Assembly (NCBI RefSeq): GCF_009938165.1
Contig: NZ_AP019649.1
Span: forward strand, 2,604,001 to 2,668,000
Direction: 5' to 3'
Origin: Vibrio taketomensis
Lineage (GTDB): Bacteria; Pseudomonadota; Gammaproteobacteria; Enterobacterales; Vibrionaceae
DNA: 64,000 nt
Position numbers and translations under genes: made by a program. The number at the start of each line of letters is the position of its first letter. Position 1 is the first letter of the stretch. The notes under the pieces are model-generated. The model worked only from the letters and a program-made list of their open reading frames with translations. It was not told where the DNA came from and did no database searches. This document shows positions 1 to 64,000 of this stretch, piece after piece.

Positions 1-1016
1 CGAGTGACAAATTTGCGATAGCGGAATTCTGAAGCAATTTCGACATCACAACTAATCCCAGCAATCGCTTCAAACCAGTAACGGGCAATCATACCTGCGT
101 TGTATGACGTACCACAGGCGACAATTTGAATATGTTCGGTCTTAGCAAGAATGTAAGCCGCTTTAACGCCAATCGCATCTGTAATCACCGAATCAGCAGT
201 GATTCGACCTTCCATGGTATTAATTAGTGCCGTTGGCTGCTCAAATACTTCTTTTTGCATGTAATGACGATAATTACCTTTATCTGCCGCATCATGCTCC
301 AGTTTTGATTCGGTAATCTTACGTTCAACGTGCTCACCGAGGCTATTGAATACGGTCACGTCGCGACGAGTGACTTCCGCAACATCTCCCTCTTCAAGGT
401 ACATAAAACGACGAGTCACGTTAAGCAGTGCCAACTGGTCTGAAGCAAGGAAATTTTCACCGACACCAAAGCCAATCACGATTGGGCTACCTGAACGAGC
501 GACAACCAAACGCGATGGGTCGTTACGATCCATCACCACGGTACCATAAGCACCTTCAAGCTGTTTTACTGCAGATTGCACCGCGACCAATAATGATGGT
601 GCAGAACGAAGTTCCCACTCAACCAAATGGGCAATCACTTCCGTATCTGTTTGTGACACAAATTGATAGCCACGCTCGGTCAACGTGTCACGCAACTGCT
701 CATGGTTTTCGATGATGCCATTGTGCACCACTGAAATATCACCAGAGACGTGAGGATGGGCGTTGATTTCTGAAGGCTCACCGTGTGTTGCCCATCGAGT
801 GTGAGCGATGCCAGTGCCACCAACAACATGTGCCGAATCTACCGTATCCGCCAGTTCTTGCACTTTACCTAAGCGGCGAATACGCGTTAAGTTGGATGCC
901 GAGTCAACAATGGCAACACCGGCGGAATCATAACCACGGTATTCCAGTCTTTTCAGTCCTTCTACTAAGATTTCTGCAACATCACGCTGCGCCACAGCAC
1001 CGACGATTCCACACAT
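1..1016 (-). CDS. glmS: Glutamine--fructose-6-phosphate aminotransferase, partial (3' end outside window)
   Basis: Makes glucosamine-6-phosphate from fructose-6-phosphate and glutamine, the entry step to UDP-GlcNAc for peptidoglycan and LPS; cytosolic. The visible 338 codons start MCGIVGAV, so the Cys that becomes the N-terminal nucleophile of the class II glutaminase domain is present. AHTRWATHG and VVHNGIIEN (glutamine pocket) follow, and the first SIS (isomerase) domain begins near residue 300 with [10 protein letters not shown]. The family is about 610 residues, so the C-terminal 45% lies beyond base 1. The ATG is preceded by GGAGAACAACT. It lies 83 bp downstream of the DeoR-family gene on the same strand, so the two are probably cotranscribed. 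The frame is open throughout. Confidence 0.97.
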
Positions 1017-1099
1017 AGTTGTTCTCCATTTTTATTCCAGCGCCAGCAAGCAAAGGCACCTTGGTTCAAGATCTAATTGTTAATTTGCGATTTGTTGGA

Positions 1100-1861
1100 T
1101 TAAGCGAGAATGACACGAACGCCATGCGACTCAATTTGCTGTTGGTATTCAGCAGGTAGGTCTTTATTTGTAACCAATACGTTGATTGCATCCCAGCTCA
1201 GTTCTAAATTTGGTATTCGACGACCGATTTTTTCTGACTCAACCATAACAATGACTTCTCGAGAGACTTCTGCCATGACGTTGCTAAGCCCAACTAACTC
1301 ATTGAACGTGGTAGTTCCTCGGTCAAGATCGACGCCATCAGCACCAATAAACAGCTGATCAAAGTCATACGATCGTAGTACGGTTTCAGCGACCTTGCCT
1401 TGAAACGATTCAGAGTGTGCATCCCAGGTTCCACCCGTCATCAGCAGATGAGGCTCGTTCTCTAGTTCGTTAAGCGCATTCGCGACGATCAGTGAATTGG
1501 TCATCACAACTAAACCACGCTTATCATTTAACTGCTGAATCAACGCACCGGTCGTACTTCCGCTGTCGATCACAATTCGGTTGTGATCACGAATTAGCGT
1601 TGCAGCCGCCTCCGCCAGCTCTATCTTTCGAATCGAAACTTTACTGTTAAGTTCCTCATTAACAACTTCCGAGGGAAGTGCGATAGCTCCACCATAACGG
1701 CGTAATAATTGACCGTTCTTCTCTAATGAGGCTAAATCCTTTCTAATCGTTACCTCTGAGGTATCAAACTGATTAGAAAGTTCTTCCACACTGACTTCGC
1801 CTTTGGTGTTAACCAATAATGAAATTGCATGTCTTCTAAGTTGTGTATTTCGTTTCGACAT
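1100..1861 (-). CDS. DeoR/GlpR-family transcriptional regulator upstream of glmS
   Basis: Sugar-phosphate-responsive repressor by family. The N-terminal winged helix-turn-helix spans about residues 6-57 and carries the DeoR signature SEVTIRKDL. The C-terminal DeoRC effector domain has the phosphosugar-binding DSGSTTG motif near residue 100 and GADGVDLDRGTTT near 172. Length (253 aa) is normal. It is the gene before glmS on the same strand, which suggests control of amino-sugar synthesis; the effector could be glucosamine-6-phosphate or another hexose phosphate (inference). Its upstream region carries repeated TCGAAACTTAT elements that look like its own operator. Exact subfamily not assigned. 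Confidence 0.88.
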   Translation of the reverse strand: MSKRNTQLRRHAISLLVNTKGEVSVEELSNQFDTSEVTIRKDLASLEKNGQLLRRYGGAIALPSEVVNEELNSKVSIRKIELAEAAATLIRDHNRIVIDSGSTTGALIQQLNDKRGLVVMTNSLIVANALNELENEPHLLMTGGTWDAHSESFQGKVAETVLRSYDFDQLFIGADGVDLDRGTTTFNELVGLSNVMAEVSREVIVMVESEKIGRRIPNLELSWDAINVLVTNKDLPAEYQQQIESHGVRVILA

Positions 1862-1877
1862 TGATCAATTTACTCTT

Positions 1878-1917
1878 AGTTTCGTTTCGAAACTTATTAT
1901 ATCAAATCGAAACTTAT
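1878..1917. promoter_or_regulatory. Candidate operator of the DeoR-family regulator
   Basis: Two exact direct repeats TCGAAACTTAT lie at 1887-1897 and 1907-1917, 20 bp apart (about two helical turns). The first also forms an inverted repeat AGTTTCG (1878-1884) / CGAAACT (1888-1894). This sits 17-56 bp upstream of the regulator's ATG (1861). TTTCG-type repeats are typical of DeoR-family operators, so autoregulation is likely but unproven. Confidence 0.5.
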
Positions 1918-1994
1918 GCGTCTATTTATTTTGAACCAAAAATTAATCTTTAGCGATAAAACCTTGTCCTAAGACAATTCTTAAGCAGTGATAT

Positions 1995-2006
1995 TGAATT
2001 GATTCG
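1995..2006. promoter_or_regulatory. Cra (FruR)-like site upstream of pykF
   Basis: TGAATTGATTCG differs at two positions from the Cra consensus TGAATCGATTCA. A second, weaker match TGAATTGATGCA is at 2254-2265. Cra represses pykF in E. coli, which makes the placement plausible; binding in Vibrio is an inference. Confidence 0.4.
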
Positions 2007-2090
2007 GTGGTAGAATTCGCAACCGAAAAGAAAAAATTACAGAATTAGGCGTCATTTAATTGCAATCATAGACAACTAAGTTGATATAAA

Positions 2091-2104
2091 TCACATTAAA
2101 TGGC
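2091..2104. promoter_or_regulatory. FNR-like site upstream of pykF
   Basis: TTGATATAAATCAC matches 9 of 10 defined positions of the FNR consensus TTGAT-N4-ATCAA. The right half (TCACA) also fits CRP, but the left half does not. This would link pyruvate kinase expression to oxygen supply. Confidence 0.4.
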
Positions 2105-2326
2105 GTAACATCAATGTCAAAACGGTCATAAAATGACTAAATTTGGCGAAAGACTTTCAAAACTGGAGCAAGACTAGAAGGCGTAACTACACTGTAGGTT
2201 TGTTAAAGCAAATTTACTCGAGCCATCCTTGCTGCAGCCTGAGTATTGAGCACTGAATTGATGCAATACTCGAATAAAAACCAAGTTTGAAATTGTAACT
2301 ATATTATTTACCGGAGAGTATCTTCC

Positions 2327-3739
2327 ATGAAAAAGACCAAAATCGTTTGTACGATTGGCCCTAAAACTGAATCTGTTGAGAAGCTAACTGAACTTGTGAA
2401 CGCAGGCATGAACGTAATGCGTCTAAACTTCTCTCACGGTGACTACGCAGAACACGGCACTCGTATCGATAACTTCCGTAAAGTAATGGAAGCGACTGGT
2501 AAACAACTTGCAATCCTTCTAGACACTAAAGGTCCAGAAATCCGCACTATCAAACTAGAAGGCGGCAACGACGTTAACCTAGTAGCTGGTCAAGAATTCA
2601 CTTTCACAACTGACGCAACAGTTGTTGGTAACGCTCAAACTGTAGCTGTTACTTACCCAGGTTTCGCTAAAGACCTATCTGCTGGTAACACAATCCTAGT
2701 AGATGACGGCCTAATCGAGATGGAAGTTATCTCTACAACTGAAACTGAAGTTAAATGTAAAGTTCTTAACAACGGTGCACTTGGCGAAAACAAAGGCGTT
2801 AACCTACCTGGCGTTTCTGTTCAACTTCCAGCTCTATCTGAAAAAGACAAAAACGACCTTAAATTCGGTTGTGAGCAAGGCGTTGATTTCGTTGCAGCAT
2901 CTTTCATCCGTAAAGCAGCTGACGTGAAAGAAATCCGTGAAGTTCTAAACGCAAACGGCGGCGAGAACATCCACATCATTTCTAAGATCGAAAACCAAGA
3001 AGGTGTTGATAACTTCGATGAGATCCTAGAACTTTCTGACGGTATCATGGTTGCTCGTGGTGACCTAGGTGTTGAAATCCCAGCTGAAGAAGTAATCTTC
3101 GCTCAGAAGATGATGATCGAGAAATGTAACCGTGCACGTAAAGTAGTTATCACTGCTACTCAAATGCTAGATTCTATGATCAACAACCCACGCCCTACTC
3201 GTGCAGAAGCAGGCGACGTTGCTAACGCAATCATGGACGGTACTGACGCAGTAATGCTTTCTGGCGAAACAGCAAAAGGTAAATACCCAGTTGAAGCGGT
3301 ATCTATCATGGCTCAAATCGCGAACCGTACTGATTCAGCTCTAAAAGCTGAGCTAGGTTCACGTCTAGACAGCCCACGCCTACGCATCACTGAAGCAGTA
3401 TGTAAAGGTGCGGTAGACACTGCTGAGAAACTAGCAGCACCACTAATCATCGTTGCAACTGAAGGCGGTAAATCAGCTCGCTCAGTACGTAAGTACTTCC
3501 CAACTGCAAGCATCATCGCGCTAACTACTAACCAAAAAACTGCAGCACAACTAGTTCTAACTAAAGGTGTTCGCCCAGTTCTTGTTGATTCAATCGACAG
3601 CACTGATGACTTCTACAAAAACGGTAAAGAGTACGCTCTAACTTCTGGTTTTGGTAAGAAAGGCGACATCGTTGTTATGGTTTCTGGTGCACTAGTGGCT
3701 TCAGGTACAACAAACACAGCATCTGTACACGTTCTATAA
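2327..3739 (+). CDS. pykF: Pyruvate kinase I
   Basis: Last step of glycolysis: phosphoenolpyruvate + ADP to pyruvate + ATP; cytosolic tetramer. 470 residues, the usual size of the fructose-1,6-bisphosphate-activated PykF type. Visible motifs: N-terminal KIVCTIGP, substrate loop MRLNFSHGD, catalytic lysine and metal ligand region [21 protein letters not shown], and [12 protein letters not shown]. Codons are strongly biased (GGT, CGT, AAC, GAA), fitting a highly expressed gene. The ATG follows a CCGGAGAG ribosome-binding site. It has its own long leader and its own terminator, so it is monocistronic. Upstream Cra-like and FNR-like sequences suggest carbon and oxygen control. Confidence 0.97.
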
Positions 3740-3767
3740 TTTATTAACGTATACAAGCAGTTAAATA

Positions 3768-3794
3768 AAAAGAGGGCTATGCCCTCTTTTTTTA
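3768..3794 (+). terminator. Terminator of pykF
   Basis: Stem AGAGGGC / GCCCTCT (3771-3777, 3781-3787) with loop TAT, followed by a run of seven T. Confidence 0.9.
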
Positions 3795-3908
3795 TATACT
3801 CGCTTGCCTCGCTATAAACTAGATTGTATATTCGCGCAAAAGTACTACGTACTGTTTAATCAGATTCAAGGTTGAAGTAGCTCTGATTGCTAAAGCGAGG
3901 ATTGTATA

Positions 3909-4568
3909 GTGCCAAGCCCAACATTAACTGACAAAGTGGCTAAGATGATTCGCCACGACATCTTAGTGGGAAATTATAAACCCAGTGAAAAACTGGTTGT
4001 TGCTGAGCTTAAGAAACGCTACGACGTTGGAGCCTCACCAATTCGCGAAGCATTGGTTCAGCTTTCATGGTCAAAGTTTGTGATCGTAGAGCCACAAAAA
4101 GGCTGTTGGGTTGCGCCGATTTCCGAGCAAGAGCTTTCTGATCTGCATGAAAGTTTGAGGGTGGTCGCACCGGTATTGCTAAGGCAGTCTATTTCGTTGG
4201 GTGACGAAGGTTGGGAACTAGAATTGCTCACCGCCTATCACAAGCTTGCACGTTTAAAAAACACTCAAGAGGAATATGAGTGGATTGAATGGCAAAATCG
4301 TCAACGCCACTTCCACGAGTCCCTACTCAGCGCGGCGTCATCTAAAATTATGTTGGTATTCTTCAATGAGCTGCTCAATCAACTGCAGCGCTATCGCTTC
4401 CACGCGATTTGTAATGGAATGAATTGCCAAGCGATAAATATTGATGAGTATGAATCGATCATCAAATCCGTATTGGCTAAAGATACTGAAGGTGCGATAG
4501 AAAAGTACCAACACCTCGTTTCAAATACGGTATTGCAGCTAGACCTTGCGTTTAGTCCAGCTGCGTAA
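3909..4568 (+). CDS. GntR-family (FCD subfamily) transcriptional regulator
   Basis: 219-residue DNA-binding regulator. The N-terminal winged helix spans about residues 1-70, with the GntR recognition signature SPIREALVQL near 42-51. The C-terminal helical FCD-type domain (about 80-210) usually binds an organic acid through a metal. It resembles the CsiR/GabC branch (the ELKKRYDVGASPIREAL pattern). The start is GTG at 3909, with GAGG at 3896-3899. It follows pykF but is separated by a terminator. The target genes cannot be told from the sequence. Confidence 0.8.
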   Translation: MPSPTLTDKVAKMIRHDILVGNYKPSEKLVVAELKKRYDVGASPIREALVQLSWSKFVIVEPQKGCWVAPISEQELSDLHESLRVVAPVLLRQSISLGDEGWELELLTAYHKLARLKNTQEEYEWIEWQNRQRHFHESLLSAASSKIMLVFFNELLNQLQRYRFHAICNGMNCQAINIDEYESIIKSVLAKDTEGAIEKYQHLVSNTVLQLDLAFSPAA

Positions 4569-4596
4569 ATACACAAAGATTTAGCCGACTTGTGGT

Positions 4597-5286
4597 TTAT
4601 TCTTCAAGTCGGTATACCACCTCAACGCGATCTCGAATAACGATGGTTGAATCTTGATAACCATTAGATTCGCTCTTCATATCCATACTCATCGCACGCA
4701 TTAATACCGGTTTAGCACTATTGCCGTTATAGTTGATTTCCCAAACCTTATCTAAATCTCGATCAAAACCTTTCGCTAAAGATTTTGCTTTGCTCTGCGC
4801 ATCTTCAATTGCAGCACTACGTGCTTGCTGTTGATATTTCGCTTCGTCTTTAACTTTCAAGGTAATGTTGTCGACTTGGTTAATACCAGAACTTAACGCC
4901 GTATCTAAGTACTGGTTCAGCTTATCAAGATCATCCACTGTAACGGTGACGGTGCGGCTTGCTCGATAGCCAACCAACTCAGCCTGGCCTTGTTTTGGAT
5001 AGTGATATTGAGGAGCAATGTATAGGTTAGTACTGGTAATATCATCTGCTGTTACACCTTGCTTTTTCAAACTCGCAAGGAATGCACTAACCGCTTTATC
5101 CACGCTTTGCTTCGACTGCTCAGCCGTCATCGTGGTCTCTACCACCTGTACCGAAAACTCTGCCATATCAGGCTTGGCAACAACTTCACCATAACCAGTG
5201 GTTGTAAGATGAGGAAAGTTGTAATCACTCGCCATCGCGCCAAAGCTTGTTGTGAGCATCAATACCGCCAAGGATAACTTATTCAT
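4597..5286 (-). CDS. SIMPL-domain (DUF541/YggE-like) periplasmic protein
   Basis: 229 residues beginning MNKLSLAVLMLTTSFGAMAS, a clear Sec signal peptide cleaved after AMA. The rest is the SIMPL/DUF541 fold, which starts with the typical TTGYGEVVAKPDMAEFSV strand and has GYRASRTVTVTVDDLDKL in the middle. The E. coli relative YggE is reported to lower oxidative stress; the molecular activity is unknown. I chose the ATG at 5286, preceded by AAGGCG, over the longer frame (5331), because the signal peptide then sits at the N terminus. It converges with the GntR-family gene at 4568. Confidence 0.85.
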   Translation of the reverse strand: MNKLSLAVLMLTTSFGAMASDYNFPHLTTTGYGEVVAKPDMAEFSVQVVETTMTAEQSKQSVDKAVSAFLASLKKQGVTADDITSTNLYIAPQYHYPKQGQAELVGYRASRTVTVTVDDLDKLNQYLDTALSSGINQVDNITLKVKDEAKYQQQARSAAIEDAQSKAKSLAKGFDRDLDKVWEINYNGNSAKPVLMRAMSMDMKSESNGYQDSTIVIRDRVEVVYRLEE

Positions 5287-5393
5287 ATCTATCGCCTTAT
5301 TCCTGTCACTGAGACACTGTTCTAAATACATAATAAGCCTAACAGATGATTAAACCAGCACCTTGACTGTAAACTGACATAACTTTAACTAAG

Positions 5394-6290
5394 TCAGCTC
5401 GGTAAAATAACCCGCGAGTGATTGATGATGGCATCAGAAATTGATTTTAAAATACCGGTTTCTAGCTGCCAGTGATGCCAATAAATGCGCTGAGAAAGGA
5501 AAAATCCCGGTGTGATATCTACCAGCCATCCCTGTTCTAATTCCTCTTCAATTTGCAGCCTTGGAATAAGACAATAAGCAACACCATTCAGTGCAAGTTT
5601 GACAAACGCTTCGGAGCTACGCACGGTATGTTTCAGTACACTGCCTTTGGGTAAATTGAAGTGCTGATGCAAAAAGCGATCGTTCATATCATCATGAAAG
5701 TCATAGGCAAGTGTTGGCGCTTCAAGCAATGAATCTCGATTTACTCCATCAGGAAAATAGTGCTGAGCAAATTCAGGGCTTGCGACACATAGATAATCCA
5801 CTCGTCCTAAGTAATCGGCATCACAGCCGGGAATGGATTGGGATTCTAAACTGATTGCGCCAGCCACCTCCCCGTTACGCAGTTTTTCAAGCGTTCGCCC
5901 CTCATCATCAACCACTAAATTGAGCGCAACACGCTCACGCTTCAGCAGATCACTTAATGCTGGTAACAACCACGTCGCTAAACTGTCGGCGTTAGTGGCC
6001 AGCGAAAGCTGTAGTGGTTGATAGCTGGCATCATTGCGTAACTCAGGCACCAAATCGCTTTCCAATAATCTGACTCGACGATAAAGACCTAATAGCTTTT
6101 TGCCAATTGGCGTTGGTTTAGGAGGTTGCTCACGGATCAGCGCAGGTTGGGCGAGAAACTTCTCAAGCTGCTTTATCCGCTGAGAAACCGCTGATTGAGA
6201 GATAAATAACTGCTCTGCTGCATGTTCAAAACTGCCAAATTGTACAATGGCATCCAATGCTTCTATCCATTTGTAATCTAAACCACGCAT
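5394..6290 (-). CDS. argP: LysR-family regulator ArgP (IciA)
   Basis: 298-residue LysR-type regulator that in E. coli senses lysine and arginine and activates argO, the divergent gene here. The N-terminal HTH (about 4-60) contains [10 protein letters not shown] and the hallmark [34 protein letters not shown] is typical of ArgP. The remainder is the periplasmic-binding-like effector domain. The ATG at 6290 is chosen over the upstream 6311 start because AAGGAAAAG lies just before it and the family starts at the equivalent of MRGLDYKW. The 132-bp gap to argO must hold both promoters. Confidence 0.88.
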
Positions 6291-6422
6291 CACTCTTTTC
6301 CTTCGCGTCATTATTTTTATCGCATAAGCACTACTTATATTACATTAAAATCATTAAATATACTTATCTTGGCTAACCCGTTATCTTCGCTGCATCTTTT
6401 ACCCTCACTTGGAGAGAAAACA

Positions 6423-7052
6423 GTGAACTTTTGGGTTTTGTTACAAGGATTTAGTCTTGGTGCGACGATGATTATTCCAATCGGTGCGCAAAATGCCTAC
6501 GTGCTTAACCAAGGTATTAAACGCCAACATCATCTAACCACAGCGATCACCTGTAGCCTTCTTGATACCATTTTTATTTCGCTGGGGATCTTTGGTGGCG
6601 GCGCACTCTTGTCGCAAAACGAATTGTTGTTAACGGCTGTCACTCTGGGTGGTATTGCCTTTCTTTCTATCTATGGTGCATTAGCGTTAAAAAGCGCATT
6701 TCGCGATCCAGCCACACAAGAAAAGGCGCAGCACATGGTCGCTCGTGGTCGCAGAACCGTAATTCTGGGTGCTATGGCCGTGACGATTCTAAACCCACAT
6801 CTGTATCTCGATACGGTGGTAATCTTGGGCTCGATTGGTGGGCAGTTTGAAGGTCAGGACCGACTCTCGTTTGCACTCGGTACCATTATGGCTTCATTTG
6901 CTTGGTTCTATACGCTATCGATCGGCGCGGCCAAATTAGGGCCAACCTTGTCGAAACCTAAGGTAAAAAAAGGCATCGATATTCTGGTAGCTATTATGAT
7001 GTTCACCATTGCCTCTGTACTAGCAAATGGATTAATTGAACAATATTGGTGA
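6423..7052 (+). CDS. argO: LysE/ArgO-family amino-acid exporter
   Basis: Inner-membrane exporter of basic amino acids (arginine, probably lysine). 209 residues with about six hydrophobic segments. The N-terminal GFSLGATMIIPIGAQNAYVLNQG is the LysE/ArgO family hallmark, and NPHLYLDTVVILGSIGGQF is the conserved mid-protein motif. I chose GTG at 6423, after GGAG (6411-6414), over TTG at 6369: the shorter form starts directly at the first membrane segment and matches the usual length. Divergent from argP, its expected activator. Confidence 0.9.
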   Translation: MNFWVLLQGFSLGATMIIPIGAQNAYVLNQGIKRQHHLTTAITCSLLDTIFISLGIFGGGALLSQNELLLTAVTLGGIAFLSIYGALALKSAFRDPATQEKAQHMVARGRRTVILGAMAVTILNPHLYLDTVVILGSIGGQFEGQDRLSFALGTIMASFAWFYTLSIGAAKLGPTLSKPKVKKGIDILVAIMMFTIASVLANGLIEQYW

Positions 7053-7054
7053 TA

Positions 7055-7085
7055 AAAAAAGCGAGGCTAAATGCCTCGCTTTTTC
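7055..7085. terminator. Bidirectional terminator between argO and the mscS homologue
   Basis: AAAAAGCGAGGC / GCCTCGCTTTTT with loop TAAAT; A run on the left and T run on the right, so it can serve both convergent genes. Confidence 0.9.
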
Positions 7086-7104
7086 ATAAACTTAATCGAA
7101 GAGA

Positions 7105-7971
7105 TTATGCATCGACTTTGTTTAGATGCACATCCATCTGTGGGAATGGAATTTCGATACCGGCTGCATCCAATGCTTCTTTGATTGCTTGAGTTGAATC
7201 GAAGTATACATCCCAGTAATCCGCAGTGTTACACCATGGGCGCACAACGAAGTTTACTGATGAGTCAGCCAGTGCTACTACACCGATAGTAATATCAGGA
7301 TCTTTAAGGATACGTGGATCTTTTTCCAATGTTTCACGGATAACTTGTTTGGTCAGTTTTAGATCTGAGCTGTAAGAAACACCAATCATCAGGTCAACAC
7401 GGCGAGTGTCATGACGTGAGTAGTTAGTAATTGGAGAGCCAATGACACCTGAGTTTGGTACCACTACCATCTTGTTATCTGGTGTTTTTAGTACGGTTTG
7501 GAAAATTTGGATAGCTTCTACGCTGCCCGCAACACCTGATACTTCTACATAATCGCCAGATTTAAACGGACGGAAAGCCACAATCAACACGCCAGCGGCA
7601 AAGTTAGATAGTGAACCTTGTAGTGCTAGACCAATTGCTAGGCCTGCTGCACCGATTACAGCAACCACTGAAGCAGTTTGCACACCAATACGGCTCAATG
7701 CCGCGATTAGCACGATAACGAATAGCGTGTAACGTACGATGCCGTGTAGAAACTCAACAACCGCTTTGTCCATCTTCTTCTTATCAAGCATTTTAGCAAC
7801 GCTGTTCGCGATCGCTTTCGCTACGATATTACCGATAAACAGAATCAGAATCGCTGAAATGATATTCACACCGTACTGAACCAATAAATCAGAGTTACCC
7901 TCTAACCAAGTTTGAGCTTGAGAAAGGCCATCTACCAATGGAGTTTCAATCCCCTTTGACTCACCTGCCAT
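7105..7971 (-). CDS. mscS: Small-conductance mechanosensitive channel, MscS family
   Basis: 288 residues, the size of E. coli MscS. Inner-membrane channel that opens under membrane tension to release solutes on hypo-osmotic shock. Three N-terminal membrane helices; the pore-lining TM3 shows the Gly/Ala packing pattern VIGAAGLAIGLALQGSLSNFAAG. Then comes the MscS beta domain (FRPFKSGDYVEVSGVAGSVEAI) and the alpha/beta cytoplasmic cage ending near IPFPQMDVHL. Convergent with argO and followed by the shared terminator. Confidence 0.93.
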   Translation of the reverse strand: MAGESKGIETPLVDGLSQAQTWLEGNSDLLVQYGVNIISAILILFIGNIVAKAIANSVAKMLDKKKMDKAVVEFLHGIVRYTLFVIVLIAALSRIGVQTASVVAVIGAAGLAIGLALQGSLSNFAAGVLIVAFRPFKSGDYVEVSGVAGSVEAIQIFQTVLKTPDNKMVVVPNSGVIGSPITNYSRHDTRRVDLMIGVSYSSDLKLTKQVIRETLEKDPRILKDPDITIGVVALADSSVNFVVRPWCNTADYWDVYFDSTQAIKEALDAAGIEIPFPQMDVHLNKVDA

Positions 7972-8292
7972 ATAATTTTCCTCTTCTTTGAATAGGCTAA
8001 CTAACCTAGTACTGCTTTAATTTAACGACAATATCCCTATTGTTGACTGAACCTTTTGCCAGTTTCGCGGCAAAATAGCCCATTTTGTTACTTTAGAAAA
8101 GTAAAGATTGTGCAAAGACAATCGAAAACAAAAGGTTAACTTTGTGCAATCACACTAACCAGTTAAAGCCTACGCACTTGAACTTAGTTTCGCCACAATT
8201 TTTATGCATATAGATTCAAAGTCTTACGCGTTTTCATGACATAAAACCCGCTCAATGAGCGGGTTTTTAAAACGATTAATTCTAACGAAGAA
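7972..8292. other. 321-bp region between fba and the mscS homologue
   Basis: Holds the mscS 5' region and the fba terminator. Two small inverted repeats are present: ACAATA/TATTGT (8028-8043) and TTTTGCC/GGCAAAA (8054-8075). No ORF or known RNA recognised. Confidence 0.5.
8247..8272. terminator. Terminator downstream of fba
   Basis: AAAACCCGCTCA / TGAGCGGGTTTT, flanked by A on the left and T on the right. It lies just after the fba stop codon on the minus strand and is usable in both directions. Confidence 0.85.
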
Positions 8293-9300
8293 TCATAGTA
8301 CGTCGATTGCGTTTAGGTCAGCGAATGCTTTCTCTAGACGTGCAACCATTGACTCTTGACCAGCACGTAGCCATACGCGTGGGTCGTAGAATTTCTTGTT
8401 AGGAGCCGCTTCACCAGTTGGGTTACCGATTTGACCTTGTAGGTAATCGTGGTTCTTAGCTTCGTATTGACGGATGCCGTCCCAAGTTGCCCACTGTGTA
8501 TCTGTATCGATGTTCATTTTGATAACACCGTAAGAGATAGACTCTTTGATTTCAGCTTCTGAAGAACCTGAACCACCGTGGAATACGAAGTTTAGCGCGT
8601 TTGGAGCGATACCAAATTTCTCAGCACAGTATGCTTGAGAATCACGTAGGATAGTTGGAGTAAGAACAACGTTACCTGCTTGGTATACACCGTGTACGTT
8701 ACCGAAAGATGCTGCGATAGTGAAACGGTGGCTGATTGGGCTTAGTTTCTCGTATGCGTATGCAACGTCTTCAGGAGAAGTGTATAGCTCAGAAGAATCC
8801 ATATCTGAGTTGTCTACGCCATCTTCTTCACCACCAGTACAACCTAGTTCAAACTCTAGAGTCATACCCATTTTTTCCATACGAGCTAGGTACTTAGCAC
8901 ATGTTTCGATGTTTTCTTCTAGAGACTCTTCAGATAGGTCGATCATGTGAGAAGAGAATAGAGGCTTACCAGTTTGAGCGAAGAACTCTTCACCTGCGTC
9001 TAGTAGACCGTCGATCCATGGTAGAAGTTTCTTAGCCGCGTGGTCAGTGTGAAGAATTACTGGCACACCGTAAGTTTCTGCTACAGCGTGAACGTATTTA
9101 GCACCCGCTACAGCGCCAAGGATTTGTGCACCTTGACCTTCTAGTTTAACGCCTTTACCGCAGAAGAATGCAGCACCGCCGTTAGAGAACTGAACAACTA
9201 CTGGAGCTTTAACTTTAGAAGCAGCTTCAAGAACACCGTTGATAGAGTCAGTGTTAACTACGTTAACTGCTGGTAGTGCAAAGTTGTTCTCTTTAGCAAT
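8293..9300 (-). pseudogene. fba: Class II fructose-bisphosphate aldolase with disrupted 5' end (start and first 23 codons missing)
   Basis: Class II (zinc) aldolase, interconverting fructose-1,6-bisphosphate with DHAP and glyceraldehyde-3-phosphate. The open frame from 9300 to 8293 encodes 335 residues, equivalent to residues 24-358 of the E. coli enzyme. It starts I-AKENNFALPAVN and retains ILHTDHAAKKLLPW (catalytic Asp, zinc His), ELGCTGGEEDGVDN, NFVFHGGSGSSEAEI and KMNIDTDTQWATW. Directly upstream is an in-frame TGA (9303-9301). No ATG, GTG or TTG occurs in frame before GTG at 9066, which would remove about 100 residues. Only ATT (9300) could start the long form. AGGA at 9322-9319 looks like the original ribosome-binding site. 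Usually an essential gene, so this may be a sequence error, a real deletion, or non-canonical initiation. Confidence 0.75.
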
Positions 9301-9367
9301 TCAAAATCTTTAGACTAGTCCTATTTATCTGTCGTTTTAAAATTAAAACTTACTAATTTATGATTCT

Positions 9368-9379
9368 GCAAACGTTTGC
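9368..9379. promoter_or_regulatory. LacI/PurR-type palindrome upstream of fba
   Basis: GCAAACGTTTGC is a perfect 12-bp palindrome in the 163-bp pgk-fba gap. It matches the core of PurR and other LacI-family operators. Similar sites lie between tkt and metK. Confidence 0.4.
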
Positions 9380-9463
9380 TCACAACGCAGCTCATTCTAT
9401 CAGAATAGAAATCGCCTTGGAACAAACAAGAAAGCGGAAGATTTCTCTCCCGCTTTACTAAAA

Positions 9464-10624
9464 TTATTTTGCGCGTGCTTCTAGCATTTCAACTGCTGGA
9501 AGAACTTTACCTTCAACGAACTCAAGGAAAGCACCGCCGCCAGTAGAGATGTAAGATACATCAGCTTTGATACCGAATTTATCGATAGCAGCTAGAGTGT
9601 CACCGCCGCCTGCTACAGAGAATGCAGGAGACTGAGCGATCGCTTCAGAAATACCTTTCGTACCTGCTTCGAAGTTTTTGAATTCGAATACACCTACAGG
9701 GCCATTCCAAAGGATAGTTTTCGCGTTTGCGATGATTTCAGCTAGAGCAGCAGTTGAATCTGGGCCAAGGTCGAAGATCATGTCGTCGTCTTGAACTTCA
9801 GAAACGTGCTTGATTTCAGCTTCTGCGTTTTCGTCAAATGCTTTTGCACACGCTACGTCAGTTGCAACTGGAATTGCACACTCTTTCATTAGTTTTTGTG
9901 CAGTTTCAACTAGGTCTGCTTCGTATAGAGACTTACCTACGTTGTGGCCTTCAGCTGCGATGAATGTGTTTGCAATACCACCGCCAACAACTAGTTGGTC
10001 AGCAATTTTAGATAGTGACTCAAGAACAGTCAGCTTAGTAGAAACTTTCGAACCACCAACGATAGCCACTAGAGGACGCTCTGGGTTGCTCATTGCTTTA
10101 CCTAGCGCTTCTAGCTCAGCAGCTAGTAGAGGGCCAGCACATGCTACGTCAGCAAACATACCAACGCCGTGAGTTGAAGCTTGTGCACGGTGAGCAGTAC
10201 CGAATGCATCCATTACGAATACGTCACATAGTGAAGCGTATTTCTTAGATAGCTCTTCGTCGTTCTTCTTCTCGCCTTTGTTGAAGCGAACGTTTTCTAG
10301 TACTACTAGTTCACCAGCGTTTAGCTCTAGGCCATCTAGGTAATCTTTAGCTAGTTTAACTTCGCAATCTAGTGCGTCGTTTAGGTAGTTAACTACAGGT
10401 TGTAGAGAGAACTCTTCAGCGTATTCACCTTCAGTTGGACGACCTAGGTGAGAAGTTACCATTACTTTCGCGCCGGCTTCTAGGCATAGCTTGATAGTTG
10501 GAAGAGATGCGATGATACGTGCATCAGAAGTTACTTTACCGTCTTTTACTGGCACGTTTAGGTCAGCACGGATGAATACACGTTTACCTGCTAGATCCAG
10601 GTCAGTCATCTTGATTACAGACAT
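9464..10624 (-). CDS. pgk: Phosphoglycerate kinase
   Basis: Glycolysis and gluconeogenesis: 1,3-bisphosphoglycerate + ADP to 3-phosphoglycerate + ATP. 386 residues, normal length. Motifs: [15 protein letters not shown] (substrate Asp/Asn region), [38 protein letters not shown], and the nucleotide-binding C-terminal [13 protein letters not shown] and [15 protein letters not shown]. The ATG at 10624 follows GAGGACAAATC; the longer frame starting at 10639 has no such site. It lies between epd and fba on the same strand (148-bp and 163-bp gaps), the classical epd-pgk-fba order. Strong codon bias indicates high expression. Confidence 0.97.
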
Positions 10625-10772
10625 GATTTGTCCTCTCAAATAATAAAATAAAGTTTTTAACGACTCAGCAACCTTGCCAAGCCAATGAATTCTTTAAACT
10701 GCTTATGAATATGGAGATCGAGTTAATTTATTTCAAGGGTGAAAATAAATTTATCTGCACATTCTTGTGCGG

Positions 10773-11798
10773 CTACTTAGCATTCTGCATTGCTAATGCT
10801 GTGTCCAACATACGGTTGGCAAAGCCCCACTCGTTATCACACCACACCAACATTTTAACCAAGTGACCGTTGCTCACTCGGGTTTGCGTTCCATCAACAA
10901 TGGCACTGTGCGGATCATGATTGAAGTCCACTGAAACCAGCGGCGCTTCAGTATAGTCAACTATATTGTGTAATGTACACTGAGATGCGTTAATAATGGT
11001 TTGATTTACGTCATTAACTTTCACATTTGTATTAATTGTGACACTTAAATCCATCGCGGTCACATTAACAGTCGGCACTCGTACCGAAATTGCTTCAAAT
11101 CTGTTGGAAAATTTCGGAAATATCCTTTCAATTCCCTGATGCAACTTTGTATTAACCGGAATGATCGATTGACTCGCACTGCGCGTGCGGCGTAAATCAC
11201 TATGATAAGCGTCAATCACTTGCTGATCATTCATCGCCGAATGGATAGTGGTGATGGTGCCAGAGTCGATACCAAAGGCTTCGTCTAATACTTTGATGAT
11301 GGGCACAATACAGTTAGTCGTGCATGAGCCGTTAGAAATTATGCGTTGTTTCGCGGTGAGGGTCTCATGATTAACCCCATAAATAATGGTGTTATCGAGA
11401 TCATTGCTACCTGGGTGAGAAAACAATACTTTTTTCGCACCGGCTACAATATGCGCAAGTCCATCAGCACGGCTACCGTAAACTCCCGTGCAATCTAAAA
11501 CGATATCGACCTCAAGATCGCGCCAAGGCAACAGCTCTATGGTCGGAAGATGCAGAATACGAATTGCATCTCGTTCACCATTATCATGTTGGATATAAAG
11601 GTGTTCTTGATCATGAGCAACACGTTTGATGAATCGTCCGTGGCTCGTATCGTATTGCAATAGATGCGCCATTGCCTCTGGTTGCGCCAGTTCATTAACT
11701 GCCACCACCTTAATCTGTTGGTGCTTACCACTCTCATAGATAGCGCGTAATACATTACGACCGATTCGGCCAAATCCATTGATCGCAACTTTCAGCAT
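10773..11798 (-). CDS. epd: D-erythrose-4-phosphate dehydrogenase
   Basis: NAD-dependent oxidation of erythrose-4-phosphate to 4-phosphoerythronate, the first step of the pyridoxal-phosphate pathway through PdxB. 341 residues. The GAPDH-like Rossmann start [17 protein letters not shown] and the catalytic SNGSCTTNC near residue 155 are clear. Epd-specific features separating it from GapA include [21 protein letters not shown] and [20 protein letters not shown]. It is upstream of pgk and fba, as in E. coli, and downstream of a tkt terminator, so its promoter must lie in 11799-11860. Confidence 0.93.
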
Positions 11799-11860
11799 AA
11801 TTCCATCGCCTGTTTTGTGTTGTGGCTATGAATGGTACTTGTATTCACTCTCTCTGTCAC

Positions 11861-11889
11861 AAAAAAAGCCCCGCTATCGCGAGGCTTTA
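11861..11889 (-). terminator. Terminator of tkt
   Basis: On the minus strand the stem AAAGCCTCGC / GCGGGGCTTT is followed by seven T. It separates tkt from the downstream epd-pgk-fba group. Confidence 0.85.
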
Positions 11890-11906
11890 TTCGTGTTAGC
11901 TCAGCA

Positions 11907-13901
11907 TTACGCTAGCAATTCGTTTGCAGTGTTCACCACGTTTTCAACCGTGAAGCCAAACATTTCAAACAGTTGCTCTGCTGGTGCTGACTCACCGAAG
12001 GTTGTCATACCGATGATACGGCCATCGAAACCTACATACTTGTACCAGAAGTCCGCAATGCCTGCTTCAATTGCGATGCGTGCTGTTACGTCTGATGGCA
12101 GTACTGATTCACGGTAAGCAGCGTCTTGCTTATCAAAGGCATCGGTTGATGGCATTGATACTACGCGCACAGCTTTACCTGCTGCTGTAAGCTCTTCAGC
12201 TGCTTTCACTGCTAGTTCAACTTCAGAACCAGTCGCGATAAGAATAAGCTCTGGCTTGCCAGCACAATCTTTAAGAATGTAAGCACCCTTAGCGATGTCA
12301 GCCACTTGCTCTGCTGAGCGTGGTTGTTGTGCTAGGTTTTGACGCGAGAAGATAAGCGCTGATGGACCATCTTTACGCTCAATCGCCAGTTTCCAAGCTA
12401 CTGCTGATTCAACTTGGTCACATGGACGCCATGTGCTCATGTTTGGAGTCAGACGTAGTGATGCGATTTGCTCAACGGGTTGGTGAGTTGGGCCATCTTC
12501 GCCAAGACCAATAGAGTCATGCGTGTACACTTGGATATTTTGCACTTTCATTAGTGCCGCCATACGCATTGCGTTACGAGCGTATTCCATGAACATTAGG
12601 AAGGTTGCACCGTAAGGAACGAAACCACCGTGCAGTGCGATACCGTTCATGATTGCAGTCATACCAAATTCACGTACACCGTAGTGAATGTAGTTACCAG
12701 AGAAGTCGTTTGCTTCTAGCGATTTAGAACCCGACCACATGGTTAGGTTAGACGGTGCTAAGTCAGCAGAGCCACCCATAAATTCTGGTAGCATTGCACC
12801 AAACGCTTCTAGTGCATTTTGTGATGCTTTACGTGATGCAATGTTGGCAGGGTTTGCTTGAAGGTCAGCAATGATTTGGCTTGCTTTCGCTTCCCACTCT
12901 GCAGGTAATTCACCGTTTACACGGCGTTTAAACTCGGCTGCTTCTGCTGGGTACGCCGCTGCATAAGCGTCAAATTTTGCGTTCCACGCTGCTTCTTTGT
13001 CTGCGCCTGCCGCTTTTGCATCCCACTCAGAGTATACGTCTGCAGGGATTTCAAATGCTGGGTGTTCCCAACCTAGGAATTCACGCGCTGCTTTGATTTC
13101 TTCCGCACCTAGTGGCGCGCCGTGACAGTCGTGTGAGCCAGATTTGTTTGGTGAACCAAAACCGATGATGGTTTTAGTACAGATTAGCGTTGGACGTGGG
13201 TCTGCTTTCGCCGCTTCAATCGCTGCATTGATTGCTGCAGAGTCGTGACCGTCTACTGCTGGGATTACGTGCCAGCCGTAGGCTTCAAAGCGCTTTGGTG
13301 TATCGTCAGAGAACCAACCTTCTACATGACCATCGATAGAGATACCGTTGTCATCCCAGAATGCGATGAGCTTACCAAGACCTAGCGTACCAGCAAGGGA
13401 GCATGCCTCGTGCGAGATACCTTCCATTAGACAGCCGTCGCCCATAAACACGTAAGTGTGGTGGTCAACGATGTTATGGCCTTCTTTGTTAAACTGCGCA
13501 GCCAGTGCTTTCTCTGCCATCGCCATACCAACTGCGTTAGTAATGCCTTGACCTAGTGGACCAGTCGTTGTCTCAACACCTGGTGCGTAGCCGTACTCTG
13601 GGTGACCTGGTGTTTTAGAGTGCAGTTGACGGAAATTTTTCAGATCGTCAATTGATAGCTCGTAGCCAGTTAGGTGCAATAGAGAGTAAATCAGCATTGA
13701 GCCGTGGCCGTTTGACAGTACAAAACGGTCGCGATCAGCCCACTCTGGGTTAGCTGGGTTGTGGTTTAGATGTGAACGCCAAAGTACTTCAGCGATATCA
13801 GCCATACCCATAGGTGCGCCTGGGTGACCAGAGTTAGCTTGTTGAACACCATCCATGCTTAGAGCGCGGATTGCATTGGCAAGATGTTTACGAGAAGACA
13901 T
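11907..13901 (-). CDS. tkt: Transketolase
   Basis: Thiamine-diphosphate enzyme that moves two-carbon ketol units between pentose-phosphate sugars, linking that pathway to glycolysis and supplying ribose-5-phosphate and erythrose-4-phosphate. 664 residues. Motifs: [15 protein letters not shown], the ThDP-binding [13 protein letters not shown] with the Asn of [10 protein letters not shown] about 30 residues on, [31 protein letters not shown], and [20 protein letters not shown]. The ATG at 13901 follows AGGAGCAGAC; the 13919 frame lacks a ribosome-binding site. Its product erythrose-4-phosphate is the substrate of the neighbouring epd. Confidence 0.97.
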
Positions 13902-13983
13902 GTCTGCTCCTGAGTGCAAGTAAGCGAGTTTATTGTTCGAGGGAGTTATTGTGCGCGTATTCTCTCAAAGCCCCAACAGCACT

Positions 13984-13995
13984 GCAAACGTTTTC
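13984..13995. promoter_or_regulatory. LacI/PurR-type operator upstream of tkt
   Basis: GCAAACGTTTTC, a near-palindrome matching most of the PurR consensus core, 83 bp upstream of the tkt start. Regulation by PurR is an inference. Confidence 0.4.
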
Positions 13996-14069
13996 CAGAC
14001 AAAAAACAGACAAAATTTCGGATAATTTCCGCGAAATTGTTAAATACAACACTAATATCAAATTTGCAT

Positions 14070-14081
14070 GCAAACGTTTGT
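14070..14081. promoter_or_regulatory. Second LacI/PurR-type operator between tkt and metK
   Basis: GCAAACGTTTGT, in the context AT-GCAAACGTTTGT-TT, matches all but one defined position of the PurR consensus ANGCAANCGNTTNCNT. It lies 86 bp from the first site, a spacing that would allow looping. Confidence 0.42.
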
Positions 14082-14127
14082 TTCGCTCTTTTCAAAAAGA
14101 GTAATTGTAACCAAGCGAATTTAAAAT

Positions 14128-14143
14128 AGACGTCTAGATGTAG
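14128..14143. promoter_or_regulatory. Tandem Met boxes (MetJ operator) of metK
   Basis: AGACGTCT (perfect Met box, 14128-14135) directly abuts AGATGTAG (14136-14143). MetJ, with S-adenosylmethionine as corepressor, binds two or more adjacent 8-bp boxes. Placement 70-85 bp before the metK ATG fits feedback repression of SAM synthesis. Confidence 0.8.
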
Positions 14144-14214
14144 AAACACCTACACTCCTTAAGATTATTTTTAGTACGGGAAACTCCTGTACAAGCGACA
14201 AAAGTGGAGCTCAC

Positions 14215-15369
14215 ATGGCTAAGCACCTATTTACTTCTGAGTCTGTTTCAGAAGGCCATCCAGACAAAATTGCAGACCAGATCTCTGATGCGGTTCTTGA
14301 TGCGATCCTAGAACAAGACCCGAAAGCACGTGTTGCGTGTGAGACCTACGTAAAAACCGGTATGGTAATGGTTGGTGGCGAGATCACGACTTCTGCATGG
14401 GTCGATATCGAAGAACTGACTCGTGAAACGGTACGTGAAATTGGTTACGTGCATTCAGACATGGGCTTTGATGCTAACTCTTGTGCAGTCCTAAACACCA
14501 TCGGTAAACAATCGCCAGACATCAACCAAGGCGTTGATAAAACAGATCCAAAAGAGCAAGGCGCTGGTGACCAAGGCATCATGTTCGGTTACGCATGTAA
14601 CGAAACTGACGTTCTTATGCCCGCACCAATCACTTACTCACATCGTCTGGTTCAACGCCAAGCAGAAGTGCGTAAAAACGGTACACTAGATTGGCTACGT
14701 CCTGACGCAAAATCTCAGGTAACGTTCCAATACGATCAAGGTAAGATCGTAGGTATCGATGCGGTTGTTCTTTCAACGCAACACTGTGATTCAATCTCTA
14801 CACCAGATCTTCGCGAAGCGGTAATGGAAGAGATCATCAAGCCAGTTCTTCCTTCAGAATGGCTAAACAAAGAAACTAAATACTTCATCAACCCAACTGG
14901 CCGTTTCGTTATCGGTGGTCCAATGGGTGACTGTGGTCTGACTGGGCGTAAAATCATCGTAGATACATACGGCGGCGCAGCTCGTCACGGTGGCGGTGCA
15001 TTCTCAGGTAAAGATCCATCGAAAGTAGACCGCAGTGCAGCATACGCGGCGCGTTACGTAGCGAAAAACATCGTAGCGGCTGGCATGGCTGACCGTTGTG
15101 AGATTCAACTTTCTTACGCAATCGGTGTAGCGGATCCAACGTCTATCATGATCGAAACGTTTGGTACTGAAAAAGTATCACACGACATCATCATCGAAGC
15201 CGTGCGTCAGTTCTTCGATCTACGTCCATACGGTCTACAAGAAATGTTGAACCTACTGCAACCAATCTACAAAAAGACGGCTGCATACGGTCACTTCGGT
15301 CGTGAAGAGTTCCCTTGGGAAGCAACCGACAAAGCAGCAATGCTACGCGACTTCGCTGGTATCAAATAA
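14215..15369 (+). CDS. metK: S-adenosylmethionine synthetase
   Basis: Makes SAM from methionine and ATP, cytosolic tetramer. 384 residues, standard length. Motifs: [17 protein letters not shown] (ATP and metal binding), the hexapeptide region [12 protein letters not shown], and the P-loop-like [19 protein letters not shown]. The ATG follows GTGGAGCTCAC. It diverges from tkt, carries MetJ operators upstream, and ends at its own terminator. Confidence 0.97.
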
Positions 15370-15700
15370 CACCTCATACCAGCCTCACTGAATGTGATTG
15401 ATTTATCAGCCCTCGCTACTGCGAGGGCTTTTTTATTGCTTCTCTATTTTCAATCATTCCTGCCGCAGCTTTCGATTGGCGAATAATTTGTAAATTTTCC
15501 GATCTCTGTTAATAGTTAAAAAAAAAGTTATTTGTAACGCACAAAACCATGATGCAGCTCACGAAGCGTACACCTACTGGAACAGGTAAAGAGTCTGAGG
15601 AAGTTTCCTACCGGTGTCACTCGATGTCTTAACGTTAGCCTACATCATTCATAGCCACGCAGCGCTAGTTGCATCAGTGAGAGACAATCAAGGAGGAGAC
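15370..15700. other. 331-bp gap between metK and the DUF2189 gene
   Basis: Contains the metK terminator and presumably the promoter of the DUF2189 gene. The coding frame continues upstream to a GTG at 15614, but that stretch has no ribosome-binding site and no family similarity. Nothing else recognised. Confidence 0.5.
15408..15435 (+). terminator. Terminator of metK
   Basis: AGCCCTCGC / GCGAGGGCT with loop TACT, followed by a T run. Confidence 0.9.
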
Positions 15701-16501
15701 ATGCCTCGAACGGTAAATAATCCATCAGAACTTAAGCAGGATCGGAAACACGTGCCCAATCATGAGTACGCGCGCACGTTCCCCTGTAATACAGTCAGCA
15801 TTAGTGCCCCATTCCATTGGCTGGCGCTTGGACTGCACGACTTTGTACGCTTGCCGCTGATCAGTGCTTTCTACGGTATCTGCTTTATGGCCGCAGCAGT
15901 CGGCATCGTGTTGCTGGTGCAATGGCAAGGCACCCACTTAGTGATCATGCCAAGCCTCGTGGTCTATATGTTGATTGGCCCTTTTCTCGCACTCGGCCTC
16001 TACGATGCTAGTTGGGCGCGAGAGCGAGGTCATAACCCTAACCTGATGCACTCCATCAAGGCAATTGGCCGCAACTCAAGCTCACAATGGGCCTTTGCCG
16101 TACTGTTGGCGGTATGCATGATATTCTGGATGCGTATTGCTGCGCTATTGCATGCTCTCTACCCTTCAGTTCAAGGCGCCCCACTAACTGACTTTTTGCC
16201 TTTCTTAATGATTGGATCGATCGTCGGCTTCGTTTTAGCTTGCGCGGTATTTAGCATCTCTGCGTTTTCTATTCCTCTGATGATGGAACGGAGAGTGGAT
16301 ATGATGACGGCAGTGTTTACCAGTTTTCACGCCGTACGCTCCAATATCCCAGCCATGGCAGTATGGGCGGCGATTATCTGCGGCGGCATTCTCATTGGTT
16401 TTGCTACCTATGGTATCGGCATGTTGTTCACCATGCCGATTCTTGGCTATGCCACTTGGCACGGTTACCATGAAGTGATTAAGAAAAAGCATCATCCTTA
16501 A
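15701..16501 (+). CDS. DUF2189 integral membrane protein
   Basis: 266-residue inner-membrane protein of unknown function. A hydrophilic N terminus of about 45 residues is followed by roughly six membrane segments. The conserved PFHWLALGLHDFVRLPLISAF region, then GPFLALGLYDASWARERGHNP, are typical of the DUF2189 family. The ATG at 15701 has a perfect AAGGAGGAGAC ribosome-binding site, so I prefer it to the upstream GTG (15614). It stands alone between metK and the SprT-like gene. DUF2189 genes in other proteobacteria are often near respiratory oxidase genes, but nothing here supports such a link. Confidence 0.8.
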   Translation: MPRTVNNPSELKQDRKHVPNHEYARTFPCNTVSISAPFHWLALGLHDFVRLPLISAFYGICFMAAAVGIVLLVQWQGTHLVIMPSLVVYMLIGPFLALGLYDASWARERGHNPNLMHSIKAIGRNSSSQWAFAVLLAVCMIFWMRIAALLHALYPSVQGAPLTDFLPFLMIGSIVGFVLACAVFSISAFSIPLMMERRVDMMTAVFTSFHAVRSNIPAMAVWAAIICGGILIGFATYGIGMLFTMPILGYATWHGYHEVIKKKHHP

Positions 16502-16585
16502 CAGATAAGTTTTATCACGCTATTATGCCTCAGCCCAGCCCATTTGCTGGGCTGAATTGTCTCTGGCACTACCCTTAGGATCATC

Positions 16586-17083
16586 GTGGATATAGAACTT
16601 CGCTATCGAGCTCAACAAAAAGTCACTCACTGCTTACAGTTAGCGGAACAGGCATTTAAGCGCTCTTTTCCTAAACCTATTTTACGCTTCGCTCTGCGTG
16701 GAAAAGCGGCGGGTAAAGCTTATCTGCAACTCAACGAGATTCGCCTTAATTCAGTGTTGTTCATTGAAAACCAAAGCGCTTTTCTAGAAGAAGTGATTCC
16801 ACATGAAGTTGCTCACCTGATCACTTATCAAGTATACGGCCGAGTGCGTCCACACGGCAGAGAATGGCAAGGGGTAATGGAGTCCGTATTTGGCATTGCC
16901 GCCAATACGACTCATTCCTTTAACGTCAATTCGGTCCAAGGAAAAACCTTTGAGTACCAGTGCCAATGTACTCAATACCCACTCTCTATTCGTCGTCATA
17001 ATAAAGTGATTCGTCATCAAGCCAGTTATCGCTGCCAAAAATGTCAGCAGCTGTTGAGCTTTACTGGTCGCCAGCTATCCTAA
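16586..17083 (+). CDS. sprT: SprT-family zinc metallopeptidase-like protein
   Basis: 165 residues. The SprT domain carries the zinc motif HEVAH (near residue 72) followed by [15 protein letters not shown], which supplies the third ligand. The C-terminal zinc ribbon has C-x-C (YQCQCTQYP) and C-x2-C (YRCQKCQQL). The fold resembles the eukaryotic DNA-protein-crosslink protease SPRTN; the function of the bacterial protein is not settled. Start GTG at 16586 after AGGATC. It precedes the endonuclease gene, the usual sprT-endA order in gammaproteobacteria. Confidence 0.88.
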
Positions 17084-17158
17084 TTGTAAAATTATCAGCG
17101 AAAAGAAGATAAATTGAGTGTTATGATGCAAAAAGCCATTCTTTGTTAATACTTTTTG

Positions 17159-17878
17159 ATGCGTAAACTTTTATCTCTTTTACTGGTTATTACAGCCAGC
17201 AGCGCGATTGCTGCGCCACCAACCTCTTTCTCTGCCGCCAAACGCGAAGCAGTTTCTATCTACAAAGATCTGGAGAAAGATATTAACTACAACACCAGTT
17301 TTTACTGCGGCTGTGATATCAATTGGCAAGGTAAGAAAGGTGTGCCAGATCTTGACGGCTGCGGTTACAAAATTCGCAAACAAACGCAGAAAGTACGCGC
17401 CACTCGCATCGAGTGGGAACATGTAGTCCCTGCATGGCAATTTGGTCATCAATTGAAGTGTTGGCAAGATGGTGGTCGCAAAAACTGTTCACGTCGTGAT
17501 AAACAATTTAAGCGAATGGAAGCCGACCTACATAACCTCACCCCTGCTATCGGCGAGGTCAATGGTGACCGTTCTAACTTTAACTTTAGCCAATGGAACG
17601 GTGTAGATGGTGTGACGTATGGTCGCTGTGAGATGCAAGTTAACTTTAAACAGCGCCAAGTAATGCCACCAGATCGCGCTCGCGGATCGATCGCTCGAAC
17701 TTACCTTTACATGAGTCAAGAATATGGCTTCAAGCTCTCCAAACAGCAACGTAACCTCATGACGGCATGGAACAAAACCTACCCGGCAAAGGCTTGGGAA
17801 TGTGAACGTGATAAGCGTATTGCCAAGGTTCAAGGCAACCACAACCCATTTGTGGTTGAAGCCTGCCGCAAGCTATAA
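17159..17878 (+). CDS. endA: Endonuclease I family periplasmic/secreted nuclease (EndA/Dns)
   Basis: 239 residues starting [20 protein letters not shown], a clear signal peptide. Mature enzyme of the Endonuclease_1 family: [11 protein letters not shown] holds the catalytic His of the beta-beta-alpha metal fold, and [20 protein letters not shown] is the second signature. Eight Cys (for example in FYCGCDINW and DLDGCGY) suggest disulfide stabilisation. The Vibrio homologue Dns degrades extracellular DNA and limits natural transformation in V. cholerae, where HapR represses it at high cell density. No strong ribosome-binding site; ATG chosen over the adjacent TTG. Confidence 0.92.
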
Positions 17879-17968
17879 ACATCGGTTAGGCAGAGCGCCC
17901 CTTGTTTTTTCTGCCTAACGCATCCATGTTATTCTCTATAAAACTCAACTACGTTGGAACGATTACCG

Positions 17969-18700
17969 ATGCGTATTCCTCGAATTTATCACCCAGAAAC
18001 CATTCACCAACTTGGCATCGTGGCATTAAGCGAAGATGCAGCCGGCCATATTGGCCGCGTACTGCGCATGCAAGTCGGTCAAGAAGTGTTGCTATTTGAT
18101 GGCTGCGGCGCCGAGTTTCCGGCTGTTATCAGTGCTGTATCAAAAAAATCGGTGGAAGTAGAAGTCACCGAGCGTATTGAACGTAGCTGTGAATCACCAT
18201 TAGATCTGCATTTAGGTCAGGTTGTTTCTCGTGGTGACAAAATGGAATTCACCATTCAAAAATCGGTTGAGCTTGGTGTGAATACCATCACTCCGCTGAT
18301 CTCTGAGCGCTGCGGCGTAAAACTCGATCAAAAGCGCTTTGAGAAAAAACTTGAACAGTGGCAAAAAATTGCTATCAGCGCTTGTGAACAATGCGGCCGT
18401 AATACCGTGCCAGAAATTCGCCCAATTATGAAATTGGAAGATTGGTGCGCTGAAGAGTATGACGGTTTGAAACTCAACCTTCACCCACGCGCTAAATACT
18501 CAATCAATACACTACCAACACCCGTTGAAAAAGTACGCTTGTTAATCGGTCCAGAAGGCGGCTTATCCGCTCAAGAGATCGATATGACCCAAGAATACCA
18601 ATTTGAAGAAACACTGCTAGGCCCTCGCGTTTTACGCACTGAGACCGCAGCGTTAACGGCAATTACCGCCCTACAAGTTCGCTTTGGCGATCTTGGCTAA
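17969..18700 (+). CDS. rsmE: 16S rRNA m3U1498 methyltransferase
   Basis: 243-residue SPOUT-class enzyme that methylates N3 of U1498 in 16S rRNA. The N-terminal PUA-like domain begins [10 protein letters not shown]. The C-terminal trefoil-knot SAM site shows [15 protein letters not shown] and [23 protein letters not shown] at 17969 chosen over TTG at 17954 because family members start with MR(I/V)PR. It ends 12 bp before gshB, so the two are cotranscribed. Confidence 0.95.
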
Positions 18701-18712
18701 TCGGAGAAGATC

Positions 18713-19660
18713 ATGATCAAACTTGGCATCGTGATGGACCCTATTTCGTCCATCAACATCAAAAAGGACTCTAGCTTTGCAATGCTGCTAGAAGCGCAAC
18801 GTCGTGGCTATGAAATCCACTACATGGAAATGAATGATCTGCACCTAGACCAAGGTGTGGCAATTGCTGATACCAAAATCGTTGAGCTTAAAGAAGATCC
18901 AAACGGTTGGTACGAGTTTAAGTCCGAGCAAACCATTAAGCTGGCTGATTTAGATGCGGTACTGATGCGTAAAGATCCGCCTTTCGACACCGAATACATC
19001 TACGCGACTTACATTCTTGAGCGTGCTGAAGACGAAGGTGCATTGATCGTTAACAAACCGCAAAGTCTGCGTGACTGTAACGAAAAATTGTTCACGGCTT
19101 GGTTCCCAGAACTGACACCAACCACCATCGTGACACGCAAAGCAGAGAAAATTAAAGCCTTCCGTGAAGAGCATGGCGATGTGATCCTTAAGCCGCTGGA
19201 TGGCATGGGTGGCGCATCAATTTTCCGCGTAAAAGAAAACGATCCAAACGTTTCAGTCATCATTGAAACACTGACTAATCTGGGCCAAAACTACGCAATG
19301 GCACAAACGTTCGTGCCAGATATCAGCAATGGCGATAAACGTATCCTAGTGGTGGATGGCGAGCCAATGCCTTACTGTCTAGCGCGCATTCCAGCTAAAG
19401 GTGAAACCCGCGGTAACTTGGCGGCAGGTGGTCGTGGTGAAGCGCGTCCTCTGAGTGAAACAGATAAAAAGATCGCTGAAGCTGTAGCGCCTACACTTAA
19501 AGAAAAAGGTCTGATCTTTGTTGGCCTCGATGTCATTGGCGACAAGCTAACTGAAATCAACGTGACCAGCCCAACCTGTATTCGCGAAATCGAAGCTGCC
19601 TTTGATATCTCGATCACGGGCAAATTGATGGATGCCATTGAACGTCGCGTGAATAAGTAA
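18713..19660 (+). CDS. gshB: Glutathione synthetase
   Basis: ATP-dependent ligation of gamma-glutamylcysteine and glycine, the last step of glutathione synthesis. 315 residues, standard. Starts KLGIVMDPISSINIKKDS; ATP-grasp motifs VILKPLDGMGGASIF and DVIGDKLTEINVTSPTC are clear. ATG follows GGAGAAGATC. Middle of the rsmE-gshB-yqgE-ruvX cluster. Confidence 0.97.
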   Translation: MIKLGIVMDPISSINIKKDSSFAMLLEAQRRGYEIHYMEMNDLHLDQGVAIADTKIVELKEDPNGWYEFKSEQTIKLADLDAVLMRKDPPFDTEYIYATYILERAEDEGALIVNKPQSLRDCNEKLFTAWFPELTPTTIVTRKAEKIKAFREEHGDVILKPLDGMGGASIFRVKENDPNVSVIIETLTNLGQNYAMAQTFVPDISNGDKRILVVDGEPMPYCLARIPAKGETRGNLAAGGRGEARPLSETDKKIAEAVAPTLKEKGLIFVGLDVIGDKLTEINVTSPTCIREIEAAFDISITGKLMDAIERRVNK

Positions 19661-19715
19661 AATCCATATGGGGCGCCTGCCGCCCCAACTTGGCTTGACA
19701 TAAGGCTGGATTGTT

Positions 19716-20279
19716 ATGAATTTGACTAACCACTTTTTGGTTGCGATGCCGGGGATGAAAGATCCCTATTTCAAGCGCAGCGTTATTTACATTTGTGAAC
19801 ACAATCAAGATGGTGCGATGGGTCTGATGATCAGCTCACCAATTGAGATCACGGTCGGCAAAATGCTCGAGCAAGTCGATGTGCAACCCGTGCACCCTCA
19901 ACTTAAAACCGATAACTTGGCGATGCCGGTACTTAACGGTGGTCCAGTATCTGAAGATCGTGGTTTTATTCTCCACCAGCCGAAAGATCGCTACGAATCC
20001 AGTATCCAAATGACAGATCACATTTCCGTCACCACCTCAAAAGACATTTTGAGTGTGCTCGGTACTGAAGCAGAACCAAACCAATACTTAGTTGCACTCG
20101 GTTATTCCGGTTGGGAAGCGGGTCAACTGGAAGTCGAACTTGCTGAGAATTCATGGCTGACAGTTGAAGCCGATCCGAGCGTGATTTTCGATACGCCAGT
20201 GAGTGACCGTTGGCAAAAAGCGGTACAGATGCTGGGAATCGATGTCGCACAGCTCTCTAGCGATATTGGCCACGCATAA
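19716..20279 (+). CDS. yqgE: YqgE/AlgH family protein (DUF179)
   Basis: 187 residues, UPF0301/DUF179. The N-terminal signature [21 protein letters not shown] is diagnostic, and [16 protein letters not shown] follows. Biochemical function unknown; often the immediate upstream neighbour of ruvX, as here (40-bp gap). Cytosolic, no signal peptide. Confidence 0.93.
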
Positions 20280-20319
20280 TCGACCAACCCATTACCTATT
20301 TATTTTTGAAGTAAGCACT

Positions 20320-20748
20320 ATGTCTAATAGAACCATCATGGCTTTTGATTTTGGCACCAAGAGCATTGGCAGCGCTATCGGCCAAGAAATTACCGGCACG
20401 GCGTCACCACTTAAGGCATTCAAAGCCAATGACGGTATTCCAAATTGGGATGATATCGAAAAGCAAATCAAAGAATGGCAGCCAAACCTGCTCGTAGTTG
20501 GGTTACCAACTGATTTGCACGGCAAAGACTTAGAAACGATTACGCCACGCGCGAAGAAATTTGCTAAGCGTCTGCAAGGTCGTTATGGCCTGCCGGTGGA
20601 GTTGCATGATGAGCGTCTATCAACTGCTGAAGCGCGTGCTGAGCTATTTTCGATGGGCGGTTACAAAGCGCTATCAAAAGGCAATATCGACTGCCAATCA
20701 GCGGTGGTCATTCTTGAGAGTTGGTTTGAAGCCCAATGGGGTGAGTAA
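20320..20748 (+). CDS. ruvX: Holliday-junction resolvase-like / pre-16S rRNA nuclease YqgF (RuvX)
   Basis: 142 residues with an RNase H-like fold. In E. coli YqgF is implicated in 16S rRNA 5'-end maturation. The first strand [14 protein letters not shown] carries the catalytic Asp; [11 protein letters not shown] and [14 protein letters not shown] are further family motifs, with the last Asp in [13 protein letters not shown]. Start at 20320 (MSNRTIMAF); the frame opens earlier (20203) but that part overlaps yqgE and has no family similarity. Ends in a terminator shared with pmbA. Confidence 0.93.
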
Positions 20749-20780
20749 CTCACACCCTACAAACAATACGCCAAATACAA

Positions 20781-20808
20781 AAATCCCAAGCCAAAGCTTG
20801 GGATTTTT
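20781..20808. terminator. Bidirectional terminator between ruvX and pmbA
   Basis: AAATCCCAAG / CTTGGGATTT with loop CCAAAG, followed by a T run on the plus strand and preceded by A on the left. Confidence 0.88.
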
Positions 20809-20822
20809 TATGCTCACTAAAG

Positions 20823-22166
20823 CTACTCGCCTGCCACTTTTAGTGATTCCAGCAGGATTGAGCCGGTTTGAATTTGTGAACGGGTTTCGACATCACTACC
20901 AACAGCAACAATTTGCTGGAACATCTCTTTAAGGTTTCCGGCAATGGTAATTTCCGATACTGGGTATTGAATCTCGCCATTTTCAACCCAAAAGCCGGCG
21001 GCACCGCGAGAGTAATCACCGGTGACCACATTCACACCCTGGCCCATCACTTCCGTTACCAATAAGCCAGTGCCCAGCTCTTTTAGCATCTGCTTAAAGC
21101 TTTGTCCTGTCGATTGTACAAACCAATTGTGAATACCGCCCGCATGGCCAGTCGGTATCATGTTCATCTTACGCGCTGCATAACTGGTTAGCAGGTAAGT
21201 CGCGAGCGTACCATCGGTGATAATTTCCGTATCACGGGTGTAAACACCTTCGCTATCAAATGGGCTTGATGCTAAACCACGTAGGATATGTGGACGCTCA
21301 GAAACATTGAACCAACTCGGCAAAATCTGCTTACCAAGATGATCAAGTAGGAATGAAGATTTACGGTAAAGGTTACCGCCACTGATCGCCATCACTAGGT
21401 GACCAAGTAGCCCAGTGGCAACGTCAGCGGCGAACATCACTGGGTATTTGCCCGTTGCTAAGCGTTTGGCATCAAGGCGACTGATGGTTTTTTCTGCCGC
21501 TTGTTGCCCCACGATTTCCGGTGCCCACAATTCGTCTTTATGACGGGCGATAGTATAGCTGTAGTCACGCTCCATCTCGCCATTGGCACCTTGACCAATC
21601 ACACAACAGCTGGTGCTGTGGCGGCTACTCGCATAGCTCGCTAATAAACCATGGCTGTTACCGTAAACTTTTACCCCGTAATGGCTATCGTAGCTTGCAC
21701 CATCACTTTGTTTAATTTTACTGCTGTAGGCCAATGCTCGCTCTTCAGCAGCAATCGCAACTTTAGCGGCGTAATCAGGGTCTGGCGTATCAGGATGGAA
21801 CAGATCCAAATCTGGAATTTCTTGCACCATCAATTCTTTTGGCGCAGGACCTGCGTACGGATCTTCTGACGTGTACTGGGCAATATCTAATGCCGCCAAT
21901 ACTGTCTGTTGAATCGCTTTTTCACTTAGATCAGACGTAGATGCACTGCCTTTACGTTGACCACGGTAAACCGTAATACCTAGGGCACCATCACTGTTAA
22001 ACTCAACGTTTTCTACTTCACACATGCGAGTAGAAACGCTTAAGCCAGTCGACTTAGTAATGGCAACTTCAGCAGCGTCAGCTTTGACCGCTGCCATCTC
22101 CAGCGCTTTCGCAACTGCCGCTTCTAGCTCAGCGCGTTGCTGAGCAACTTGCTCTTTTACGTCCAT
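20823..22166 (-). CDS. pmbA: Metalloprotease PmbA/TldE
   Basis: 447 residues. Partner of TldD in the heterodimeric TldD/E protease, which processes peptide antibiotics (microcin B17) and degrades the CcdA antitoxin in E. coli. Recognisable parts: the N-terminal region with [21 protein letters not shown], the [26 protein letters not shown] stretch (about residues 180-205), and the C-terminal [21 protein letters not shown] and [20 protein letters not shown]. TldE itself lacks the zinc site, which lies on TldD; tldD is not in this window. Divergent from yjgA. Confidence 0.93.
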
Positions 22167-22275
22167 ATTTCATCTAAATTATCGTGAGTATTCTTTCTAG
22201 GATAACAAGAATTTCGCATTCTCCCCACGATTCTTGTTAAAATAGAGGAATAGATAGTCAAATAAGGCAAAATAA

Positions 22276-22803
22276 ATGGCACGTAAAAATCAGAAAGCGC
22301 CATGGGAACCGGAAGAAGAGATCATCTGGGTTAGTAAATCCGAGATGAAACGCGATATGGAAGCATTGCAAAAGCTTGGCGTAGAGCTAGTTGACCTCAG
22401 TTCATCTACTCTAAAGAAAATGCCGCTAAGTGAAGATCTTCTAGACGCGGTACTCGATGCACAACGCTTTAAAAACGAAGCGCGTCGTCGCCAACTGCAG
22501 CGCATCGGTAAACTAATGCAATTTGAAGATGCAGAGCAAATTCAAGCTGCGCTAGATAAAATTCGCAACAAGCACTCACAAAACACGGCGGTTCTACACA
22601 AGCTAGAACAGTTGCGTGATCGTGTGGTTGAGCAGGGCGATGCGGCAATTGACCAAGTCATGGAGTTATACCCAGAAGCAGACCGTCAACGTCTACGCCA
22701 ACTTGCTCGCCAAGCTGCGAAAGAAAAATCATCGAACAAGCCACCAAGAGCGTTTCGTGAAATTTTCCAAATTCTGAAACAGCTAAACGACGAAGCTTTA
22801 TAA
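22276..22803 (+). CDS. yjgA: Ribosome-associated protein YjgA (DarP, DUF615)
   Basis: 175 residues, highly charged and helical, DUF615. Associates with late 50S ribosomal precursors in E. coli, where it has been renamed DarP. Typical segments: [39 protein letters not shown] and the C-terminal [11 protein letters not shown]. Divergent from pmbA with a 109-bp gap, the conserved arrangement in gammaproteobacteria. Confidence 0.93.
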
Positions 22804-22829
22804 GCAAACCATGTTTGTTTCGAATGAAG

Positions 22830-22857
22830 AAAAGGTTGCCACTTGGCAACCTTTTTT
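22830..22857. terminator. Bidirectional terminator between yjgA and thiQ
   Basis: AAGGTTGCC / GGCAACCTT with loop ACTT, A run before and T run after. Confidence 0.9.
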
Positions 22858-22870
22858 GTTTTTTTAACTA

Positions 22871-23575
22871 TCAATGTCCGGCTTTGACAAACGCCGCCAA
22901 TGCCGTATTGCGATGCTCAGTGGTTAACTGGCTAATTTTATCGGCAACCGCGACTTGGCCATGATGAATAAACGCAAAATCACTGGCAATCGCTCGCGCG
23001 TCACTGACATGATGCGTCACCATCACCACGGTAAGATTACGTTCAGTCGCTAAACGCTTCACTAACCCCAGCATCTCCTCTCGCAACAGAGGATCAAGTG
23101 CAGAAAACGGCTCATCGAGTAACCAAATCGAATGCGGTTGAACAAAGCAGCGCGCAAGTGCGACTCGCTGACGCTGACCACCAGACAATTGCTCTGGCAA
23201 TCTATTAAGTAGCTCTCCTACACCAACTTGTTGTGCCGCTTGTTCAACTAATTGACACTGTGTTGGATTGAGCTTCAACCCAGGATGCAAACCTAAGCCA
23301 ATGTTCTCTCTCACACTCAGGTGAGCAAAAAGATTATGTTCTTGAAACAGCATCGCCATCGGTCTTTGATGCGGCGCTTTACCAACCACAGACTTTCCAG
23401 CCGCCACAATATCGCCGTTGAGAGGCTCAATAAAACCCGCCATCAATGCGAGTAAGGTTGATTTACCTGCACCACTTGGCCCCATCAATGCACAAATAGC
23501 ACCTTGTTCAACCTGCAGTTCAAAATCAAACGCCTGATCGTGATAGGTATAGTGAATTTGCTTAACGTCTAACAT
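22871..23575 (-). CDS. thiQ: Thiamine ABC transporter ATP-binding protein
   Basis: 234 residues. Powers the ThiBPQ importer of thiamine and its phosphates across the inner membrane. Walker A GPSGAGKST, Q-loop LFQEHNLF, signature LSGGQRQR, Walker B WLLDEPFSALD and the H-loop MVTHH are all intact. Its start overlaps the thiP end by 14 bp, implying translational coupling. Last gene of the riboswitch-controlled thiBPQ operon. Confidence 0.95.
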   Translation of the reverse strand: MLDVKQIHYTYHDQAFDFELQVEQGAICALMGPSGAGKSTLLALMAGFIEPLNGDIVAAGKSVVGKAPHQRPMAMLFQEHNLFAHLSVRENIGLGLHPGLKLNPTQCQLVEQAAQQVGVGELLNRLPEQLSGGQRQRVALARCFVQPHSIWLLDEPFSALDPLLREEMLGLVKRLATERNLTVVMVTHHVSDARAIASDFAFIHHGQVAVADKISQLTTEHRNTALAAFVKAGH

Positions 23576-25163
23576 TGTTCACCTTTGCCTCGGCTTTAAA
23601 CAATTTTTCAATCAAAGTAAAACAGCCCACGCTTAATAGCAGTAACGTCAGCGATACCACCGCTGCCGCCTCCATCTGATAGCTACCTAATAGTTGGAAT
23701 AAATACAGTGGCAAGGTGCGAAACTCTTGCCCACCAAACAAAGCAATTGCCCCTAAGTCGCCAATCGCCAGCATAAAGCTGATTGAAAACGCATGCGCCA
23801 TCGGCTTTCTCAACCCACGCCACTCAACCACTTTAAATCGGTGCCAACCGCGCAGACCAAGACTGGCCGCCAAATATTGGTATTGCTGCTCAATTTGCAA
23901 CATCGGCTGTGCAAGCGTCTTCACCACGTATGGCAGCCCCATTAATGCGTTCACCGCTACCACAATGAAGAAGGCCATGCTAAACACATCAGTAAAATTG
24001 CGCAGCAGTAAAAATAGCCCAGTAGAAATCACCAAGCCTGGTGTCACAAGAATAATGGTACCAATCAACTCTATCTGATCGGCGCTACGATTATTGCTGT
24101 TCAAGCGCAAGCGGCGACTGGTGGTCAGAATTGCCAGGCCTGCAGCTAACGCGATCACGCTGGCTACCACTGCCACCTGCAATGATGCAAGCAATGCATG
24201 CCAAAAGTGCTCATCCGAAAGTACGGTGAACAACTGTGCATTAACACCACTGAACACCACGACGAGAAGCGGTGGCAACACTAATAAACTCGCCAAGACT
24301 ATCCAAATGCTATCCCACAAACGCCAAGCAAACGTATCGTTAACCAAATATTGCTGCTGAGTAAAAGAGCCACTCGTCACTGCTACAGGCTTAGCTATGC
24401 GCTGAATCGCCAATGCTAAACCTCCGCAAAGTACCATTTGCCAAATGGCCAGCAACGCCCCTGCTTGCAGGTCAAAATCAAACTTAATCGCTTGATAGAT
24501 GGCTAGTTCAATCGTGGTTGATTTGGGCCCGCCGCCCAAAGCCATAACCGTAGCAAAGCTGGTAAAGCACAACATAAAAACCAAACCAGACACATGCGGT
24601 AATTGCTGGCGCAACCGCGGCCATTCCACCCATTTAAATTTTTGCCATTGGCTCATCCCTAAATGAGCACACAATTTATGTTGCTCTTGTGGAATCGACT
24701 CAAGAGTTTGTAATAACAAACGCGCGGCGTACGGCAGATTAAAGAAAGCATGGGCCAGCAAAATGCCATTGAGACCATAAATAGAAAATGGCAATTCCTC
24801 ACCCAAATAGGCATAAATGTCGGCGAAAATTCCTGAATTACCGTAAATAGCCAACAAGCCAAACACGCCAACTAACACTGGAAGCACTAAGGTTGAACTA
24901 AACAGCCTTAGCAGTATGCGTTTACCTTTGAAGTTGCGTTTAGCAAGTGCGTGCGCCACAGGTAACGCAAAGCCAACGCTTATGAGCGTTGAGAGAAAGG
25001 ATTGATAAAAACTGAATTCAGTCACATGGCGATAATAAGGATCTTGCCACACTGACAATAGATTGAGCGATGGCGCCGCAACCAACAGTGCTGCCAACGC
25101 AGAAAAGACAAAGGCCGCGATAACGATCGCGACCACAAGCCCAATTTTAGGGGTACGATTCAA
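23562..25163 (-). CDS. thiP: Thiamine ABC transporter permease
   Basis: 533 residues, about twelve membrane segments: two fused binding-protein-dependent permease domains, each with an EAA-type loop (in the first, LGMSQWQKFKWVEWPRLR; in the second, LGLRGWHRFKVVEWRGLR) that contacts ThiQ. Normal ThiP length. Begins 9 bp after the thiB stop codon; overlaps thiQ by 14 bp. Confidence 0.95.
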   Translation of the reverse strand: MNRTPKIGLVVAIVIAAFVFSALAALLVAAPSLNLLSVWQDPYYRHVTEFSFYQSFLSTLISVGFALPVAHALAKRNFKGKRILLRLFSSTLVLPVLVGVFGLLAIYGNSGIFADIYAYLGEELPFSIYGLNGILLAHAFFNLPYAARLLLQTLESIPQEQHKLCAHLGMSQWQKFKWVEWPRLRQQLPHVSGLVFMLCFTSFATVMALGGGPKSTTIELAIYQAIKFDFDLQAGALLAIWQMVLCGGLALAIQRIAKPVAVTSGSFTQQQYLVNDTFAWRLWDSIWIVLASLLVLPPLLVVVFSGVNAQLFTVLSDEHFWHALLASLQVAVVASVIALAAGLAILTTSRRLRLNSNNRSADQIELIGTIILVTPGLVISTGLFLLLRNFTDVFSMAFFIVVAVNALMGLPYVVKTLAQPMLQIEQQYQYLAASLGLRGWHRFKVVEWRGLRKPMAHAFSISFMLAIGDLGAIALFGGQEFRTLPLYLFQLLGSYQMEAAAVVSLTLLLLSVGCFTLIEKLFKAEAKVNNVRR

Positions 25164-25172
25164 GCCAACACC

Positions 25173-26165
25173 TTAGCGAGTTAAGGCGCTTTGCCATTCA
25201 CGAATCCAAGCGCGACGATTTTCTGCCACTTGATCAGAAGTAAAGCTTAATGCTTTTGCTGGCACGGTCAGTGACTCATAGCCTTGTGGTAATTTGATAT
25301 CGGTCACCGGGTACATCCAGTTGCCCGTTGGCATCGCTGCTTGAAATTCTTCGCTGAGGATAAACTGCATAAACTGATCAGCTAACTCAGGGTGAGCCGA
25401 GCCTTTCACTTTGGCTGCTACTTCCACTTGGGTGTAATGGCCTTCACTAAAATTGGCAGCAGCAAAACGCTGATCGTTTTCAGCAATAATGTGGTAGGTC
25501 GGAGAGGTGGTATAAGACAGCACCATGTCTGCTTCACCCTCTAGAAACATCGAATAAGCTTCCGACCAGCCTTTCGTTACCGTGACAGTTTTAGTTGCGA
25601 TCTTTTGCCATGCCTGCGACACATCATCGCCATACACCGACTTCATCCACAGCATAAAACCTTGCCCTGGGGTAGAAGTGCGCGGATCTTGATAAATGAT
25701 TTTAAGATCGTCACGCTGCTCCACCAGCTCTTTTAAGCTCTTCGGTGGGTTTGTGAGCTTTTCTTTGTTGTAGACAAAGGCAAAGTAACTAAAGTCATAA
25801 GGCACGAAGGTTTTATCTTGCCAGCCACCCGGAATCGTCACGTGTGAGGTATCGACCGAATGCTCCGCTAAATAACCGGTTTTTTTTGCCTCTGCCATTA
25901 GGTTGTTATCTAAGCCTAAAACGATATCCGCTTTGCTGTTACCGTTTTCTAGACGTAAACGGTTAAGAATCGATACCCCATCATCTAAAGCAACAAAGTT
26001 GACTTCACAACCGCCACATTGCGCTTCAAACGCTTTTTTTACCGCAGGTGCTGGTCCCCAATCAGCCGCAAAAGAATCATAGGTGTAAATAGTTAGTGTG
26101 TTATCTGCAGCAAAAGCAGAAAAAGATGCGCAAGCCACTGCAAGGGCTGCAAAAGAGGTTTTCAC
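25173..26165 (-). CDS. thiB: Thiamine-binding periplasmic protein
   Basis: 330 residues, soluble receptor of the importer. Signal peptide at the N terminus (KTSFAALAVACASFSAFA), mature start ADNTLTIYTYDSFAADWGP, which is the family signature. I chose GTG at 26165, with TTGGAGAGCGAACA before it, over GTG at 26192, since it places the signal peptide at the N terminus. First gene of thiBPQ, about 75 bp downstream of the TPP riboswitch. Confidence 0.94.
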   Translation of the reverse strand: MKTSFAALAVACASFSAFAADNTLTIYTYDSFAADWGPAPAVKKAFEAQCGGCEVNFVALDDGVSILNRLRLENGNSKADIVLGLDNNLMAEAKKTGYLAEHSVDTSHVTIPGGWQDKTFVPYDFSYFAFVYNKEKLTNPPKSLKELVEQRDDLKIIYQDPRTSTPGQGFMLWMKSVYGDDVSQAWQKIATKTVTVTKGWSEAYSMFLEGEADMVLSYTTSPTYHIIAENDQRFAAANFSEGHYTQVEVAAKVKGSAHPELADQFMQFILSEEFQAAMPTGNWMYPVTDIKLPQGYESLTVPAKALSFTSDQVAENRRAWIREWQSALTR

Positions 26166-26240
26166 TGTTCGCTCTCCAATTTTGAGCGGCACAGGGTTGA
26201 GGTCGAGGTGGAGTTATCCGTAATTATTCATTTCCCTGAC

Positions 26241-26330
26241 TCAATTCCTACGCCAGCATTATCTGGTTCAGGTCACGGGTTCAGACGTTGGTCAATCTCA
26301 GCCATGCAATATACAGCTCCCCGATGAGTT
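26241..26330 (-). ncRNA. TPP riboswitch (THI element) controlling thiBPQ
   Basis: On the minus strand the conserved parts appear in order: CATCGGGGAGC, then GGCTGAGATT (the CUGAGA pyrimidine-sensor loop), then GAACCCGTGACCTGAACC (ACCUGA, pyrophosphate-sensor arm), then AGATAATGCTGGCGTAGGAA. This is the canonical TPP aptamer. It lies in the 5' leader of thiB. In Gram-negative bacteria TPP binding usually blocks translation or transcription of the downstream genes. Confidence 0.95.
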
Positions 26331-26381
26331 ACCGACGAATTCTAACCATTGTATTAACGAATAGCTACGTTGATCATTTGC

Positions 26382-26413
26382 AAAAGACCCCAGCGAAATC
26401 TCACTAGGGTCTT
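26382..26413 (-). terminator. Terminator of ubiX
   Basis: On the minus strand AAGACCCTAG / CTGGGGTCTT followed by TTTTG. It lies downstream of the ubiX stop codon and upstream of the riboswitch. Confidence 0.75.
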
Positions 26414-26443
26414 GAAACGGTTTGATGTACAGACGCCAAATGA

Positions 26444-27070
26444 TTAACAGCGCTGATCATAACCCCAGCGCGGCACTAGGCCTTGTTCGACACCAAGGTG
26501 ATCGAGAATGCGCGCCACCATAAAATCAATCAAATCTTCGATGGTTTTCGGTTGATGATAAAAGCCGGGTGCGGCAGGCATGATGGTCACGCCCATCTGC
26601 GATAACTTGTGCATGTTTTCCAGATGCAAAGTGGAGAAAGGCGTTTCACGCACCACCAGCAGGAGCTGCCCGCGTTCTTTCATCACCACATCGGCCGCAC
26701 GCTCAATTAAGTTGTCAGACATGCCATGAGCGATTGCTGCGACACTGCCTGCTGAACATGGACATACCACCATCTGCTTTGGTGCCGCCGAACCTGACGC
26801 AACTGGTGAAAACCAATCGTCTTTACCACACACCACCAGCTTATCAGGATCGCAGTTTAGATGTTTGACCAATGCTTGCTTGGCCGCAGCAGGGCCGCTT
26901 GGCAGTTTTAGGCCATGCTCGGTCGCTAGCACCACTCGAGCGGCAGAAGAGATCAGCAGATACACTTGATAATCGGCGGCAAGCAGACATTCAAGCAGGC
27001 GCAACCCATAAGGCGCACCGGATGCGCCCGTGAAGGCTAAAGTGATCGCTTTCGCTTGTGGTTTACTCAT
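26444..27070 (-). CDS. ubiX: Flavin prenyltransferase UbiX
   Basis: 208 residues. Makes prenylated FMN, the cofactor of the decarboxylase UbiD in ubiquinone synthesis. The N-terminal [15 protein letters not shown] binds FMN phosphate; [26 protein letters not shown] and [16 protein letters not shown] are diagnostic. Follows mpl by 31 bp on the same strand, an arrangement conserved in Vibrionaceae. Confidence 0.94.
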
Positions 27071-27101
27071 TCACGTTGTTCCAATTTCTTTATTCAGCTA
27101 A

Positions 27102-28466
27102 TTACTCAGCTCTCTGTTCTGCTAACTGAGCCAATAGCTTGCCATGAATACCTTCAAAGCCGCCGTTGCTCATCACTAAAATATGATCACCCGGTTTAGC
27201 CGCAGCAACGATTTGCGCCACCAATTGATCAATGTCGTCGCTGCTAGAAGCTGGTTGACTGCATTGCTCTGCCACATCTTGTACTGACCACTCGATACCC
27301 GGCGGTTGGTATAAAAAGACTTGATCAGCATGATGTAAAGACGCGGCTAAGGTTTCTTTATGCACGCCACGCTTCATCGTCGCTGAGCGAGGTTCTAACA
27401 CCGCAATGATTTTCGCATCGCCGACTTTATTACGCAGACCACCCATAGTCAGTTCAATCGCGGTTGGGTGGTGTGCAAAATCATCAAAGACAGTAATGCC
27501 ATTCACCTCACCTTTTAACTCAAGGCGACGTTTGGTATTGATAAATTTACCTAAAGCTTCACAGGCTAAATCAGGCGTGACGCCAACATGACGCGCTGCT
27601 GCGATCGTCATAAGTGCATTATCTACGTTGTGATCGCCAACTAAATCCCACTTCACAGTGCCAACATATTGTTCTTGGAATAGCACCTTGAACTCGGAAC
27701 CGTCTTTGGCAATTTTTTCGGCACGCCAATCGGCTTGTTCACCAGTAAACTCAGTTTCACTCCAACAACCACGCTGTAAAACATCCGCTAATGCAGGATC
27801 ATTGACCGGCGCAAGAATGCGCCCATTACCCGGAACGGTACGCACTAAATGGTGAAATTGACGCTTGATCGCCTCAAGATCATCAAAAATGTCGGCATGA
27901 TCAAACTCTAAGTTATTCATCACTAATGTGCGTGGGTGGTAGTGAACAAACTTCGAACGTTTATCAAAAAAAGCACTGTCATATTCATCCGCTTCGACGA
28001 CAAAAAACATACTTTCGCCCAGTCGAGCAGAAATACCGAAGTTACCCAGCACACCACCAACTAAGAATCCAGGTTGGTATCCGCACTCTTCCAATACCCA
28101 AGACAGCATACTGGACGTGGTCGTTTTGCCATGAGTACCAGAGACAGCCAATACCCAACGATCATGCAACAGAAACTCTTGTAACCACTGCGGGCCAGAG
28201 GTGTAACGCAAGTTGTTGTTTAGTACATGCTCAACACATGGGTTGCCACGACTCATCGCATTACCAATCACCACTAAATCAGGCGCGGGATTGAGTTGTG
28301 AAGGATCGAAACCCTCAATTATTTCAATACCTTGAGATTCAAGCATGGTGCTCATTGGCGGATAAACGTTGGCATCACTACCGGTGACTTTATGACCCAA
28401 TTGACGCGCTAACACTGCCACGCCGCCCATAAAAGTACCGCAGATCCCTAAGATATGAATATGCAT
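27102..28466 (-). CDS. mpl: UDP-N-acetylmuramate:L-alanyl-gamma-D-glutamyl-meso-diaminopimelate ligase
   Basis: 454 residues. Peptidoglycan recycling: joins the recovered tripeptide to UDP-MurNAc. Mur ligase family with the N-terminal Rossmann start HIHILGICGTFMGGVAVLA, ATP site SGTHGKTTTSS, VEADEYDSAFFDKRSKF, and C-terminal DDFAHHPTAIELTM. Normal length. Divergent from fbp. Confidence 0.95.
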   Translation of the reverse strand: MHIHILGICGTFMGGVAVLARQLGHKVTGSDANVYPPMSTMLESQGIEIIEGFDPSQLNPAPDLVVIGNAMSRGNPCVEHVLNNNLRYTSGPQWLQEFLLHDRWVLAVSGTHGKTTTSSMLSWVLEECGYQPGFLVGGVLGNFGISARLGESMFFVVEADEYDSAFFDKRSKFVHYHPRTLVMNNLEFDHADIFDDLEAIKRQFHHLVRTVPGNGRILAPVNDPALADVLQRGCWSETEFTGEQADWRAEKIAKDGSEFKVLFQEQYVGTVKWDLVGDHNVDNALMTIAAARHVGVTPDLACEALGKFINTKRRLELKGEVNGITVFDDFAHHPTAIELTMGGLRNKVGDAKIIAVLEPRSATMKRGVHKETLAASLHHADQVFLYQPPGIEWSVQDVAEQCSQPASSSDDIDQLVAQIVAAAKPGDHILVMSNGGFEGIHGKLLAQLAEQRAE

Positions 28467-29805
<1,339 letters not shown>

Positions 29806-29806
29806 T

Positions 29807-29831
29807 AAAAAGCGCCTTAGGGCGCTTTTTT
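29807..29831 (+). terminator. Terminator of fbp
   Basis: AAAAAGCGCC / GGCGCTTTTT with loop TTAG and a trailing T run. Confidence 0.9.
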
Positions 29832-30015
29832 CATTCAATTTACCAACAGTTTGTTTACATTAATGACTATTTCGCTTTAAGGTAATAGACGCATTTTTGA
29901 CCAAGCATTTGACTGGTCATAACAATAAGTCACTCAGCGACAGTTGATATAAAAATGCACGCCAACATCGAAGCATCGGACTATGACTGTCGTTTATCAA
30001 TATAAGGATATAACC

Positions 30016-30543
30016 ATGAGCTTAAATGACGTACCAGCAGGTAAATCACTTCCTGATGATCTCTATGTGGTGATTGAGATCCCTGCTAATGCTGATCCCA
30101 TCAAATACGAAGTAGATAAAGACTCTGGCGCGGTATTTGTAGACCGTTTTATGTCTGCCCCGATGTTTTACCCTTGTAACTATGGTTACGTTAACCACAC
30201 TCTGTCATTAGACGGTGACCCGGTTGATGTCTTAGTACCCACTCCATATCCATTAATGCCGGGATCTGTCATTCGCTGCCGCCCTGTTGGAGTACTAAAA
30301 ATGACCGACGAATCTGGCGAAGATGCCAAAGTCGTCGCTGTACCACATAGCAAGCTTTCAAAAGAGTACGAGCATATTCAAGATGTGGGCGACCTACCAG
30401 AGTTGCTTAAAGCACAAATCACGCACTTCTTTGAGCGCTACAAAGAGTTGGAAACGGGTAAGTGGGTTAAAGTCGACGGTTGGGCAAATGCCGAAGCGGC
30501 GCGCCAAGAGATTCTAGAATCTTACCAGCGTGCGCAAAAATAA
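30016..30543 (+). CDS. ppa: Inorganic pyrophosphatase (family I)
   Basis: 175 residues. Hydrolyses pyrophosphate, pulling biosynthetic reactions forward; cytosolic Mg-dependent hexamer. Active-site motif DGDPVDVLV with its essential Asp residues, preceded by [30 protein letters not shown] is the N-terminal substrate region. ATG at 30016 follows AAGGATATAACC. Monocistronic. Confidence 0.97.
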
Positions 30544-30565
30544 ACGTCGCTATCAACAAAGACTA

Positions 30566-30590
30566 AAAAGCCAGCTTTCGCTGGCTTTTC
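30566..30590. terminator. Bidirectional terminator between ppa and the DUF2799 gene
   Basis: AAAAGCCAGC / GCTGGCTTTT with loop TTTC, followed by a T-rich tract. Confidence 0.88.
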
Positions 30591-30593
30591 TTT

Positions 30594-30938
30594 TTATAGC
30601 TCGAAATACGTGCTTTCATAGTCAGAGCGGAAGAACGGATTGATATCATCACAGATACCACGATACGGCTTACCCGTTGTACCGAGCATTCTCGCATCTT
30701 GCTCGCAGTAAGTTTTTTGCCCCATTTGGTAACCATCAAGATAGGCTTTGTACTGCTCTGAATTCACATCACCCGATAGTGAGTGCTTCACAATTTTACT
30801 CTCAGACAGCATCAATTGACCATCTAACGCCTGCTGTTGACCAAACTCTTGCCATGCCAACGGATCATTAGACAAAGACGGCGTGACCGACGCGCAACCA
30901 ACTAAAAGCAATGTAACAGCTAACAATTTCCAGTTCAT
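30594..30938 (-). CDS. Small lipoprotein, DUF2799 family
   Basis: 114 residues. Starts MNWKLLAVTLLLVGCAS: a lipoprotein signal peptide with lipobox LVGC, the Cys at position 15 being the lipidated residue. The mature part has the DUF2799 pattern WQEFGQQQALDG and YLDGYQMGQKTYCEQD. Function unknown; presumably outer-membrane anchored (Ser at +3, Ala at +2). Upstream of ppa on the opposite strand, and downstream of ytfP on the same strand with a 33-bp gap. Confidence 0.8.
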   Translation of the reverse strand: MNWKLLAVTLLLVGCASVTPSLSNDPLAWQEFGQQQALDGQLMLSESKIVKHSLSGDVNSEQYKAYLDGYQMGQKTYCEQDARMLGTTGKPYRGICDDINPFFRSDYESTYFEL

Positions 30939-30971
30939 ATTTCCCCCTTGTGTGAGAGCCCCTATGCGAGA

Positions 30972-31319
30972 TTATACTCTTTGACACCAGTTTCCTGATG
31001 AGATGAGTACGTCTAATTGCGAGGCATCTTGATATAAGTATATCCAAGCTTGGCCATATGGGGTCTCGATTAACTCTCTACGATATTCAATCGGTACATC
31101 TTCCAGCTCATCAAGCGACTTTAATATACCTTGATCAATAAGATACACCTCACCGATGATCACTTGATGTCCTGTTACTACGGCAGGATAGGCCCCAAGA
31201 TCATAAAGGGCATATTCTGGTGGTGTTTCATGCTGACCTAAAAACTGCGCCTGAGAAAGAAACGAATGATTACTTTCCCCTTGACGTAAAGTGCCGTAAA
31301 CAAAGACCAGATGCTGCAT
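30972..31319 (-). CDS. ytfP: Gamma-glutamylcyclotransferase-fold protein YtfP
   Basis: 115 residues. AIG2/GGCT fold with the family start VFVYGTLRQGESNHSFL, and LDELEDVPIEYRREL, which contains the acidic catalytic-type residues. The substrate of YtfP is not established. It lies 9 bp after the tamB stop codon, continuing the tamA-tamB-ytfP order seen in E. coli (ytfM-ytfN-ytfP). Confidence 0.9.
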   Translation of the reverse strand: MQHLVFVYGTLRQGESNHSFLSQAQFLGQHETPPEYALYDLGAYPAVVTGHQVIIGEVYLIDQGILKSLDELEDVPIEYRRELIETPYGQAWIYLYQDASQLDVLISSGNWCQRV

Positions 31320-31328
31320 AAATGCCCC

Positions 31329-34300
31329 TTAGTTAAATTCAAACTGATACAACAGATCGACCGCACTATCTAAGCCCGATACCGCTTCAAGATAGAGATC
31401 CTTCATTAAGCGATAACGCACGGTAAATTCACCGACAGAATCAAAGATCCCAACGCCATATTTAACCTGTAGCCCCGGAAGCACATAACCACTCACGGTT
31501 ACCTGTGAATCATCACCCGATCCTGCTGTATCTAATTGTAGATCTTGCACACCAAAAGCTTCACCGATCTCGCCAACCACTTTACCGCTTTTCGCCAAAC
31601 TCAAACCAATTAAGGTGGTCGTCATCGCATTGCCACCTGATTCACCATCAATATCTTGGCCTCGCAATAGGTATGACAGAGCATTTGCCTGCGGCATGGT
31701 TGGGTTGGAGAAAATCGTTAATGTTGGTTCATCAGCCGGCCCAACCACCTTCACCCCGGCAGTCACGTCATCCTGTGTGTTCTCAGGGTTACGAATTGCG
31801 GTAATCTGTACATAAGGCTGATCGACTGGACCATTCATTAAGATCTTACCCTCGGAAATCAACAAATCCTGACCAAATGAAGAGTATTCACCATTAACGA
31901 TATTGATTTCACCGGTCACAAACGGACCTTTGTTTTTCTGGGTAACTTTCAAGCGTCCTTCCAAGTTACCTTCCAGACCAAACGCCGATAATTTGAAATC
32001 ATCACCAATATCAATACGAATATTGCTCTCGAAATCAAATGGCACGGCGCTCTTTTCTTGGATCGGTTTGCGTTGTGCATCAACCAACACTAAGTCTTTT
32101 GACACACTCACCGCACTTGGTGGTAGTTCATCAATGACAATGCGCCCCCACGGTAGCGAAATTTTGCCATCAATCGAGGCTTGGTGAGGGCCTGCTGTCA
32201 GCGTCATATCGGGTATCACTTTAACTTTCACCATCGGTGGTACCACGACTTTTAGCTCATCGGCAAATACTCGTACGTGACTGCGCCACGCCGCGAGGTC
32301 TTGCCAGTCACCATCACCACTGACATTTAAAACCCCATCGGGGGTTTTCAACGCCGCAGAGACCGCTGCATTGTAGCCGGTGAAGTCAATCGCAATTCGA
32401 CCAGAGTCCACCTCTATTGGAGAGATATCACCTTTTAACAGCACATCATCAACCACAAACTGACCATTGACTTGTGGATGTAACAGCGGACCAGATATCT
32501 TCAAATCCGTTTCTATATTCGATTTGAGCTGACTGTATTCACCCACCAGCGGGCTGAGAAAATCAAGATTGAAACGGCCAAGCGTCAAACGACCATCAAT
32601 TTGTTTGTTCTCCACTCGCATATCTGGAATGGTTACCTCACCACTCAAATCGCCATTATCGGTAACATCGAGCATCCAATCCGCTTTCAATACGTTATCA
32701 GCGATAGAGGCATTGACCTTGGCGCTTTCCCAACCAAAGACCAGCGGTTGATCAAATTGTTGTGTCACGTTGCCCTTAGGCATCGTCAGCGACGCTTTTA
32801 ATTCTGGTACCTGATTTTGTGCCCATTTTGCCCAGACTTGACCATCTAACGATCCTGTTAAACTGGTCTTCTCAGGCAAAAACATACTGACTTGCTTCAA
32901 GGCAAATTGATTGATCGAAAGCTGAGCTTCACCGCTTTGCCCCACTTTGATCGTTTCATCTAAACAAACCGAAGCGCCCTTTTGTCGCCAACAATGAGCG
33001 CCCACTGTTGCCTGCTCAGTCGCGCTATCAAAGCCCAACTCGGTGGCGTCCTCTAAACGCCATTCCCCTTGTTCAGTATCAAACTGCATGCGTTGCAATT
33101 GGCCAACCCAGTTAAAAGCAGGACTGGTGGTATAGCTGCCACTGATAGCCAAACTAGTCGAAACAATCGGTGAATTCACATCCAACGTCACTTCATGCGC
33201 TTGCTCTGTCCCGGATGCTTGTAAGTCAATCGTCTTAATCTCATTGCCTTGAACATTCACACCTTGCACTTGCAAAGACGCATTACCATGCGGTGCTGGC
33301 AGAGGTACCACATCGGCTTGAAGCTTGGCAGAAGCAACTTGCACCTCATTACGCCAATCGATGCCATTGACATCCAATGCCATCACAACTTCTGGTTCAG
33401 CGAACTTACCGCTCATTTGGATAGAACCAAGCGCACTCCCTTTCAATTCCGGCACTGTCTTAGCAAGCTCAGGCAGTTGCAACTGAATGTCCATATTCCA
33501 CTGCTGCTCTAATTTACCCTTAGCGGTAATAGAATTAGGGCCATGAGATAACACCAAACTCGGTGTGTTAAGCGAAACAATCCCTTTACCTTTGCGATCA
33601 GAGACATCTAGTGACCCAACGATATTGAGTGGGTATTGGCGCAACATGCCATCGATATCTAGCATCGGGACAAATACATGCCAACCGCCTTGTCCGGTTA
33701 GATTTCCTGACGTCCGCAGTTTGCCACTAATATTGCCTTCTGCCTGCTGCCAATAAAGCCCAGGCTGAATATTGGACATCACCAAATCCGCGCTCCAATT
33801 GAGAGGCGCATCCCAGTTGACCATCCCTTTACCCGTTACCTCACCACCTAGTGATTTCAGCGATAAGTTGGATAAATTGATTTGGGAGAGATTCCCTTTG
33901 CCTTTTAAGTCGAGCGCAACATCAGGTATTTGTTGACCTTGCACAGCTCCATTTAATCCAAGCTGATACCCCTTTAATGAACCGTTAGCACTAAAGCGCT
34001 TTATTTGCGCTTTGTAGTCGGCTGTGCCTTTAAACGGCCACTGAACATTACCTTGAGTTAAAGTCACATCGAAGGGTAATTGGGGATCAAGCGGCTGCAA
34101 TTGCCCATCTATCTTCGCAGAGATTAACTTGCTTAGCTGCGCATCCAGCTGCAGCTTTTCAACACTCCCCGTAGCAGTGAGCTTAAGCTGTTGCCCCTGC
34201 AATGGGTCAATCGCTAAGCGAGCATTTAAGGTGGCATCCAACGGATATTTTTGCGCCAATGTAATATCACCGAATAACGATGCGGTGACTTCTGGCATCA

Positions 34301-35081
34301 CTAATTCGAGCTTTGCAATCTCAACCTTAGACTCATGCGCACGCGCCGATAGACCGAGGTGGTTAACAATCACCGGTGATGCCTGTTTTAATTGAAAGTC
34401 ATTGATATCTAACTGCGCGACATCTATAGATAGCGGCAATACCACTTCTGGTAACACAATTGCCGTCGCTTTATCTTCTGCTTTGGCATTCGAAGTTGGC
34501 TCAGGCGTTGACGGAGCCAACGAGAGATGCGGGCTCTGCAGAAGCGTCGGATGAATGGTTAACTGACTGCCTTGCCAAGTTAAACTCGTCGCAAAAGACT
34601 CCCAATCGATATGGTTACCCAATATATTGAGATTGATATCATCAAGTGTCGCTTTCGTGATTTGTAGCGGTACCGGAGTTGAAAGCACACTGTTGTTATC
34701 GGTTGCCTCAGGCTCTTCCGTCGTCGATTCGGCAACGGAAGTTAAATCAAACGTCACCCCTTGAACTGCAAGCTCATCCACGCAAATGCTGGGTTTAGCT
34801 AAACAACCAACACTGGTACTTAATGTCAGTGAATTGACCGATGTATCAATGTGCAATTGAGGATCTTGGTAACGTACATCGCGCAAAGTAAAACTAGGGA
34901 ATATACGACCTTGATAATCACCAATGGTCAATTGCGGTACAAAACGGTCAGCAAGCCAAACCACCGCACCGAGCCCCGACTGAGTAAACAGCAAGCCGCC
35001 CAAAGCAACCACTAAGCTCAGTACAATCAATAACAAAAATAAAGATAGCCACTTTGACCACTTAATTACCACTTTGGTCAT
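31329..35081 (-). CDS. tamB: Translocation and assembly module subunit TamB
   Basis: 1250 residues, an AsmA-like bridging protein of the envelope. An N-terminal signal anchor (about residues 8-31) is followed by a very long beta-rich region. The conserved C-terminal TamB domain (DUF490) includes FGLEGNLEGRLKVTQ, INIVNGEYSSFGQDLLISEGKILMNG in pieces, and a final beta signal ending LLYQFEFN. It works with TamA and in phospholipid transport between membranes. Its ATG overlaps the tamA stop by 4 bp. Confidence 0.95.
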   Translation of the reverse strand: MTKVVIKWSKWLSLFLLLIVLSLVVALGGLLFTQSGLGAVVWLADRFVPQLTIGDYQGRIFPSFTLRDVRYQDPQLHIDTSVNSLTLSTSVGCLAKPSICVDELAVQGVTFDLTSVAESTTEEPEATDNNSVLSTPVPLQITKATLDDINLNILGNHIDWESFATSLTWQGSQLTIHPTLLQSPHLSLAPSTPEPTSNAKAEDKATAIVLPEVVLPLSIDVAQLDINDFQLKQASPVIVNHLGLSARAHESKVEIAKLELVMPEVTASLFGDITLAQKYPLDATLNARLAIDPLQGQQLKLTATGSVEKLQLDAQLSKLISAKIDGQLQPLDPQLPFDVTLTQGNVQWPFKGTADYKAQIKRFSANGSLKGYQLGLNGAVQGQQIPDVALDLKGKGNLSQINLSNLSLKSLGGEVTGKGMVNWDAPLNWSADLVMSNIQPGLYWQQAEGNISGKLRTSGNLTGQGGWHVFVPMLDIDGMLRQYPLNIVGSLDVSDRKGKGIVSLNTPSLVLSHGPNSITAKGKLEQQWNMDIQLQLPELAKTVPELKGSALGSIQMSGKFAEPEVVMALDVNGIDWRNEVQVASAKLQADVVPLPAPHGNASLQVQGVNVQGNEIKTIDLQASGTEQAHEVTLDVNSPIVSTSLAISGSYTTSPAFNWVGQLQRMQFDTEQGEWRLEDATELGFDSATEQATVGAHCWRQKGASVCLDETIKVGQSGEAQLSINQFALKQVSMFLPEKTSLTGSLDGQVWAKWAQNQVPELKASLTMPKGNVTQQFDQPLVFGWESAKVNASIADNVLKADWMLDVTDNGDLSGEVTIPDMRVENKQIDGRLTLGRFNLDFLSPLVGEYSQLKSNIETDLKISGPLLHPQVNGQFVVDDVLLKGDISPIEVDSGRIAIDFTGYNAAVSAALKTPDGVLNVSGDGDWQDLAAWRSHVRVFADELKVVVPPMVKVKVIPDMTLTAGPHQASIDGKISLPWGRIVIDELPPSAVSVSKDLVLVDAQRKPIQEKSAVPFDFESNIRIDIGDDFKLSAFGLEGNLEGRLKVTQKNKGPFVTGEINIVNGEYSSFGQDLLISEGKILMNGPVDQPYVQITAIRNPENTQDDVTAGVKVVGPADEPTLTIFSNPTMPQANALSYLLRGQDIDGESGGNAMTTTLIGLSLAKSGKVVGEIGEAFGVQDLQLDTAGSGDDSQVTVSGYVLPGLQVKYGVGIFDSVGEFTVRYRLMKDLYLEAVSGLDSAVDLLYQFEFN

Positions 35082-36793
35082 AGTTCAGGCCCTAAAGTAA
35101 AATGTATTTGGAATTCATCACCTGGGTTCGCATCTAGCCCCCAAGCGAAATCGAGTCGCACCGGCCCCACCGGTGATGCCCAGCGAATACCCACGCCGAC
35201 GCCGCGTTTGAAATCCGGCTTATCGTTAAACGCATCACCGTAGTCGTAAAACACCGCACCCCACCAGTTGCCCGTGACTCGATAGTTGTATTCTAACGAC
35301 GTGACTGCCACGAACTTGGCACCGGTTAACGCACCGCTGCTATCACGAGGAGAGATCGACTCGTAGCCATAACCACGCAGGTTATTATCACCACCAGCAA
35401 AGAAACGCAGTGATGGCGACAACTTGTCAAAATCATCCACTATGTTGGCACCACCACCAATACGGAAAATACCTCGATGGTTCTCACCCAGACTACGAAT
35501 CCAAGACATGCCACCTATCACGCGCAGCACATCTGTTTCAGACATCGCCTTTGAATTACCGTATTCCAAAGTTAAGGTCTGTTTATCGCCCCATGTTGGC
35601 ATGGCTCCACCACGAGCTCGAGTGCGGTTAAATGAAATACCCGGCAATAAGAATTGAGCATTATCATCTTGAATACCTTGCTCATAGTTTTCTAATAGAT
35701 AACGAATAAACACCGTGCGGTGCCAACCATTATCTAGCGTCCAATGGCGTTCCAGCGCCAAATTAGACTCAATACTTTTGGTATCTCGATTGTCGACATT
35801 CTTCATTCCGTACTGAATGCGATAGTAGTCATTCAACACGTCTTCGAGTGGAATACGATAACTGGCAGTAATGGTTTGCTCGGGCTTAGACAGTGAAAAA
35901 CTGCTATCAAAACTGTGGCCGCGTGAATTCACCCACGGTTTTTTCCATTTGAGCGAGCCACGTACCCCAACGTCTGTAGAATAACCAAGACCGGTTTCTA
36001 GCTGGTTACGCGCTTGCGGAGCCAATGTCACCTTAATCGGTAATTCACGCCCCTGCCCCAAGTAACTCAAATCAGGCTCAACAAATACCGAAGAAAACCA
36101 GTCTGTATTGGATAGGTTTTGGTTGTACTCTCCAATGTCGGTGACCAAATATGGGTCGCCTTGTTTGTAGGGCTCTAATGAATGCACACGCGTTAGGTCA
36201 ATTTGGCTCCCCGTAACCATGGTTTGGCCAAAGTGATAGCGAATACCGCTGTCATAATGCATATCAATATAAGCTTGATTGAGCTCTGGAGAGACTTCTA
36301 ATCGACTGACTTTAAAGTCACCTTCAAAGTAACCTTTTTGTAGAGCCAAATTACGAATGCTTGATTTAAGCGCATCATACTGCCCTTGATTTAAACGCTT
36401 GCCCTGCTTTAACCCACTATTTTTGACTAAATTGCTAAAGTCCTTATCTTGCGCGGCCTCACCTTCAAACTGAATATCTAAATCTTCAATTAGCACCGGA
36501 GGCCCCGGTGTGACTTTTACAATCAACTCACCGCCATCATCAGCGGTGCGAAAATCAAATTGAGGGTGATAGTAACCAAGCGCATTAAGAGCCTCGGTAA
36601 TACTGCGTTCTAAACGCGCTTGAAAGCGCAGAGAGGTGTCATATTCTTTTTTAGGGATAGATGAAAGGTAAACATCCACATTGTCTTTAACCGATCCTTT
36701 CAATCCTTGAATGGATAAATCGATGTCACTAGCCTTGGCCACACTTGCAAACAAGAGCGACGACGTAACAATGGCTAAAGACTTTTTTATCAT
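35078..36793 (-). CDS. tamA: Translocation and assembly module subunit TamA
   Basis: 571 residues, outer-membrane Omp85 family. Signal peptide (KKSLAIVTSSLLFASVAKA), three POTRA domains over about residues 22-260, then a 16-strand barrel. The barrel loop L6 motif appears as LRGYGYE in GGDNNLRGYGYESISPRD. C-terminal strand ends IHFTLGPEL. First gene of the tamA-tamB-ytfP operon, translationally coupled to tamB. Confidence 0.95.
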   Translation of the reverse strand: MIKKSLAIVTSSLLFASVAKASDIDLSIQGLKGSVKDNVDVYLSSIPKKEYDTSLRFQARLERSITEALNALGYYHPQFDFRTADDGGELIVKVTPGPPVLIEDLDIQFEGEAAQDKDFSNLVKNSGLKQGKRLNQGQYDALKSSIRNLALQKGYFEGDFKVSRLEVSPELNQAYIDMHYDSGIRYHFGQTMVTGSQIDLTRVHSLEPYKQGDPYLVTDIGEYNQNLSNTDWFSSVFVEPDLSYLGQGRELPIKVTLAPQARNQLETGLGYSTDVGVRGSLKWKKPWVNSRGHSFDSSFSLSKPEQTITASYRIPLEDVLNDYYRIQYGMKNVDNRDTKSIESNLALERHWTLDNGWHRTVFIRYLLENYEQGIQDDNAQFLLPGISFNRTRARGGAMPTWGDKQTLTLEYGNSKAMSETDVLRVIGGMSWIRSLGENHRGIFRIGGGANIVDDFDKLSPSLRFFAGGDNNLRGYGYESISPRDSSGALTGAKFVAVTSLEYNYRVTGNWWGAVFYDYGDAFNDKPDFKRGVGVGIRWASPVGPVRLDFAWGLDANPGDEFQIHFTLGPEL

Positions 36794-36959
36794 GGCTGAG
36801 CAACACTATTTTTATTGATTTTGAGCATTTATTTGTACTTAAGTGACCTCAAGAGGCTTGAGTATCTACATAAATCATAACGTGACTTATACGATTCGTC
36901 TGTATTAAAAGTGTTAAACATCCCGTCTTAAAGAAGGATAACTTAACAAGGAAAATGGC

Positions 36960-37583
36960 ATGCTAGACAAACAAACCCTTATATCATCAGACTCTGCACT
37001 ACCCGGTCGCAATGAACCGCTCAAGATTGATGATTTACATTTCGTTAATGGCTCAGAGCTCAAAGCGCCATTAAAAGATAACCAACAGCAAGTTCTCTTT
37101 GGCATGGGCTGTTTTTGGGGGGCTGAGCGCTTATTTTGGCAACTTGAAGGCGTGGTTAGCACTTCTGTCGGTTATGCGGGAGGCTTTACACCAAACCCAA
37201 CTTACGAGGAAGTATGTAGTGGCCAAACTGCGCATGCTGAAGTTGTGCGTGTGGTATTTGAACCGGAAATGATCAGTTTGGAAACTTTACTGCGTGTTTT
37301 TTGGGAGCGACACGATCCAACTCAAGGTATGCGCCAAGGAAATGATCGCGGAACCCAATATCGCTCCGCCATTTATGTCTACACACCAGAGCAACTCGAT
37401 TACGCGCAGCAAAGCCAGAATGCCTACCAAACTCTGCTCGGCACCACACCCATCACCACAGAGATAACTTTTGCCGACAACTACTACTTCGCTGAGAGTT
37501 ATCATCAGCAATATTTAGCCAAAAATCCTAATGGATATTGTGGCTTAGGCGGTACTGGGGTGTGCTTTCCTCCCACTGTCTAG
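36960..37583 (+). CDS. msrA: Peptide methionine (S)-S-oxide reductase
   Basis: 207 residues. Repairs methionine-S-sulfoxide in proteins. Catalytic motif [18 protein letters not shown] with the nucleophilic Cys near residue 52, then [18 protein letters not shown] and [21 protein letters not shown]. The resolving cysteines are near the C terminus ([15 protein letters not shown]). Divergent from tamA. ATG at 36960 with AAGGAAAA before it. Confidence 0.95.
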
Positions 37584-37720
37584 TCGACGATGGTCTGGCT
37601 AGTGGATTCGCATTTTGAGTATATACTTTAGTTGCAGACCAACCCGATGCAAAAGATGGCGCTCTCATCCCCATTAGCCATCAGTGCATTTAAGGGTAAA
37701 AACAACAACAGGAAGAAATA

Positions 37721-38272
37721 ATGAAAAATAAAACTCTGCTAGCACTGGCAATTGCCTGCGCTCCGATGCTTGCCTCTGCGCACAATCTAACCTTGGGTCA
37801 GGCAACACCAACTGTCAACGTCGCTGAATATGGCGAGATCTTAGTAAAAGACAAAGATGCGGTTTACCAAGCATGGAGTACCAATGACATGTTGGGTAAG
37901 GTTCGCGTGATTCAAGCAATTGCAGGACGCAGCAATTCAAAAGAAATGAATGCACCGCTAATGGCCGCTATTACCGCCGCTCAATTCCCGGCAGATGCCT
38001 ACCAAACCACCACGATTATCAATCAAGATGATGCGATTTGGGGTACGGGTTCATTTGTAAAATCATCAGCACAAGATAGCAAAATGGAATTTCCTTGGTC
38101 TTCAATGGTGCTAGATGAACACGGCCTGGTTGCACAAGCGTGGCAATTAAAGCCTGAATCATCTGCAATCATCGTACAAGACAAGCAAGGCTCGGTATTA
38201 TTCGTAAAAGAAGGGGCTCTGTCTGAGGCTGAAGTGAAACAAGTTCTTGAGTTAGTAGCGCAAAATTTATAA
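37721..38272 (+). CDS. ytfJ: YtfJ-family periplasmic protein
   Basis: 183 residues, signal peptide NKTLLALAIACAPMLASAHN. The YtfJ family has a thioredoxin-like fold without a CxxC pair; the usual YtfJ stretches GKVRVIQAIAGRSNSKEMN and WSSMVLDEHG are seen. Function unknown. Ends at the palindromic terminator that also looks like the Zur operator of the next operon. Confidence 0.85.
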   Translation: MKNKTLLALAIACAPMLASAHNLTLGQATPTVNVAEYGEILVKDKDAVYQAWSTNDMLGKVRVIQAIAGRSNSKEMNAPLMAAITAAQFPADAYQTTTIINQDDAIWGTGSFVKSSAQDSKMEFPWSSMVLDEHGLVAQAWQLKPESSAIIVQDKQGSVLFVKEGALSEAEVKQVLELVAQNL

Positions 38273-38287
38273 ACAGCTAAATTTTCC

Positions 38288-38322
38288 CTGACGTTTAAAA
38301 ACGGAGTTGTTATAGTATAACA
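38288..38322 (+). promoter_or_regulatory. Zur box overlapping the -10 element of the zinc locus promoter
   Basis: TGTTATAGTATAACA (38308-38322) matches the gammaproteobacterial Zur core TGTTATA-N-TATAACA exactly. A sigma-70-like promoter fits the same place: CTGACG (38288-38293), 17-bp spacer, TATAGT (38311-38316). Zur bound here would cover the -10 element, giving zinc-dependent repression of the five downstream genes. Promoter assignment is an inference. Confidence 0.7.
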
Positions 38323-38335
38323 ACTCCGTTTTTTT
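38297..38335 (+). terminator. Terminator of ytfJ (palindrome shared with a Zur-like operator)
   Basis: A perfect inverted repeat with 18-bp arms (38297-38314 and 38316-38333) around a single central G at 38315, ending in seven T (38329-38335). It fits an intrinsic terminator for ytfJ, and the core is also a Zur box. Confidence 0.7.
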
Positions 38336-38352
38336 ATTGGTTGAAGAATTGA

Positions 38353-38646
38353 ATGCCACGCTTTCACTTCATTGCAGGACGCAAACTGATGATTGTATTT
38401 TGTACAATCACTCTTGTGCTGTGGACCAATTTTGCGGTTATTCATCACCAGCTTGATCTCGATAAAACTCATCACGAGCACCATCATTGCCAGCTTTTTG
38501 CTAGCACAATGCATGGCGCCAAATCGAGCTTACCGAAGCTGATACTCAATCATTCACCTGAACCTCCACCTTCGCTTGCTGACTACCACTACATGACGGT
38601 TCCGGTGATCGCGCAAATCGCTCGCGCACCGCCTAAACTTATCTAA
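38353..38646 (+). CDS. DUF2607-type small membrane protein of the zinc locus
   Basis: 97 residues. One N-terminal hydrophobic segment (about 12-30, IVFCTITLVLWTNFAVI) and then a His-rich stretch HHQLDLDKTHHEHHHCQLF. The His/Cys cluster could bind metal. Resembles the Vibrionaceae DUF2607 family. First gene after the Zur-like promoter, so probably zinc-repressed. The ribosome-binding site is weak (GAAG); an alternative start at 38389 would leave the membrane segment intact. Function unknown. Confidence 0.65.
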   Translation: MPRFHFIAGRKLMIVFCTITLVLWTNFAVIHHQLDLDKTHHEHHHCQLFASTMHGAKSSLPKLILNHSPEPPPSLADYHYMTVPVIAQIARAPPKLI

Positions 38647-38753
38647 ATACAAACAGTTAATTTTTACTAACCCAATTACCTGAGGTGTACGTTTTAATCG
38701 CGCATCGTTGCCAATATCACGACATCGTTTTAAATAAGTTCTAGGAAAACAGA

Positions 38754-39446
38754 ATGAATAAGATTTCTTCGATCGCACTGGCGGTTGGTTTTACTCTATC
38801 TACCTCATCATTTGCTCAAGATGATTTTCGCCAACACGATGCTCACGTGCATGGTGTAGTTGAGTTTAACATTGCCCAAGACAGTAATGAGCTACTGGTC
38901 GAGATCACTGCACCTGGTGCCGATGTGGTGGGCTTTGAGCACGCCCCTGAAACGGATGCGCAAAAACAAGCGTTAACACAAGCCATCGCGCAACTTAAAC
39001 AACCACAACAAATTCTGACCTTGGCTCCTGCGGCAAAATGCGATGTGGAACATATCGCCGTGAATCATACATTGGGTCACTCTGAGCACCACGACCACGA
39101 CCACGAGCACGACCACGACCATGACCATGACCATGACCATGACCATGGCCATGACCATCATGATGATCACCAACATCATAACCATCAAGAAAAACATGCC
39201 GATCACCACGATGAACATCATGGCCATGAAGGGCACGATGATCATGCTGATCACGAAAAAGGTGGGCATGGTGAATTCACTATCGAATATCACTACCAAT
39301 GTGGTGATATCAACAAGCTCAATGCTATCGAGACCACTTGGTTTAGCCAGTTCCCGAGCACAGAGAAAGTGCATGCCAATGTGCTAACCGATACTGCGCA
39401 GACTGCCGTAGAGCTAAGCCCAAGCAGTACAGCGATCAAACTATAA
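38754..39446 (+). CDS. zrgA: His-rich periplasmic zinc-binding protein, DUF2796 (ZrgA-like)
   Basis: 230 residues. Signal peptide NKISSIALAVGFTLSTSSFA, mature QDDFRQHDAHVHGVVEFNIAQ, the DUF2796 start. About residues 107-175 form a His/Asp-rich region with alternating HD repeats, expected to bind several zinc ions. The C-terminal part has FTIEYHYQCGDINKLNAIETTWF and a second conserved Cys. In V. cholerae a five-gene locus named zrgABCDE with such a protein supports growth in low zinc. The role is zinc capture; the direction of transport is not evident from the sequence. Confidence 0.85.
   Translation: MNKISSIALAVGFTLSTSSFAQDDFRQHDAHVHGVVEFNIAQDSNELLVEITAPGADVVGFEHAPETDAQKQALTQAIAQLKQPQQILTLAPAAKCDVEHIAVNHTLGHSEHHDHDHEHDHDHDHDHDHDHGHDHHDDHQHHNHQEKHADHHDEHHGHEGHDDHADHEKGGHGEFTIEYHYQCGDINKLNAIETTWFSQFPSTEKVHANVLTDTAQTAVELSPSSTAIKL
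39090..39155 (+). repeat. Hexanucleotide tandem repeat CAYGAC coding for His-Asp
   Basis: About eleven near-perfect copies of CACGAC or CATGAC in frame within the His-rich region, with a shift from CACGAC to CATGAC midway and single GAG/GGC variants. It can expand or contract without a frameshift. Confidence 0.85.
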
Positions 39447-39453
39447 TCAAACC

Positions 39454-39481
39454 ATGAGCTTGGTCGATACACCAAGCTCAT
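39454..39481 (+). other. Intercistronic stem-loop between zrgA and the ABC ATPase gene
   Basis: Perfect 11-bp stem ATGAGCTTGGT / ACCAAGCTCAT with a 6-base loop (CGATAC) and no T run, 8 bp after the zrgA stop codon. It looks like an RNA 3'-end stabiliser or processing barrier, not a terminator. Confidence 0.6.
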
Positions 39482-39509
39482 ATCGTCTCAACATTCGTTG
39501 GAATATTCG

Positions 39510-40217
39510 ATGGATACTATTTCGCCATCTAAAGTGATCGAACTTCGCCAAGCAAGCTTTGCTTGGTCGGAGAATCATTCACCCACTCTTATCATTGAAG
39601 ATTTGCAGGTACAGCGCGGTGAACACCTATTTATTAAAGGCCCGAGTGGCTGTGGTAAATCGACACTATTAGGGTTGTTGACTGGCATTAATCAAATTCA
39701 ATCTGGTTCACTTTCAGTGTTAGGCCAAGACCTAAGCCTGTTAACCAGTGCTCAACGCGATCGTTTTCGCGCTGACAACATTGGCTACATTTTTCAACAG
39801 TTCAACTTATTGCCGTATCTTAATGTGGTTGAAAATGTCACTTTACCTTGTCAATTCTCGACATTGCGACGTGAGCACGCGGGCAAACACCCTGAACAAA
39901 TGGCCAAAGCCTTGCTGCATAAATTGCACTTAAGTGAACACCTACTGCATAAACCCGTAGTTGAGCTCAGTATTGGTCAACAACAGAGGGTCGCCGCAGC
40001 AAGAGCCTTAATTGGTCACCCACAATTAATCATTGCTGATGAACCAACATCGTCACTCGATCATGAAAACCGAACCGCATTTATTGAGCTGTTACTTGAG
40101 CAAGTCAATCACGTTAACGCGACACTCATTTTTGTCAGTCATGATCCAACATTAGAGCCACTGTTCGACCGAAGCCTCGATCTACGACAAATCAACCAAG
40201 CAGGAGTCGAACAATGA
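39510..40217 (+). CDS. ABC transporter ATP-binding protein of the zinc locus (MacB/LolD type)
   Basis: 235 residues. Walker A GPSGCGKST, Q-loop FQQFNLLPYLNVVENVTLP, signature LSIGQQQRVA (the usual LSGGQQQRVA with Ile for Gly), Walker B LIIADEPTSSLD, H-loop FVSHD. The Q-loop context is that of the LolD/MacB (type VII) class. Start ATG 39510, with GGA at 39500-39502; the frame also has TTG at 39498. Overlaps the permease gene by 4 bp, so they are coupled. Confidence 0.88.
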   Translation: MDTISPSKVIELRQASFAWSENHSPTLIIEDLQVQRGEHLFIKGPSGCGKSTLLGLLTGINQIQSGSLSVLGQDLSLLTSAQRDRFRADNIGYIFQQFNLLPYLNVVENVTLPCQFSTLRREHAGKHPEQMAKALLHKLHLSEHLLHKPVVELSIGQQQRVAAARALIGHPQLIIADEPTSSLDHENRTAFIELLLEQVNHVNATLIFVSHDPTLEPLFDRSLDLRQINQAGVEQ

Positions 40218-41473
40218 AAGCCACTCTGTTACTCGCTTGGAAAAGCGTCAATAATCGCCGCTTAACCGCTTTTCTTACCATCCTCACCGTTGCTGTGTCT
40301 TTAGTACTGCTACTTGGGGTTGAACGTATTCGTACGCAAGCAAAAACCAGCTTTGCCAATACGATTTCCGGTACCGACTTAATCGTTGGAGGACGCTCTG
40401 GACAGGTTAATTTACTGCTTTATTCGGTATTTCGCATTGGTAATGCGACCAACAATATTGACTGGAAGAGCTTTGAGGAATTCAGCCAACATCGCTCGGT
40501 AAAATGGACCATTCCGCTATCGCTGGGGGATTCTCATAAAGGCTTCCGTGTTCTCGGTACCAATCATAGCTACTTCGAACATTATCGATTCGGTAATAAA
40601 CAGCCTCTGGAACTTGCCCAAGGCAAGCCATTTAATGGTTTATTTGAGGCGGTGATCGGTTCAGATGTGGCGAAAAAACTCGGCTATCATATCGGCAGTG
40701 AAATCATCATTGCGCATGGCATTAGTGATGTTGGCTTTAGCCGTCATGACAATTTGCCATTTAAAGTGGTCGGGATATCTGCTCCGACAGGAACACCAGT
40801 CGATAAAACAGTCCATGTATCCCTTGAAGCAATTGAAGCGATCCATGTGGGATGGGAATCGGGTGCTCGTCTTGGTGCCACACCAAGTGCAGAACAATTA
40901 GAACAATACGACTTTCAACCCAAGCAAATTACCGCAATGCTGATTGGCTTAAAGTCGAGAATTCAAACTTTCGCTTTGCAACGTCAAATCAACACCTATA
41001 CCAAAGAACCCTTGAGTGCAATTCTACCCGGTGTCGCCTTACATGAATTATGGGGCATGATGTCTGTAGCAGAGCAAGCATTGATGGTGGTATCAGGCTT
41101 TGTTGTGGTCGCTGGATTGCTGGGCATGCTTTCTAGCTTGCTCACCAGTTTACAAGAACGCCGCCGAGAGATGGCAATATTGCGAGCGATGGGCGCGAGG
41201 CCAAGACACATATTCAGTTTGCTGATCCTTGAAGCCAGCGTTCTCACTGCGGTCGGTATTGTATTGGGTATTGCAGCTTTGTATGGGTTGATTGCTTTAA
41301 TTGGACCCTATGTCGCCACGCAATACGGTATTCAACTGCCTTTAATTATGTTGTCCTACCATGAACTGATGCTCATTGCTGCTGTACAATTTGCCGGCAC
41401 CATTATTGGGGTTTTCCCTGCTTTACGCGCTTACCGCCAATCGTTAAGCGATGGAATGACGATAAGAGTTTAA
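40214..41473 (+). CDS. ABC transporter permease of the zinc locus (FtsX/MacB type)
   Basis: 419 residues. One N-terminal membrane helix (about 20-37), a large periplasmic domain (about 40-280, MacB_PCD-like), then three C-terminal helices in an FtsX domain with the coupling loop SLQERRREMAILRAMGARPRHIFSL. This is the type VII ABC architecture used for mechanotransmission (MacB, LolCE, FtsX), not for classical zinc import (ZnuB). 2 bp before the DUF3299 gene. Confidence 0.88.
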   Translation: MKATLLLAWKSVNNRRLTAFLTILTVAVSLVLLLGVERIRTQAKTSFANTISGTDLIVGGRSGQVNLLLYSVFRIGNATNNIDWKSFEEFSQHRSVKWTIPLSLGDSHKGFRVLGTNHSYFEHYRFGNKQPLELAQGKPFNGLFEAVIGSDVAKKLGYHIGSEIIIAHGISDVGFSRHDNLPFKVVGISAPTGTPVDKTVHVSLEAIEAIHVGWESGARLGATPSAEQLEQYDFQPKQITAMLIGLKSRIQTFALQRQINTYTKEPLSAILPGVALHELWGMMSVAEQALMVVSGFVVVAGLLGMLSSLLTSLQERRREMAILRAMGARPRHIFSLLILEASVLTAVGIVLGIAALYGLIALIGPYVATQYGIQLPLIMLSYHELMLIAAVQFAGTIIGVFPALRAYRQSLSDGMTIRV

Positions 41474-41475
41474 CC

Positions 41476-41976
41476 ATGAAAAAAATGACTATCTTGCTAT
41501 GTATGATGTTCAGCATCGCGCTTCCTAGCGCTAGCTTTGCTAATGAAGATATTTTAACGCTAGATTGGATCGACCTGATCCCAGAGGCTGAGCGCAACCA
41601 GTTTGATTCGGTTGGTATGCCTTTGATTACTGACCATTCCGGTGGGGCGATGGAGCAATCTAAACTCGGCACCGTTCGCCAAGAGCTTAACGGCAGTGAA
41701 GTGAAAATTCCGGGTTTTGTCATTCCTTTGGAAGGGGATGATGAGAAGATCACTGAATTCTTACTCGTACCCTATTTCGGTGCTTGTATTCACGTGCCGC
41801 CGCCGCCGCCAAACCAAATTATCTATGTGAATTTTCCTTCGGGAGCACCAATTCAACAGCTTTGGGATGTGGTGTACGTGATAGGGACACTCAAGACAGA
41901 AACGCTTAACCATGAGTTAGCCGAAACCGGCTATTTGCTCGAAGGTAGTGCGATCACTGAATATGACGACTACTAG
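41476..41976 (+). CDS. DUF3299 periplasmic protein of the zinc locus
   Basis: 166 residues. Signal peptide KKMTILLCMMFSIALPSASFA. The DUF3299 (COG3495) hallmark is present: VKIPGFVIPLEGDDEKITEFLLVPYFG in parts, then ACIHVPPPPPNQIIYV with its conserved Cys, His and proline run. Function unknown; the Cys-x-His pair could bind metal. Last gene of the Zur-controlled cluster, starting 2 bp after the permease stop. Confidence 0.85.
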   Translation: MKKMTILLCMMFSIALPSASFANEDILTLDWIDLIPEAERNQFDSVGMPLITDHSGGAMEQSKLGTVRQELNGSEVKIPGFVIPLEGDDEKITEFLLVPYFGACIHVPPPPPNQIIYVNFPSGAPIQQLWDVVYVIGTLKTETLNHELAETGYLLEGSAITEYDDY

Positions 41977-42059
41977 ATTGAGTTAACAATTTAGCAACCT
42001 GTTAATCTTCTTTTTCTACACTAAGTATCTAGACAAATAAACTAGAACGGTTAGGTACA

Positions 42060-42122
42060 ATGCGAGAAGTAAGGCGATTGACAGGTGCTTTTTTAGTTTA
42101 TTATCTTCAGAAAACTTCATGA
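42060..42122 (+). CDS. Possible 20-residue small ORF
   Basis: ATG at 42060 after GGTTAGGTACA, encoding a 20-residue basic then hydrophobic peptide (starts MREVRRLTGAFLVYYL) and ending TGA. It lies in the 291-bp gap between the DUF3299 gene and the TIGR03899 gene. No support other than a weak ribosome-binding site; may be chance. Confidence 0.15.
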   Translation: MREVRRLTGAFLVYYLQKTS

Positions 42123-42267
42123 CCACCTCGCTAATTGCGATAACAACTTTAACAAATTATTATCAATTGAGGTAGCAAATTTTGCCGAGGCTTCTCACAA
42201 TAGTTTCTCTAGCCGCAACTGGTTGAACAAGGTAAAGTTATAACTCACTGTTGGCTAAGGTAATCTC

Positions 42268-43164
42268 ATGTCAGAAAGCAGCAAACCCGTCACGATTGAA
42301 TACACTCCAAACTCTGAAACGCGTAATGAGAAAAAATCGAGTTACGTAAAAGACAGCTCAAGTCGCGTTATGTATATCGCGCAAGATCACGGCCTTGACG
42401 CTTTGCTGCAAAAAGAAACGCCACAGAAAAATGCGCTTGAGCGCGCTTTGGTTCGTGAGCGCAAACGACGTGAGCAACGGCAAAAAAATCTTGAGCAAAT
42501 TCTTAAGCTCGCATTCAAATCCTGTAACGACGAAACGGCTGGAGAGCCTGACCAAGACTGGCTGTATCGATTTTTCGATATGGCTCAAGAGGTGCACAAC
42601 CCTTCGATGCAGCGCCTATGGGCACAAGTATTTAAACGCGAAGTCACCAATCCGGGATCTACTTCGATGAAAGCACTTAAAGTGCTGCACGACATGTCAC
42701 CCAAAGAGGCACAAATCCTCCAGCGAGCTGCGTCTTTGGCCTGCAGTTTTGGACATGACAATAGCCGTAAACTTCTGGTGGGCATGCGTGCTCAAGGCAG
42801 TATCTTCCAATTTGGCAAACGCACCATTACCAGCAACATCAACCTAGGTAGCTTCCAACTGCCCTACTCGAGCTTACTGGTGCTATTTGAATTAGGCTTG
42901 ATGCACGGCACCGAGCTCGAGTCAGGAGAAATTGAAGTGAATTCAGCCCTGCCACTCAATTACCAAGGTAAAGACCTATCTCTACAAGTTTTGGGGAAAG
43001 GAGTTCGCTTGCTCTACTATCGCTTCTCACCAACTGGTAACGAGTTATGTAAATTGCTGGGTAATAAACCGAACTCACAATACTACGATCAAATGGTCGC
43101 CACGTTAGGCCAGCGATTTAGCATACAAACTGAAGCTAGCACGACCATTCATCATACGGTGTAA
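42268..43164 (+). CDS. Uncharacterised protein, TIGR03899 family
   Basis: 298 residues, no signal peptide or clear membrane segment. A charged N-terminal half with coiled-coil-like ALERALVRERKRREQRQKNLEQIL pieces (about residues 50-75), then a globular part with NPSMQRLWAQVFKREVTNPGSTSMKALK and a basic stretch. Resembles TIGR03899, found in Vibrio and Shewanella, function unknown. Stands alone between the zinc locus and pgi and ends in its own terminator. I cannot assign a role. Confidence 0.7.
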   Translation: MSESSKPVTIEYTPNSETRNEKKSSYVKDSSSRVMYIAQDHGLDALLQKETPQKNALERALVRERKRREQRQKNLEQILKLAFKSCNDETAGEPDQDWLYRFFDMAQEVHNPSMQRLWAQVFKREVTNPGSTSMKALKVLHDMSPKEAQILQRAASLACSFGHDNSRKLLVGMRAQGSIFQFGKRTITSNINLGSFQLPYSSLLVLFELGLMHGTELESGEIEVNSALPLNYQGKDLSLQVLGKGVRLLYYRFSPTGNELCKLLGNKPNSQYYDQMVATLGQRFSIQTEASTTIHHTV

Positions 43165-43224
43165 GACTCAGAGGGACGCTGGGCTTAGAAAAGCTAGAAT
43201 TTAGATGTAAGAATTAAGACTCAA

Positions 43225-43256
43225 AAAAACGCCAGCGTATTATTGCTGGCGTTTTT
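43225..43256 (+). terminator. Terminator of the TIGR03899 gene
   Basis: AAAAACGCCAGC / GCTGGCGTTTTT with an 8-base loop and T run. Confidence 0.9.
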
Positions 43257-43364
43257 GTTTTCTTGGGATAACCGAATAATTGAAGCAGTACTCAACAACG
43301 CTATAACTTCAAATATACGTACCCGTCAGCAATAACCAAAATAGTTGATGTTGCAGCTAGGCGA

Positions 43365-43414
43365 CAAAAAAATGCGCCCTAGGAGCATAGAAAACTATGT
43401 GACTAGGACGCATT
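43365..43414 (-). terminator. Terminator of pgi
   Basis: Long hairpin on the minus strand: outer stem ATGCG-CCTAG / CTAGG-CGCAT with one mismatch, inner stem CATAG / CTATG with AAAA/TTTT loop, followed by seven T. Confidence 0.8.
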
Positions 43415-43453
43415 TATGCAGTCAACAACGCTGCGGCTTAAATATACAGGTTA

Positions 43454-45106
43454 TTACGCTTTGAACGCTTTAAATGCGTTGATCAAACCATTCGTCGAGC
43501 TGTCGTGTGAGTTGATTGCAGACTCATCAGCAAGTTCTGGTAGGATTTGGTTTGCTAGCTGTTTACCTAGCTCCACACCCCATTGGTCAAAGCTGAAGAT
43601 GTTTAGGATCACGCCTTGTACAAAGATCTTATGTTCGTACATTGCAATCAAGTTACCTAGTGTACGCGGAGTGATCTGTTTCACTAGGATAGAGTTGGTT
43701 GGGCGGTTACCTTCAAACACTTTGAATGGTACTAATGCCGCAGCTTCTTCTTCCGTTTTGCCTGCTTTAATAAATTCAGCTAGAACGGTTTCTGCTGTTT
43801 TACCAAACGCTAGAGCTTCAGTTTGTGCGAAGAAGTTAGACATGAGTTTTTGGTGATGGTCACCCGCTGGGTTGTGGCTGATCGCTGGTGCGATGAAGTC
43901 ACAAGGAATCAGCTTAGTACCTTGGTGGATCAATTGATAGAACGCATGCTGACCGTTAGTACCTGGTTCACCCCAGATAATTGGACCCGTTTGGTAAGTG
44001 ACTGCGTTGCCGTTACGGTCAACGTATTTACCATTTGATTCCATGTTACCTTGTTGGAAGTACGCCGCAAAACGATGCATGTACTGATCGTAAGGTAGGA
44101 TAGCTTCAGTTTCCGCGCCATGGAAGTTGTTGTACCAAATACCGATTAACGCCAAGATTACTGGAATGTTGCTTTCTAGATCGGTTGATACGAAGTGGTT
44201 ATCCATTTCATGCGCACCATCTAAAAGCTCAACAAAGTTGTCGTAGCCTACCGATAGAGCGATTGAAAGACCGATTGCTGACCATAGAGAGTAGCGACCA
44301 CCAACCCAGTCCCAGAACTCAAACATGTTGTCTGTGTCGATACCAAACTCAGATACCGCTGGCGCGTTAGTTGAAAGTGCCGCAAAGTGTTTAGCAACGT
44401 GTGCTTGATCTTGAGCAGACTCTAGGAACCAATCACGAGCAGTGTGCGCGTTAGTCATGGTTTCTTGTGTTGTAAACGTTTTAGACGCAATCAAGAACAA
44501 CGTGGTTTCTGGGTCTACTTTCTTCAATGTTTCAACGATGTGAGTACCATCAACGTTAGAAACAAAGTGCAGATTTAGGTGGTTCTTGTATGGCGCTAGT
44601 GCTTCCGTCACCATGTAAGGACCAAGGTCAGAACCGCCGATACCAATGTTCACGATATCTGTGATTGCTTTGCCTGTGTAACCTTTCCACTCACCGCCAA
44701 TTACGCGCTCAGTGAAAGATTTGATTTTTTCTAGTACCGCATTCACAGCTGGCATTACGTCTTCGCCATCCACCATGACTGGTTTATTTGAACGGTTACG
44801 CAAAGCGGTGTGCAGCACTGCACGACCTTCAGTTTGGTTGATTGCTTGACCACTGAACATCGCTTCAATTGCTGATTGAAGATCCGTTTCTTTCGCTAAA
44901 GCAAAAAGATGTTGCAACGTTTCTTGATTGATTAGGTTTTTAGAATAATCGATAAGAAGATCGTTACCAAAACGAGTAGAAAACTTATCAAAGCGTGCTG
45001 CATCGCTAGCGAACAACTCAGTTAAATCCATATCTTGAGCAGATTCAAAATGTGCTGTTAACGCTTTCCACGCTTGAGTTTGCGTTGGGTTAATATTTTT
45101 CAACAT
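43454..45106 (-). CDS. pgi: Glucose-6-phosphate isomerase
   Basis: 550 residues, normal for the long PGI type. Interconverts glucose-6-phosphate and fructose-6-phosphate. Signatures [50 protein letters not shown] (PGI signature 1) and GIILNI-type signature 2 seen as [23 protein letters not shown]. Strong codon bias. Monocistronic. The 317-bp region to yjbQ holds its promoter. Confidence 0.97.
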
Positions 45107-45423
45107 GGTCTCTATTCCGATGTTACAGTAGGTTTTATTCCAAGATGATTAAATCGTTGGAACCCCCGGTTTTAAGCAAAAAACTGTCTAGCCTATATGT
45201 TTGGGCTTAACAAACACAAAACAAGCTAATGTAATTTTTTTTCATGATCAAATTATCGCTCAGCAATAATTCATTCACATTGAGTTAAATCATGTTCAAT
45301 TGGTTCGATAATGTTGACGATACAATGCCAAGTAATTTCAATAACCTTGTGTATCATCTAGGTTAATGCCATTAGCCTAGTTAGCTTGAGTAAAATTGCC
45401 AAATAATTCATCAAGGAAAGATT
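45107..45423. other. 317-bp divergent region between pgi and yjbQ
   Basis: AT-rich; contains the promoters of pgi and yjbQ and a 23-bp palindrome at 45358-45380. No ORF recognised. Confidence 0.5.
45358..45380. promoter_or_regulatory. 23-bp palindrome upstream of yjbQ
   Basis: CTAGG-T-TAATG-C-CATTA-G-CCTAG: arms pair perfectly except one T/G position. It lies 44-66 bp before the yjbQ ATG. Looks like an operator for a dimeric regulator, but I recognise no matching consensus. Confidence 0.4.
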
Positions 45424-45843
45424 ATGTGGTCTCAGACAACCATCTCATTAAAAGCAAAATCGCGCGGCTTTCATCTCGTTACTGATGAAATTGAGCAACA
45501 ATTACCGCAGATTAAGTCACTTTCTGTTGGTTTATTACACCTATTTATTCAGCACACTTCGGCCAGCCTAACCATTAATGAAAATGCCGATCCCACGGTG
45601 CGCAAAGACATGGAGAAACACTTCAACCATTTTGTGCCAGAACGCGCCGCCTACTACCAGCATACCTACGAAGGCGATGACGATATGCCTGCCCACATCA
45701 AAGCCTCAACCATAGGTGCAAGCCTCAGTATTCCCATTACTAAAGGACGTTTAGCTTTAGGTACATGGCAGGGCATTTACTTGGGTGAGCATCGTGACCA
45801 CGGCGGTAGCCGCCGTGTTATGGCCACCATTCAAGGTGAGTAA
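45424..45843 (+). CDS. yjbQ: YjbQ-family protein (UPF0047)
   Basis: 139 residues, cytosolic. UPF0047 signature [19 protein letters not shown] at the C terminus and [22 protein letters not shown] in the middle. E. coli YjbQ has weak thiamine-phosphate synthase activity; the true role is unclear. ATG after AAGGAAAGATT. Convergent with alr. Confidence 0.92.
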
Positions 45844-45902
45844 CACGCTACTTACCAAGTACCAAGAACGACAAAGGGAGCCAATATGCTCCCTTTGAAT
45901 GG

Positions 45903-46979
45903 TTAGTCTGAATACACCATGTCAACACGTGGTGTCAGTTTAGTCACTAGCTCATAAGCAATAGTGCCAATATGAGCAGCCACTTCTTCTGAAGGCAATT
46001 CTTTACCCCATAAAATCGCTTCATCACCCACTTTGTCAGTCGCATCTGGGCCTAAATCGACGGTTAGCATGTCCATTGACACCCTACCTGCGATAGGTGC
46101 TTTACGACCATTGACAAATACTGGTGTACCATTTGGTGCCGTACGCGGATAACCGTCACCGTAACCAATCGCAATCACGCCAACTTTGGTGTCTCGCTCG
46201 CTAGTCCAAACACCACCATAGCCAATACTTTCGCCTTGTTTAACTTCACGAACAGCAATGATATGCGACTTTAATGTCATAACAGGTCTAAACCCGAGCT
46301 CCGCAGCAGTTTTATCAGCAAATGGCGACACGCCATACATAATAATACCCGGTCTAACCCAATCTAAGTGGCTATTAGGCCATGCCAATACACCGGCGGA
46401 CGCGGCAAGTGAACGCTCACCAGCACAGCCATCCGTCAATGAACGAAACAGCTCAATCTGCTCATGAGTGGTCGCTTTTTCTAGCTCATCGGCACAAGCG
46501 AAATGACTAATATAACGCAGTGGTTTCGCAACATTATCGCAAGCTTTCAAACGAGAGATGAATTCTTCTAGTTGCTCAGGGCGCACACCTAATCGGTGCA
46601 TGCCGCTATCAATTTTCAACCATACTCGAACCGGTGTTTCCAATTGTGTATTTTCGAGCGCTTCAAGTTGCTCGACACAGTGCACCACAGTTTGAATGTT
46701 ATTGGTCACAAGTACCGGTAAATCGCCCGGAGAGTAAAAACCTTCCAGCAACAAAATCGGGTTAACAATACCAGCTGCACGCAATTGCAATGCTTCTTCA
46801 ATACGTGCCACACCATACGCGCCCGCTTCCGTGGCGTGCTTAGCGATTTGCACCAATCCATGGCCATAACCATTGGCCTTAACCACGGCCATTATCTTGC
46901 TTTGTGGTGCGACCAATTTGAGTTGTTGAATGTTGTGCTGTAATGCGGCGAGATCAACGTGTGCGGTTGCCGCTTTCAT
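45903..46979 (-). CDS. alr: Alanine racemase
   Basis: 358 residues. PLP enzyme making D-alanine for peptidoglycan. The PLP lysine motif MAVVKANGYGHG is near residue 35; the second-subunit catalytic Tyr is in GESIGYGGVWTSERDT, followed by IAIGYGDGYPR and VSMDMLTVDL. The start is ATG 46979 (MKAATAHVDL) by family comparison; ATG 46988 is a possible alternative. The gene begins 13 bp after the dnaB stop, so dnaB-alr form an operon. Confidence 0.94.
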   Translation of the reverse strand: MKAATAHVDLAALQHNIQQLKLVAPQSKIMAVVKANGYGHGLVQIAKHATEAGAYGVARIEEALQLRAAGIVNPILLLEGFYSPGDLPVLVTNNIQTVVHCVEQLEALENTQLETPVRVWLKIDSGMHRLGVRPEQLEEFISRLKACDNVAKPLRYISHFACADELEKATTHEQIELFRSLTDGCAGERSLAASAGVLAWPNSHLDWVRPGIIMYGVSPFADKTAAELGFRPVMTLKSHIIAVREVKQGESIGYGGVWTSERDTKVGVIAIGYGDGYPRTAPNGTPVFVNGRKAPIAGRVSMDMLTVDLGPDATDKVGDEAILWGKELPSEEVAAHIGTIAYELVTKLTPRVDMVYSD

Positions 46980-46992
46980 ATAACTCATGGTG

Positions 46993-48393
46993 TTATTCAT
47001 CATCCATATCAAACGCTGTACCGGTATAGTTATCGAAACGCGAGTGTTGCCCTTGGAATGTCAGACGTACGCGACCGATTGGGCCGTTACGTTGTTTACC
47101 GATAATTATTTCGGCAGTCCCTTTCATTGTACTTTCTGGGTTATACACTTCATCACGGTAAATAAACATGATCAAGTCGGCATCTTGCTCGATAGAGCCT
47201 GATTCACGAAGATCCGAGTTTACTGGGCGTTTGTCAGCACGTTGTTCTAGGGAACGGTTTAGCTGCGAAAGCGCGACCACTGGTACGTTTAGCTCTTTCG
47301 CCAACGCTTTGAGTGAGCGAGAAATTTCCGCAATTTCTAAGGTACGGTTATCTGACATAGCTGGCACACGCATTAACTGCAGGTAGTCGACCATGATCAT
47401 TGATAAACCGCCATGCTCGCGAGCAACTCGACGGGCACGTGAACGCAATTCAGTTGGCGTTAAGCCTGAGCTGTCATCGATATACATGTTCTTCTTCTGC
47501 ATCAGAAGACCCATGGTCGACGAAATTCGCGCCCAATCCTCATCATCCAGTTGACCAGTACGAATTTTGGTTTGATCAACACGAGAAAGAGAAGCCAGCA
47601 TACGCATCATGATCTGTTCTGATGGCATCTCGAGTGAGAAAATAAGTACCGGCTTGTCTTGTTCCATCGCAGCGTTTTCGCATAAGTTCATCGCAAATGT
47701 GGTTTTACCCATCGATGGACGCGCCGCAACAATCACTAAATCGGAGCCCTGCAAACCCGCAGTCATTTTGTTTAAGTCCGTAAAACCCGTACTCACGCCA
47801 GTCACACCATCTTGTGGTGATTTGTAAAGAAGTTCGATTCGCTCTAGCGTCTTTTCAAGAATGTTGTCGACGTTCTGCGGGCCTTCACTTTCTTTAGTAC
47901 GTGACTCGGCAATGGCGAATACTTTACTCTCCGCCATATCCAGTAGGTCTTCAGAACCTCGACCTTGAGGATCGTAACCAGCATCGGCAATTTCATTCGC
48001 CACACCAATCAAATCACGTACTACTGCGCGCTCAGCAACAATATCAGCATACGCGTTAATGTTAGCGGCACTCGGCGTGTTTTTGACTAGATCAGCAAGG
48101 TAAGCAAAACCACCGACATCATCGAGGCTTTCATGCTGCTCTAAATGTTCAGAAAGTGTAATTAAGTCGAGTGGTTTACTATCTTCTAGAATGCGTTGTA
48201 CCGCTTCAAAAATAACGCGGTGTGGGCGGCTATAGAAATCACGCGCGACGACACGTTCTGCAACAGTGTCCCAACGCTCATTATCCAGCAATAGACCACC
48301 GATGACCGATTGCTCAGCTTCCAACGAATGAGGTGGAACCTTGATTGCGTCAACTTGTGCGTCTGGGGTTTTGCGTCTGCGATTATCTGCCAT
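46993..48393 (-). CDS. dnaB: Replicative DNA helicase DnaB
   Basis: 466 residues. Hexameric 5'-3' helicase of the replication fork. The N-terminal DnaG-interacting domain starts VPPHSLEAEQSVIGGLLLDNERWD. The RecA-like domain has Walker A ARPSMGKT (near 235), Walker B SMIMVDYLQLM, and LSQLNRSLEQRADKRPVNSDLRESG. No intein in the P-loop. ATG at 48393 is chosen from three close in-frame ATGs by family comparison (MADNRRRK). Followed by alr. Confidence 0.95.
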   Translation of the reverse strand: MADNRRRKTPDAQVDAIKVPPHSLEAEQSVIGGLLLDNERWDTVAERVVARDFYSRPHRVIFEAVQRILEDSKPLDLITLSEHLEQHESLDDVGGFAYLADLVKNTPSAANINAYADIVAERAVVRDLIGVANEIADAGYDPQGRGSEDLLDMAESKVFAIAESRTKESEGPQNVDNILEKTLERIELLYKSPQDGVTGVSTGFTDLNKMTAGLQGSDLVIVAARPSMGKTTFAMNLCENAAMEQDKPVLIFSLEMPSEQIMMRMLASLSRVDQTKIRTGQLDDEDWARISSTMGLLMQKKNMYIDDSSGLTPTELRSRARRVAREHGGLSMIMVDYLQLMRVPAMSDNRTLEIAEISRSLKALAKELNVPVVALSQLNRSLEQRADKRPVNSDLRESGSIEQDADLIMFIYRDEVYNPESTMKGTAEIIIGKQRNGPIGRVRLTFQGQHSRFDNYTGTAFDMDDE

Positions 48394-48578
48394 GGTCATG
48401 CTCAACTACTTTCTATGACCGATCATTATAGCGAGATTAATACGCTTGTCTTCCATTGGCTCAAAGATTGTCGGTCAGTTGCGATAATTAACTTCCCTCT
48501 GACCGATTTAGTGTGAGTTACGAATACTATTTCATGCTATTTTATTCGCCCACTAATTTAAAGACGATGAGGACCCGT

Positions 48579-49340
48579 GTGACAAAAGTTTGGTTGGCCT
48601 GTTTTGGTTTATTTAGCGCTGCTCTCGCGCACGCACAAGAAACGGAAACCACGGGTGACATTGATGTCCCATCTCCTTGGAATAGTGAGGTGGAATTCGG
48701 TTACCAAGCACACTCAGGTAATTCTGAATCAGAATCTTTAAACTCACGTATCGACGCTGAGTATATTCGTGGACGCCATCGAACAAACGGCGAGTGGAAG
48801 TTTTATCTACTTTACAAAGATGGTGAAGAAGATAAGCGCCAATCGAGTTACAGCCTACAGACGGACTATAAGCTCAGCCCCAAAACCTACCTTTACGGCA
48901 GTTTCAGCGGTATTGACTCGCGCTACAGCGCCTACTACCGAGATTATACGTTTTCTGGTGGTGTCGGTTACCAATTCACCAATACCGATACGCTACTCTT
49001 AGAAGTGGAAATTGGCCCGGGCTATCGCTATCAAGAACCGAATCTTGATGAGATCGATGATGACGATATTGTGTTCCCTGATATCGTGGAAGAGGCAATT
49101 TTCCGCGGTAAAGTGAATAGTAAATGGCAAGTCGTCGACAACCTTGCTCTGGGTGCGACGTTTACCTTAGTCAGCGGGCATAGTAACACTCGCATTGATA
49201 CCGACCTGAATGCGACCAATGCCATTACCGAAGACATCGCGCTCAAGCTCGCCTATTCTCGCCAATACCACGACCGAGTGCCAGAAGGGCTGCAAAACTC
49301 AGACAGCATCTTCTCGGTTAATTTGCTGTTTGCCTTCTAA
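48579..49340 (+). CDS. DUF481 outer-membrane beta-barrel protein
   Basis: 253 residues. Signal peptide KVWLACFGLFSAALAHA, mature QETETTGDIDVP. The DUF481 (salt-induced outer-membrane protein YdiY-like) pattern is present: WNSEVEFGYQAHSGNSESESLNSRIDA in parts, then alternating beta strands ending SIFSVNLLFAF with a terminal aromatic. I chose GTG at 48579 (AGGA at 48569-48572); ATG at 48567 is possible. Function unknown. Divergent from dnaB. Confidence 0.82.
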   Translation: MTKVWLACFGLFSAALAHAQETETTGDIDVPSPWNSEVEFGYQAHSGNSESESLNSRIDAEYIRGRHRTNGEWKFYLLYKDGEEDKRQSSYSLQTDYKLSPKTYLYGSFSGIDSRYSAYYRDYTFSGGVGYQFTNTDTLLLEVEIGPGYRYQEPNLDEIDDDDIVFPDIVEEAIFRGKVNSKWQVVDNLALGATFTLVSGHSNTRIDTDLNATNAITEDIALKLAYSRQYHDRVPEGLQNSDSIFSVNLLFAF

Positions 49341-49360
49341 ATCTCAAATTTCACGCATAA

Positions 49361-49388
49361 AAAAAGCACCTCAAAGAGGTGCTTTTAA
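49361..49388. terminator. Bidirectional terminator between the DUF481 gene and rplI
   Basis: AAAAAGCACCTC / GAGGTGCTTTT with loop AAA; A run before, T run after. Confidence 0.88.
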
Positions 49389-49408
49389 AATACGTCTTGA
49401 TACTGATA

Positions 49409-49861
49409 TTAGTCAGCAGCAACAACTTGTAGGTTAACTGTAGCGAAAACTTCAGAGTGAAGTTGAACGCTGATCTCGAACTCACCAGTTGTACGTAGAG
49501 CGCCTTCAGGAAGACGAACTTCGCTCTTAACTACAGCAACGCCAGCAGCAGTGATTGCGTCAGCGATGTCGCGAGTACCGATAGAACCGAATAGTTTACC
49601 TTCGTCACCAGCTTTAGAAGCAATTACAACTGCTTCTAGAGCGTTAACTTGCTCTGCGCGAGCTTGTGCAGCAGCTAGTTGCTCAGCAACTTTAGCTTCT
49701 AGTTCAGCACGGCGAGTTTCGAACATTTCAACGTTAGCGCCAGTTGCCATAACTGCTTTACCTTGTGGGATAAGGAAGTTACGAGCGTAGCCTGATTTTA
49801 CGTTTACTGTATCGCCAAGACCACCTAGGTTACCGATTTTATCAAGTAGAATAACTTGCAT
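49409..49861 (-). CDS. rplI: 50S ribosomal protein L9
   Basis: 150 residues. Binds 23S rRNA domain V near the L1 stalk. Starts [19 protein letters not shown] with [16 protein letters not shown], the L9 signature; a long central helix follows. Last gene of the rpsF-priB-rpsR-rplI operon. Confidence 0.97.
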
Positions 49862-49893
49862 TGTTTAATCCTCTTTCTTAATAAACCGACCGA

Positions 49894-50124
<231 letters not shown>

Positions 50125-50137
50125 CTATCTCCTGATC

Positions 50138-50440
50138 TTAAATTTGAGTTATGTTGTCGGCATGCAACACTAATTTACCTACGCCATTTCGGCCGGTTTG
50201 GTAAGCGACAAAGCCCCCTACCTTAATGTTACTGCCTTGTACTAAGTCTTGAGTTAATGCAGTTGACCTTGCCCCGCTGATGACGACTGGAATACGACAA
50301 TAAACTTGGCGTGGTAAGTCGGCTTCAATCACTGTGGAACGGTGTTCTAACCAAAACTGGCAGTGCTCTATTCCACTTGGGCTTTTTCTACGAATCGGAG
50401 ACTTAGCAACAGTGCCACTGAGCTCCATTCGATTGGTCAT
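50138..50440 (-). CDS. priB: Primosomal replication protein N
   Basis: 100 residues, OB fold. Works with PriA and DnaT in replication restart. Family pattern NRMELSGTVAKSPIRRKSPSGIEHCQF in pieces, ending VLHADNITQI. Embedded between rpsF and rpsR as in enterobacteria, 8 bp after the rpsF stop. Confidence 0.95.
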   Translation of the reverse strand: MTNRMELSGTVAKSPIRRKSPSGIEHCQFWLEHRSTVIEADLPRQVYCRIPVVISGARSTALTQDLVQGSNIKVGGFVAYQTGRNGVGKLVLHADNITQI

Positions 50441-50448
50441 ACAATCAA

Positions 50449-50817
50449 TTACTCAGCTGCAGCTTCAGCACGCTCTTCACGCTTAGCAGAACGTTCTTCT
50501 TTCTGTTTAAGCATGATTGATGGCTCAGTGATAGCCGCTTTAGTACGCATGATCATGTTGCGTAGAACTGCATCGTTGTAACGGAAAGCAGTTTCTAGCT
50601 CATCGATAACAGCTTGGTCAGCTTCAACGTTCATTAGAACGTAGTGAGCTTTGTGAAGCTTGTTGATTGGGTACGCTAGTTGACGACGGCCCCAGTCTTC
50701 TAGACGGTGGATAGTACCGCCAGCTTCAGTGATTGAACCAGTGTAACGCTCGATCATGCCAGCAACTTGCTCGCTTTGATCTGGGTGCACCATGAATACG
50801 ATTTCGTAATGACGCAT
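50449..50817 (-). CDS. rpsF: 30S ribosomal protein S6
   Basis: 122 residues. Starts [18 protein letters not shown], the S6 signature, and has [20 protein letters not shown]. Acidic/Ala-rich tail ends EERAEAAAE. First gene of the operon, ATG after AAGGAGCAACAC. A leader hairpin at 50856-50900 may be the S6:S18 feedback site. Confidence 0.97.
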
Positions 50818-50855
50818 GTGTTGCTCCTTACGGATTATTCAGCTTCCACAAATGG

Positions 50856-50900
50856 CTCGGTCATCCAGAGGAAGCAAGGAACGAAAGATAGTTGACCGAG
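50856..50900 (-). promoter_or_regulatory. Leader hairpin of rpsF, candidate S6:S18 autoregulatory site
   Basis: On the minus strand CTCGGTCA and TGACCGAG form a perfect 8-bp stem with a 29-base loop, 39 bases before the rpsF ATG. The stem includes a CCG trinucleotide, which is a feature of the known S6:S18 leader motif. Detailed match not verified. Confidence 0.4.
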
Positions 50901-51026
50901 AATTTAAGAGCACGAATAGTACAGAAAGAGAGCAGTTTAAGCAAGCAAAATATAAAAGTGGGAAAAGAGAGGAAAATCGCTGAAGCGCCCGTCACTCAGG
51001 CGCCTCTGGAAAGGTAGAGAAATCAC

Positions 51027-51512
51027 TTAATCGTCATCGTCTTCATCGACAAACTGGGCTTGCAGATAGTTTTGAATACCCGTCATTTCAATCAAGCCAA
51101 GCTGAGTTTCCAGCCAATCAACATGTTCTTCCTCATCTTCGAGGATATCTTGAAACAGGTCACGAGAAACATAGTCGTGCACGTCTTCCGCATAAGCAAT
51201 TGCGGCACGCAGGTCTGGGATAGCCATCATCTCAAGTTTCAAATCGCATTCGAGCATCTCTTTGGCGTCTTCGCCAATCATCAATTTGCCCAAGTCTTGC
51301 AAATTAGGAATGCCTTCGAGAAATAGAATACGCTCAATAAGATGATCGGCATGATTCATTTCATCGATGGATTCGTGGTACTCCTTGTCGGCCAGATGCT
51401 TTAAGCCCCAGTCTTTATACATGCGCGCATGCAAGAAATATTGATTGATGGCGATGAGCTCATTGCCAAGGATTTTATTGAGATGTTGGATGATGATGGG
51501 ATCGCCTTTCAT
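51027..51512 (-). CDS. bfr: Bacterioferritin
   Basis: 161 residues. Heme-containing iron-storage 24-mer. Ferroxidase ligands are all in place: Glu18, Glu51, His54, Glu94, Glu127 and His130; heme ligand Met52 is present. Acidic tail DEDDDD is unusual but compatible. ATG at 51512 ([15 protein letters not shown]) follows AAGGAGGAGTTTCCC; the frame extends to 51557 without support. 73 bp downstream of bfd on the same strand. Confidence 0.96.
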
Positions 51513-51585
51513 GGGAAACTCCTCCTTGTTGATTCCTATAACTCTAGAAGCAATCAACAGAGAGTCAAAAAGACGAGCCTTAGAT

Positions 51586-51774
51586 TTAACTGGCTTGTTT
51601 GTACAATTGTGGTGCAGTTTCGTTAATTATCTGCTTAGCTTGCTTAATACACTTACCGCATTGAGAGCCAAGAGCGGTACATTTTTTAATACTACGCATA
51701 TCCGCCACGCCCTCTTCCAGCACTAATTGTCTGATTTTTTTGTCGGATACACCGTGACATAAGCAAACGTACAT
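51586..51774 (-). CDS. bfd: Bacterioferritin-associated ferredoxin
   Basis: 62 residues. [2Fe-2S] protein that reduces bacterioferritin to release iron. Cluster ligands CLC (residues 4 and 6) and CGKC near 38-41 are present. Start [18 protein letters not shown] at 51774 after GAGGTTAGAA. Paired with bfr. Confidence 0.95.
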
Positions 51775-52103
51775 TTCTAACCTCAAACACTACCGTTTCG
51801 TCATGAAATATAAACGAGAATAGTTCTTACTACTAGTTAGATTTATAAAATTTCTAAGACCGATTGGCTATATCGAAACTAAGAATTCAGCCAAGAACAC
51901 AAAAAGAGAATTAAGAATGTTGAATAGGGGAATAGTGCTGGTCGCTAACCAATTGTTTTGTAGGTTTAGTTGAGTGACAAGTCATGGCCTGGGTGCCAGT
52001 TTTGATTATAACCAAAATGAAAAAGGGAAGCCTAAGCTTCCCTTTCTCTAGATGCGCATTCTTCTTACGAAGAAGTGTGCAAGTCTTAGCTAATTCTTAA
52101 GAA
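51775..52103. other. 329-bp region between tuf and bfd
   Basis: Holds the bfd promoter region (about 51790-51860), the tuf terminator (52018-52045), and a further small stem CTTCTT/AAGAAG (52061-52075) just past the tuf stop. No clear Fur box or ORF seen. Confidence 0.45.
52018..52045 (-). terminator. Terminator of tuf (str operon)
   Basis: On the minus strand AAAGGGAAGC / GCTTCCCTTT with loop TTAG, followed by TTTTCATTTT. Confidence 0.82.
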
Positions 52104-53288
52104 TTAAGCGAAGATCTTAGCAACAACACCAGCACCTACTGTACGGCCACCTTCACGGATCGCGAAACGTAGACCTTCGTCCATTGCGATTGGTGCGATT
52201 AGCTCAACAGTCATTTGGATGTTGTCGCCTGGCATTACCATTTCTACGCCTTCTGGTAGAGAGATATCACCAGTTACGTCAGTTGTACGGAAGTAGAACT
52301 GTGGACGGTAGCCTTTGAAGAACGGAGTATGACGGCCGCCTTCATCTTTAGATAGTACGTATACTTCTGATTCGAACTTAGTGTGTGGAGTGATTGAACC
52401 AGGTTTAGCAAGAACTTGACCACGTTCAACTTCGTCACGCTTAGTACCACGTAGAAGTGCACCAACGTTCTCACCAGCACGACCTTCGTCAAGAAGCTTA
52501 CGGAACATCTCAACACCAGTACAAGTAGTTGTTGTTGTATCTTTGATACCAACGATTGCTACTTCGTCACCTACACGTAGGATACCGCGCTCGATACGAC
52601 CAGTTACTACTGTACCACGACCTTGGATTGAGAATACGTCTTCGATAGGCATTAGGAATGGCATATCGATTGCACGCTCAGGTTCTGGGATGTAAGTATC
52701 TAGTGCTTCAGCTAGTTCGATGATCTTAGCTTCCCACTGCTCTTCGCCGTTTAGTGCGCCTAGTGCAGAACCTTGGATAACTGGTAGGTCATCACCTGGG
52801 AAGTCGTATTCAGATAGAAGTTCACGAACTTCCATTTCTACTAGCTCTAGAAGCTCTTCATCATCAACCATGTCACATTTGTTCATGAATACGATGATGT
52901 AAGGGATACCAACCTGACGGCCTAGTAGGATGTGCTCACGAGTTTGTGGCATTGGACCATCAGTTGCAGCAACTACAAGGATACCACCGTCCATCTGTGC
53001 AGCACCAGTGATCATGTTTTTAACATAGTCAGCGTGTCCTGGACAGTCTACGTGTGCGTAGTGACGTGATGGAGTGTCGTACTCTACGTGTGAAGTAGAG
53101 ATTGTGATACCGCGCTCACGCTCTTCTGGAGCGTTATCGATAGATGCGAAGTCACGAGCAGCACCGCCGTAAACTTTTGCAAGAGTAGTACAGATAGCTG
53201 CAGTTAGAGTTGTTTTACCGTGGTCAACGTGGCCGATAGTACCAACGTTTACGTGCGGTTTTACACGTTCAAATTTTTCTTTAGACAC
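52104..53288 (-). CDS. tuf: Elongation factor Tu
   Basis: 394 residues. GTPase delivering aminoacyl-tRNA to the ribosome. G1 GHVDHGKT, G2 region RGITIS, G3 [10 protein letters not shown]4 NKCDMVD, G5 GSALGAL; C-terminal [17 protein letters not shown]. Heavily biased codons. Lies 156 bp downstream of fusA. Gammaproteobacteria usually carry two near-identical tuf copies; only one is in this window. Confidence 0.97.
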
Positions 53289-53444
53289 GTTCGTGTTCCT
53301 TCCTAGTTATGATTCGTCGTGATCAGAATTGATCATCGACGCGCCAGAATCTGCTATTTTATGCGCCAACGTCCGTCAGCGCAATATTTGGACGTATTGA
53401 TCTGCAAAAAAGTCGTCGACTTTCTTTTGATCAATGCGACCTAT

Positions 53445-55544
53445 TTAGTAACCACGCTCTGCAATGATTGCATCTGCAAAGTTCTTAGGTACTTCTGCGT
53501 ACTCATTAAACTCCATAGAGTATGAGGCGCGACCCTGAGTTGCAGAACGTAGGTCTGTTGCATAACCAAACATTTGAGATAGCGGTACTTGAGCACGAAT
53601 GATCTTAAGACCAGCGTGACCCTCATCCATACCTTCGATCATGCCGCGGCGACGGTTAAGGTCACCAACAACATCACCCATCCAATCTTCAGGCGTAGTT
53701 ACTTCAACTTTCATCATTGGTTCAAGAATGACTGGACTAGCTTCTAGTGCGCCCTTCTTGAATGCCATTGAACCTGCGATCTTAAACGCCATTTCGCTTG
53801 AATCGACATCGTGGTAAGAACCATCAAATAGTGTAGCTTTAATGTCTAGAACTGGGTAGCCAGCTAGAACACCACTATTCATTTGTTCTTCGATACCTTT
53901 CGCTACAGAGCTAATGTACTCTTTAGGAACTGCACCACCCACGATCTCATCAACAAAGACGAAACCTTCACCCAGTTCTGAAGGCTCAAGTTTGATCCAT
54001 ACGTGACCGTATTGACCGCGACCGCCAGATTGACGGACGAACTTGCCTTCCACTTCCGCTGTGCCACGAATGGTTTCACGGTAAGCAACCTGAGGTTTAC
54101 CAACGTTACAATCAACGCTGAATTCACGCTTCATACGATCAACGATGATATCTAGGTGAAGTTCACCCATACCAGAGATCAGAGTCTGACCTGTTTCGTC
54201 GTCGGTTTCCACGCGGAAAGACGGGTCTTCTGCCGCTAGTTTACCTAGTGCAATACCCATCTTGTCTTGATCTGCTTGCGAGCGAGGCTCTACTGCAATC
54301 TGAATTACTGGCTCTGGGAATTCCATGCGCTCAAGAATCACTTTATGGTTCTGATCACATAGCGTTTCACCCGTGGTCACATCTTTCAGACCGATGGCAG
54401 CAGCGATATCGCCAGCGCGAATCTCTTTAATTTCTTCACGCTTATTGGCATGCATCTGAACGATACGGCCAAAGCGTTCTTTCTTGCCTTTTACTGAGTT
54501 GTAAACTGAATCACCTGTATTCACCACACCTGAGTATACGCGCATGAAAGTTAACGTACCCACGAATGGGTCAGTTGCAATCTTAAATGCTAGAGCTGCG
54601 AACGGTTCGTTGTCGTCAGCGTGACGCTCAACTTCGTTCTCGTCATCGTCGATACCTTTAATCGCAGGTACATCAACTGGAGACGGTAAGTATTCAACCA
54701 CTGCGTCTAGTACTGCTTGCACGCCTTTGTTCTTAAACGCACTACCACAAGTAGCCAGTACGATTTCGTTGTTTAGCGTACGAGTACGTAGAGCTTGCTT
54801 GATCTCTACTTCAGACAATTCGCCTTCTTCAAGGTATTTGTCCATTAGCTCTTCACTTGCTTCTGCTGCCGCTTCAACTAGGTTGTTGCGCCACTCTTCA
54901 GCAAGCTCTTGCATGTCAGCTGGAATGTCTTCGTAAGTGAACGACATGCCTTGATCGGCTTCATTCCAGTTGATCATTTTCATCTTGATAAGGTCGATAA
55001 CACCTTTGAACTCTTCTTCTGCACCAACGTTTAGCTGGATTGGAACCGGGTTCGCACCAAGACGCGTTTTAATTTGATCGACAACGCGTAGGAAGTCTGC
55101 GCCAGTACGGTCCATCTTGTTTACGAATACCATACGTGGAACTTGGTATTTATCAGCTTGACGCCATACAGTTTCAGACTGAGGTTCAACACCAGATGAG
55201 CCACAGAATACAACTACTGCACCATCAAGTACGCGCAGAGAACGTTCAACTTCGATGGTGAAGTCTACGTGTCCTGGGGTGTCGATGATGTTGATGCGGT
55301 GATCTTGGAATTGTGCTTCCATACCACGCCAGAAAGTTGTCGTAGCAGCAGAAGTGATTGTGATACCACGCTCTTGCTCTTGCTCCATCCAGTCCATGGT
55401 TGCTGCACCATCGTGAACTTCGCCGATTTTGTGAGAAAGGCCGGTGTAGAACAGAATACGTTCAGTTGTGGTAGTTTTACCTGCATCTACGTGCGCACAG
55501 ATACCGATATTACGGTAGCGCTCAATAGGAGTTTTACGGGCCAC
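53445..55544 (-). CDS. fusA: Elongation factor G
   Basis: 699 residues. Translocation GTPase. G1 [13 protein letters not shown], switch [13 protein letters not shown]3 [16 protein letters not shown]4 NKMDRTGAD; domain [20 protein letters not shown]. Third gene of the str operon, but 143 bp after rpsG, a wider gap than the roughly 30 bp of E. coli, and with strong secondary structure in that gap. Confidence 0.97.
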
Positions 55545-55567
55545 GGTTGAATCCTCTTAACGTAGGG

Positions 55568-55677
55568 ACTATTGCTATGCCCAAGGAGAAAGTAAAAAAA
55601 CCTAACCCCCAGATATAGCAATAGTTCCTAGCAAATGCATAGGAACTAAAGAAGTGCTGCAAGGAACCTTGCAGCAC
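55568..55677 (-). promoter_or_regulatory. Structured rpsG-fusA intercistronic region
   Basis: Three perfect inverted repeats: GTGCTGCAAGG/CCTTGCAGCAC (55654-55664, 55667-55677), AGTTCCTA/TAGGAACT (55623-55630, 55640-55647), and ACTATTGCTAT/ATAGCAATAGT (55568-55578, 55615-55625). The last two overlap by three bases (55623-55625), so they cannot both form fully. The role is unknown: attenuation, processing or translational control of fusA. Confidence 0.5.
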
Positions 55678-55687
55678 AAAAAAGGTA

Positions 55688-56158
55688 TTACCAGCGGTAA
55701 TGAGCGAATGCTTTGTTCGCTTCTGCCATACGGTGAACGTCTTCACGTTTCTTAACAGCAGTACCTTTGTTTTCTGACGCGTCTAGCATTTCAGCAGCTA
55801 GGCGAGCAGCCATAGATTTTTCACCACGCTTGCGCGCAGCTTCAACAACCCAGCGCATAGCAAGTGCGTTACGGCGAACCGGACGTACTTCTACTGGCAC
55901 TTGGTAAGTTGAACCACCTACACGGCGAGATTTAACTTCTACCGCTGGGCGTACATTTTCAAGAGCTTCTTCAAATACAGCTAGGTGATCTTTACCAGAT
56001 TTCTCAGCCATAGTGTCTAGTGCAGTGTAAACGATTTTCTCTGCAGTAGATTTTTTACCGTCAACCATTAGGATGTTAACGAATTTTGCCAGCAGTTCAG
56101 ATTTGAACTTTGGATCTGGAAGGATCTTACGCTGACCAATAACGCGACGACGTGGCAT
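55688..56158 (-). CDS. rpsG: 30S ribosomal protein S7
   Basis: 156 residues. Primary binder of the 16S rRNA 3' domain. Starts [37 protein letters not shown] is the S7 signature. In E. coli S7 represses its own operon by binding the rpsL-rpsG gap, here 100 bp (56159-56258), a similar length. Confidence 0.97.
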
Positions 56159-56258
56159 GGATTTTCTCCGTTGTCTTCTTCAGGTTTTATCCAAAACTTT
56201 TCAGTTTTTTCAAAAAATTCAAAATAATTTAGTGTTTGGCCTTACTTAACGGAATCCA

Positions 56259-56636
<378 letters not shown>

Positions 56637-56814
56637 CTAGCTCCTGATTTACTTGAAAGTAAGCTTTGTGAAAAATCTAGCCCCGAATTACCAAAGGCAA
56701 TACGGGACGCAAAATTCTATGCAGCAGTGAGATGTGTGTCAAGAAATATACAGATCTTTTTTAAACATCGAGTGAGTGATATCACTTCACTGCAATTTGA
56801 ATCGCTTACCTAGC

Positions 56815-57090
56815 TTAATTCCAGGTAAGTGATTGAGAGTGGCTTGCAGTCAAATCAACCAACTGCAAGTAATCGATCGGTTGAATTGAAGGACTGACAC
56901 GATTTTGAATACCTCGTGCTTGCACATCGGCTAGCAACACAAACACTTCCTTTGTTTTGAGTATAGAAAACAACGGATGTTGTGCATTACTCAAATAGGC
57001 CGCCTCTTCAATCAGTACCACTTGATCGCCTTGAGCGTAAACAGCGTTGAGTTCATTCAACGCAGCTTGGGATTTTACGATATGCAGCAT
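56815..57090 (-). CDS. tusB: Sulfurtransferase complex subunit TusB
   Basis: 91 residues. Part of the TusBCD heterohexamer that relays sulfur from TusA to TusE for 2-thiouridine of tRNA wobble bases. Typical start MLHIVKSQAALNEL, and VVLIEEAAYLSN. Last of tusDCB, 8 bp after tusC. Confidence 0.92.
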   Translation of the reverse strand: MLHIVKSQAALNELNAVYAQGDQVVLIEEAAYLSNAQHPLFSILKTKEVFVLLADVQARGIQNRVSPSIQPIDYLQLVDLTASHSQSLTWN

Positions 57091-57098
57091 ATGACCTC

Positions 57099-57455
57099 TT
57101 AAAATGAGAGAAGTTTGCCCGCTTGGTGCAATTGCATGCTCAAAGCCTCGGAGTCAAGACGCTCTGCATCAATCACTAAATCAGCCTGAGCTAAACCGCG
57201 CAGTTCCAGTGATGTCTGACAAACGTAAACTTGTTCAATATCATACAGGTCAAACAATTTTAGCATCGGCGCATAATCTTTACTTAAGATCTCACTAGGC
57301 TGCTGTCCTTGGAGCAATTGATAGACCCCATCGCCAGTGAAGATAACACTGATGTCTTCGCAATATGCCGATGCGGCTAACAGCGCATCCACCCCCTCAC
57401 GGCCTGCACTGGAGCTATGGGGAGCACTACGAAATAGGTAAGTTAACTGACTCAA
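57099..57455 (-). CDS. tusC: Sulfurtransferase complex subunit TusC
   Basis: 118 residues, DsrE/F-like fold. Family pattern [25 protein letters not shown] (in parts) and [13 protein letters not shown]. Overlaps tusD by 4 bp. Structural subunit of the complex. Confidence 0.93.
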
Positions 57456-57844
57456 AACTGCACCACTCTATCTTGAGTAAGCATGGCTTCGGCTAAGCTA
57501 CCTAGCCCTGCTTGATGAAACCCTTCAGCCAAATTGTGTTGAGCTAAACCATGTTGATTAGCTTCACTTTCACTCACGACACCACGACGCAATGCCGCTG
57601 CAACACAAGTTTCAAGTCGCACATTGTGTTGAGCCGCCAACGCTTGCCACGCTTTGGTTAAATCAAATTCATCGTTAGCTGGCACGGTTAAACCACTACC
57701 GTTCGTCACACCATCTTGATAGAAAAACACACTCACTAGAGTGTGTCCTTTCTCAATCACTGCTTTAGCAAACTGATAGGCGCTACGGGCGGATTGGCTG
57801 CCGTAAACCGGCCCATTGACGACTAGAGTGTAAGTCAAACTCAC
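57452..57844 (-). CDS. tusD: Sulfurtransferase complex subunit TusD
   Basis: 130 residues. Carries the sulfur-accepting Cys in [13 protein letters not shown] (near residue 79). Starts [20 protein letters not shown]. Its start overlaps the end of the yheO-like gene by 4 bp, showing coupled translation. Confidence 0.94.
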
Positions 57845-58563
57845 TTCTCATCGTCCTCAGTTTTACGCTGACGGATGTAAAGGTATACCGTGTGTTTTGA
57901 GATATTCAAACGATCGGCCACGCGGTTAATCGCATCTTTGATATCAAAAATACCCTTATCGTACAGCTCCATTACGATCTGACGGTTCTTAGTATTGTTC
58001 GATACAGATTTATCCGCGTTGATTTCCTCAATGGTGCGCTCAACCGTTTGATCCACCAGCTCTTCCACATCGCTGGCAAAGTTTACTGATGACGCGGCAT
58101 CTTTAGCTTCTTGCGTTGGCATAAAAGATTGCAGCACTTGTGAGAATGGCGCATCAAGATTGACGTTAACGCATAGCAGACCAATAACACGATTGTCTCC
58201 ATTACGAATAGCCACGGTGATTGACTTCATCAATACACCGCCTTTAGCACGAGTAAAGTAGCTGCGAGAGAAGTTGCGCTCAGAACCTTCAATGTCCTTA
58301 AGCATTTTTAACGCAAGATCGGTAATTGGCGAACCTACTTGGCGACCAGTGTTTTCACCATTGGCGATTTTAATTGCCGAGGTATTAAGATCTTCTAATG
58401 AGTGCAGCACTATTTCACAAAACGGGCCAATTAAGCTCGCAATGCCGTCTACGACTGCTTCGTAAGATCTGAGGATCTGCTTGTCGTGCTCACTGAATGG
58501 CATCACATTGACGGATTCCATTTCGAGCAACATCTCCGTATTTAAGGTTTCTGTCGTCGTCAC
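57841..58563 (-). CDS. yheO: YheO-type PAS/HTH transcriptional regulator
   Basis: 240 residues. An N-terminal PAS-like YheO domain (about 25-140) with [24 protein letters not shown] in parts, and a C-terminal HTH (HTH_22, about 190-235) with [24 protein letters not shown]. Member of the DauR/YheO group; targets unknown. Immediately upstream of tusDCB with overlap, as in E. coli. Confidence 0.9.
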
Positions 58564-58740
58564 TTTATTAAGCCTTCGAGCGAATAATCAACAAATTGAT
58601 GTAAGTTTATCAGAAATTTTGAATAGAACACTAAGCTATAAGGCTAACTAGTGATTTAGGACAAATAAATCCTACCTCTGAAACAACTATTTAGAGGGTT
58701 ATCACTGTATTTATGAGGAAGATATGCAGCGGTGCGAAAA

Positions 58741-58769
58741 TAAAAAAGGCTCAGTTTCCTGAGCCTTTA
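58741..58769 (-). terminator. Terminator of fkpA
   Basis: On the minus strand AAAGGCTCAG / CTGAGCCTTT with loop GAAA, followed by a T run. Confidence 0.88.
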
Positions 58770-58787
58770 GCAATAGATTCACCGACT

Positions 58788-59570
58788 TTATTGAGCGGCT
58801 TGATCACCATTGTCGATACTGACTAGCTCAACTTCGAAAACTAAGGTTGAGTTAGCTGGAATGCTTGGTGTGTCTTGATCGCCGTATGCTAGCTCTGGCG
58901 GAATTACGAATTCAAACTTAGAACCCACAGGCATTAACTGCACGCCCTCTGTCCATCCAGGAATCACGCGGTTAAGTGGGAAAGTCGCCGTTTCACCACG
59001 ATCGTACGAACTGTCAAACTGAGTACCATCGATTAGCGTGCCTTTGTAGTGCACTTCAACCGTATCAGTATCTTTTGGCTTTTCGCCTTCTGCTGGTTTA
59101 AGTACTTTGTACATCAAACCCGATGCTGTCGTGGTAACGCCTTCTTCTTTTGCAAATTTAGCACGGAAATCATCACCCGCTTTTTTGCTTTCAGCTGCTT
59201 TTTCAGCCGCTTGTTTTTGCATATTTTCAGCAACACGCTTATCTAGACTTTCTAACGCAACACGAATTTCATCTTCGTTCAGTGCCGCTTTGCCAGCAAA
59301 CGTATCTTCGATACCCTTAAGTACCATGTCTTTTTTCAGATCGATACCGATTTCACTTGGCTTATCGATGCTTTGTGCTAGGTAAGTAGCAAAAGATGCA
59401 CCAATCGCGTATGCCGCTTTATCATCTTCCGAATTAAAGTGAACCGCTTTCTCAGCTTGTACTTGCTCAACGGCAGGTGCGACTTCTTTTTTTGGCTCTT
59501 CTTCTTTTTGACAGCCAACCGCCAGCATTACGGTTGCTGCAAGCAGTGACACTTTAAATATTGATTTCAT
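58788..59570 (-). CDS. fkpA: FKBP-type peptidyl-prolyl cis-trans isomerase FkpA
   Basis: 260 residues. Periplasmic foldase and chaperone. The N terminus (KSIFKVSLLAATVMLAVGCQKEEE) has a lipobox-like LAVGC, so it may be a lipoprotein, unlike the soluble E. coli FkpA. The N-terminal dimerisation helices (about 50-150) are followed by the FKBP domain with VEVHYKGTLIDGTQFDSSYDRG (in parts) and GWTEGVQLMPVGSKFEF. ATG at 59570 follows GGAGAAATCA; the frame extends to 59606 but without support. Confidence 0.93.
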   Translation of the reverse strand: MKSIFKVSLLAATVMLAVGCQKEEEPKKEVAPAVEQVQAEKAVHFNSEDDKAAYAIGASFATYLAQSIDKPSEIGIDLKKDMVLKGIEDTFAGKAALNEDEIRVALESLDKRVAENMQKQAAEKAAESKKAGDDFRAKFAKEEGVTTTASGLMYKVLKPAEGEKPKDTDTVEVHYKGTLIDGTQFDSSYDRGETATFPLNRVIPGWTEGVQLMPVGSKFEFVIPPELAYGDQDTPSIPANSTLVFEVELVSIDNGDQAAQ

Positions 59571-59723
59571 TGATTTCTCCAAATTATGGCATTTGTCGTT
59601 GTGCACAAATTCTGAATAAAAACTGGTGTACGTTCAGTTGATGTACCAATATACCCAATATACGTTCAAATTAATGAAAACCAAGTAGATATTTGGAACT
59701 TTAATGCGATTATTTTAAAACCT

Positions 59724-60680
59724 TTGTTTGTTACCTTTGTCAGCATAGCGTTAAACGGCTGCTTTTTCTCGAATTCAGACGATCAGCGCTGGGAACTCGA
59801 GCCTAGCGGAACGAGTAGCCTCGCATTAAGTCGCGATGCTCGATTTGCATTGCTTTACTCTAAACAGCAACAACTGGTTCTATGGGATCTGCAAGAGTCT
59901 CAACCACTGGCTGAGTTGGGCCCACAAGATCAACAAACCAGTACCGTTTCCCACATCAAGATCTCCGATAACGGTCGCTACGCGATTACCGCAAGTCAAA
60001 CCAATTTTGCCGTTTGGGATCTCGCTTGGACCCAAGCCAAAGGATTGTGGTCAATTTCTGATGGCACTATTCGTGATGTCGATATTGCCAATAATGGCGA
60101 GCGAGTGTTGCTTGGCCTAACCAACGGTAAAGCAATCTATGTCAACTTAGTCACCGGACGTCGCATGGAGTTCCTTGCTCATCGAGAAAAAGTCAATTCC
60201 GTCGCGCTTTCTCCCAACGGTCGCTTTGCTCTGACCGGCGGTAATGATTACAACGCCTATTTATGGGATACCACCAGCGGGCAAGCGCTGCACAAATTTG
60301 AACATGAGCAACGTGTAAACCGCGTAGCGCTGCATCGTGATGGTAAATATGGTTTTACCTCGGATGGTGGGAATCACGCCGTGGTCTGGAATTTAGTCAC
60401 CGGTGAAGAAATCGCTCAACTGAGCAGTTTTTCACGCCAACTTATTTTCTCAACAGCACGCTTTTCTGATGACGGACAAATGCTTATCACTGGTACTCCA
60501 TCCAGCCGAGTAATGATTTGGGATACTCAAAATGGTAAACAACTAGATCGGTTTGAGACGGAACCGCTAAAAGATGCTCGTCCTCCGAGATCAGTAGTGT
60601 ATGATGCTGCCTTTGACCATCACGGCCGTGTAGTGACTGGCACTTCTGCTGGCATCGCTCAAGCTTGGAAACTCGATTAA
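59724..60680 (+). CDS. WD40-repeat lipoprotein, start probably disrupted
   Basis: 318 residues from the TTG at 59724. A hydrophobic N terminus ending LNGC (lipobox) and then about six to seven WD40-like blades, for example LVLWDLQ, FAVWDLA, NAYLWDTTSG, HAVVWNLVTG and RVMIWDTQNGK. Such beta propellers bind partner proteins. The TTG start has no ribosome-binding site and leaves a signal peptide without basic residues. A better start, ATG at 59704 after GGAACTTTA, is in another frame; one extra T in the run at 59713-59716 would join them. Followed 4 bp later by slyX. Confidence 0.72.
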   Translation: MFVTFVSIALNGCFFSNSDDQRWELEPSGTSSLALSRDARFALLYSKQQQLVLWDLQESQPLAELGPQDQQTSTVSHIKISDNGRYAITASQTNFAVWDLAWTQAKGLWSISDGTIRDVDIANNGERVLLGLTNGKAIYVNLVTGRRMEFLAHREKVNSVALSPNGRFALTGGNDYNAYLWDTTSGQALHKFEHEQRVNRVALHRDGKYGFTSDGGNHAVVWNLVTGEEIAQLSSFSRQLIFSTARFSDDGQMLITGTPSSRVMIWDTQNGKQLDRFETEPLKDARPPRSVVYDAAFDHHGRVVTGTSAGIAQAWKLD

Positions 60681-60684
60681 TATC

Positions 60685-60912
60685 ATGACAGAAAAGCAGA
60701 TCATTGAATTAGAAAACCGCATTAACGACTTGGAGTGTCAACTCGCTTTCCAAGAAGAGACTATTGACACACTAAATGATGCATTGAGCCAACAGCAATT
60801 ACAGATCAGTAAAATGCTGGATCAAATGAAGTATGTGGTTGGTAAAGTAAAGAATATGGACTCTTCCAATCTAGCGGATCCTTCAGAAGAGACACCACCA
60901 CCTCATTACTAA
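60685..60912 (+). CDS. slyX: SlyX family protein
   Basis: 75 residues, one long coiled coil (IIELENRINDLECQLAFQEETIDTLND in pieces). Function unknown; often next to fkpA or slyD. Starts 4 bp after the WD40 gene, so the two are cotranscribed. Confidence 0.92.
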   Translation: MTEKQIIELENRINDLECQLAFQEETIDTLNDALSQQQLQISKMLDQMKYVVGKVKNMDSSNLADPSEETPPPHY

Positions 60913-60943
60913 CAAGATGGTGGGATAAGGTGAGCACTCAGGC

Positions 60944-61129
60944 TTAAGCAAAGCAGTAAGCAATCACAGCTCCAGCGACCACTAGACAACCGCCAATTCG
61001 GCGCAAATGCGTGTCAGGTTGCTGACTTAACTCTGCCACCATTGCTCGCCATCCATTCGGCGCAAGTAGTGGACCTAATCCTTCGACGATTAATACTAAG
61101 CCAATGGCTAACCAGATTGAATCTGACAT
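60944..61129 (-). CDS. yjeT: DUF2065 small membrane protein (YjeT-like)
   Basis: 61 residues with two hydrophobic segments (about 5-25 and 43-60) separated by a basic loop (LRRIGG). Matches the DUF2065 pattern IWLAIGLVLIVEGLGPLLAP. In E. coli yjeT follows hflC; here it is also downstream on the same strand, but a terminator lies between. Function unknown. Confidence 0.88.
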   Translation of the reverse strand: MSDSIWLAIGLVLIVEGLGPLLAPNGWRAMVAELSQQPDTHLRRIGGCLVVAGAVIAYCFA

Positions 61130-61176
61130 CTTCTATCTCTCTCAGTCGCTAGGTAAAAACAAACCTAACACTATCA

Positions 61177-61203
61177 AAAAAGGCTCCTTACGGAGCCTTT
61201 TGC
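61177..61203 (-). terminator. Terminator of hflKC
   Basis: On the minus strand AAAAGGCTCC / GGAGCCTTTT with loop GTAA, followed by a T run. Confidence 0.88.
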
Positions 61204-61223
61204 TTATCGATTACCAAAGACGC

Positions 61224-62192
61224 TTACTTAACGCCTTTTGCATTATTCATGTATTGGAAGAACTCACTGTTCGGATCCAGTACGAGAATATCGCTCTTCT
61301 CGCTAAATGATTTCTCATACGCTTTTAGTGAGCGAACAAAGCTGAAGAATTCAGGATCTTTGTTGTAAGCATCTGCGTAGATTTTCGCCGCCTCTGCATC
61401 CGCATCACCTCGAGTTACTCGAGCTGTTTTGTCTGCTTCAGCAAGAATGGTTGCTACTTCTAGTTCAGCTTGCGCACGGATAACTTCCGCTTGCTCACGA
61501 CCTTGAGAACGGAATTGGCGAGCAACCGATTCACGCTCAGCACGCATACGATCGTAGATTGACTTACTGATACTGTCAGGAAGGTTGATCTTCTTCATTC
61601 GGAAATCAACGATATGAATACCTAAGTCTTCCATCGCATCTTTACGAGTGCCGTTAAGAACGTTCTTCATGATGATGTCACGTTCGCCATCAATCTCTAA
61701 TGCTTCTTTCGCTGCTTCAGTGGTAACTTCCGCTTCGTCATCCGGCAAGATGGTGCTGTTGCGTGGACCAGATACAATCTGTTTGATTTCACGAGCACCG
61801 ATTTCAGAACGCAAAACGTCTGTTACTTTACGGCTCAACAGTGTTTGCGCTGTTGCTACGTTACCGCCGCCAGTCGCTAGATAGTATTGACCAAAGTCTT
61901 CAATACGCCATTTCACATACGAGTCGATGATTACGTCTTTTTTCTCAGACGTTACGAAACGGTCAGCACGACCATCCATCGTTTGAATACGTGCGTCTAA
62001 CGTATTTACACGATCAAACAATGGCATTTTAAAGTGAAGGCCAGGTTCATAAATACGTGCGATTTCATTATTGTCTTTCAGTACACGACCGAAGCGAATA
62101 ACGATACCACGCTCCCCTTCAGGGATAACGAATAGTGACATTAGCATCAGCACTAACGCGACAACTAATACAGGGATCATTAACTTACGCAT
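61224..62192 (-). CDS. hflC: FtsH-protease modulator HflC
   Basis: 322 residues. SPFH/prohibitin family; an N-terminal membrane helix (about 5-22), then a periplasmic SPFH domain with GIVIRFGRVLKDN and YEPGLHFKMPLFDRV, and a long coiled coil. With HflK it forms a cage around FtsH that regulates membrane protein degradation. Starts 2 bp after the hflK stop. Confidence 0.95.
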   Translation of the reverse strand: MRKLMIPVLVVALVLMLMSLFVIPEGERGIVIRFGRVLKDNNEIARIYEPGLHFKMPLFDRVNTLDARIQTMDGRADRFVTSEKKDVIIDSYVKWRIEDFGQYYLATGGGNVATAQTLLSRKVTDVLRSEIGAREIKQIVSGPRNSTILPDDEAEVTTEAAKEALEIDGERDIIMKNVLNGTRKDAMEDLGIHIVDFRMKKINLPDSISKSIYDRMRAERESVARQFRSQGREQAEVIRAQAELEVATILAEADKTARVTRGDADAEAAKIYADAYNKDPEFFSFVRSLKAYEKSFSEKSDILVLDPNSEFFQYMNNAKGVK

Positions 62193-62194
62193 TA

Positions 62195-63382
62195 TTAATA
62201 TCTCCCTTGACGTGTCGTAGATGAGCGTGAAGTTGAGTCAGAACTCGGAATATTCAACTGAGGCTCCAATTCAATTTGGTCATACGCAGACGTTTGTTGA
62301 GTGGTGTCTTTCTTAGCGCCGCTCTTCTCACCTGCCAGTTTATCAATTGGTAGGTAAAGTAGATTGCCGCTCGATTCAGAATCAATCAACACTTTCGACG
62401 TATTTGCGTACACACGTTCCATAGTATCTAGGTACAGACGATCACGCGTTACTTTTGGCGCAGCTTGATACTCTGGTAGTAGTTTCTCGAACTGAGCAAC
62501 TTGACCCAAGGCACCATTGATTGTGCGCTCACTGTAACCTTGTGCTTCTTTCAATAAACGTTCCGCACGACCTTTCGCTTTAGGAATGATGTCGTTTTGG
62601 TAAGCTTCTGCTTCACGTTTGAAACGTTGCGCATCCTCACGAGAAGCTGTTGCATCATCAAATGCATCTTTTACTTCTTCTGGCGGACGAGCATCTTCAA
62701 AGTTCACCGCGACAACTTCGATACCCATGTCGTAACTATCAACAATCTTCTCAAGCGTTACTTGAGTGTTTTGACGAATTGATAAACGACCGCTGGTTAG
62801 AATGCTATCCATCAATGAGTCACCGATTACTGCACGTAGTGCAGAATCCGTAGCTTGACGCAAGCTGTCATCAGCGTTGGTTACACGGAATAAATATTTA
62901 TATGGATCAGCGACACGATATTGCACGTCCATCGCAACTGTTACTACGTTTTCATCTTTGGTCAGCATTAGACCTGATGAACGTAGCGAACGAATCGCTT
63001 GTACGTTAACAGGTGTCACTTCGTCGATAAAACGAGGACGCCAGTTAAGACCAGGATCGACCACACGGTCGTATTTACCTAGTCGCAGAACAACACCGCG
63101 CTCTGCTTCGCCAATAGTGTAAAAACCAGCAAAGAACCAAATTGCTACCGCAATCGCAGCGATCACACCAAAACCTAGTGCACCGCCACCACCGATAGTT
63201 GGGCCTTTACCGCCTTTTCCACCAAACTTTCCACCCAGTTTCTGACTCAGTTTATTGAAGACTTCGTCTAAGTCTGGCGGTCCTTGATCACGGCCACCTT
63301 TGTTACCGCGATTATTATTACCCCAAGGGTCGTTATCGCGGCCATTGTTGCCGTTATTATTACCAGGCTCATTCCACGCCAT
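62195..63382 (-). CDS. hflK: FtsH-protease modulator HflK
   Basis: 395 residues. Starts MAWNEPGNNNGNNGRDNDPWG, the Gly/Asn-rich cytosolic tail typical of HflK. One membrane helix at about 74-93 (GVIAAIAVAIWFFAGFY), then the SPFH domain GEAERGVVLRLGKYDRVVDPGLNW (in parts) and coiled coil. Between hflX and hflC in the conserved hfl operon. Confidence 0.95.
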   Translation of the reverse strand: MAWNEPGNNNGNNGRDNDPWGNNNRGNKGGRDQGPPDLDEVFNKLSQKLGGKFGGKGGKGPTIGGGGALGFGVIAAIAVAIWFFAGFYTIGEAERGVVLRLGKYDRVVDPGLNWRPRFIDEVTPVNVQAIRSLRSSGLMLTKDENVVTVAMDVQYRVADPYKYLFRVTNADDSLRQATDSALRAVIGDSLMDSILTSGRLSIRQNTQVTLEKIVDSYDMGIEVVAVNFEDARPPEEVKDAFDDATASREDAQRFKREAEAYQNDIIPKAKGRAERLLKEAQGYSERTINGALGQVAQFEKLLPEYQAAPKVTRDRLYLDTMERVYANTSKVLIDSESSGNLLYLPIDKLAGEKSGAKKDTTQQTSAYDQIELEPQLNIPSSDSTSRSSTTRQGRY

Positions 63383-63427
63383 TAGAAAGCTCCATCATTT
63401 GATATGACGTTATACTGTAGCAGTCAT

Positions 63428-64000
63428 TTAAGTAACTATAAAGTCACGTAAAACTGCCCCTTCTCTTTTTTCAAGTCTAGACCAATCCACCTGTTGCATA
63501 CGAATATTAATCAACAAGTTTCCATCTTGGTCATATTCTTCTTGCTGAATACACTTCATTTGGAAGAATGTACTACGTAATCGACCTTGATGTTGTGGAG
63601 GAATACACAATTGGTATTGCACCATTTGACTCGCTAGGCGCTCAGTCAAGGCTGCAAATAAAAGATCCATGCCTTTGCCTGCCATAGCAGACACCCAAAC
63701 TGTACGAGGAATACCTTCCTCATCACGTTCGATACGTGGCTCTTGCCCTTCGAGGTTATCAATCTTATTCATGACAACCAGAGTGGGAACCTCGTTAGCG
63801 TCGATCTCTTCTAGTACTTCATGTACTGCTTGAATATTCTCACGAAAACGCTCATCACTGGCATCGACAACATGTAACAAAATGTCAGCTTCTTGCGTTT
63901 CTTGCAGCGTCGCTTTAAAGGCAGCAACCAAATCATGCGGTAAGTGGCGAATAAATCCCACGGTATCAGCAAGTATGGCAGCGCCAACGTCAGCTAGTTC
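63428..64000 (-). CDS. hflX: GTPase HflX, partial (5' end outside window)
   Basis: The last 190 codons of HflX, a ribosome-associated GTPase that splits stalled ribosomes. Visible: G3 ADTVGFIRHLPHDLV, G4 VMNKIDN, G5 VWVSAMAGKG, and the C-terminal domain ending LRDFIVT. The N-terminal HflX domain and G1 lie beyond base 64000. 45 bp upstream of hflK on the same strand. Confidence 0.95.
   Translation of the reverse strand, partial: ELADVGAAILADTVGFIRHLPHDLVAAFKATLQETQEADILLHVVDASDERFRENIQAVHEVLEEIDANEVPTLVVMNKIDNLEGQEPRIERDEEGIPRTVWVSAMAGKGMDLLFAALTERLASQMVQYQLCIPPQHQGRLRSTFFQMKCIQQEEYDQDGNLLINIRMQQVDWSRLEKREGAVLRDFIVT

Follow-up and report, generated by a model that had tools for sequence, protein, structure and literature searches.

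Has Vibrio taketomensis lost the start of its class II fructose-bisphosphate aldolase gene (fba), or has only its assembled sequence lost it? We examined this question in a window of 64,000 nucleotides, the whole stretch of DNA that was analysed. The preliminary description of this DNA reported an fba frame without a usable start codon, and the features on which the question turns are the following.

8293..9300, minus strand: fba open frame without a start codon, 335 residues, equal to residues 24-358 of class II fructose-bisphosphate aldolase
8293..9066, minus strand: longest standard-start ORF of the fba frame, 257 aa, starting at GTG 9066
9298..9318, minus strand: garbled patch of 21 bases; in relatives its place is taken by the fba start codon and codons 2-24 (80-81 bases, n = 12)
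9301..9303, minus strand: in-frame TGA immediately 5' of the fba open frame
9319..9322, minus strand: AGGA, the conserved likely ribosome-binding site of fba, found 5' of the ATG in the 43 related loci printed
9464..10639, minus strand: intact pgk-like ORF of 391 aa upstream of fba, named from annotated plasmid matches

The aldolase frame and its counterparts in relatives

The minus-strand frame runs from 9300 to 8293 and encodes 335 residues before its stop. Read without a start, it scored 568.7 bits with NF006628 (cut-off 297), matching positions 24-356 of 359, and 549.2 bits with TIGR01520 (cut-off 347.7). The same 335 residues matched residues 23-358 of 1dos, a solved class II aldolase structure. 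The frame length and the NF006628 and 1dos matches bear out the earlier claim that the frame is open from 9300 to its stop and equals residues 24-358 of the enzyme. The sequence likewise agrees with the preliminary description on the in-frame TGA (9303-9301) right before the frame and on the retained AGGA (9322-9319). As described there, no in-frame start occurs until GTG 9066: a complete fba reading frame with a start codon is missing, and the earliest start available gives an ORF of 257 aa. Like FbaA (TIGR01520, NF006628; Escherichia coli structures 1dos and 1b57), the gene in the window holds residues 24-358, lies downstream of pgk and scores well above the cut-offs; unlike FbaA, it has as assembled neither a start codon nor the N-terminal segment. 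The loss of the fba start in the assembled sequence is thus confirmed.

We compared the locus with its closest counterparts. The 45 nearest loci by DNA identity were printed; two were the window's own, and each of the 43 others, some of which share a species, shows AGGA, a short spacer and ATGTCTAAG, which is the normal start. The alignment with fba of close Vibrio strains, which had been proposed as a check, returned a normal start in 43 of 43 related loci printed. The closest by DNA among the loci listed is L005, from Vibrio fluminensis, with 92.2% identity over the gene. All 60 other Vibrio genomes that we drew have a full fba match whose open frame is 359 residues or longer, against 335 in the window, so the short frame reflects more than chance. 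When 227 genomes were searched, 226 had an fba match at 1e-100, and the open frame was at least 355 residues long in every non-window genome among the matches listed; the exception, G169 (96% complete), had none at that threshold. The collections that we searched contained no other genome of this species. In a protein database clustered at 90% identity, the best 120 of 5487 matches were all at least 358 residues long and at most 95% identical, and a plasmid collection gave nine records with 60-80% identity.

The patch upstream of the frame

What stands in place of the missing codons? We compared the patch with 12 relatives, each located through the start sequence that it carries itself. From AAATAGGA to GCTAAAGAG there are 21 intervening bases in the window and 80-81 in the relatives, a net shortening of 59-60 bases. 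In the alignment, GTCTAA in the window resembles the region of codons 1-3 of the relatives, the bases immediately left of 9300 are similar to their codons 22-23, and the intervening part is missing. An ungapped mismatch count over the left flank (21/60) is uninformative, since a one-base length difference in the alignment would shift it.

The preliminary description proposed that a deletion between short TTTGA-like repeats took exactly the first 23 codons of fba. If so, one cut in the relatives' sequence should account for the junction. The best single-deletion model left 9-12 mismatches in the 21 bases at 9318-9298 when compared with the 12 relatives, versus 0-4 mismatches for clean deletions simulated among the relatives, a simulation with one fixed breakpoint and with the relatives' own divergence, which is possibly smaller than that of the window. 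Some resemblance to normal sequence persists: against L005 the patch has 9 mismatches, a value reached by 2.4% of shuffled segments (mean 13.3). The patch thus still carries faint traces of normal fba sequence, yet a clean deletion does not fit it. A single clean deletion between the repeats is unsupported by these counts, and we regard it as barely credible. The figure of 23 codons stands for the point at which the frame reopens; it does not stand for the lesion itself, which has no clean cut at codon 24. The lesion is instead a short garbled patch, with codon 24 marking where the frame happens to open again.

We also considered a copy from elsewhere as the source of the patch and rejected it: a 23-base pattern of the patch is single in the whole genome at up to 3 mismatches.

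Interrupted genes across the assembly

We then asked how other genes of the same assembly fare. The genes bamA, rseP, ileS and fba are normally essential; for fba in Vibrio, a literature search on essentiality found no paper. We searched the whole genome with the corresponding profiles and found the single-copy core genes bamA, rseP and ileS interrupted. TIGR03303 matches bamA in two adjacent pieces that lie in different frames. TIGR00054 matches rseP in three pieces, two of them above the cut-off. The TIGR00392 match to ileS ends at position 805 of 861 in a frame of 834 residues; a relative's protein is 942 residues long, and what is left of it aligns in a different frame of the window genome. 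No other copies of the three genes were found above the model cut-offs.

The neighbours bamA and rseP, both broken by frame changes, lie at about 2,300,700-2,304,500 of contig C1 (L227, L228, L231, L232), and ileS, whose last part is lost to a frame change, lies at about 2,402,700-2,405,080 of C1 (L229). Interruptions were also seen in rnc, nqrE and trmO-like genes; we take these names, and those of the transporter-like genes below, from the look of their sequences. At their breaks, bamA, rseP and rnc have one-base losses relative to a related genome. The breaks in nqrE and, less clearly, trmO are short mixed patches of gain and loss, as in fba: nqrE has 8 missing and 2 extra bases and trmO has 2 and 1, while the remaining measured breaks are mostly of one base. 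These two garbled patches, at about 2,341,500 (nqrE-like) and 2,273,900 (trmO-like) of C1, sit in otherwise conserved genes and resemble the fba patch in style. At about 2,860,200-2,866,000 of C1, four neighbouring genes, three of them transporter-like, are interrupted, most more than once, which suggests a locally poor stretch of assembly; the transporter-like run is placed near 2.862-2.866 Mb.

To put numbers on these interruptions, we counted shortened genes. A first pass covered chromosome-1 stretches of 400 kb each from the window genome and two relatives (ORFs of at least 100 aa, 60% identity), and its counts include some short ORFs that we take as spurious ones in rRNA. Here 16/271 and 8/120 genes were shortened going into the window genome, 5/272 and 3/122 going out of it, and 1/115 and 2/118 between the two relatives. 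A second comparison used chromosome-1 stretches of the window genome and of the relative G144 (minimum ORF length 150 aa, minimum identity 70%, coverage 85%). Over 696 kb of the window assembly, 13 of 443 G144 genes fell below 80% of their length in the window genome, versus 2 of 447 in the reverse direction. With the limit at 90% of length, 22 and 6 genes were counted, several of them apparently through a different choice of start; ileS belongs to the 22 and not to the 13. Within the window, the G144 comparison flagged fba and just one further case, probably a difference in start choice. Conserved genes are thus interrupted several times more often here than in two related assemblies.

A count of frame-changing gaps did not discriminate. 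Such gaps affected 55/417 genes going into the window genome, 37/424 in reverse, and 7/66 and 3/66 between the relatives. The single-base gaps in this count lean towards bases missing from the window genome (36 missing, 12 extra), but the trmO-like gene is gapped between the two relatives too, so the noise of the alignments is large and we rest no conclusion on the count.

It is difficult to believe in a cell that lacks intact forms of the essential proteins BamA, RseP and IleS, and of FbaA as well. Consensus errors are therefore very probably present in the assembly, and the fba lesion is most simply one of them. Taken together, these results suggest that a local consensus error in the assembly garbled and shortened the 5' part of fba, and that the organism very probably has an ordinary full-length gene; we put the probability of this reading at about 0.88. 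Error-prone reads or the making of the consensus would have left errors across the assembly, and the fba lesion would be one of these. The patch, which fits no clean deletion and has no source elsewhere in the genome, is consistent with such an error. Three observations count against it. At 59-60 bases net, the fba lesion is larger than the other measured breaks; the window genome, in two contigs, has a completeness score of 99.97% and a contamination score of 0.9%, although scores of this type can miss broken frames; and the gap count did not separate the window genome from the controls. The assembly or reading error that the preliminary description offered as its other option is well supported by the interruption of further core genes of this assembly, and its interpretation as a whole is partly supported.

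Consensus errors that fragment genes have been described for long-read assemblies of small genomes (Kastor, PMC12007338). There, comparison with reference relatives reveals frameshifts and premature stops in genes whose counterparts in those relatives are intact, and the breaks here came to light in the same way. The present case differs in that the fba patch exceeds the one-base breaks elsewhere in the window genome. In practice, a gene loss, a frameshift or a missing start in this assembly should be read as a likely sequence error until the reads have been checked.

Other aldolases and an alternative start

If the lesion were real in the isolate, fba would be dead, and fructose-bisphosphate would be handled by another class II aldolase or the step avoided otherwise. 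We looked for such an enzyme. A PF01116 profile search and a protein search of the whole genome found no second FbaA-type gene; the three PF01116 matches are fba and two paralogues with 28-30% identity to it. The search for a second fba or fbaB that had been suggested earlier thus came out negative for the FbaA type and positive for two distant class II paralogues. One of them passes the cut-offs of the GatY/tagatose-bisphosphate aldolase models. The other scores highest with fructose-bisphosphate aldolase models, but its 320.9 and 311.5 bits fall short of their thresholds (423 and 343.05, respectively); of the models listed, the general ketose-bisphosphate aldolase one is the only one whose cut-off it exceeds. 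For class I aldolases, PF01791 had three matches in the genome, of which two were scanned and both fit DeoC; PF00274 had none, a silence shared by 14 control genomes and thus no sign of absence.

A bypass of fba is possible in principle because the two other class II paralogues exist, and a real loss covered by one of them is possible but unlikely. Other Vibrio genomes carry paralogues of this family alongside a full fba, the patch is unlike a clean deletion, and the interrupted bamA, rseP and ileS of the same assembly point to error. We therefore consider a dead fba in the isolate decidedly improbable.

The shortened gene might instead be real and translated from an AUU at 9300 into a working enzyme of 335 residues. 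AUU starts exist, for example in infC. From ATT 9300 onward no stop closes the frame before its end, and AAAGA (9311-9307), which lies 6 bases before this codon, might serve as a weak ribosome-binding site. However, the conserved AGGA is 18 bases off, the normal start is kept in the 43 related loci printed, and with interruptions across the whole genome no special mechanism is needed; a start at this AUU is very hard to believe. There is a slim chance that this Vibrio truly lacks an intact FbaA and lives by another class II paralogue that acts on fructose-bisphosphate, or by an enzyme that starts at the AUU and lacks the first 23 residues. A consensus error remains our preferred reading of the locus.

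The paralogue that passes only the general ketose-bisphosphate aldolase cut-off lies at C2:1283855-1284694 (L002:1495-2355, minus strand), where it adjoins genes resembling a transporter subunit and a hydroxyacid dehydrogenase.
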